The position numbers were made by a program, and so were the translations under genes. 28,864 nt of DNA from positions 1 through 28,864 of the IMG/VR virus record IMGVR_UViG_3300034104_000619, one strand, 5' to 3'. Each line of letters begins with the position of its first letter. Positions within the stretch are counted from its first letter, which is position 1. The notes beneath the pieces are model-generated. The model had not been told where the DNA came from, searched no databases, and saw only the letters and a program-made list of their open reading frames with translations. Below, one piece after another: positions 1 to 28,864 of the stretch. Source of the DNA: a virus.

Positions 1-36
1 ACGAATTCTCAACTTGCGGAGTTGACTTCATTATGA
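1..36 (+). CDS. 3' end of an upstream gene (partial)
   Basis: The first eleven codons of the window read TNSQLAELTSL and end at a TGA at 34-36. That stop overlaps the ATG of the next gene at 33 in the ATGA pattern used throughout this genome, which is the main reason to believe the frame. Nothing can be said about function. By analogy with the lysis-side location and with the fibre gene cut at the other end of the window, it may be the end of a tail-fibre region gene, but this is inference. Confidence 0.5.
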   Translation, partial: TNSQLAELTSL

Positions 37-230
37 GCAGTTGGACTTCGTTTGATAAGGTACTGCACTTCGTAGGAGGTGCGGTGCTTTATCTTATTTC
101 GGGTAGTATGTTGGTCGTATTGGTCGCAGCAGCAGGCAAGGAATTAATAGACGAAATACGCTACGGAGGATTTGACTACAAGGATTTGATTGCAACAATT
201 TTAGGCGGATTATTTATTTACTTACTATGA
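33..230 (+). CDS. small membrane protein, YfiM/DUF2279-like
   Basis: This 65-residue protein has two hydrophobic stretches (about residues 10-34 and 50-65) separated by a charged segment, so it should sit in the inner membrane. The pattern DKxLHFxGG near the N-terminus, followed by AAAGKELIDE and a FDYKDLxA segment before a glycine-rich helix, resembles the short YfiM/DUF2279-type phage membrane proteins. It overlaps the genes on both sides by 4 bases, which places it in the lysis-side operon. A part in lysis is possible, but the family has no settled function that I can name. Confidence 0.7.
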   Translation: MSSWTSFDKVLHFVGGAVLYLISGSMLVVLVAAAGKELIDEIRYGGFDYKDLIATILGGLFIYLL

Positions 231-607
231 CATTCAACAAATACGAGTTTGCTGATTGGGCAACATCCAAAAAAGCAATAGAAACAACAACCACCTCACT
301 CGATGGCATTACGGAAACAACGTGGAATACGGAGCTTGTAGTGGCCGTAGTTGAGTTGGGGCATATCTGCACCCAATGGGAGACCAACGAGCAGGGAGAG
401 CAGGTCTGCGTTGCCGAGAATCCTAACTATGCCGTTGACATCCTTTGGCAAAACGAGCCGCTTGCCGCCTATGCTGAATCGGTGGTGTGGCCTGCGCCCT
501 GCGGCATTCATATTTTTGCAGGATGGGAGGAGATTTACGCCCAAGAATACTGCGCTGCCAACCCAGATGCCGCCTATTGCCAACCTCCAGCCCCGATTGA
601 AGAATGA
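227..607 (+). CDS. hypothetical phage protein
   Basis: This is a soluble, acidic protein of 126 residues with no signal peptide or membrane segment. It has several tryptophans, four cysteines (near residues 48, 61, 92 and 113) and a proline-rich end (QPPAPIEE). A central stretch, YAVDILWQNEP, followed by WPAPCGIHIFAG, gives it a compact conserved look. I do not recognise a catalytic family. It overlaps both neighbours by 4 bases, so it is translationally coupled with the small membrane proteins of the lysis region. An accessory tail or lysis role is possible but unsupported. Confidence 0.65.
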   Translation: MTFNKYEFADWATSKKAIETTTTSLDGITETTWNTELVVAVVELGHICTQWETNEQGEQVCVAENPNYAVDILWQNEPLAAYAESVVWPAPCGIHIFAGWEEIYAQEYCAANPDAAYCQPPAPIEE

Positions 608-765
608 AACACGATAGTACAAGCGCAGTAGCAACGAGTTGGTCTTTGGCCGTTGGAGGTCTAACGATTGCCGAGGTACACCAGATTGCAGGAATGATAG
701 TAATGCTAACCTCCTTCGTTTACACCTTGTGGCGTTGGAGCCGTGACATTAAGAATGATAGATAG
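604..765 (+). CDS. small membrane protein, holin candidate
   Basis: This short gene (53 residues, MKHDSTSAVATSWSLAVGG at the start) begins at an ATG overlapping the previous stop (ATGA). It has a weakly hydrophobic helix at about residues 12-24 and a strongly hydrophobic one at about 27-45, followed by a basic tail (RWSRDIKNDR). Two helices, a basic C-terminus and a position between small membrane genes and the endolysin fit a small holin. Sequence identity to a known holin cannot be claimed. The next membrane gene (755-997) is a second holin candidate. The two could form a holin/antiholin pair, but that is inference. Confidence 0.6.
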   Translation: MKHDSTSAVATSWSLAVGGLTIAEVHQIAGMIVMLTSFVYTLWRWSRDIKNDR

Positions 766-997
766 AATTTTTAGAAACCCAAAGACAACCGTTATAGGGC
801 TTATCTTAATTTCGTTCGGAGGTATTCTCGTTTGGTACGAGAAAGCGTCTCTAACGGAGTTTGGTGCGTTCCTAATGGGTGGATTTGCTTTAATAATGAG
901 CAGAGATGGCGAAGCAGCAGGAAACGAAGTTCCAAAAGAAGTCAAAACCAAAACTCGGAAGACACACCAAAAGCCCAAACAAGGGGGTGACGAGTAA
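755..997 (+). CDS. two-helix membrane protein, second holin candidate
   Basis: This 80-residue protein starts at ATG 755; a GTG at 743 in the same frame would add four residues. It overlaps the end of the preceding small gene by 11 bases. Two hydrophobic segments (about residues 12-27, TVIGLILISFGGILVW, and about 32-48) are joined by the short charged turn YEKASLTEFG. A very basic, lysine-rich tail follows, which should be cytoplasmic. The length, topology and place two positions before the endolysin fit a holin. The family is not certain. Confidence 0.65.
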   Translation: MIDRIFRNPKTTVIGLILISFGGILVWYEKASLTEFGAFLMGGFALIMSRDGEAAGNEVPKEVKTKTRKTHQKPKQGGDE

Positions 998-1116
998 GAA
1001 GTACCGAGGACAGGGAAGATAAAGTTCCGTATAAGGGATGATTTGCTACCAAAAGGTGCCATATAATACACGTTAACTCGGAGGTTATTAGAGTTACTGC
1101 ATAAAATTTATCAAAA

Positions 1117-1545
1117 ATGAAGCTATCTGAAAATTTCAGTTTGAGCGAGTTCACCGAGACCTCAACTGGTCTACCGAACAAGCCAAACCAAGAAGCGATA
1201 ACCAATTTGAAATACTTGGTACAATACGTCCTTCAACCAGCACGAGACAAGTTCGGGCCTATTGAAGTTACCAGCGGCTACCGATCCGAGAAGGTTAATG
1301 CGGTCGTTGGTGGTTCAGCAACAAGCGACCATCTAAAAGGAAAGGCAGCAGACATTCAGTGCGAGGATATGGCTTCTGTATTTGCGTTTATACGCAAGCA
1401 GACGCATTTTAAGCAGCTAATCTGGGAGTTTGGTACAGACAAGCAACCTGCGTGGATTCACGTAAGCTACGACGTTAATAACAATAAAGGAGAAGTATTA
1501 AAAGCAATAAAGAAAAATGGGAAAACCAAATACATCCAATTTTGA
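1117..1545 (+). CDS. endolysin, M15-type zinc peptidase
   Basis: This 142-residue protein matches the small phage M15 (VanY/D-Ala-D-Ala carboxypeptidase-like) peptidases, which cut the peptide stems of peptidoglycan. Expected zinc ligands are visible: H72 and D79 in SDHLKGKAADI, and H115 in WIHVSY. E104 in LIWEF is in the usual place for the general base. VTSGYRS at 51-57 is the typical N-terminal motif of the fold. There is no signal peptide, so release to the periplasm would need a holin, consistent with the membrane genes just upstream. Its stop overlaps the start region of the spanin-like gene, which makes a lysis cassette. Confidence 0.92.
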   Translation: MKLSENFSLSEFTETSTGLPNKPNQEAITNLKYLVQYVLQPARDKFGPIEVTSGYRSEKVNAVVGGSATSDHLKGKAADIQCEDMASVFAFIRKQTHFKQLIWEFGTDKQPAWIHVSYDVNNNKGEVLKAIKKNGKTKYIQF

Positions 1546-1556
1546 AAGCTGGCTTA

Positions 1557-1967
1557 ATGAACTCGAAGACGTACCCACACCCCCTGCTTGCTCTATTGAT
1601 AATCCTGATTGTGAGTCTTGCTCTGGGTAGTTGTTCTGCCGAATGGCATTTGCGCCAAGCCGTAAAGAAAGGAGCAAACGTCTGGCAAAGTAGGTGGGAC
1701 ACCACTATTGTAACCAAAGAGCGAAATCTTTGGGACACGCTTACGCTAAAAGATATTGATACGGTGGTTGTCCAAAAGGATAACATACGCCTAAAAATTG
1801 TTAGGAACTTTGATACGGTGCGTGTTAAAGCAACTTGCCTACCAGACACAGTCCAGGTGACTAAATACATAAAGACCTCTGTAACGGCCCCTAAAAGCCG
1901 CAATTACGAAAAGTACCTTATGCTGTTTGCAGTTGGTATGCTGCTAATAGTGTTATTAAGGCGATAG
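1557..1967 (+). CDS. putative unimolecular spanin (lipoprotein with C-terminal TM)
   Basis: The protein starts at ATG 1557 (136 residues); a TTG at 1542 overlapping the endolysin stop is an alternative. It has a hydrophobic signal sequence (residues 9-24) ending in a lipobox-like L-G-S-C with the cysteine at 26. A periplasmic stretch follows that is rich in short WDTT, WDTL, IDTV, FDTV and PDTV motifs and looks beta-stranded. A C-terminal hydrophobic helix (about 120-134) ends in RR. An outer-membrane lipid anchor and an inner-membrane helix in one chain is the architecture of unimolecular spanins such as phage T1 gp11, which join the two membranes in the last step of lysis. Position right after the endolysin supports this. 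Confidence 0.75.
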   Translation: MNSKTYPHPLLALLIILIVSLALGSCSAEWHLRQAVKKGANVWQSRWDTTIVTKERNLWDTLTLKDIDTVVVQKDNIRLKIVRNFDTVRVKATCLPDTVQVTKYIKTSVTAPKSRNYEKYLMLFAVGMLLIVLLRR

Positions 1968-2098
1968 AGGTGCTTTATTTGCGTTCTAACGCACTTTCTA
2001 CCAAAATTGGTACATTGATATACCTTGACTAATAAAATGCGTCTAAACGCAAATTTTCTTTTATTTTTAATTTTAGTCAAGTTTTAACTTTACTTACT

Positions 2099-2130
2099 AG
2101 TTAAGTTAGTTATTAGTTAAGTAAGTTATT
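2099..2130. repeat. two adjacent 16-bp direct repeats (iteron-like)
   Basis: AGTTAAGTTAGTTATT at 2099-2114 is followed directly by AGTTAAGTAAGTTATT at 2115-2130, with one mismatch. A related inverted stretch (GTTAACTAACTAACTAGT) continues to about 2150, so ACTAGTT-type arms flank the block. Such arrays often bind a replication or regulatory protein. Only the repeat itself is visible; the function is inferred. Confidence 0.7.
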
Positions 2131-2239
2131 AAGTTAACTAACTAACTAGTTGTAAAAAATAAGAATTAGGAGCATAACTCCGACAAGTGTTAATAACTTT
2201 TTTGTTTTCAACACTGCAACAACCTAAACAATCCTGCAC

Positions 2240-2247
2240 TAGGTTTG
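2240..2247 (+). promoter_or_regulatory. possible -7 element (TAGGTTTG) four bases before a start codon
   Basis: TAGGTTTG matches the Bacteroidota -7 consensus TAnnTTTG and lies only four bases before the ATG at 2252, the same spacing as the much better promoter at 24491-24520. No TTG or TTTG sits at the expected -33 distance, so this is a weak call. If real, the transcript would be nearly leaderless or the promoter would need an activator. Confidence 0.3.
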
Positions 2248-2251
2248 CAAT

Positions 2252-2440
2252 ATGGGAACAGATAGAAACACCAAGCGAATGAAATACTTTGCTATCGAGG
2301 AAGGTCGTTTGAAGAACGACTACACCAACGCCTTTCTAAATCATTTTGGATTTTGCGACTACAACCTATCTATTGACGAAGCAAGAGACATACGCAAATA
2401 CAACACCTTCGAGAACGGTACAAAACACTTCGACAAATGA
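2252..2440 (+). CDS. hypothetical protein, first gene of the early region
   Basis: This is a charged, soluble 62-residue protein rich in Asn, Lys, Asp and aromatic residues. No membrane segment, cysteine cluster or known motif is visible. It starts at ATG 2252 after the AT-rich control gap and overlaps the next gene by 4 bases (ATGA at 2437), so it is the first gene of the early operon. First-position early genes of phages are often host-takeover proteins, but nothing in this sequence shows that. Confidence 0.6.
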   Translation: MGTDRNTKRMKYFAIEEGRLKNDYTNAFLNHFGFCDYNLSIDEARDIRKYNTFENGTKHFDK

Positions 2441-2679
2441 GCGCACCTAAATACTACATCGGCAAGTACAAGGGCATCGAAGCAATGGACGTGGTACTGG
2501 ACTTTCAAGAGGATAACTACAACCTCGGAGTTGCAATCGCCTATTTGCTCCGTGCAGGCAAGAAGCAAGACAACCCGTTAGAGCAAGATATTGAGAAAGC
2601 AATAATTCACTTGCAACGTGAATTAAAGCACCAGCGGAATAAAAAAGCGGAGGGTGGCTACGGCGAGGGTGGTTTGTGA
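2437..2679 (+). CDS. DUF3310-like protein
   Basis: This 80-residue protein carries the pattern of DUF3310: an N-terminal YYIGKYKGIEAMDVV, then NYNLGVAIAYLLRAGKK, then a charged EQDIEKAIIHLQRELKH helix. The family is common in phage early regions and is sometimes labelled nucleotide-kinase-like without proof. The end is glycine-rich (GGYGEGG), and the last 26 bases are also read as the start of the RusA-like gene. Function in this phage is unknown; its setting suggests nucleotide or DNA metabolism. Confidence 0.85.
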   Translation: MSAPKYYIGKYKGIEAMDVVLDFQEDNYNLGVAIAYLLRAGKKQDNPLEQDIEKAIIHLQRELKHQRNKKAEGGYGEGGL

Positions 2680-3037
2680 CACACGCATAGAAGTCACCTT
2701 GGGCAAGGTTCCTTCGCTTAACCAGTTCTACTCGTCAAAGCATTGGATTGTACGCAAGAAGGCCAAGGATAAGTTTGTTGCAGAGGTTCTTGATCAATTA
2801 GCAGGATACGATAAATTCAAATTCAGTTCACTGGTGGTAAACCTTGAACATAACTACGGCTACGATAACGATAATTGTATAATGGCCATCAAGTTTGCCC
2901 TGGACGGTTTGCGTAAGCACGGAGGCGTACAGGACGACACCGCTCGGTTTGTTACAAAAGTTTCCATATTTAGAAACTCTGAAATAGAAAAGAATACAGG
3001 GCGTGTAATTTTTTTTGGTGAATGTTTGTGGTATTGA
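2654..3037 (+). CDS. RusA-like Holliday junction resolvase
   Basis: The 127-residue protein fits RusA, a small homodimeric nuclease that resolves four-way DNA junctions and trims branched DNA before packaging. Expected features are the N-terminal GKVPSLNQFYSSKHW and the acidic motif YDNDN (D71, D73). After a helix (MAIKFALDGLRKH) comes VQDD (D94, D95), equivalent to the third catalytic aspartate region. The start is not certain: GTG 2654 is used here, overlapping the DUF3310-like gene by 26 bases, and a GTG at 2669 is possible. It ends inside the promoter region of the next operon. Confidence 0.8.
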   Translation: MATARVVCDTRIEVTLGKVPSLNQFYSSKHWIVRKKAKDKFVAEVLDQLAGYDKFKFSSLVVNLEHNYGYDNDNCIMAIKFALDGLRKHGGVQDDTARFVTKVSIFRNSEIEKNTGRVIFFGECLWY

Positions 3038-3054
3038 TTTTTTATATATCTTTG
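3025..3054 (+). promoter_or_regulatory. Bacteroidota-type promoter for the SSB operon
   Basis: TTTG at 3025-3028 is followed after 18 bases by TATCTTTG at 3047-3054, an exact match to TAnnTTTG. The promoter overlaps the last codons of the RusA-like gene. The transcript would begin about 20 bases before the ATG at 3080, with an A/C-rich leader containing AACACAC and no clear Shine-Dalgarno sequence. Confidence 0.8.
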
Positions 3055-3079
3055 AACCATTAACCAACACACTCACTTT

Positions 3080-3241
3080 ATGGAATACACCTTCCGAACG
3101 AATTGGTCTCAAGATGGGGCCGCACAAATGGTGGAGTTTCTGCAACACCGCATCGAGGCACTTGCCTCACGCAACGAGTTCCTCGAAGCAGAAAATGAAG
3201 TATTAAAAAGAACCTTAATTAACGAATTGCAAAATGGCTAA
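3080..3241 (+). CDS. small coiled-coil protein
   Basis: This 53-residue gene begins at the first ATG after the promoter at 3025-3054. The protein starts MEYTFRTNWSQDGAAQMVEF and continues as one long charged helix (about residues 14-50). A heptad-like spacing of leucines in EFLEAENEVLKRTLINEL suggests a short coiled coil. The stop overlaps the SSB-like gene by 8 bases, so the two are probably translated together. The product may be a partner or regulator of the SSB-like protein, but I do not recognise a family. Confidence 0.7.
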   Translation: MEYTFRTNWSQDGAAQMVEFLQHRIEALASRNEFLEAENEVLKRTLINELQNG

Positions 3242-3677
3242 AATCACCAGCATTACCCCCACTGGACAGTGGAACGAGTTTTTCAAGTTTGAAGTACGCT
3301 TTGACGATGGCGACTTCGGAACGACTTTCGCAAAGTCCACAACTCCCCCTTACGCAGTAGGTGACGACGTTACCTACACCAAGAACGAGAAGGGAACCAT
3401 CAAGATTCAAAAAGCGGGATTCCAAAACAACTACACCGCTCCGTTTGCAAAGAGCGCAGCAGGTAACGACGACCGTGGTAAGTCAATCATCCGTCAGGTT
3501 GCATTGAAGTCTGCGGTTGAAATGTCAGCGGCCTACGTTTCACAAGGCGCAACGATTCCAGTAGATAAGATTTTTGAGCTTGCCGATAAGTTTAACGCTT
3601 GGATGCTCAACGAGCAGAAGGGAGCAACACACGAAGAACACTTCGCTCCACGTGTAGAAGAAAGCAGTCCTTTTTAG
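3234..3677 (+). CDS. single-stranded DNA-binding protein-like
   Basis: This 147-residue protein has a beta-rich N-terminal half (ITSITPTGQWNEFFKFEVRF, then YAVGDDVTYTKNEKG) that fits an OB-type fold. A helical segment (IIRQVALKSAVEMSAAYV) follows, and the C-terminus is acidic and ends EESSPF. The acidic tail ending in PF is the signature by which SSB proteins recruit replication and recombination enzymes. It is transcribed from the promoter at 3025-3054 and ends at a strong terminator. The SF4 helicase is next downstream. The assignment rests on fold-like features and the tail, so another phage ssDNA-binding family remains possible. Confidence 0.7.
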   Translation: MAKITSITPTGQWNEFFKFEVRFDDGDFGTTFAKSTTPPYAVGDDVTYTKNEKGTIKIQKAGFQNNYTAPFAKSAAGNDDRGKSIIRQVALKSAVEMSAAYVSQGATIPVDKIFELADKFNAWMLNEQKGATHEEHFAPRVEESSPF

Positions 3678-3700
3678 TGTGTGTGTTTTTTAGGACTGCT
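3663..3700 (+). other. stem-loop over the SSB stop codon with a GU-repeat loop
   Basis: AGCAGTCCT (3663-3671) and AGGACTGCT (3692-3700) form a perfect 9-bp stem around a 20-base loop. The loop holds the SSB stop codon and GTGTGTGTG followed by a T run. It lies one base before the terminator hairpin. The loop is complementary to the ACACACA leaders of nearby operons (see findings). Confidence 0.65.
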
Positions 3701-3701
3701 G

Positions 3702-3727
3702 GCCCCTCTTCGGAGGGGCTTTTTTTT
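3702..3727 (+). terminator. strong intrinsic terminator after the SSB-like gene
   Basis: A perfect 7-bp GC-rich stem (GCCCCTC/GAGGGGC) closed by a TTCG tetraloop is followed directly by eight T. This is a classical rho-independent terminator and closes the 3080-3677 operon. Confidence 0.93.
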
Positions 3728-3738
3728 GCTTTGAGTTT

Positions 3739-3765
3739 TTTGTATTGATATTTTGTTTACTTTTG
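3739..3765 (+). promoter_or_regulatory. probable promoter for the helicase operon
   Basis: TACTTTTG at 3758-3765 matches TAnnTTTG and lies 14 bases before the ATG at 3780, directly after the terminator of the previous operon. The upstream box is less clear: TTTG at 3739-3742 is 15 bases away and TTTG at 3730-3733 is 24 bases away, neither ideal. The TATTGATATTTT context resembles that of the promoter at 3025-3054, and the leader contains AAACACACA. Confidence 0.6.
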
Positions 3766-3779
3766 ACCAAACACACAGA

Positions 3780-4721
3780 ATGAGACACCCAGACATTTTA
3801 ACCAACGAAGCGGTACTTCCGTTTCTGGAACGAGCAAGGGCGGGAAAGTATTTCGATACTGGCAAGCTCGGCAATCCCAAGATAGACGAATACCTACGTT
3901 TCAAGGACGGGGAGTTTATCGTTGTAACTGGCCACGCCAACGTGGGTAAGACGCATACGCTTATTTACCTTATGCTTATGCAGAGCCAGAACTACGAGAA
4001 GAAGTGGTTGGTCTATTCAGCAGAAAACGAGGTACACTCACTCAAAAGAAAAATGATTGAGTTTCTTGCCTGCGCTCCGATTCAGCAAATACCAGAACAC
4101 GTTATGTATCGCCATCTTGACTTTGTAAACGAATACTTCACGTTTATAGATGGCAACAAGCTGTACGATGCCTTTGGCCTATTGAAGGTAATGGAGGAAA
4201 TCAAAGAGGAATGGGACTACACTGGTGCGCTTATTGATCCATACAACTCACTATCCACAGACCAAAAGAAACTTGGGAAGACAGGGATGCACGAATACCA
4301 CTACGAGGTGGCCTCGGCTATTCGGGTGTTCGCCCACAAGAACAACGTAACAACAGTCGTAAACACACACCCAGTTACAGAGGCGATGCGCCGAACGTTT
4401 CCGCAAGGGCATCAATACGCAGGGCTTCCAATGCCTCCAATGACTTCCGATATTGAAGGAGGGGGCAAGTGGGGAAACCGTGCCGATTGCGTTCTTGTGG
4501 TTCACCGAATGGCCCAACACCCGACCGACTGGTTATTTACCGAGCTGCACGTAAGAAAAACAAAGGAAATGGAAACAGGCGGACGGCCTACTCCGCTGGG
4601 TGACCCTATTCGTATGGAATCAATAAGAGGAAATGTTGGATTTAAGATAGACGGATATAACTTGCTGGACGCTCCGACACCTGTACAAATTACCTTAAAT
4701 GACACCGATGCACCATTCTGA
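3780..4721 (+). CDS. SF4 (DnaB-like) replicative helicase
   Basis: This 313-residue ATPase is a RecA-fold hexameric helicase core that would unwind DNA at the phage fork. It has a Walker A motif GHANVGKT at 51-58, a Walker B GALIDPYNS with D153, NTHP at 195-198, and DIEGGGKWGNRADCVLVVHR at 224-243. The last segment aligns with the DnaB and TWINKLE C-terminal motif carrying the arginine finger region. It lacks the DnaB N-terminal domain. A TTG at 3753 would extend the frame, but that lies in the promoter, so ATG 3780 is preferred. The C-terminus ends NDTDAPF, an SSB-like tip. No primase is recognisable nearby. Confidence 0.85.
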   Translation: MRHPDILTNEAVLPFLERARAGKYFDTGKLGNPKIDEYLRFKDGEFIVVTGHANVGKTHTLIYLMLMQSQNYEKKWLVYSAENEVHSLKRKMIEFLACAPIQQIPEHVMYRHLDFVNEYFTFIDGNKLYDAFGLLKVMEEIKEEWDYTGALIDPYNSLSTDQKKLGKTGMHEYHYEVASAIRVFAHKNNVTTVVNTHPVTEAMRRTFPQGHQYAGLPMPPMTSDIEGGGKWGNRADCVLVVHRMAQHPTDWLFTELHVRKTKEMETGGRPTPLGDPIRMESIRGNVGFKIDGYNLLDAPTPVQITLNDTDAPF

Positions 4722-5019
4722 AGACGCTTGGGAAATCCACGTTAGAGACAAGATTCTCCGTGTTAACGATGCGATCCTATGGATTAATCAAGTAGCGGTA
4801 GACAACCCGACCGAAACCGTAATTGTTGACCACCTGCTTTCGCTTTGGAAGGCAACACAAATGCTGGAGGATATGGTCGACCTTAAAAGGACGTTAGACG
4901 TAAAGGTACTTGAAGCCCGCTTGGACAACTCCAAACTACGCTACGACCTAAACCAGTCGCTTATACAACTTGACCAAGCAAAAGCCGAAATCCTAAAACT
5001 TCAAGAGCAACTAATATGA
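4699..5019 (+). CDS. hypothetical helical protein
   Basis: The gene starts at ATG 4699 inside the helicase end; ATG 4708 (three residues shorter) is equally possible. The 106-residue protein is almost wholly helical. A coiled coil runs from about residue 55 to the end (MLEDMVDLKRTLDVKVLEARLDN, with leucine spacing continuing through LIQLDQAKAEILKLQEQL when read in pieces). It overlaps the helicase by 23 bases and the next gene by 4. A helicase loader or accessory factor would suit the position, but no motif confirms this. Confidence 0.65.
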   Translation: MTPMHHSEDAWEIHVRDKILRVNDAILWINQVAVDNPTETVIVDHLLSLWKATQMLEDMVDLKRTLDVKVLEARLDNSKLRYDLNQSLIQLDQAKAEILKLQEQLI

Positions 5020-5237
5020 GAGGCGATTTTATCCCCCTACCGTTTGACATTGACGAAATCTTTGAAATTGACCAGAAGCGTTTTGTTGTCCTTGACTACC
5101 GCCGTGCTAGCAACTGGAAGGACTGGGGAGCGTGGATGCTTATACAAGACGAGCAAGGCAAGACCTACAGCGTACCACTCCTTCACGTACTAACCCAGCG
5201 CCAAATGGGCAAGGCACAATACCGAGGTAAGCGATGA
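5016..5237 (+). CDS. hypothetical small protein
   Basis: This 73-residue protein starts at an ATG overlapping the previous stop. It looks like a small beta barrel: IDQKRFVVLDYRR, then WGAWMLIQDEQGKTYSVPL, resembles SH3 or DUF-type small domains with alternating hydrophobic residues. The C-terminus is basic (QYRGKR). It overlaps the DnaA-motif gene by 4 bases. No family can be named. Confidence 0.6.
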   Translation: MRGDFIPLPFDIDEIFEIDQKRFVVLDYRRASNWKDWGAWMLIQDEQGKTYSVPLLHVLTQRQMGKAQYRGKR

Positions 5238-5623
5238 ATTACAAAACATTCTGCGACTACATCCAGTACGAGGACGACGGAAGCCGCAAAGCGAGAAACG
5301 TGGTAGTACGCTCGGCTTATTGCAAGGCGTTCCGACCTATGTACACGCTAACGGAGCTTGGGTTTCAGTTAGGCAAAGACTATTCAACAATAATTCATTA
5401 CGAGAAGCTGCAATACAGACGCAACGCTCTTTATGAATCGGCATTAAAGTCGGCCTTGCATATCCGAGGTGAATTGCCAAAGCAAGAAGCGACCGAAGAA
5501 AAAACGGTAACCAATGTGCTTAATTATGATTATTTGGTAAAGGAGAATGCAGAATTGAAGCAACAGATAACGTATCTAAAAGCCAAGCTGCAACAAATAA
5601 ACCAGATAACCAATGAATTTTAA
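5234..5623 (+). CDS. DNA-binding protein with DnaA domain IV-like motif
   Basis: This is a 129-residue protein. Residues 26-58, with YTLTELGFQLGKDYSTIIHYEK at their core, match the helix-turn-helix signature of the DnaA C-terminal domain, in which GxDHSTV contacts the DnaA box. The usual His is Tyr here (GKDYSTI). No AAA+ ATPase domain is present. The C-terminal third (about 100-125) is a leucine- and glutamine-rich coiled coil that could dimerise it. Its place directly after the helicase operon genes suggests binding at a phage origin or loading of the helicase. A regulator that binds DnaA-box-like sites is the alternative. Confidence 0.75.
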   Translation: MNYKTFCDYIQYEDDGSRKARNVVVRSAYCKAFRPMYTLTELGFQLGKDYSTIIHYEKLQYRRNALYESALKSALHIRGELPKQEATEEKTVTNVLNYDYLVKENAELKQQITYLKAKLQQINQITNEF

Positions 5624-5768
5624 TATCGGATTTTACCCTATTTACGGCGTTTTACTTGGCTTCAACTGGTCGAAAGTAGAACTGGACGACATCGAACTTC
5701 ACCAGATACAGATACCCTTACTTATCTTTATCCTCGAAATCGAATGGGAGAACTACTTGAACGATTAG
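5613..5768 (+). CDS. small hypothetical protein
   Basis: This 51-residue gene begins at ATG 5613 overlapping the DnaA-motif gene and ends at TAG 5766-5768, overlapping the sigma-like gene. The product starts MNFNIGFYPIYGVLLGFNW, has an acidic middle (KVELDDIELHQ), and ends with a hydrophobic stretch (IPLLIFILEIEW). It could lie on the membrane or be a small folded domain. The bridging overlaps on both sides are the best evidence that it is real. Confidence 0.6.
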   Translation: MNFNIGFYPIYGVLLGFNWSKVELDDIELHQIQIPLLIFILEIEWENYLND

Positions 5769-6271
5769 CAGAACGCCACGCCGACTGGATTCGGATGGCA
5801 AAGAGTTTTGGTGCGGACTACGATACCGCCCAAGACCTCGTTCAAGATATGTACATAAGATTGTACACGTATGTAAAGGACTTTGAGAAGATCCGCTATG
5901 GCGAAGAACCCAACACGTTCTTTGTTTATATTACATTACGGAACCTTTACTTGCGCCAGCAGCAACAGGCGGCCAAATTCGTATCTATTGAAGAGTTTGA
6001 CGATATAGACGAAATGCACGACCTCGATTCTGACTTGGCCTTTACGGAATTAGCCGAAGCAGTAAAGGGCGAAATCTCTAGATGGGATTGGTACGATAAC
6101 AAGCTATTCACCCTGTACCACGATTCAAACGTTTCAATGCGTAAGTTGTCTAACGACACCAAAATAAGTTTACGTTCAATTTATCATACGTTAAAAAATG
6201 GCAGAGAACGAATTAAAAGCAACTGCGAAGCCGAGTACCAAACGTGGTCGAAAGCCAAAAGGTCTCGGTGA
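5744..6271 (+). CDS. sigma-70-like (ECF-type) RNA polymerase sigma factor
   Basis: This 175-residue protein has two regions of a small sigma factor. A region 2-like part lies at about 20-75 (DYDTAQDLVQDMYIRLYTY, then FFVYITLRNLYLRQQQQ). A region 4-like helix-turn-helix lies at about 125-158 (SMRKLSNDTKISLRSIYHTL). An acidic linker (EEFDDIDEMHDLDSD) joins them. It would bind host core RNA polymerase and redirect it to phage promoters. Which promoters cannot be read from the sequence. It overlaps the neighbours on both sides, so it belongs to the helicase transcript, which suits a middle-gene switch to late transcription. Confidence 0.78.
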   Translation: MGELLERLAERHADWIRMAKSFGADYDTAQDLVQDMYIRLYTYVKDFEKIRYGEEPNTFFVYITLRNLYLRQQQQAAKFVSIEEFDDIDEMHDLDSDLAFTELAEAVKGEISRWDWYDNKLFTLYHDSNVSMRKLSNDTKISLRSIYHTLKNGRERIKSNCEAEYQTWSKAKRSR

Positions 6272-6626
6272 TCGCATCGAGCAGTTTACCGAAGCCACTG
6301 GCATCAAGGCAGTAGTCGATTGGTTTAGCGATACTACTGGCGTGGACTGCGGATGCGAAGCTCGCAAGGAGAAGCTCAACAGATTATTCCCAAGCAAGAA
6401 TCCAAAATGCTTGGAACAGAACGAATACGAATGGCTTACCGAGTTCTATGCACGGTACAAGTCCTCAATGAGTTCACAAGACCAGAAGCAAATCGCAAAG
6501 ATTCACGCCCGCATTTTTAACCACGCCTACCACATCCCCTGCGGTTGCAATCCTAAACTTTGGAAGCAATGGATTGAGGAACTGCGTAGCGTCTACTCCG
6601 AGTATGACGGAACGGCAGCTGTTTGA
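6198..6626 (+). CDS. hypothetical protein with AT-hook-like start and CGC motifs
   Basis: This 142-residue protein has a basic N-terminal stretch STKRGRKPKGLG that resembles an AT-hook, a minor-groove DNA contact. Two Cys-Gly-Cys motifs follow (VDCGCEARKEKLNRLFPSKN at about 50-69, and HIPCGCNPKLW near 113-123), with a further Cys in PKCLEQ. The cysteines could bind a metal. The gene overlaps the sigma-like gene by 74 bases and the next gene by 23. It may work with the sigma-like factor, for instance as a transcription partner. That is a guess from position. Confidence 0.7.
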   Translation: MAENELKATAKPSTKRGRKPKGLGDRIEQFTEATGIKAVVDWFSDTTGVDCGCEARKEKLNRLFPSKNPKCLEQNEYEWLTEFYARYKSSMSSQDQKQIAKIHARIFNHAYHIPCGCNPKLWKQWIEELRSVYSEYDGTAAV

Positions 6627-7002
6627 GTTCTTAAAAGAACGATTCCTGCCTGACTTGGAAATGAGCGAGGAGCCAATGTCGCACTGGGATTGCTACTCGG
6701 CCCAATGGGCCTTTGACATTGAGTTAAAATGCAGGCGCAGCCATTACGATACCTTGCTCATTGAGAAAATGAAGTACGATAACTTGCTTGCTCGTTCGGC
6801 AAGATTCGAGACCAACCCTATTTATATTAATTCTACCCCTGTTGGTATTTATGTTTTCCGATTGGCTGACTTGCAAATTAACTGGGAGACAAAACGAATG
6901 CCCGCAACAACCGACTTCGCAAAGACGTACAAGGTTGACAAGGTGGTAGGGTTCCTAAACGTAAACCAAGCAAAACAAATCTATGCCTTTACCAACCCCT
7001 AA
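6604..7002 (+). CDS. putative PD-(D/E)XK-type nuclease
   Basis: The 132-residue protein starts at ATG 6604. Residues 29-42 (DCYSAQWAFDIELK) hold an aspartate followed by E-x-K (E40, K42), the shape of a PD-(D/E)XK nuclease active site. A basic strand and helix follow (CRRSHYDTLLIEKMKYDNL), as in resolvase-like members. Beta strands follow (NPIYINSTPVGIYVFRL). The family match is by motif only. It would suit processing of replication or recombination intermediates beside the other DNA enzymes. It overlaps the genes on both sides. Confidence 0.55.
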   Translation: MTERQLFEFLKERFLPDLEMSEEPMSHWDCYSAQWAFDIELKCRRSHYDTLLIEKMKYDNLLARSARFETNPIYINSTPVGIYVFRLADLQINWETKRMPATTDFAKTYKVDKVVGFLNVNQAKQIYAFTNP

Positions 7003-7123
7003 AGCCAAAGAAGACCAGAAGGAGTTTATCAATCGTTGCGTCACAGACGACACAATGATAACTGAATACCCTCGGAAAGACCAGCGATTAGCGGTATGCT
7101 ACACCCAATGGAAAAATAAATAG
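6983..7123 (+). CDS. small conserved phage protein (FINRC/AVCYTQW motif)
   Basis: This 46-residue gene starts at ATG 6983 and ends at the terminator. The protein reads MPLPTPKAKEDQKEFINRCV, followed by a variable part and QRLAVCYTQWKNK. This two-cysteine pattern (a Cys in FINRC, then a Cys in AVCYxQW) is a short conserved module seen in many phages, sometimes as a separate gene and sometimes fused to head proteins. Its function is not established. It is the last gene of the 3780-7123 transcript. Confidence 0.7.
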   Translation: MPLPTPKAKEDQKEFINRCVTDDTMITEYPRKDQRLAVCYTQWKNK

Positions 7124-7144
7124 TCCTTCGGGGCTATTTTTTTT
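7119..7144 (+). terminator. intrinsic terminator after the helicase-sigma operon
   Basis: AATAGTCC and GGGCTATT pair (one G-T wobble) around a TTCG loop and run into T8. The stop codon of the preceding gene lies inside the stem, so termination follows translation end directly. Confidence 0.9.
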
Positions 7145-7153
7145 GTCTCAATG

Positions 7154-7182
7154 TTGTATGTGTTGAAAATTTTATATCTTTG
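7154..7182 (+). promoter_or_regulatory. Bacteroidota-type promoter for the 7205-9623 operon
   Basis: TTG at 7154-7156, an 18-base spacer and TATCTTTG at 7175-7182 match the consensus. It lies directly after a terminator. The transcript leader contains AAACACACACAC just before the ATG at 7205. Confidence 0.82.
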
Positions 7183-7204
7183 GTGAACATTAAACACACA
7201 CACA

Positions 7205-7333
7205 ATGAAAAACAAACTGATTAACTGGTTCCAAGACGTGACCGTATGGCTCGCTTGGTACTTGATTGTAAGCACAGCGTTGCTTGCCATTTTTATTGTT
7301 CCATCCTACATCGCACAAGTGCTATGCAAGTAA
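7205..7333 (+). CDS. small single-span membrane protein
   Basis: The gene is the first ATG after the promoter at 7154-7182. Its 42-residue product has a short amphipathic start (MKNKLINWFQDVT) and one long hydrophobic helix (about residues 14-40, LAWYLIVSTALLAIFIVPS), so it should be an inner-membrane protein. It overlaps the next gene by 10 bases. The role is unknown; small early membrane proteins of phages are sometimes exclusion or host-takeover factors. Confidence 0.6.
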   Translation: MKNKLINWFQDVTVWLAWYLIVSTALLAIFIVPSYIAQVLCK

Positions 7334-7596
7334 CCTACACCGACCTTATGTACGAGGCCGAGAACCAAGGTCTTGCACCCGAAGACATCGCAGGCGACTA
7401 CTTCGATGTATTTGCCGCTTGGGCAGGATTCAAAACCGTACAAGATATGTTTAGCTGGCGTTTAGAAGTTGTCGATGCTTACGGCATTGGTGACATTGAC
7501 CAGCACCCTTACCAGCCAGCAATGGTTGAGGGCTTCAACTGGGAGCCGTTGTACGAGCGAGCAATGGAGCAGGACTTTAATTACCTACATTTTTGA
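7324..7596 (+). CDS. hypothetical acidic protein
   Basis: This 90-residue protein starts at ATG 7324 overlapping the small membrane gene. It is acidic and rich in aromatic residues (YFDVFAAWAGFKTVQDMFSW; FNWEPLYERAMEQDFNYLHF). There are no cysteines, membrane segments or catalytic motifs. The acidity and size are like those of DNA-mimic or inhibitor proteins, but that is only an impression. It precedes a helix-turn-helix gene by one base. Confidence 0.6.
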   Translation: MQVTYTDLMYEAENQGLAPEDIAGDYFDVFAAWAGFKTVQDMFSWRLEVVDAYGIGDIDQHPYQPAMVEGFNWEPLYERAMEQDFNYLHF

Positions 7597-7597
7597 T

Positions 7598-7828
7598 ATG
7601 AATCAACACAGAATGTATCGGGTATTTCAGTTGATTAACGAACTGCAATCTGGCGAAAACAAATCCCGTAACCACTTGGCCAAGACGCTGAAGATAACCG
7701 TCCGCTCCGTGTACCGATACCTTGAACTTTTGGAGCAAGTAGGGTTAAAGGTAGAGAAGGACGAACGAGGTAAATTCTTTTTGACAAACGACATTAATTC
7801 AATACTTAAAAAAAATGACAACTGTTGA
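7598..7828 (+). CDS. small winged-helix (HTH_11-like) DNA-binding protein
   Basis: This 76-residue protein begins at ATG 7598 and consists of a single helix-turn-helix domain. SRNHLAKTLKITVRSVYRYL gives the recognition helix region, and LLEQVGLKVEKDERGKFFL gives the wing. The arrangement matches the N-terminal domain of DeoR/WYL-type regulators (HTH_11), without the effector domain. It could control early phage promoters. It overlaps the next small gene by 14 bases. Confidence 0.75.
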   Translation: MNQHRMYRVFQLINELQSGENKSRNHLAKTLKITVRSVYRYLELLEQVGLKVEKDERGKFFLTNDINSILKKNDNC

Positions 7829-7976
7829 GTATATGTACTTGCTAATTAAGCAGTACGGAACTGAAATCCCACAAGAGGAAATCGACAAGGCAATTAACTT
7901 CGAGTCGATGCGTATGGACACCGCTTGGAATAATGGCGGAGTAGCAGCACACGAACGAATTAAAAAAATGCTATGA
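7815..7976 (+). CDS. small hypothetical protein
   Basis: This 53-residue gene overlaps the HTH gene by 14 bases and the nuclease gene by 4 (ATGA). The product (MTTVEYMYLLIKQYGTEIPQ at the start) is helical, with an acidic middle and a basic end (HERIKKML). No family is recognised. The two overlaps support it as coding. Confidence 0.6.
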   Translation: MTTVEYMYLLIKQYGTEIPQEEIDKAINFESMRMDTAWNNGGVAAHERIKKML

Positions 7977-8752
7977 AAATAATTGAACTGTTAGACGGTA
8001 GCACTTGGGATAGGGCAACCGTTATGGAGAAAATGATGGACGATTCGTTTTACTACGGCTACCTTTCAAAGGCCGCCCTTTCGTCCTCGGCTTGTAAACT
8101 ACTACTCCAGTCACCAAAGACGTACCACTACGTCACGAAGTATGGCCAAGAAGAATCCGATGCCTTCTCGGTAGGGCGTTTGGTTCACTTAATGGCCTTG
8201 GAACCGCACCGAGTAGAGGAGTACGATATTATTGACGTACAGAGCAAGAATACGAATATATGGAAGGAGGCCAAAGCAAGAGGCGGCCAAATAATCACCA
8301 AGAAGGAATACAACGAAGCAAGACGCATCGCAGATGCCCTGTTGCGAAACGAACACGTCCTCGGTTACATTCAAGGTTGCCAATTTGAGGTTCCTGCTAT
8401 TGGAACGATAGAGGGCATACCTTTCCGAGCAAAAGCCGACATATTAGGCGACAACTTTATTGCAGATCTAAAAACCACTACCGACTTACGTGCGTTTCCT
8501 TATTCAGCAAAGAAGTACGGTTACGACTTGCAAGCGTATATCTACACTCGGCTCTTTGGGGTGCCTATTGATAAATTTATATTTATTGCAATCGACAAGG
8601 CGAGCTTGGACGTGGGCATTTACACTATTAGCCCTGCATTTGTAGAAGAAGGCGAAAAGAAGTTGCAAGAGGCAATTTCCATATACAAGGAGTTCTTTAT
8701 GGGTGTGGACGAGCCAGAGTTAGACAACTACACTATTGTTGGGCAGTTATGA
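7973..8752 (+). CDS. RecE/Cas4-like PD-(D/E)XK exonuclease
   Basis: This 259-residue protein has the order of motifs of the RecB/AddB/RecE nuclease superfamily: GRLVH with H72, an acidic E139 region, D156 in FRAKADILG, and D165-L-K167 in FIADLKTTT. The QxxxY motif follows as YDLQAYIY (Q187). It fits the phage exonuclease-8-like family that resects double-stranded ends for recombination. An annealing partner (RecT, Erf or Bet) is not recognisable in the window; the SSB-like protein may be used instead. The gene is tightly packed between two small genes. Confidence 0.85.
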   Translation: MKIIELLDGSTWDRATVMEKMMDDSFYYGYLSKAALSSSACKLLLQSPKTYHYVTKYGQEESDAFSVGRLVHLMALEPHRVEEYDIIDVQSKNTNIWKEAKARGGQIITKKEYNEARRIADALLRNEHVLGYIQGCQFEVPAIGTIEGIPFRAKADILGDNFIADLKTTTDLRAFPYSAKKYGYDLQAYIYTRLFGVPIDKFIFIAIDKASLDVGIYTISPAFVEEGEKKLQEAISIYKEFFMGVDEPELDNYTIVGQL

Positions 8753-8904
8753 CCGATATAACCAAATGCACAGGCAGGGGCTGCGACCTTCGGGAAACGT
8801 GTTACCGATTCACGGCTACCGCTGGTATGCTTCAATCCTACTTTATGACCTCGCCAATTAAAAAGGGTGAATGCGAAATGTATTGGGACACCAGCGAGAA
8901 ATGA
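8749..8904 (+). CDS. small Cys-rich, possibly zinc-binding protein
   Basis: The 51-residue product starts MTDITKCTGRGCDLRETCYR and has a fourth cysteine in KKGECEMYW. Cysteines at 7, 12, 18 and 42 are spaced as in a small treble-clef or zinc ribbon. An aromatic and basic middle (YRFTATAGMLQSYF) could touch nucleic acid. It overlaps the nuclease gene and the following gene by 4 bases each. It may be a partner of the nuclease; function is not known. Confidence 0.7.
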   Translation: MTDITKCTGRGCDLRETCYRFTATAGMLQSYFMTSPIKKGECEMYWDTSEK

Positions 8905-9050
8905 AAACACCAATCCAAGAGCTAATCGCTTGCTACAAGACGTTAGACGAAATCACGGCCATAATTGAATCCGAGAATAGTCGCATAACAGCAGAGATGA
9001 GATTGAGCGAGATTGAAGCCACAATCAAAAACCTATTTCAAAACGTTTAA
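8901..9050 (+). CDS. small coiled-coil protein
   Basis: This 49-residue product is almost entirely helical (ELIACYKTLDEITAIIESEN and MRLSEIEATIKNLFQNV). It has heptad-like hydrophobic spacing, so a short coiled coil is likely. It starts at an ATGA overlap with the Cys-rich gene. No function can be assigned. Confidence 0.55.
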   Translation: MKTPIQELIACYKTLDEITAIIESENSRITAEMRLSEIEATIKNLFQNV

Positions 9051-9062
9051 CACCAACGAGGA

Positions 9063-9284
9063 ATGAAAGCCATTATTGAATACAGTCTGCCAGAAGACCA
9101 GATAGAGTTTGATATGGCAACAAACGGCCACAAAATGCACTCCGTCCTTTGGGATTTAGACCAATGGCTGCGTAGTAAAACCAAGTACGCACCAGACGGA
9201 ACCTCGGAAGGTGAATTGAAGGCGTACTATGCGTGCCGTGACCAACTGCGGGAATTAATAAACGAGAACAATATAAACTTATGA
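9063..9284 (+). CDS. conserved phage hypothetical protein
   Basis: This 73-residue protein begins MKAIIEYSLPEDQIEFDMAT and continues with the segment VLWDLDQWLRSKTKY and a helical end (ACRDQLRELINENN). The sequence has the look of a small family found in many phages with the pattern EYxLPE, then W-D-x-D-x-x-LR, then L-x-x-x-IN-E-N. No biochemical role is established. It is separated by 12 bases from the upstream gene and overlaps the next by 4. Confidence 0.7.
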   Translation: MKAIIEYSLPEDQIEFDMATNGHKMHSVLWDLDQWLRSKTKYAPDGTSEGELKAYYACRDQLRELINENNINL

Positions 9285-9421
9285 GCTGCGCTAATTACAC
9301 TTATGTAGAAGACGAGGAGGAGAAACGCCTCCGTATTATTATTCGTAACGGAAATTCTGGAGAACATTATGAAGAATCACACGAAGATTTACCTCAAAGC
9401 GATGGGGTTAAGCCCTGTTGA
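9281..9421 (+). CDS. small hypothetical protein overlapping the HNH gene
   Basis: The frame starts at an ATGA overlap (9281) and gives a 46-residue acidic product (MSCANYTYVEDEEEKRLRII at the start). It ends at 9421, 53 bases inside the HNH gene, which is a long overlap. The coupled start favours a real gene. The overlap leaves doubt that the full C-terminus matters. Confidence 0.5.
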   Translation: MSCANYTYVEDEEEKRLRIIIRNGNSGEHYEESHEDLPQSDGVKPC

Positions 9422-9623
9422 GTTTATCCCTTGCGAGGTTTGCAACAGGCGAGCCGTGGACATACACCATATCGAACCAAGGGGAATGGGTGGCAGCAAG
9501 AGCCGAGACGTAATAGAAAATCTAATGGCTCTATGCCGTGAATGCCACCACGAAGCCGACTTTGGTGTTGAGTTATCCAAGGACTTCTTGAAGGCCGTAC
9601 ATTTGAAAAAAATACCTCAATGA
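9369..9623 (+). CDS. HNH endonuclease
   Basis: This 84-residue protein has the core of an HNH nuclease: a CEVC knuckle (C22, C25), VDIHHIEPRGMGGSKS with H33-H34, the N51 of IENLMAL, and CRECHHEAD (C56, C59, H60, H61). Two CxxC pairs would bind a structural zinc, and the HNH residues a catalytic metal. It is stand-alone and short. Such proteins are either packaging-associated nucleases near terminase or mobile endonucleases. The accessory cassette starts directly after it, so a role in mobility of that cassette is conceivable. Confidence 0.88.
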   Translation: MKNHTKIYLKAMGLSPVEFIPCEVCNRRAVDIHHIEPRGMGGSKSRDVIENLMALCRECHHEADFGVELSKDFLKAVHLKKIPQ

Positions 9624-10156
9624 TTCATATCGTTACCCCTTGCTCACGACCAGAAAACCTCGAACACTTGCGGGAGTCGATTCCTGCTGGTTGCAGTTGG
9701 ACGGTCTTTATGGACTACTCGACCAAAAAGAAAGAAGTACCGAAAGGGGTTAAGGTGGTGCGGTCTAACCTTGGCGGGGCCTTTGGCAACCCATTACGAA
9801 ATATGGCACTTGACTACTTGCAAGCGTCCGCAAGCGATAACGACTACATTTACATATTGGACGACGATAACATAATACACCCGAACTGGTACGAAGCCGT
9901 CAAGGATAGCACCGAGGACTTTGTAAACTGGGCGCAATGCTTCCGCAACGGAGACCCACGCCTTCACGCTACCGAATCGCCACGGGTAGGAACAATCGAC
10001 ACGGCCTCTTATATGGCTCGGCTTGGGTTTATCGGCAAAGCAAGATTCGAGTACAGATACGAAGCAGACGGACTGTTTGCACAGGAGCTTATGACACGTA
10101 ACCCAAAGATTAAGACGTACCAAGACTATCTTTGTTACTACAACTATTTAAGATGA
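9620..10156 (+). CDS. GT-A-type glycosyltransferase
   Basis: The 178-residue protein resembles a short family 2-like glycosyltransferase: MIHIVTPCSRPENL at the start, a central IYILDDDNIIHPNWYE with the metal-binding DxD (D81-D83), and an acceptor-side segment with D150. It would move a sugar from a nucleotide-sugar to an acceptor that cannot be deduced. It overlaps the HNH gene and the next glycosyltransferase by 4 bases each, opening a five-gene cassette with the Mom-like enzyme. DNA bases, capsid or host surface glycans are all possible targets. Confidence 0.8.
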   Translation: MIHIVTPCSRPENLEHLRESIPAGCSWTVFMDYSTKKKEVPKGVKVVRSNLGGAFGNPLRNMALDYLQASASDNDYIYILDDDNIIHPNWYEAVKDSTEDFVNWAQCFRNGDPRLHATESPRVGTIDTASYMARLGFIGKARFEYRYEADGLFAQELMTRNPKIKTYQDYLCYYNYLR

Positions 10157-11118
10157 GGCCAAGCGTACTTTGTATCGGTGACGAAAATTCTGGCGTGGTT
10201 TACCACCGCATATACAAGCCCCTAACTCTACTCAAAGAGAAGGGGCTTATTGATTTTCAAATAATCAATTACAAGCAGGAGGTACAGCCCGACAACTGGG
10301 AAGGAATTACGCACGTTATATTTTCTAGAGCAGTTCCTTTTTCTGGCGAGTCGTTCGCTAACTTTTTTGCCATCTGCAAGCAGTCAGGTAAGAAGGTTAT
10401 CATTGATAACGACGACTGGTGGCACTTGGCGTTAGACCACCCCTCCAAAGTCACCTACGACAAAGCAGGACTCGAACACCGTATAAGGAACTCTATGTAC
10501 TTCGCAGACGAGGTGTGGACAACGCAAAAGTATTTAGCCGATAAAATCAAGAAGCTCAATAAAAACGTAGTTATCATTCCCAACGGCCTAGACCCCGCAG
10601 ACCCGCAATGGCAAATCACACGGGATCCGTCAGAGGAGATGCGCTTTGGTTACGTTGCGGGCATAAGCCACCTACCAGACCTTACGCAAAACAATATAGA
10701 CCTTTCAACGGTGGAATCTTACGTTGCCGATATTGGCGGCTACGTTGAAGCAAGCCGAGCAAGATACAAGCTCCAAACAATGCCCCCGAACGAATACGGA
10801 GCAATGTACCAAGCGTTTGACGTTGCACTCGCTCCACTTATCCCAAGTGAGTTCAACCGCTGCAAATCGAACTTAAAGATGGTAGAGGCGGGATTCGCTG
10901 GTTGTGCGTTAATTATTAGTGACGTAGCACCCTATGCCCAACACCTAACCGACAAGAACTGCGTAAAGGTTGCCCATAAAGGCGACTGGAACAAAGCAAT
11001 ACGAGAACTAACAATAGACAAAGCGTTTGATATTGCAATGCAACTGCACGAGGATATGACAACCAAATTCAATATACACGACTTTAACGACATTCGTTTA
11101 GAACGCCTGCTGAAATGA
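10153..11118 (+). CDS. GT-B-type glycosyltransferase
   Basis: The start is ATG 10153 (321 residues), overlapping the GT-A gene by 4 bases; an upstream TTG would lie inside that gene. The protein has two Rossmann-like halves. The N-terminal half holds ITHVIFSRA and KVIIDNDDWW, followed by VVIIPNGLD at the hinge. The C-terminal donor-binding part is FDVALAPLIPSEFNRCKSNL and MVEAGFAGCALIISD, as in families 1 and 4. The paired GT-A and GT-B enzymes suggest a two-step sugar addition. The acceptor is unknown. Confidence 0.82.
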   Translation: MRPSVLCIGDENSGVVYHRIYKPLTLLKEKGLIDFQIINYKQEVQPDNWEGITHVIFSRAVPFSGESFANFFAICKQSGKKVIIDNDDWWHLALDHPSKVTYDKAGLEHRIRNSMYFADEVWTTQKYLADKIKKLNKNVVIIPNGLDPADPQWQITRDPSEEMRFGYVAGISHLPDLTQNNIDLSTVESYVADIGGYVEASRARYKLQTMPPNEYGAMYQAFDVALAPLIPSEFNRCKSNLKMVEAGFAGCALIISDVAPYAQHLTDKNCVKVAHKGDWNKAIRELTIDKAFDIAMQLHEDMTTKFNIHDFNDIRLERLLK

Positions 11119-11642
11119 AACACTACCAAGATATAGACGGCTGGTTTAACCACAAAGCAGCATACGACTACCTAATATCCCAAATGCCAGAGGGAGGTAC
11201 ATTCGTGGAACTTGGTGCTTGGCTTGGTAAGTCCTCGGCCTACCTATGCGACAAAGCAACAGACAAACAAATAACAATCATTGACACTTGGAAGGGTTCA
11301 CCAAACGAACTCACCACAACACACAAGCTGGCGACAGAGGAAAACATATACGATCTGTTTAAGGCCAATATGGGAGACCGCAATTACAAATCCATTAAGG
11401 CCACTTCTAAAGCCGCTTCCAAGAAGTTTGCAGACGAATCTTTGGACGTTGTGTTTATCGACCTAACGCATACCTACGAAGCCGTAAAGGAGGATATTGC
11501 CCTATGGCTACCCAAAGTAAAGAAAGGCGGATATTTAGCAGGAGACGACTACCACGAGAACTGGCAGGGAGTAATTCAAGCGGTGGACGAGTTACTACCG
11601 AATCGTATCTTGATTGCTGACTGCTGGTTGTATTGTAAATAA
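11115..11642 (+). CDS. class I SAM-dependent methyltransferase
   Basis: This 175-residue protein fits the Methyltransf_24/TylF-like group of class I enzymes. FVELGAWLGKSSAYL (30-44) is motif I for S-adenosylmethionine, ITIIDTW is the second strand, and VVFIDLTHTYEAVKEDIALW and KGGYLAGDDYHE form the later motifs. Enzymes of this type often methylate sugars or small molecules, which fits its place after two glycosyltransferases (4-base overlap). A modified sugar cap on DNA or virion is a reasonable inference. Direct DNA methylation is less likely because no NPPY- or PC-type motif is present. Confidence 0.82.
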   Translation: MKHYQDIDGWFNHKAAYDYLISQMPEGGTFVELGAWLGKSSAYLCDKATDKQITIIDTWKGSPNELTTTHKLATEENIYDLFKANMGDRNYKSIKATSKAASKKFADESLDVVFIDLTHTYEAVKEDIALWLPKVKKGGYLAGDDYHENWQGVIQAVDELLPNRILIADCWLYCK

Positions 11643-11653
11643 AATAAAAAGGA

Positions 11654-12187
11654 ATGCAAATAGTACCAATTACCCAAGTGGTTCCCAATACGAGCAACCC
11701 ACGAATTATCAAAGACGATAAATTCAAAAAGCTCGTAAAGTCAATTAAGGAGTTCCCCGAGATGCTAAACCTTCGTCCTATTGTTGTGGATGCGGATATG
11801 GTGGTACTCGGAGGGAATATGCGTTTGAAGGCGTGCCAAGCCGCAGGGCTTACCGAGGTGCCTATTATTGTTGCCGACCAGTTAACACCAGAGCAGCAGG
11901 CGGAGTTCATAATCAAAGACAACGTTGGCTTCGGTGAATGGGACTGGGACTTATTAGCAAACGAATGGGACGAGACGCTTCTCCAAGAATGGGGTCTTGA
12001 CTTACCTATTTTTTTAGCGGAGCCGTCCCACGATGAGTTAATTGGTGAGGAGAAGGGAAAGCCAGCGACTATGAAAATAACCTTTGATAGTCCAGAGCAA
12101 TTACAAAAAGCGGAGATAGATATACAAGAGATTTTAGATAGAAAGTATCAAGGGGCTTATTTTTCAGTTAGTGCTGGGGAGTTATGA
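11654..12187 (+). CDS. ParB/sulfiredoxin-like domain protein
   Basis: The 177-residue protein has an N-terminal ParB-like fold: VVPNTSNPRIIK, LRPIVVDADMVVLGGNMRLKA (GGNMR at 53-57), and LTEVPIIVADQLT. KDNVGFGEWDWDLLANEWD and a WGLDLP tail follow, as seen in ParB-like domains fused to phage DNA methylases. No methylase domain follows here; the next gene, 4 bases overlapping, is the Mom-like enzyme. ParB-type domains of this group bind nucleotides and DNA. It is likely the partner that guides or supports the modification enzyme, by position and family logic only. Confidence 0.82.
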   Translation: MQIVPITQVVPNTSNPRIIKDDKFKKLVKSIKEFPEMLNLRPIVVDADMVVLGGNMRLKACQAAGLTEVPIIVADQLTPEQQAEFIIKDNVGFGEWDWDLLANEWDETLLQEWGLDLPIFLAEPSHDELIGEEKGKPATMKITFDSPEQLQKAEIDIQEILDRKYQGAYFSVSAGEL

Positions 12188-12813
12188 GATTAGAAATTGC
12201 CTCCCATAAAGCAATTAAATATGCTTGTCTAAATTTTCATTACGCTAAAACAATACCAATAAATACTTTTGGCTATTCCGTTTTTAACGATAATAACGAA
12301 TGGTGTGGAGTTGTTTTATACGGAACGGGTGCCTCACCTCAAATAGGCAAACAATACAATTTAAGTCAAGGACAAGTTTTAGAGTTTGTACGGATGGCCT
12401 TAAACGGAAAACAAGACCAACCCGTAAGTAAAATAATGAGCTTGAGTTTAAAACTAATTACAAAAAAAATACCATTATGCAAATTAGTTGTGAGCTACGC
12501 AGACCAAGAGCAGGGACATATTGGAACAATTTACCAAGCGTCTAATTGGATTTACTTGGGAGAGGTGAAGTCGCCTCCAATAATAGAAGGAAAGCACAAT
12601 AAGTCAATGGGCGGTTCCGTTGGTGCGGCAAGGAAAATCCTAAAAAGGGAACCAAGTGTATATTACCCAAAGCCAAAGCATAAGTATATTTACCCACTTG
12701 ACAAGAGTTTAATTGCTATGTGTCAATCTTTAAGTAAACCTTATCCCAAAAAAGAAACCCCGACAAGCGGGGCTACTTTGAGCGAGGAGGTCGACTCGAA
12801 CGCCACTTCTTGA
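12184..12813 (+). CDS. mom: Mom-like DNA adenine modification enzyme
   Basis: This 209-residue protein matches the Mom family of phage Mu, GNAT-fold enzymes that add a carbamoylmethyl group to adenine N6 so that many restriction enzymes cannot cut. Visible features are FHYAKTIPINTFGYSVF near the start, GVVLYGTGAS (42-51), QVLEFVRMAL (64-73), and the strong block VVSYADQEQGHIGTIYQAS (102-120) with NWIYLG after it. KHKYIYP follows at 165-171. The last 20 or so residues are low-complexity, read across the antisense tRNA and its terminator, and may be dispensable. It overlaps the ParB-like gene by 4 bases. Confidence 0.88.
   Translation: MRLEIASHKAIKYACLNFHYAKTIPINTFGYSVFNDNNEWCGVVLYGTGASPQIGKQYNLSQGQVLEFVRMALNGKQDQPVSKIMSLSLKLITKKIPLCKLVVSYADQEQGHIGTIYQASNWIYLGEVKSPPIIEGKHNKSMGGSVGAARKILKREPSVYYPKPKHKYIYPLDKSLIAMCQSLSKPYPKKETPTSGATLSEEVDSNATS
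12748..12774 (-). terminator. intrinsic terminator of the antisense tRNA unit
   Basis: Read on the minus strand, AGCCCCG and CGGGGTT pair (one G-T wobble) around CTTGT, and the hairpin is followed by TCTTTTTT. It starts 7 bases after the tRNA 3' end. On the plus strand it lies in the 3' end of the mom-like gene. Confidence 0.8.
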
Positions 12814-12851
12814 TTGGAATACCAAGCGTGCAACCATTACACTTCCCTCGC
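12781..12851 (-). tRNA. tRNA-Gly(TCC)-like, 8-base anticodon loop
   Basis: On the minus strand 71 bases fold as a cloverleaf. The acceptor arm is GCGAGGG with TCCTCGC (one G-T). The D arm GTG/CAC carries AATGGTT. The anticodon stem CTTGG/TCAAG closes the loop TATTCCAA, and the T loop is TTCGAGT. Starting GCG, U73 as discriminator and C35-C36 are glycine identity features, and the reading TCC keeps T33 and A37. The anticodon loop has eight bases instead of seven, and the T stem (TGGCG/CGACC) has two mismatches, so it may be degenerate or specialised. CCA is not encoded. It has its own promoter and terminator and is the only minus-strand gene seen. Confidence 0.75.
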
Positions 12852-12859
12852 AGGTGAAA

Positions 12860-12891
12860 CAAATATAAAACAAAGATTTAGATGGACAAAA
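12860..12891 (-). promoter_or_regulatory. promoter of the antisense tRNA
   Basis: Read on the minus strand, TTTTG (12891-12887), a 19-base spacer and TATATTTG (12867-12860) match the Bacteroidota consensus exactly. The tRNA 5' end follows 8 bases later. The upstream box lies inside the first codons of the terminase small subunit. Confidence 0.82.
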
Positions 12892-13229
12892 CTGTACAGC
12901 ATAAAAAGGCAATGCTCGATGCGTTGGAAAAATCGTTAGGGGTAGTTACCTCGGCTTGCAAGACGGTTGGAATTGGAAGAACTACGCACTACCTTTGGAT
13001 GGATAGCGACCCAGAATATAAAGCAGCAGTCGATTCAATCGCAGACGTGGCTATTGACTTTGCAGAAAGCCAGTTGCACAAACAAATCAAAGATGGTAAC
13101 TCCACCGCAACCATTTTCTTTCTCAAGACCAAAGGCAAGAAGCGTGGCTACGTTGAGCGTCAGGAAATTGACGCCGTAGGCGGTAAGTTATTCCAAATAG
13201 AGGTACTTGGAGAAGATACGAACGAATAA
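12882..13229 (+). CDS. terS: terminase small subunit
   Basis: This 115-residue protein has an N-terminal helix-turn-helix (SLGVVTSACKTVGIGRTTHY, then LWMDSDPEYKAAVD). It ends with the helical segment STATIFFLKTKGKKRGYVER typical of small terminase subunits. It would recognise the packaging site on phage DNA and present it to the large subunit. It overlaps the large-subunit start by 23 bases. The antisense tRNA promoter lies across its first codons. No separate plus-strand promoter is visible before it. Confidence 0.87.
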   Translation: MDKTVQHKKAMLDALEKSLGVVTSACKTVGIGRTTHYLWMDSDPEYKAAVDSIADVAIDFAESQLHKQIKDGNSTATIFFLKTKGKKRGYVERQEIDAVGGKLFQIEVLGEDTNE

Positions 13230-14364
13230 GGTATTTAATCACCTGCAACGCAGCAACAAGAAGATTGTTGTTGAGCAAGGCGGTACACGGAGTGGGAAAA
13301 CTTACAATATCCTGCTCTGGATTATTTTTGAATATACCTACCGAAATACGGGCAAGACCATAACCATTTGCCGTAAGTCGTTCCCATCGCTTCGGGCTTC
13401 GGTTATGCGTGACTTTCTCGACATCCTACGTGCCTACGAATTGTACAACGAAGATTGCCATAACAAGTCAAGCAACGAATACCACCTAAACGGAAACCTT
13501 GTTGAGTTTATTTCACTTGACCAGCCCCAGAAGATACGGGGGCGTAAACGGAACCTTCTTTACATAAACGAGGGTAATGAGTTGTTTTACGAGGATTGGC
13601 AGCAGTTGGTATTTCGTACCGATGGGCGTATTATTATTGACTACAACCCCTCCGATTCGTTTCACTGGATTTACGACCGAGTTATACCCCGTGAGGACTG
13701 CGACTTTTACCAAACAACGTACAGGGACAACCCATTCCTCGACAAGTCGATTGTAGACGAAATAGAACGCCTACGTGACACCGACGAGGACTACTGGCGT
13801 ATCTATGGCCTTGGTGAGCGTGGAATGAGCCGTGCGACCATCTTTCAATTCGGGCAAGCCGAAATACCAACAGATGCAAAACTTATCAGTTATGGACTTG
13901 ACTTCGGTTACACCAACGACCCAACCGCACTCGTGGCCGTTTACCAGTTGGAAAACAACTTATACCTTGACGAACTCATTTACCGAACTGGACTCACAAA
14001 CCGAGACATCCACTCCCATTTTCAGTCGTTCAATTTAGATAGGCGAGACGAAATATTTGCCGATAGCGCAGAGCCGAAGTCCATCGACGAGCTGCACCGC
14101 TTTGGGTGGAACGTAAAGCCAACAGTAAAAGGAGCCGACTCGGTAAACTCGGGGATTGATATTCTCAAACGGCACAAGCTATTCGCAACTCCACGGAGCA
14201 GCAACCTAATCAAAGAACTCCAGAATTACAAATGGGTTGAGGATAAAAACGGAAACCTTCTTAATAAGCCGATTAGTGCATTCGACCACGGAATCGATGC
14301 TGCACGCTATGCGGTAGCAAATAAGTTATCTAAACCTAACTACGGTCGCTATAACGTCCGTTGA
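13207..14364 (+). CDS. terL: terminase large subunit
   Basis: The 385-residue protein is the packaging motor. The N-terminal ATPase has Walker A GGTRSGKT (25-32), a Walker B-like LLYINEGNE in which N121-E122 replace the usual D-E, and IDYNPSD as coupling motif. The C-terminal RNase H-like nuclease has SYGLDFGYTNDPTA (D232), FADSAEP (D286) and FDHGIDAARYAV (D364). The start is TTG 13207: an in-frame TAG at 13198 rules out a longer form, and no ATG or GTG occurs before Walker A. Family resembles Terminase_3/6 types. Confidence 0.95.
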   Translation: MEKIRTNKVFNHLQRSNKKIVVEQGGTRSGKTYNILLWIIFEYTYRNTGKTITICRKSFPSLRASVMRDFLDILRAYELYNEDCHNKSSNEYHLNGNLVEFISLDQPQKIRGRKRNLLYINEGNELFYEDWQQLVFRTDGRIIIDYNPSDSFHWIYDRVIPREDCDFYQTTYRDNPFLDKSIVDEIERLRDTDEDYWRIYGLGERGMSRATIFQFGQAEIPTDAKLISYGLDFGYTNDPTALVAVYQLENNLYLDELIYRTGLTNRDIHSHFQSFNLDRRDEIFADSAEPKSIDELHRFGWNVKPTVKGADSVNSGIDILKRHKLFATPRSSNLIKELQNYKWVEDKNGNLLNKPISAFDHGIDAARYAVANKLSKPNYGRYNVR

Positions 14365-14375
14365 GTTATTTATCT

Positions 14376-15041
14376 ATGGAACTGAAATTAGTAGTACCTA
14401 CGTCACTTGACGAAATCACGCTGGAGCAATACCAACGCTTCGCTCGCATTGAAGGAGACGAGGAATTTCGCCAAAAGAAGATGCTCGAAATCTTTTGCCA
14501 AGTTCCTTTCTCCGACTTGCCAAAGGTTCGCCTTGTGGACGCTACCAACGTCCTTGCCGTATTGAGCAAGACGTTAAACCAAAAGCCAGACCTTACCAAG
14601 TTCTTCGAGCTGAAGGGAACTAAATACGGATTCATTCCTGCGCTTAATGATATTTCACTTGGTGAGTTTGTAGACCTTGACAACTATATGAAGGACTGGG
14701 CCACGATGCACCGTGCAATGGCGGTATTGTACCGACCCGTGACCAAGGAGAAAGGCGAACGCTACGACATCGAGGACTACACCCCAGACGAAGGCAGGGA
14801 GGAACTGTTTAAGCAGATGCCCGTATCGGTTGCCTTGGGTGCGATGGTTTTTTTTTATCGTTTAGGGAACGTATTAGCGCAACATACACTAAACTCTTTG
14901 GCGAAGGAGGCGAAGACATCTATACAAGAGAAGCGCAGTTCGGACAGCGATGGGGATGGTATTCCTCCATCTATGCTTTGGCTTCAGGAGACGTCACAAA
15001 GTTTGAAGCAGTCACTCGACTACCTATTCATCAATGCCTAA
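14376..15041 (+). CDS. tail assembly chaperone, zero-frame product (gpG-like)
   Basis: The gene starts at ATG 14376; a TTG at 14361 overlaps the terL stop. The 221-residue product begins MELKLVVPTSLDEITLEQYQ and is mostly helical. The first two thirds look like a compact domain (LPKVRLVDATNVLAVLSKTL; LSLGEFVDLD-type turn). The last third after residue 160 is charged and variable (KEAKTSIQEKRSSDSDGDGI). A T9 run lies under the codons GTT TTT TTT TAT, and an overlapping -1 frame continues to 15100. This is the layout of phage lambda G/GT tail chaperones, which load the tape measure during tail assembly. Confidence 0.78.
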   Translation: MELKLVVPTSLDEITLEQYQRFARIEGDEEFRQKKMLEIFCQVPFSDLPKVRLVDATNVLAVLSKTLNQKPDLTKFFELKGTKYGFIPALNDISLGEFVDLDNYMKDWATMHRAMAVLYRPVTKEKGERYDIEDYTPDEGREELFKQMPVSVALGAMVFFYRLGNVLAQHTLNSLAKEAKTSIQEKRSSDSDGDGIPPSMLWLQETSQSLKQSLDYLFINA

Positions 15042-15100
15042 CCTACCTAACCTTTGAGAAGGAGAAGAACGAAATCGAAATGCAAAAATTAAAGTTATGA
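14376..15100 (+). CDS. tail assembly chaperone, -1 frameshift product (gpGT-like)
   Basis: If ribosomes slip back one base on the T9 run (14848-14856), reading goes on as LSFRERISATYTKLFGEGGE and then TREAQFGQRWGWYSSIYALA, with SGDVTKFEAVTRL and CLTYLTFEKEKNE after that, ending at TGA 15098-15100. The fused product would be about 241 residues. The -1 frame is closed by TAA at 14810, and it has no ATG, GTG or TTG between that stop and the WGWYSSIYAL block, so standard internal initiation cannot make it. The stop overlaps the next gene by 4 bases (ATGA), as for true genes here. Confidence 0.78.
14848..14856 (+). other. T9 slippery site for programmed -1 frameshifting
   Basis: Nine T in a row are read in the zero frame as part of GTT TTT TTT TAT. 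Two Phe tRNAs can re-pair perfectly after a one-base backward slip. The run joins two long coding frames of the tail chaperone pair. No stimulator structure was worked out. Confidence 0.75.
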
Positions 15101-15564
15101 GAAGTTTCTACCAAGCCACCGAGAAAATAAACGACTACCTAACCAGTCACCCGCTGGTGAAGGTGGTTACGTTTGGCGACATCTTCGACGTTGACCTAAA
15201 CAAGCAGACCATCTTTCCGTTGGCGCATATTATGGTGAACCAAGCCACCTTCTCCGATCACGTAATTCGTTTTAACGTATCGGTTCTTGCTATGGACATC
15301 GTGGACGAAACGAAGCAAGATTTGCGAAATCAAAACGAGCCTTTCTTTGGCGTAGACAACCAACAGGATATTTTGAACACGACCCTTGCAATCTTGAACG
15401 GCCTGCAATCGCAGTTACGCCGTGGCACGCTGTACTCGGATAAATACGAAATCGAAGGAGACGTAAGTTGCGAGCCATTCACGGAAAGGTTTGAGAACTT
15501 GCTTACTGGGTGGAACCTGACCTTCGACTTGATTGTACCAAACACTGAAATTAGTATTTGCTAA
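15097..15564 (+). CDS. tail terminator/completion-like protein
   Basis: This 155-residue protein begins MRSFYQATEKINDYLTSHPL and has alternating strands and helices: IFPLAHIMVNQATFSDHVIR, VSVLAMDIVDETK, and DVSCEPFTERFENLLTGWNL. The size, fold pattern and place between the tail chaperone and an HK97 gp10-like gene fit tail terminator or head-tail joining proteins. The assignment is by context and general likeness, not by a clear motif. It overlaps the chaperone frameshift product by 4 bases and the next gene by one base. Confidence 0.6.
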   Translation: MRSFYQATEKINDYLTSHPLVKVVTFGDIFDVDLNKQTIFPLAHIMVNQATFSDHVIRFNVSVLAMDIVDETKQDLRNQNEPFFGVDNQQDILNTTLAILNGLQSQLRRGTLYSDKYEIEGDVSCEPFTERFENLLTGWNLTFDLIVPNTEISIC

Positions 15565-16070
15565 TGGCAAGGCAGGAGTTGGTTGAGGCGGTTCTTAATA
15601 AGTTCGCAAAGCGTGTAATTCAACAGGCGAGGCAAAATCTTACCAAGAAGAAAAAGAACGCTTCTAAAGAGCTTTACAACTCGTTGGACTACGACCTATC
15701 CGTAGGCCCTAATTCGTTCTCTTTGACCTTTGAAATGGAGGACTATGGGGAATACCAAGACAAGGGTGTAAGCGGTGTCAAGCGCAAGTACAATACACCG
15801 TACAAATACACCAATAAGATGCCACCACCCAAGGCATTCGCTCAATGGGTAGTCCGCAAAGGCCTTCAAGGCATCCGAGACAAGCAGGGGCGTTTTGTCC
15901 CACGGAAGTCGCTGCAATACTTGATAGCAAGAAGCGTGTACAACAACGGCATAAAGCCGAGTTACTTTTTCAGCAACCCGTTCAAAGTAAACTTTAATAA
16001 ACTACCGCAAGAGGTCGTAAACGCATTCCAGCTAACAAAAGACGACTTCCAAGCATTTACACGTAAATAA
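15564..16070 (+). CDS. HK97 gp10-like head-tail/tail completion protein
   Basis: The start is ATG 15564 (168 residues); an upstream TTG at 15558 is less likely. A basic helical N-terminus (FAKRVIQQARQNLTKKKKN) leads to MEDYGEYQDKGVSGVKRKY. This YGxYQDxG turn is typical of HK97 gp10-like proteins, which close the tail or join head and tail. Later comes VPRKSLQYLIARSVYNNGIK and PSYFFSNPF. It is part of the tail block and overlaps both neighbours by one base. Confidence 0.7.
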   Translation: MARQELVEAVLNKFAKRVIQQARQNLTKKKKNASKELYNSLDYDLSVGPNSFSLTFEMEDYGEYQDKGVSGVKRKYNTPYKYTNKMPPPKAFAQWVVRKGLQGIRDKQGRFVPRKSLQYLIARSVYNNGIKPSYFFSNPFKVNFNKLPQEVVNAFQLTKDDFQAFTRK

Positions 16071-17320
16071 TGTCAGCACCAGTAGCCACCTTTCCCGCCT
16101 CGTTACAGTTAACAAGGTCGCCTATCTTCATAACGCTAACCAAGGGTAGTGCCGTTAACGACGGCCTCGTTGACGCTACGCTTACCCTGCGGATATTTGC
16201 AGGTAGCAGCGCATCAAGCCCGACAGCTGATTACACGTTGTTTAAAACGTCTATTGATAACGAACCTATTGTATTTGAAATCAGCGACCTAATTCGGGAA
16301 AAAATTACAACCATACTTAAAAATGGTTCTATATCTGATTTTGAATTAGCAACAACCGAAGTGGTATGGTGCAAGTTTACTCTTTCGTCTAACTACGTGA
16401 ATGCAGGAACTCCCGCTTCTGGACTAATTCAAAGCAATCAATCCTTTCTATGTTCGGACGGATGGTTGCCCTTTACAACGCAATCTGGAGGTATCGTTGC
16501 GGGTGCTGGTCTGTTGACCAACCGCACAATGCAAGTTTACAGCGGTTACGAGCAGTCGCTTCCCGCTTTGTACGATACCAACACCGATCTTAACGGAGTT
16601 CTGTACAACGTAAACGGAACGGACTATTTTTACGTGCTATCTGACGAGCTGGGATTCGCAAATACGAGCTTGCAATCCACGCAAAAGGTAATCTACATTC
16701 CAGCAGGCCCCGCAAGCATAGATTCGTTCTTGGGGGTTGTACCAACCGAGGACTACACTATTTCGCTTATTAGCGATAGCGCATCTGTAAACTACAAAGC
16801 ACGTGTCGAAGCAGACGGTGGAACGTGCGAAGGATTCGCCTGCCTACGTGCAGCACTTGCCGAATTGGGTTACGAGGAAAATGCTACCGACTACAATTAC
16901 GAGTTGGTTTGCGAGCCGAAGTACACGCCAGTGCGGCTTACGTTTATTAACCGCTTTGGTGTTAGCGACTTTGTTACTTTCTTTAAGGTCTCAACAAGAA
17001 GCGGAGCCGTAACACGGGAAAGCTATATGCCGCAGTTGAACCAGCCGTTTAACGTTTCGCAACAAGTCCAGTATCGTAACTTTGACGTCAATAGCAGAGA
17101 AACGATTGTGCTAAATACGGGCTGGGTGGACGAGAACTACGACGACGTTATCCGTGAAATCCTTATGAGTGAGAAGTGCTCTATCAATTACGAAGGAGTA
17201 GAGTTCACAGTTAACCCGCAAGATACTGGAATACAATACCTTAAAGAGGTTAACGACCGAAACATAAATTACACCTTGACGTTTGATATTGCTTGGGACA
17301 TCCGAAATAACGCACGATGA
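16070..17320 (+). CDS. structural tail protein
   Basis: This 416-residue beta-rich protein (many Ser, Thr and Asn) has no signal peptide or coiled coil. It lies between tail-completion and tail-tip genes, so it is most likely a virion tail component. Residues 242-268 (YKARVEADGGTCEGFACL and after) form a motif that recurs in the small protein at 27637-27855, also next to a tail gene. That segment contains a Cys pair (GTCEGFAC). The rest resembles no enzyme I know. It overlaps the next gene by 4 bases. Confidence 0.68.
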   Translation: MSAPVATFPASLQLTRSPIFITLTKGSAVNDGLVDATLTLRIFAGSSASSPTADYTLFKTSIDNEPIVFEISDLIREKITTILKNGSISDFELATTEVVWCKFTLSSNYVNAGTPASGLIQSNQSFLCSDGWLPFTTQSGGIVAGAGLLTNRTMQVYSGYEQSLPALYDTNTDLNGVLYNVNGTDYFYVLSDELGFANTSLQSTQKVIYIPAGPASIDSFLGVVPTEDYTISLISDSASVNYKARVEADGGTCEGFACLRAALAELGYEENATDYNYELVCEPKYTPVRLTFINRFGVSDFVTFFKVSTRSGAVTRESYMPQLNQPFNVSQQVQYRNFDVNSRETIVLNTGWVDENYDDVIREILMSEKCSINYEGVEFTVNPQDTGIQYLKEVNDRNINYTLTFDIAWDIRNNAR

Positions 17321-19341
17321 GAAACAAGGTTACCATTTTTGTAGGTGAGCAAGAGCTTGACGTATTCCAAGACGAGGATATTACGATTAACTTATCCGTC
17401 CAGAACATTCAAGACATAAGCAAGGTCTTCACTGACTTTACGCAGGGGTTTAGCGTTCCCGCTTCGCCACGTAACAACGCCATCTTTGAACACTACTACC
17501 GCACGGATATTGTGGGCGGCGCTGACTACCGATTAAGAGCCGATGGACGAATTGAAATCAACGGCTTGGTATTTCGGTACGGCTCTATTGAATTGGAAGG
17601 CGTACAGATGCGTAAGAACGCTCCGTATGCTTACGATATTACGTTTTACGGGTTGCTGGTTAACCTTACCGACATTTTCGGGGAGGACTACTTGTACGAC
17701 CTTGAAGGGTTGTCGGCTTACAATTTAGACTACACACCTAACAACGTTTACGCTGGATTGTCTTCATTTACATTCGCCCCCGTTGTATTCCCCTTGATTA
17801 CAGCAAAAGACGTTTGGTTTTACGAAAGCGATACCAGCAATAGCGACCCAAACAACATATACTATCATAATCAAAATCAAACGCACGGTATTCAATACTA
17901 CGACCTAAAGCCCGCTATTACTATTGTTGCAATTATTGATGCGATAGAAAATAAGTACGGCATTAATATAGTCGATACGGGGGTTAATGACTTTGATAAG
18001 TTGTATATGTGGTGTCACCGTCACGCTGGCTATATGTACAAGGATATTCCAAACGCTACCCCTTGGGCGCAATTAGTAGCTCCAGACCCGTATTCTGTAA
18101 TTGCTACCGATTGGTGGGATTATTCAAATAGCACTTTTACACCGCAGGGGGCAACTGGTTCTGGTAACGTCTACGACGTTTCGATTGATTTAAGCGTTGG
18201 AGGTTATGCAAGTGACTACAATGTAGGTTTGTATATTGATGGCATATTGATAGCGCAGCAAGTTAAAAACGGCAACGCAACCACAACTTTTAGCGAGATA
18301 CCAATAACTAATAATAGCGTAGCATATCTTGCCGTTCAACGCTCAACGAACGAAACCGTAACATTCACCGTTAACGAGATTAACATTGAGCTTTCATTTT
18401 CGCCAAACACGGTTTACGCTTCAGCATACAACTCCGCAAACCAGCAGGTGTTCGGAAGTATTGACATTCCCTCTTTAATGCCAGAGCAAAAGGTTACTGA
18501 CTTTTTGGCCTCGCTTTGCAAAATGTTCAATCTGGTTATTGTTCCAGTAAGCGATACAGAGTTTGAGTTTATGCCGCTTGACCAATGGTACGCTTCGGGT
18601 ACAGACATTGACCTGTCGCAATACTTTGACATAACAGAGAGCCAAGTAGAACGCCCACAACTGTACAAGCAAATAAATTTCAAGTACAACGAAACAGGAG
18701 CAATTACGGGCGAAGAATACCGCCTTACTAACGACGTGGGTTACGGAGACCTTCGCTCTAATTTTGTCTTTGACACGGACGAGGAATTGGCGGTAGATCC
18801 GCAGTTCGACCAGATGCTCTTTACACGGCTAACTGACCAAGATGGCGGAGCATTAACGAAATTGCTGGCAGGATATGCGGTAACACGGGAACTGGAAACT
18901 TATTTAGGCCAGCCGTTTATATTTTACGTGAACGGCACAATAACAATTAGCCCAAACACGCTGGCATTTATTGACCCAACTCAAACAATATCTGGGCATA
19001 ATGCAGTATCAGTTACAACGGTAGTGTACGCAAATACGTCCAGTGCGTCCACAAACACGGCGTCTACCTACTCCTTGAACTACGGAGCAGACATCGACCC
19101 GTACCTATTGCAGTCGGTAAACAATTCACTATACAACACCTACTGGAGCGACTATATTACGGACTTGTACAACCCAAGCCGTAGATTAGTGCGGGTTCCT
19201 GCCATTTTGCCACTTGGCAAGATTCTAAACTTCGACCTAAAAAATAAGTTAATCTGGAACGGGCAGAGGTGGTTGGTTAACAACGTAACGATAAACCTTA
19301 CCACGGGCAAGGCCGAGTTTGAGTTATTAAACAATGTATGA
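17317..19341 (+). CDS. tail tip/baseplate-hub-like protein
   Basis: This 674-residue protein starts MRNKVTIFVGEQELDVFQDE. The N-terminal part (FTQGFSVPASPRNNAIFEHY, then IEINGLVFRYGSIELEGVQM and YDITFYGLLVNLTDIFGED) looks like the beta domain of distal-tail or hub proteins common in Bacteroidota phages. A middle beta sandwich lies at about 270-360. A C-terminal part with YDITxYGL-like repeats ends in WNGQRWLVNNVTINLTTGKA. No peptidase motif is seen. It is followed by a tiny gene and the tape measure, so tail tip is the best guess. Confidence 0.7.
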   Translation: MRNKVTIFVGEQELDVFQDEDITINLSVQNIQDISKVFTDFTQGFSVPASPRNNAIFEHYYRTDIVGGADYRLRADGRIEINGLVFRYGSIELEGVQMRKNAPYAYDITFYGLLVNLTDIFGEDYLYDLEGLSAYNLDYTPNNVYAGLSSFTFAPVVFPLITAKDVWFYESDTSNSDPNNIYYHNQNQTHGIQYYDLKPAITIVAIIDAIENKYGINIVDTGVNDFDKLYMWCHRHAGYMYKDIPNATPWAQLVAPDPYSVIATDWWDYSNSTFTPQGATGSGNVYDVSIDLSVGGYASDYNVGLYIDGILIAQQVKNGNATTTFSEIPITNNSVAYLAVQRSTNETVTFTVNEINIELSFSPNTVYASAYNSANQQVFGSIDIPSLMPEQKVTDFLASLCKMFNLVIVPVSDTEFEFMPLDQWYASGTDIDLSQYFDITESQVERPQLYKQINFKYNETGAITGEEYRLTNDVGYGDLRSNFVFDTDEELAVDPQFDQMLFTRLTDQDGGALTKLLAGYAVTRELETYLGQPFIFYVNGTITISPNTLAFIDPTQTISGHNAVSVTTVVYANTSSASTNTASTYSLNYGADIDPYLLQSVNNSLYNTYWSDYITDLYNPSRRLVRVPAILPLGKILNFDLKNKLIWNGQRWLVNNVTINLTTGKAEFELLNNV

Positions 19342-19490
19342 AACAGGGGTATTTAAGTTATTTGATAGAGCTTCTTAATGCAAGTACGCTTTACGGCGTA
19401 GGAAAGGAAATCGACATTGCAAAGGGAATGTACAAGTTAGACGGAAGCGTAAAAAGAAAGTATAGAAAATGGCGGTCACCGAAACAGTAA
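19338..19490 (+). CDS. small basic protein overlapping the tape measure start
   Basis: The 50-residue frame begins at an ATGA overlap with the tail-tip gene and ends 22 bases inside the tape-measure gene. The product (MKQGYLSYLIELLNASTLYG at the start) ends in a run of basic residues (KRKYRKWRSPKQ). Coupled start and compact spacing suggest it is real; function is unknown. Confidence 0.55.
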   Translation: MKQGYLSYLIELLNASTLYGVGKEIDIAKGMYKLDGSVKRKYRKWRSPKQ

Positions 19491-21307
19491 AGATAGAAGG
19501 CGATACCAAAGGACTTGAAAACTCCATAAACAAACTCAACGATAAAGCGGAAGAGCTTGTAGGCACACTCAAGGAGGTTGGTAATGTCGCAAAAAAAGGT
19601 TTTGATAAGGTAGAGAAGGGCGCAGAGAAGGCCGAGGAATCTACAAAGAAGACCCAAGGCGGCATATCTAAACTTGTTAACGCCATCAAGAGCTTGACCA
19701 TTATTGGGGTTGTAGGCGATACAATTACCGAGGTGTTTACAGGCAACCAAAAGGTAGTCGACTTTTTTAACGTCACCATAAATACAATCAAGATTCTATT
19801 TAGCGACCTTGCGGAGGTGGTGTTCCCAGCGGTGGCCGATGCCCTTGATAGAATCTTCAAAGACCCAGTACAGGCGATTAAGGACTTTGGTTCGTTGGTT
19901 GTTGAATACGGACTGAACCTATTTAAGCAAATGGGCAACTCCGTTAGTGCGCTTGGTAGTGCGATTCTTGCTTTCTTCAAAGGCGACTTTGCGGAAGCAT
20001 CTAAACTCGCCAAGGAGGCATTTAGCGAGGTTGTAGACGGTATCGTTGGAGTTGAGGAAGGTGGTATTGAAAAAATACAGAAAGCCGCAGAGCGACTAAC
20101 TAAACGAGTTAAGGAGGCCGTCAAGGACGGGGAGAAACTAAACGAGTTAGAGAAGGCCGCAGCAAAGGCGGACGTAGAGCGTCAAAAGATTCAGTTAAAA
20201 GCCCAGACGTTAGCCGAGAAGCAACGGCAAGCACGTGACGACGAGTTTGCGTCTATTCAAGAACGCATTGAGGCGAACGAAAAACTCGGCAAGATTTTAG
20301 AGCAACAATATCTGGACGAAGCAGCACAGATTGATAAAAAGGTTGCCTTCGCACAGGCGCAATACGACATAAATAAAACAACCGAGAATTACGTTGCACT
20401 TGAGCAGGCACGTTTGGAATTGATAGACCTTGAAGAACGCCTTGAAGGCCAGAGGTCGGAGCAGAAAATGAATTACATATCGTTACTGCGTGAACAAAAC
20501 GATATTGAGAAATCAAATACCGAAGCATACCTAACGCAATTAGAGAACCAGCTAAATGCCGATGCCGAGTTAATAGATTCGGAGCGTATGCGCCTAAACT
20601 CGCAACTGCAAAACATCGACATTCTAAAAACGGCACGCCTTGCCGCCATTGAGGACGAGTTGAATGCCACAAAAGAAGGCACGGCTCGGTATGCGGAGTT
20701 GGTAAACGAGCGCAAGGCAATCGAGCAAGATGCGGCCATTGAAACAGCCAAGATTAAAAAAGACCTAAACCAAAAGGACATTGAAGACCGCAAGATGGTT
20801 AACGATGCCTATATGAATCTTGCGCAGCAGTCCTTGTCGGCACTAACCTCACTTTCTGAATTGTTTGCAGGCGATAACGAAGCCCGCCAGCGCAAGGCAT
20901 TCCAGTTGAACAAAGCCCTGCAAATTGCCGATGCCACGATGGCCACTTACACGGCAGTTGTTGGGGCGTTGGGCGCAAAGGGAGCCGATGGCTTGTTGCC
21001 GTTCCCTGTACGAGTTGCGAACGCTGTTGCTGCTGGTGTAATCGGTGCGGCTAACGTGGCCAAGATTGCAGCCACCAAGTTCGACGGAGCAGAAGGCCCA
21101 AGCCCAGACACCTCGTACTCGCCCCAGTCCGCAGGAGCATCCTCTACGCCTCAATTTAACGTTGTGGGTCGTGGTGGTATTAACCAGTTAGCCGAGTCCG
21201 TAAATTCCGCCAATAGCCGCCCAATACGTGCCTATGTGGTAGCGGGTGAGGTTACTTCACAACAGAACTTAAATAGACGCAGAGCAAGAACCGCAACATT
21301 CGGATAA
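19469..21307 (+). CDS. tape measure protein
   Basis: This 612-residue protein is mainly helical. The N-terminal segment (IEGDTKGLENSINKLNDKAE) is typical of tape measures. Hydrophobic helices lie at about 70-130 (SLTIIGVVGDTITEVF; IKILFSDLAEVVFPAVADAL) and at about 155-170. A long coiled coil runs from about 210 to 440, and a small-residue C-terminal region follows with VANAVAAGVIGAANVAKIAA. It sets tail length and may help DNA entry. At about 0.15 nm per residue, 612 residues predict a tail near 90 nm, an inference. A start at ATG 19469 overlaps the small upstream gene. Confidence 0.85.
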   Translation: MAVTETVKIEGDTKGLENSINKLNDKAEELVGTLKEVGNVAKKGFDKVEKGAEKAEESTKKTQGGISKLVNAIKSLTIIGVVGDTITEVFTGNQKVVDFFNVTINTIKILFSDLAEVVFPAVADALDRIFKDPVQAIKDFGSLVVEYGLNLFKQMGNSVSALGSAILAFFKGDFAEASKLAKEAFSEVVDGIVGVEEGGIEKIQKAAERLTKRVKEAVKDGEKLNELEKAAAKADVERQKIQLKAQTLAEKQRQARDDEFASIQERIEANEKLGKILEQQYLDEAAQIDKKVAFAQAQYDINKTTENYVALEQARLELIDLEERLEGQRSEQKMNYISLLREQNDIEKSNTEAYLTQLENQLNADAELIDSERMRLNSQLQNIDILKTARLAAIEDELNATKEGTARYAELVNERKAIEQDAAIETAKIKKDLNQKDIEDRKMVNDAYMNLAQQSLSALTSLSELFAGDNEARQRKAFQLNKALQIADATMATYTAVVGALGAKGADGLLPFPVRVANAVAAGVIGAANVAKIAATKFDGAEGPSPDTSYSPQSAGASSTPQFNVVGRGGINQLAESVNSANSRPIRAYVVAGEVTSQQNLNRRRARTATFG

Positions 21308-22239
21308 TGAAAGTAATTGAATTAGTTTTAGAGGACACGGAAGGGCTTAATGGTATTAACGCCATAAGCATCGTTGAGCATCCCGCTATTGAGGAAAACT
21401 TTATTACGTTGTCGAAAGAACACGAAGTACAGTTCGCCAAGCAGGACGAGGAAAAGCGAATCCTTATGGGCGCAGCTTTGATTCCTAACAAAACAATCTA
21501 CCGCAATCAAGGCGGGGAAGAGTTTTACGTTTACTTCTCAAAAGAGACGGTACGCAAGGCATCCGAACTATTCCTTATGCGTGGCTACCAAGGCAACACA
21601 ACACTTGAACACGCAGCGGAGCTTAATGGCTTGTCGGTTGTTGAATCGTGGATTATTGAAGACCCCAAAAAGGACAAGACGGCTATCTACGGAATGGATT
21701 TGCCCGAAGGAACTTGGATGGTCTCTATGAAAGTCAACAACGAGGACGTTTGGGAGAACTACGTTAAAACAGGCCGTGTAAAGGGCTTCTCAATAGAGGG
21801 CTACTTTGTTGACAAGTTGCAAATGGAATCCCACTTGGAACGCATCGAGGAAGAAGAAGCCGAGTTCCTGCTTTCTAACATTATTGCCAAAATCAAAAAG
21901 GATGGCCGCCTAAAAAGCAAGAAGCGAATCGAAATGGAATCCTACTCGGACTACCCAGAGGCAGTTCGCAATAACGCAAAGCGAGGCATTGAGCTAAACG
22001 AGAAAGGCGGTAACAAGTGCGCTACGCAGGTCGGCAAGATACGAGCGCAACAACTCGCAGACGGAAAGCCCATAAGCGTAGAAACAATTAGCCGTATGTA
22101 TTCGTACCTATCAAGAGCCGAAACATACTATGACGAAGGCGATACCGAAGCGTGCGGTACTATTAGCTACTTGCTATGGGGCGGACTTGCCGCAAAGCGT
22201 TGGGCAGAATCTAAATTAAAAGAACTCGGTAAATTATGA
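21307..22239 (+). CDS. XkdF-like prohead protease with extra C-terminal domain
   Basis: This 310-residue protein has an N-terminal XkdF-like part (INAISIVEHPAIEENFI, RILMGAALIPNKTIYR, FYVYFSKETV, TLEHAAELNGLSVVESWIIE, GRVKGFSIEGYF). In related phages it is thought to be the serine protease that trims the head. The second domain (about 215-310) starts YSDYPEAVRNNAKRGIELNE, continues to NKCATQVGKIRAQQLA and MYSYLSRAETYYDEGDTEAC, and ends GTISYLLWGGLAAKRWAES. It is a separate conserved module of unknown role. It sits before scaffold and capsid genes, as expected. Confidence 0.8.
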   Translation: MKVIELVLEDTEGLNGINAISIVEHPAIEENFITLSKEHEVQFAKQDEEKRILMGAALIPNKTIYRNQGGEEFYVYFSKETVRKASELFLMRGYQGNTTLEHAAELNGLSVVESWIIEDPKKDKTAIYGMDLPEGTWMVSMKVNNEDVWENYVKTGRVKGFSIEGYFVDKLQMESHLERIEEEEAEFLLSNIIAKIKKDGRLKSKKRIEMESYSDYPEAVRNNAKRGIELNEKGGNKCATQVGKIRAQQLADGKPISVETISRMYSYLSRAETYYDEGDTEACGTISYLLWGGLAAKRWAESKLKELGKL

Positions 22240-22379
22240 AAGAGACACCATCCCGCACTTCACCTAAAAACGGCAAGCGTGGCTGCCTATGCAAAAACAA
22301 CACCTATTCCTCCAAATGCTGCGATGGTTCACTCCGAGCGCAAGGAGTAGGGCCAGTGAACAAAGCCCCGAATTTGTAA
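22236..22379 (+). CDS. small Cys-rich protein (CLC...KCCDG motif)
   Basis: This 47-residue product holds KRGCLCKNNTYSSKCCDGSL and an AQGVGP turn. Four cysteines in CxC and CC pairs within 13 residues suggest a metal site or disulphide knot. The same short pattern is common in Bacteroidota phages, always small and of unknown function. It starts at a 4-base overlap with the protease gene and lies ahead of the scaffold-like gene, so a head role is likely. Confidence 0.75.
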   Translation: MKETPSRTSPKNGKRGCLCKNNTYSSKCCDGSLRAQGVGPVNKAPNL

Positions 22380-22409
22380 CAATCCAATAACCATTTAATT
22401 AGTTGAATT

Positions 22410-22955
22410 ATGAAGGCAAGTGAAATTTTCACCAAGTTCTTTGCGGAGCTATCCGCAGTAGAAGAAGAAGTTAAGTTGGCGCAAGCCAAACTTGACAACG
22501 GCACTGTCCTTGAAGCCGAAGCATTTGAAGCAGGCCAACCCATCTTTATCGTTAGCGAAGAAGATCGCATCGCTGTTCCAGTAGGTGAATACCTGATGGA
22601 AGACGGACGTGTTCTTGTCGTTACCGAGGAAGGTATTGTTGGCGAAATCAAAGAAGCAGCAGCCGAAGAGGAAACACCAGAGGTAGAAATAGAGGTTGAG
22701 GCCGCTATGGAGCCGTCTGTTGAAGACAAAATCAAAGAGGTGGTTATGCCCCTAATTGAGGAAATGAAGGCGGAGTTGTCCGCTATGCGTGAGGAAATGG
22801 GTGCATACAAGAAGAAGCAAGAAATGTCTTCTGACGTACCAGCCGCTTCCCCTATTAAACATAACCCAGAAGGAAAGACGAAAGAGGTTGTAAACCTGTC
22901 GCAAAATGCGCCAGAATCAGCCCTTGACCGAGTTCTTGCACGACTTAACAAATAA
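22410..22955 (+). CDS. scaffold-like protein
   Basis: This 181-residue, strongly acidic protein has a beta-rich core (NGTVLEAEAFEAGQPIFIVS; IAVPVGEYLMEDGRVLVVTE). An acidic linker (EEETPEVEIEVEAAM) and a helical coiled-coil segment at about 105-140 (VVMPLIEEMKAELSAMREEM) follow. Its place right before the major capsid gene and the coiled coil suggest a scaffold that shapes the prohead and is later removed by the protease upstream. It is separated by 30 bases from the Cys-rich gene and by 13 from the capsid gene. Confidence 0.72.
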   Translation: MKASEIFTKFFAELSAVEEEVKLAQAKLDNGTVLEAEAFEAGQPIFIVSEEDRIAVPVGEYLMEDGRVLVVTEEGIVGEIKEAAAEEETPEVEIEVEAAMEPSVEDKIKEVVMPLIEEMKAELSAMREEMGAYKKKQEMSSDVPAASPIKHNPEGKTKEVVNLSQNAPESALDRVLARLNK

Positions 22956-22968
22956 ACCAAAATAACAA

Positions 22969-23895
22969 ATGCCTACTAACACTTCAATCACCACGACGTA
23001 TGCTGGCGAGTTCGCTGGTAAATACGTTGCTGCCGCTCTGTTGAGCGCACCTACCTTGGACAAAGGCCTCATCGAGGTTATGCCCAACGTATTGTACAAG
23101 TCAGTTATCCAAAAGGTTAACACCGACGACATCTTGAAGGACGCTACTTGCGACTTCGATCCTACGTCTACCGTTACCTTGACCGAGCGTATCTTGACCT
23201 TGGAGGAGTTCCAAGTTAACTTGCAAATGTGCAAAAAGGACTTTGAGCAAACTTGGCAAGCCGTTGAAATGGGCTATTCTGCATTCAAGAATATCCCCGC
23301 CTCTTTTACCGACTTCTTGATTGCTTACGCTGCCGAGCGTGTTTCTGCTCGTATCGAGCAAAACATCTGGGCTGGTGTTAACGCATCTTCTGGCCAGTTC
23401 GCAGGTTTCCAAACTTTGTTCGCTGCTGATTCTGACGTTGTAGACGTAACCGGTACTACCGTTACCGCTTCTAACGTTATCGCTGAAATGGGCAAGGTAG
23501 TTGATGCTATCCCTGCTGCTTTGTACGGCAAGCCCGACGTTTACTTGTACGTTTCTCAAAACGTAGCCAAGGCCTATGTACGTGCTTTGGGTGGCTTCGC
23601 CGCTTCTGGAGTAGGTGCTAACGGTTTGGACAACAAAGGGACTATGTGGTACGGCGACCAGCCCCTGTTCTTCGACGGAATCCCCGTTGTATTGGCAGAA
23701 GGTTTGTCTTCTAACCGTATGGTTGCCGCTCAAAAGAGCAACTTGTTCTTCGGAACTGGCTTGTTGAGCGACAAGAACGAAGTTCGCCTGATTGATATGG
23801 CCGACATCGATGGTTCACAGAACTTCCGCTTGGTTATGCGTATGAGCGCAGGCATCCAGTACGGTATCGGTTCCGACATCGTTTACTACGCCTAA
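22969..23895 (+). CDS. major capsid protein
   Basis: This 308-residue protein looks like an HK97-fold capsid subunit. A flexible start (MPTNTSITTTYAGEFAGKYV) leads to a spine-like helix with FTDFLIAYAAERVSARIEQN. A peripheral domain has VYLYVSQNVAKAYVRALGG and GIPVVLAEGLSSNRMVAAQK, and it ends in a strand pair (FRLVMRMSAGIQYGIGSDIV). Codon use is strikingly biased (GCT, GGT, GTT, TTG, AAC), unlike the mixed codons of early genes, as expected for the most abundant virion protein. A terminator-like hairpin follows. Confidence 0.88.
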   Translation: MPTNTSITTTYAGEFAGKYVAAALLSAPTLDKGLIEVMPNVLYKSVIQKVNTDDILKDATCDFDPTSTVTLTERILTLEEFQVNLQMCKKDFEQTWQAVEMGYSAFKNIPASFTDFLIAYAAERVSARIEQNIWAGVNASSGQFAGFQTLFAADSDVVDVTGTTVTASNVIAEMGKVVDAIPAALYGKPDVYLYVSQNVAKAYVRALGGFAASGVGANGLDNKGTMWYGDQPLFFDGIPVVLAEGLSSNRMVAAQKSNLFFGTGLLSDKNEVRLIDMADIDGSQNFRLVMRMSAGIQYGIGSDIVYYA

Positions 23896-23913
23896 TCGTT
23901 TCTAAATTCCTTG

Positions 23914-23955
23914 AAGGGGGTGGTGGTGTAATAACGCCCCACCCCTTTCTTTTTT
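23914..23955 (+). terminator. terminator-like hairpin after the capsid gene
   Basis: AAGGGGG-TGG on the left can pair, with a bulge, with CCCCACCCCTT on the right across a GTGTAATAACG-type loop, and a TTTCTTTTTT run follows. The stem is imperfect but GC-rich. It may end or attenuate transcription so that capsid mRNA exceeds that of downstream genes. Confidence 0.7.
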
Positions 23956-23976
23956 AACCTACTAAATAAAAACAAA

Positions 23977-24510
23977 ATGGCTTGTGCTTTATCCCTTGGC
24001 CGTATCGAACCCTGCAAGGACGTTGTAGGTGGTTTGAATGCGGTTTACTTTTTGAACTATGCAAACTTGACGGTGACTTATGACGCCACCAACACGGATG
24101 CTATTGACGTTCTAGGAAGCGGATTGACCGCTTACAAATACGACCTGAAAGGAACCTCCTCATTCGAGCAGGCAATCACTTCTTCTCGTGACAACGGAAC
24201 CACGTTCTTTGACCAGACCTTGAATTTGACCTTGCACAAGTTGAGCAAGCAGTCACACAAGGAAATCAAATTGATGGCCTACGGTCGTCCGATTGTAATC
24301 GTTGAAGACCGCAATGGCAACTTCTTCGTTGCTGGTTTGGAACACGGTTGCGAGGTTACTGGTGGTACTATCGTTACTGGTGCTGCTATGGGCGATATGA
24401 GTGGCTACACTCTGACCTTGAACGGACAAGAGCCAGTTCCTGCGAACTTCTTGGACGGTACTTTGTCTGCTGCTGGTATTTCCACCATCGTTGTTGGTTC
24501 CGACTTTTAA
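23977..24510 (+). CDS. major tail (tube) protein
   Basis: This 177-residue protein has the shape of a tail-tube subunit: MACALSLGRIEPCKDVVGGL at the start, then FEQAITSSRDNGTTFFDQTL, IKLMAYGRPIVIVEDRNGNF, and ending with GDMSGYTLTLNGQEPVPANF. The beta-rich character and the GYTLTLxGxEPxPA end are typical. Codon use is as biased as in the capsid gene, in line with hundreds of copies per virion. It lies next to the capsid gene and far from the tape measure, which is unusual. Its last codons hold the next promoter. Confidence 0.82.
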   Translation: MACALSLGRIEPCKDVVGGLNAVYFLNYANLTVTYDATNTDAIDVLGSGLTAYKYDLKGTSSFEQAITSSRDNGTTFFDQTLNLTLHKLSKQSHKEIKLMAYGRPIVIVEDRNGNFFVAGLEHGCEVTGGTIVTGAAMGDMSGYTLTLNGQEPVPANFLDGTLSAAGISTIVVGSDF

Positions 24511-24520
24511 TATATCTTTG
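24491..24520 (+). promoter_or_regulatory. promoter inside the end of the major tail gene
   Basis: TTG at 24491-24493, a 19-base spacer and TATCTTTG at 24513-24520 match the consensus. The ATG of the next gene is only four bases after the -7 box, so the transcript would be nearly leaderless. Confidence 0.7.
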
Positions 24521-24524
24521 ACAA

Positions 24525-24869
24525 ATGGAAAAGGCGTTGAAGATTATGAACCAAATGCAACCACGTAAGATTGCGCTTGCGGCAAAATGGTTGCAGGTAT
24601 GGGAGGCGGAAACCGACAAGGCAATTGGGAATACGGGCATTGTTCCCGATTTGGAGCGATTCATAAACGAGGCAAAAAGAAACATTCAACAACACGGAAC
24701 TGTTGCTGAGAAAATGAAGCCGTTTATCGATTCTGCAAAAGAGCTTGGAGCCGAAAATATCGTTGCTGATATTAACGAGCAGTTGCAAGAAAACAAGAGA
24801 TACGCACAATTAGAACTTCGTTTAATCCAGGTACTTGAGCGAGCTTTGCAAGTGGCAAAAGAAAATTAA
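24525..24869 (+). CDS. hypothetical helical protein
   Basis: This 114-residue protein is nearly all helix (LKIMNQMQPRKIALAAKWLQ; EKMKPFIDSAKELGAENIVA; AQLELRLIQVLERALQVAKE) and has no cysteine. It has its own promoter and is closed by a terminator, so it forms a single-gene unit inside the structural block. A virion or chaperone role is possible, but separate expression hints at a regulatory or host-directed protein. No family is recognised. Confidence 0.68.
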   Translation: MEKALKIMNQMQPRKIALAAKWLQVWEAETDKAIGNTGIVPDLERFINEAKRNIQQHGTVAEKMKPFIDSAKELGAENIVADINEQLQENKRYAQLELRLIQVLERALQVAKEN

Positions 24870-24892
24870 AATAAGCAAACAACTTCAGAAAG

Positions 24893-24914
24893 GCCACCTT
24901 CGGGTGGCTTTTTT
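24893..24914 (+). terminator. intrinsic terminator after the 24525 gene
   Basis: A perfect 6-bp stem (GCCACC/GGTGGC) closed by TTCG is followed by T6. It isolates the single-gene unit from the portal operon. Confidence 0.9.
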
Positions 24915-24957
24915 GTTTGTAAGAAAAACAAAACACTTACTGCGAGTTAATTAAAAG

Positions 24958-25293
24958 ATGAATATCTTAACAACAAGCGCATCGTCTCAAAACCTCGTTA
25001 TTGTTCCGAGGTCGTTTCCTGCTTCGGTGGTTGTCAAGTTAACCAACGAGTCAACGAACACCACGCAGCAACAGACGATAACTCCAACGTCCGCAAATGG
25101 CTATATGACCATCGCGGCGGCTTGGACATTAGAAGAGGCCAACTTCTATTTGTTGGAAGTATTTAGCGGCTCTAACTTAATCTACCGTGGGCGTGTATTT
25201 TGCACCAACCAAACGAACTTCGAGAAGTACACTGTTAACTCTGGCGTGTACACGCAGGAGACCGCTGGGGATAATACATTTGTAATTATATGA
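24958..25293 (+). CDS. hypothetical beta-rich structural protein
   Basis: This 111-residue protein is rich in Thr, Asn and Ser, with alternating strands (SFPASVVVKLTNESTNTTQQ; LEEANFYLLEVFSGSNLIYR). There are no enzymatic motifs. An immunoglobulin-like or decoration-protein fold is plausible from the composition. It overlaps the portal gene by 4 bases, so a head or neck protein is likely. No clear promoter is visible between the terminator and its start. Confidence 0.65.
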   Translation: MNILTTSASSQNLVIVPRSFPASVVVKLTNESTNTTQQQTITPTSANGYMTIAAAWTLEEANFYLLEVFSGSNLIYRGRVFCTNQTNFEKYTVNSGVYTQETAGDNTFVII

Positions 25294-27089
25294 GCAACGT
25301 AAGATTTGTAGCAATGAACTCCTACGTTCGCCCCGAAATTAAAGAGGTGGCGAATAAGGGATGGGTGGAGTACGGAGACGACAACAACTACTTCCAGTAT
25401 TTGATTGACCGCTATAACGGAAGCCCGACCAATAACGCTATTATTAATGGCATTATTGATATGGTGTACGGCAAGGGCCTTGGAGCAACAGACGCATCCA
25501 AAAAGCCCGACGAGTACGCAATGATGATGAGCTTATTTTCCAAGCAGACCGTTTCACGTGTTTGCTCGGATTTTAAGATGATGGGTAACGCTGCGTTTCA
25601 AGTTATCTACAACCAAGACCATTCCAAGATTGTAAAGGTCGAGCATATCCCCGTTGAGACGCTGCGAGCCGAGCGTGCCAATGAGAAGGGCGATATTCCT
25701 GCTTACTACTACGCAAAGAGCTGGGATGCTGTAAAGGCACGTAAAGAAGAGCCAGTACGCATTGATGCGTTTGGTATGTCCAATAACGGAATTGAAATCC
25801 TTTACATTAAGCCCTACAAAGCAGGATATTACTACTACGCACCAACCGACTACCAAGGTTCACTGCCGTATGCCGAGTTGGAAGAAGAAGTTGCCAATTA
25901 CCATATTAACAATATCAAGAACGGCCTTGCGCCTTCGATGCTGGTTAACTTCAATAACGGAATCCCAACCGAAGAAGACCAGACGCTAATCGAGCGCAGG
26001 ATTGCAGACAAGTTTTCTGGTAGCTCGAATGCTGGTCGGTTTATCTTGGCTTTTAACGACAACAAGGAACTCGCAGCAACAATCGAACCCGTACAACTAT
26101 CGGACGCAAGCGACCAGTACCAGTTCCTGTCTACGGAATGTACTCAAAAGATTATGGTAGGACACCGAGTGACTTCTCCGATGCTTTTGGGTATTAAGGA
26201 TAACTCTGGACTCGGTAACAACGCAGAGGAGCTTAAAACGGCTTCTATTCTGTTCGATAATATCGTTATCCGCCCTTTGCAGGAAATGATTTTGGATGCC
26301 ATCGAGCAAATCCTTTCATTTAACCAAGCAACTCTAAATATCTATTTCAAGACCTTGCAGCCGTTGGAGTTCAAGGAGGAAATTGTTGCCCCTACGGACG
26401 TGGTGGAGGAATCGACAGGAATCGAGGATAGCAGCTTTAGTTTATCTTCTGACGTTACCGATGCCCAACTGCAGGAGGTATTCGACCGCCTTGCCGAGTT
26501 TGGCGAGGATGAAGACTTGGAGAACTGGGATTTGGTAGACGAGCGGCCTGTTGACTACGAGCAAGAGGCGTATTTAGATTCACTTCTTAAATTGAGTGAG
26601 TCGGCAAGCTCTTATATGGCGAATCTTGCTAAAACAGGAGACGCATTCCCAAACGCCAAGAGCGAGCAAGACGGAATTAGTAAGGATGGCCGTAAGTACA
26701 AGATTCGTTATGCCTACGCCCCTAACTCCGCAAAGAGCAACAGCCGAGACTTCTGCAAAAAGATGGTAAACGCAAAGAAGGTCTACCGCAAGGAGGACAT
26801 TGAGCGGATGGGCAAACAAGAGGTTAACGCTGGCTTCGGGCCACGTGGTGCTGCTAACTACGACATCTGGTTATACAAAGGTGGCGCACGTTGCCACCAC
26901 TTCTGGATGCGTAAGACCTACTTGGCAAAGGCCGAAGGCGTAACGCCAGACGCTAAAAACCCGAATGCTGATATTTCGGTTAACCAAGCCCGCAAAGCAG
27001 GAGTCGACTTACCAAAGAACGACAAGAAGGTCGCTACCCGCCCTGTCGATATGCCAAACGAAGGTTTCCTTCCAAAATCTAAAAAGTAA
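25290..27089 (+). CDS. portal protein with C-terminal MuF-like(?) domain
   Basis: Residues 1 to about 365 of 599 look like a portal: NNAIINGIIDMVYGKGLG near the start, a stem region, and the clip and C-terminal helices around ELKTASILFDNIVIRPLQEM. Portals are the dodecameric DNA gate of the head. An acidic linker (about 366-450) joins a second domain (about 466-545). This domain has SRDFCKKMVNAKKVYRKED and WLYKGGARCHHFWMRKTYL, with C489, C535, H536 and H537 as possible metal ligands. The second part resembles a separate minor-head module. It overlaps the connector by one base. Confidence 0.82.
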   Translation: MSNVRFVAMNSYVRPEIKEVANKGWVEYGDDNNYFQYLIDRYNGSPTNNAIINGIIDMVYGKGLGATDASKKPDEYAMMMSLFSKQTVSRVCSDFKMMGNAAFQVIYNQDHSKIVKVEHIPVETLRAERANEKGDIPAYYYAKSWDAVKARKEEPVRIDAFGMSNNGIEILYIKPYKAGYYYYAPTDYQGSLPYAELEEEVANYHINNIKNGLAPSMLVNFNNGIPTEEDQTLIERRIADKFSGSSNAGRFILAFNDNKELAATIEPVQLSDASDQYQFLSTECTQKIMVGHRVTSPMLLGIKDNSGLGNNAEELKTASILFDNIVIRPLQEMILDAIEQILSFNQATLNIYFKTLQPLEFKEEIVAPTDVVEESTGIEDSSFSLSSDVTDAQLQEVFDRLAEFGEDEDLENWDLVDERPVDYEQEAYLDSLLKLSESASSYMANLAKTGDAFPNAKSEQDGISKDGRKYKIRYAYAPNSAKSNSRDFCKKMVNAKKVYRKEDIERMGKQEVNAGFGPRGAANYDIWLYKGGARCHHFWMRKTYLAKAEGVTPDAKNPNADISVNQARKAGVDLPKNDKKVATRPVDMPNEGFLPKSKK

Positions 27090-27589
27090 TGCCAACTGCG
27101 CTTTTTATCAAACGAGAAGATATTGTACGAAATACGGCAATTTCGGGCAACGTAGATACGGACAAGTTTCTGCAATTTATTAAGATTGCCCAGCAGATTC
27201 ACGTCCAGAACTACACGGGAACCAAGCTGTACGACAAGATCTCAAACGAAATCCTAAACGACACCTTGGCTGGCGACTACTTGGCTTTGGTGGTGGACTA
27301 CATACAGCCGATGCTTATTCACTTCGCAATGACCGAGTACCTGCCTTTTGCAGCGTACACCGTTGCCAACGGAGGCGTATTTAAGCATATTAGCGAGAAC
27401 TCAACAAACGCTGAAAAAATTGAAATCGACTATTTAGTTGAAAAGGAGCGAACGATAGCGCAATACTACGCACAACGCTTTATCGACTATATGGCCTTCC
27501 ATTCAACCGAATTTCCCGAATACAATGAAAACGTCAACGAGGACATCTACCCAGACCGAGACAACCGAGCGTCTTCGTGGGTGCTATAA
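27089..27589 (+). CDS. head-tail connector-like protein
   Basis: This 166-residue helical protein (FIKREDIVRNTAISGNVDTD; FLQFIKIAQQIHVQNYTGTK; YIQPMLIHFAMTEYLPFAAY) fits the adaptor that sits below the portal, often labelled DUF6712 in Bacteroidota phages. It follows the portal gene directly with a one-base overlap. The name is by family likeness and position. A 47-base gap without a clear promoter separates it from the next gene. Confidence 0.7.
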   Translation: MPTALFIKREDIVRNTAISGNVDTDKFLQFIKIAQQIHVQNYTGTKLYDKISNEILNDTLAGDYLALVVDYIQPMLIHFAMTEYLPFAAYTVANGGVFKHISENSTNAEKIEIDYLVEKERTIAQYYAQRFIDYMAFHSTEFPEYNENVNEDIYPDRDNRASSWVL

Positions 27590-27636
27590 ACCCAAGCAAG
27601 AGAATATAAATAAACTACGCAGTTACTTAAGCAAAG

Positions 27637-27855
27637 ATGGCAAATAATATCGGATGGGGGCAGGTCTACTGCTCAACTGAATGGGGAGACGAGGACTACA
27701 ACACCCGCAGCTTGGGCTTCGATGGTGTGCCTGCGTGCTTTAATAACGCCTATACCTATGCCGAGGCATACGAGGTTCGTGTCCTTGCGGATAGCGGTAT
27801 CGTGGAGGGCTTTGAGTGTTTGGAAATTGCAATAGACGAATTAAACTTTAACTGA
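27637..27855 (+). CDS. small conserved tail-associated protein
   Basis: This 72-residue product starts MANNIGWGQVYCSTEWGDED. Residues 45-71 (YEVRVLADSGIVEGFECL and after) match a segment of the 416-residue tail protein at 16070-17320. The N-terminal WG and YWG-like pattern is seen in short genes placed before receptor-binding genes in related phages. It overlaps the fibre gene by one base. It may be an attachment or adaptor piece for the fibre. Function is unproven. Confidence 0.72.
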   Translation: MANNIGWGQVYCSTEWGDEDYNTRSLGFDGVPACFNNAYTYAEAYEVRVLADSGIVEGFECLEIAIDELNFN

Positions 27856-28864
27856 TGAGTAGTTTTTACGAAGATGCTTCGCTTGTTGTTATACCAAGCG
27901 GCTACAAGACAAGCAAGATTTACGCAGAGAAGCCGACTGATGGTTCGGGCGATTTGACTTTTACCCGTGCTTCGGGTGCTACCCGTGTGGCCAGCAACGG
28001 CCTTATTGAGAAGGTGCGGACGAATCTTGCTTTATACTCCGAGCAGTTTGATAATGCGGCCTGGGTTAAAAGTGGTTCTTTCATTACTGCTAATACCACA
28101 ATAGCACCCGATGGCACCACAACTGCTGATACATATACAGCAAGCCAAACGAATGATATTTATCAAGCAAAATCGGCAACTACCAATACGGAGTACACGT
28201 TTTCTGTTTATGTTAAACTTGGAACCGCAACTAATCTTTGTTTAGTAGCTAATAATGCATTGGCTTGGAATACTATTGGAGGACAAAGCTTTAATTCTTC
28301 TAATGGCTTAAATACGTCCACTTGGACGAGAATTAGTTTTACTTTTACCACTCCGTCAACCTTGCCGCTTGGCTTGGTAAATTTTCACATTGGAGGAAAC
28401 GCTGAAACTGGTTTAACACAATCAAGTGGAACGGTATTTATTTGGGGGGCGCAGATAGAAACTGGGGTAACAACAAACTACATACCCACCACCACCGCAG
28501 CCGTATCAGTTGGGCCAGTGAGCAACGTACCCCGTCTTGACTATTTAGGTAGTTCTTGTCCTCGCCTGTTGCTGGAACCCCAGCGGACGAACCTTGCGCT
28601 TTACTCGGAGCAGCTGAATAACGCTGCTTGGCAATCTAATTTATTTGGTAACTGGTCGGTAGCGTCTGTAACTGCAAACACAAGTACAGCCCCTGACGGG
28701 ACTATTAGCGCAGATACAATTAGCTTGACAAGCCCCGTAAGTAATGTTTTACAACGTATTTCAGTTACGGCCTCAACTGCGTACACATACAGCATTTATG
28801 TAAAGGCATTACCCTCACAGAATTACAATGGCCAGTTAGTTTTACGGGTATCAACTGGCAACAG
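27855..28864 (+). CDS. receptor-binding/tail fibre-like protein (partial, 3' end missing)
   Basis: The frame is open from ATG 27855 to the end of the window (336 codons). The N-terminal part (MSSFYEDASLVVIPSGYKTS and LTFTRASGATRVASNGLIEK) is typical of phage tail proteins that carry lectin-like domains. Two copies of a domain of about 189 residues follow, starting RTNLALYSEQFDNAAW and RTNLALYSEQLNNAAW, each with a PDGT-x-x-AD motif. These are carbohydrate-binding-like beta sandwiches. The protein probably recognises host surface glycans. The second copy is cut by the window end. Confidence 0.82.
   Translation, partial: MSSFYEDASLVVIPSGYKTSKIYAEKPTDGSGDLTFTRASGATRVASNGLIEKVRTNLALYSEQFDNAAWVKSGSFITANTTIAPDGTTTADTYTASQTNDIYQAKSATTNTEYTFSVYVKLGTATNLCLVANNALAWNTIGGQSFNSSNGLNTSTWTRISFTFTTPSTLPLGLVNFHIGGNAETGLTQSSGTVFIWGAQIETGVTTNYIPTTTAAVSVGPVSNVPRLDYLGSSCPRLLLEPQRTNLALYSEQLNNAAWQSNLFGNWSVASVTANTSTAPDGTISADTISLTSPVSNVLQRISVTASTAYTYSIYVKALPSQNYNGQLVLRVSTGN
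28017..28864 (+). repeat. tandem domain repeat in the fibre gene
   Basis: The first copy starts at 28017 and the second at 28584, a shift of 567 bases (189 codons). The start is the best conserved part, with most differences at third codon positions, which suggests purifying selection after an old duplication. The second copy is incomplete. Confidence 0.75.

What the first reader, a model, noticed from the sequence alone, without database searches (positions are those of the whole stretch)
12748..12891. Self-contained antisense tRNA-Gly unit between the mom-like gene and terS
All other genes run on the plus strand. Here a minus-strand tRNA has an exact Bacteroidota promoter (TTTTG, 19 bases, TATATTTG), a start 8 bases later and an intrinsic terminator 7 bases after its end. 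It lies antisense to the 3' end of the mom-like gene, and its promoter lies in the first codons of terS. It could supply a tRNA and also limit mom or terS expression by antisense pairing or colliding polymerases. Mom of phage Mu is toxic and tightly controlled, so such control would make sense. The signals are seen; the regulatory role is inferred.
Basis: partly seen in the sequence, partly recalled or inferred. Interest (0 to 1): 0.8.

Follow-up and report, generated by a model that had tools for sequence, protein, structure and literature searches.

The report
Phage tRNA partner for DNA-modifying Mom
Next to a phage gene for the DNA-modifying enzyme Mom sits a small, oddly shaped glycine tRNA that travels with Mom through hundreds of phages, which suggests that these phages carry a private tRNA to hand glycine to the enzyme that disguises their DNA.

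Summary
The element is real: a 71-nt minus-strand tRNA-Gly(UCC)-like RNA (12781-12851; Rfam tRNA 31.8 bits) with its own Bacteroidota-type promoter and terminator. Antisense control of mom or terS is not its general role: in 45 of 98 distinct loci of relatives the same RNA lies on the mom strand, and none of those 45 has a terminator.

What is constant is mom. Among terS relatives with enough upstream DNA, 33/33 with mom have the RNA and 0/39 without mom do; 35 mom-less loci carry a ParB-fused adenine methylase instead. RNA and mom switch together 14 times on the TerL tree. Conversely, 130/132 contigs found by the RNA's sequence have mom beside it; the other two end there. Named Arthrobacter, Microbacterium and Psychrobacter phages also have it.

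The RNA keeps known GlyRS identity elements but has lost decoding features (61/78 lack a 7-nt anticodon loop with U33) and carries a conserved bulged A in the T-stem (77/78), where non-proteinogenic Staphylococcus tRNA-Gly escape EF-Tu. Mom's product is an adenine glycinamide.

Best explanation: a dedicated, non-translational glycyl-tRNA donating glycine to Mom. The linkage is shown; charging and transfer are inferred. I found no earlier report, but the primary Mom papers were not held.

The parts
12781..12851 (-). mom-linked tRNA-Gly(UCC)-like RNA: GCG..CGC-U acceptor, 8-nt anticodon loop UAUUCCAA, T-stem GGCG/CG-A-CC with bulged A
   Evidence: Rfam RF00005 31.8 bits; structural model R1 79.4 bits; conserved structure
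12860..12867 (-). -7 element TATATTTG of a Bacteroidota-type promoter
   Evidence: sequence; TANNTTTG close upstream in 39 of 53 distinct antisense relatives against 13 of 45 sense ones
12887..12891 (-). -33-type element TTTTG, inside the first codons of terS
   Evidence: sequence
12756..12774 (-). intrinsic terminator of the RNA, lying in mom's 3' coding end; U tract follows to about 12746
   Evidence: T-run in 53 of 53 antisense loci, 0 of 45 sense loci
12184..12813 (+). mom: GNAT-fold DNA adenine modification enzyme; its last codons are antisense to the RNA
   Evidence: PF25680 1.5e-34, PHROG 1384; AF2 model pLDDT 89.6 matches Mu Mom 8bv8 at Z 18.7
11654..12187 (+). ParB-like protein upstream of mom; homologous to the N-terminus of the ParB-methylase fusion that replaces mom in relatives
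   Evidence: PF02195; fusions in L016 and L045
12882..13229 (+). terS, terminase small subunit, flanking gene (context)
   Evidence: PHROG 309 and 4044

Best explanation
The RNA is a phage-encoded, dedicated, non-translational tRNA-Gly that serves the neighbouring Mom enzyme. Host GlyRS charges it with glycine (acceptor G1-C72, C2-G71, G3-C70, U73 and C35/C36 are kept). The bulged T-stem, and in most copies an abnormal anticodon loop, keep the charged RNA away from EF-Tu and the ribosome. Mom, a GNAT-fold enzyme without the usual CoA-binding signature, takes the glycyl group from this RNA and puts it on N6 of adenine in phage DNA. A likely chemical route, my inference: N6-glycyl-adenine forms first, then the free glycine amine attacks C6 through a five-membered ring and expels the amide, giving N6-carbamoylmethyl-adenine (adenine glycinamide) with every added atom coming from glycine. 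The result is restriction-resistant phage DNA. Shown here: the RNA, its structure, its locked association with mom and the fold of Mom. Inferred: charging, escape from EF-Tu, glycyl transfer, the rearrangement.
For: Forward linkage: among terS relatives with at least 600 nt upstream, 33/33 mom+ have the RNA and 0/39 mom-; on the TerL tree both traits need 14 changes and agree in 65/65 rows; 8 of 8 independent well-supported pairs agree, p=0.0078. Reverse linkage: 113/115 and 17/17 contigs found by RNA patterns have mom beside the RNA; the two others end within 75 nt on the mom side. It follows two mom types only about 28% identical. Isolated phages: Microbacterium Appa with an annotated tRNA-Gly(ccc) next to mom (10 records); 22 Arthrobacter records with an unannotated copy overlapping mom; Psychrobacter Y8A with two tandem copies; loci in a Bacteroidetes and a Bacilli MAG. 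Glycine identity: GCG, CGC/UGC, U73 and CC in 78/78 distinct RNAs (the scan asked for these, but nearly every untruncated locus passed), equal to published determinants (PMC9976931). Loss of translation features: 46/78 have 8-nt loops and 61/78 lack a 7-nt loop with U33; D-loop GG and T-loop GUUCRA absent together in 23. Bulged A in the T-stem in 77/78 with compensatory pairs around it, against 39/40 unpaired cells at that position in the canonical model; a host tRNA-Gly(UCC) has a normal T-stem. The same review says non-proteinogenic S. aureus tRNA-Gly escape EF-Tu by losing pairs 49-65 and 51-63, and that the GNAT TacT acts on Gly-tRNA-Gly through U73 and G71. Mom is a GNAT; 0 of 33 Mom proteins carry [QR]xxGx[GA]. 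Product a glycinamide: established knowledge of Mu.
Against: No biochemistry: neither charging nor glycyl transfer was tested. Many Mom proteins (Mu, Listeria, ICP1, Proteus, Salmonella, Enterococcus phages and others) have no such RNA nearby, so if glycyl-tRNA is the donor there it must be the host's. One mom-linked RNA in a Bacilli MAG has lost the CC anticodon. Published accounts name acyl-CoA or 'methylcarbamoyl' transfer (PMC7824862; PMC8072286). Copies in Arthrobacter and Microbacterium phages have a normal T-stem.
Confidence: 0.75

Rival explanations
1. The RNA partners Mom without delivering an amino acid: an RNA cofactor, scaffold or feedback inhibitor that Mom binds through the acceptor and T-arm.
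For: Linkage to mom is to the whole RNA fold; the T-arm bulge is the most unusual conserved feature; one copy has lost the CC anticodon.
Against: Bases kept best are those GlyRS needs, including U73 and C35/C36, and the Psychrobacter, Microbacterium and Bacilli copies encode CCA after U73; a mere binder would not need these. The product contains glycine.
Confidence: 0.13
2. Antisense or transcription-interference control of mom or terS.
For: In this window the RNA is antisense to the last 33 nt of mom and its promoter overlaps terS.
Against: 45 of 98 distinct loci carry it in sense orientation without a terminator; tRNA identity and structure are conserved beyond any need for antisense pairing.
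Confidence: 0.03
3. Ordinary phage tRNA-Gly that boosts translation of GGA/GGG codons, or a +1 frameshift-suppressor tRNA with an 8-nt loop.
For: Rfam calls it a tRNA; phages often carry tRNAs; many loops are 8 nt.
Against: Locked to mom and absent from close mom-less relatives; bulged T-stem; loop is 7 nt without U33 in other clades; some copies have no D-arm; GGA is 123 of 467 Gly codons.
Confidence: 0.05
4. Counter-defence tRNA: a decoy or replacement resistant to host anticodon nucleases, carried with mom because both are anti-defence genes.
For: Mom and phage tRNAs can both serve counter-defence (general knowledge).
Against: Then it should also accompany the methylase cassettes that replace mom; it never does (0 of 35).
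Confidence: 0.02

Closest known systems
Phage Mu Mom (PF25680; PDB 8bv8)
   Same: Same family and fold (Z 18.7); the Ser mutated in 8bv8 (S124) corresponds by motif to conserved window Ser104 (SYAD/SFAD).
   Different: Mu has no linked tRNA; its donor is given as acyl-CoA or methylcarbamoyl transfer in papers at hand.
Non-proteinogenic tRNA-Gly of Staphylococcus with FemXAB
   Same: A tRNA-Gly set aside from translation, altered in the T-stem so that EF-Tu lets go, feeding a transferase (review PMC9976931).
   Different: The acceptor here would be DNA adenine, not peptidoglycan; a bulged A rather than mismatched pairs; phage-borne and locked to its enzyme gene.
TacT toxin (GNAT acting on Gly-tRNA-Gly)
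   Same: A GNAT that recognises Gly-tRNA-Gly through U73 and G71.
   Different: TacT acetylates the tRNA-bound glycine with acetyl-CoA; Mom would take the glycine off.
ParB-fused N6/N4 DNA methylase of sister phages
   Same: Occupies the same place between ParB and terS; DNA methylase.
   Different: Never accompanied by the RNA.

Membership tests
tRNA (Rfam RF00005) | Covariance score above gathering cut-off | tested here: met
   31.8 against 29 bits; many relatives fall below it
tRNA (Rfam RF00005) | Five-pair T-stem without bulge | tested here: not met
   bulged A in 77/78 distinct RNAs including the window's
tRNA (Rfam RF00005) | 7-nt anticodon loop with U33 (decoding-competent) | tested here: not met
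   window loop UAUUCCAA has 8 nt; 61/78 lack a 7-nt loop with U33
GlyRS substrate (bacterial tRNA-Gly identity) | G1-C72, C2-G71, U73, C35, C36 | tested here: met
   present in window RNA and 78/78 relatives; determinants from PMC9976931
GlyRS substrate (bacterial tRNA-Gly identity) | Aminoacylation with glycine | not testable with these tools
   needs biochemistry
Mom family (PF25680) | Profile match and GNAT fold like Mu Mom | tested here: met
   1.5e-34; Z 18.7 to 8bv8
Mom family (PF25680) | Makes N6-carbamoylmethyl-adenine | not testable with these tools
   needs mass spectrometry of phage DNA
CoA-using GNAT | Pyrophosphate-binding motif [QR]xxGx[GA] | tested here: not met
   0 of 33 Mom sequences; pattern test only, CoA binding not assayed
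Non-proteinogenic tRNA (FemX type) | Altered T-stem at EF-Tu contact pairs | tested here: met
   bulge on the 3' strand of the T-stem at about position 63; EF-Tu binding itself not tested
Antisense regulatory RNA of mom/terS | Conserved antisense orientation to its target | tested here: not met
   45 of 98 distinct loci in sense orientation

The most novel reading that the evidence does not exclude
Mom is an aminoacyl-tRNA-dependent DNA-modifying enzyme: glycyl-tRNA is the glycine donor for the whole Mom family, Mu included, and many phages carry their own dedicated, ribosome-excluded tRNA-Gly for it. This would be tRNA-dependent modification of DNA bases.
Probability: 0.65. Interest if true: 0.95.

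Novelty: categorically new. Interest (0 to 1): 0.9.

Why it matters
As far as I know, the donor of the adenine modification made by Mom has never been settled; this linkage points to glycyl-tRNA and makes the question directly testable with one enzyme and one 71-nt RNA. If true, aminoacyl-tRNA, so far known to me as a donor for proteins, peptidoglycan, lipids and peptides, would also modify DNA. It also defines a widespread, mostly unannotated RNA family with a sharp signature (a T-stem bulge), gives a genomic marker for Mom systems, and would provide a tRNA that can be charged but is predicted not to be used in translation.

Tried and rejected
Antisense regulation as the conserved role: rejected by sense-strand relatives. 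Codon supply: GGA/GGG use is unremarkable and the loop and T-stem are abnormal. Degraded host tRNA: rejected by strong covariation. Canonical T-stem model: 61% of cells paired in that helix against 92.5% in the bulge model. Nearby RNA in mom loci of Mu, Listeria LP-125, ICP1, Vibrio F97, Proteus, Salmonella, Enterococcus, Paenibacillus, Mycobacterium, Geobacillus, Elizabethkingia, Porphyromonas, Pseudomonas, Aeromonas, Methylophilales, Corynebacterium and Polaribacter phages: none found. Enterococcus phiEf11 has ParB-mom but no RNA. ARAGORN alone misses most copies; RF00005 misses many too, so both understate the linkage. FemX or other tRNA-using transferases did not appear among the 50 best fold matches shown, which is not evidence either way. 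The genome-contig scan with the Mom alignment gave only two loci. Paper searches for a glycyl-tRNA donor of Mom found none; one guessed DOI for the Karambelkar 2020 paper was not held and no paper for 8bv8 was found, so an existing report cannot be excluded.

Full report
WHAT IS THERE. The window is a 28,864-base phage record from a virus collection. Between a mom gene and terS, on the minus strand, lies a 71-nt RNA gene (12781-12851) that passes the Rfam tRNA cut-off (31.8 against 29 bits) but is missed by ARAGORN. Reading the minus strand: TTTTG, 19 nt, TATATTTG, 8 nt, the RNA, a short gap, a G+C-rich hairpin with a U tract. It is the only tRNA in the record.

ODD ANATOMY. Acceptor GCGAGGG/UCCUCGC with U73; D-arm GUGU-AAUGGUU-GCAC; anticodon arm CUUGG-UAUUCCAA-UCAAG, that is an 8-nt loop; T-arm GGCG-UUCGAGU-CGACC, in which an A is bulged between the C-G and G-C pairs. 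No CCA is encoded.

RELATIVES. Scans for terS, for the window's mom and for a second mom type that is about 28% identical gave 214 loci. A simple structural scan found the RNA next to mom in 162 loci, 78 distinct sequences; four further loci carry it with an acceptor mismatch. Loci of these collections without it were truncated (L132, L154), one of the same family (L119), and the distant mom of L134-136. The RNA is antisense to mom in some clades and in the sense direction, starting at or overlapping mom's stop codon, in others.

LINKAGE TO MOM. Among the 80 terS relatives, those with at least 600 nt upstream split 33 mom+RNA+, 39 mom-RNA-, none discordant. In 35 mom-less loci the slot holds a ParB protein fused to an N6/N4 DNA methylase. 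A TerL tree of 65 loci needs 14 changes for mom and 14 for the RNA; all 8 independent well-supported pairs agree (p=0.0078). TerL of the window is 98% identical to that of a methylase phage. In reverse, three degenerate RNA patterns were run through 2.9 million viral contigs: 113 of 115 and 17 of 17 matches had mom beside them; the two others lie within 75 nt of the contig end on the side where mom would be. These patterns describe common forms of the RNA, not all of them, and many contigs are close relatives of each other.

ORIENTATION. Of 98 loci with distinct flanks, 53 are antisense and 45 sense. All 53 antisense copies have a downstream T-run (41 a perfect hairpin plus U-tract) and 39 a TANNTTTG close upstream; sense copies have 0 terminators and 13 such elements. 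So the antisense copies are transcribed on their own and the sense copies probably ride on the mom transcript. Being antisense is not the conserved property; being next to mom is. The shared tail of the two mom types in antisense clades (..EEVDxNATS) is just the complement of the RNA read in frame.

BEYOND THESE PHAGES. Microbacterium phage Appa has an annotated tRNA-Gly(ccc) next to its Mom (ten records). Twenty-two Arthrobacter phage records carry a copy, unannotated in the record I opened, overlapping mom's end. Psychrobacter phage Y8A has two tandem copies without a D-arm, each folding with the bulged A and each followed by CCA. A Bacteroidetes MAG and a Bacilli MAG have mom plus the RNA; the Bacilli one has a short anticodon loop without CC. 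The other mom loci of isolated phages that I opened, Mu among them, have none nearby.

STRUCTURE STATISTICS. On 40 diverse sequences the model with the bulged A pairs 97.3% of cells, with 16 of 20 pairs changed on both sides. The ordinary five-pair T-stem leaves 39 of 40 unpaired at one position and 32 of 40 at another. Of 78 distinct RNAs, 77 parse with a bulged A and full pairing around it; GG/CC is replaced by AA/UU, AG/CU or GA/UC in some. Anticodon loops: 46 of 8 nt, 32 of 7 nt, only 17 of all being 7 nt with U33. D-loop GG and T-loop GUUCRA are present together in 51, absent together in 23, mixed in 4. Constant are GCG...CGC/UGC-U73 and CC at 35-36; the scan asked for these, yet nearly all untruncated loci passed, and the alignment's invariant columns are the same. 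A host tRNA-Gly(UCC) from the Bacteroidetes MAG has a normal T-stem and loop. The model R1 also scores ordinary tRNAs, so its silence in mom-less loci suggests no tRNA of any kind there.

WHAT IT MEANS. The tRNA-identity review (PMC9976931) gives bacterial glycine identity as G1-C72, C2-G71, C35, C36 and U73: what is kept here. It says that S. aureus sets aside non-proteinogenic tRNA-Gly for peptidoglycan by losing EF-Tu pairs 49-65 and 51-63: the region of the bulge here. And it says that the GNAT toxin TacT reads U73 and G71 of Gly-tRNA-Gly. Mom is a GNAT in which none of 33 sequences has the usual CoA loop motif. The Mu product is, from established knowledge, N6-carbamoylmethyl-adenine, an adenine glycinamide; papers at hand name acyl-CoA or methylcarbamoyl transfer. 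A glycyl-tRNA donor explains the linkage, the identity elements, the loss of decoding features and the product at once. Charging, EF-Tu escape and transfer remain to be shown.

COUNTER-POINTS. Many Moms have no linked RNA; if they use Gly-tRNA it must be the host's. Arthrobacter and Microbacterium copies have normal T-stems. The Bacilli copy has lost CC. A tRNA-Gly(UCC)-like gene with a normal T-stem occurs on a phage-like contig without mom in the part held (L378), so phage tRNA-Gly genes of the ordinary kind exist too. The held papers do not include the primary Mom studies, so priority cannot be settled here.

NOVELTY. Both halves are known kinds: Mom, and tRNA-Gly set aside for non-ribosomal transfer. 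A tRNA dedicated to a DNA-modifying enzyme is, as far as I know, not; hence 'categorically new' for the system as inferred. If only the linkage stands and the mechanism falls, it would still be a new mom-linked RNA family.

Noticed in passing
L378:548-616: tRNA-Gly(UCC)-like gene with a normal T-stem on a phage-like contig of a Bacteroidetes MAG, upstream of terminase-like genes; no mom in the 547 nt held upstream.
   Followed up: partly
L350:1719-1788: mom-linked RNA in a Bacilli MAG with a tiny anticodon loop lacking CC but with the bulged T-stem and an encoded CCA.
   Followed up: partly
L218:2162-2226 and 2234-2299: Two tandem D-arm-less tRNA-Gly-like RNAs after mom in Psychrobacter phage vB_PmaS_Y8A, unannotated.
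   Followed up: partly
window 3590-3725: Weak match to sRNA Ysr49 (25.2 bits, far below its cut-off) that is mainly a strong terminator-like hairpin GGCCCCTCTTCGGAGGGGC-T6.
   Followed up: no
window 11654-12187; L016:1785-3014; L045:1788-2993: ParB-like domain stands alone before mom but is fused to an N6/N4 DNA methylase in sister phages: a swappable DNA-modification cassette between ParB and terS.
   Followed up: partly
L079:982-3004: In some mom-less relatives the slot holds a glycosyltransferase-like and a UDP-galactopyranose-mutase-like gene (named by eye from the translations) instead of mom or a methylase.
   Followed up: no
window 12751-12813: The C-terminal tail of Mom in antisense clades is the complement of the RNA and its terminator read in frame, so two distant mom types share the tail ..EEVDxNATS.
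   Followed up: yes
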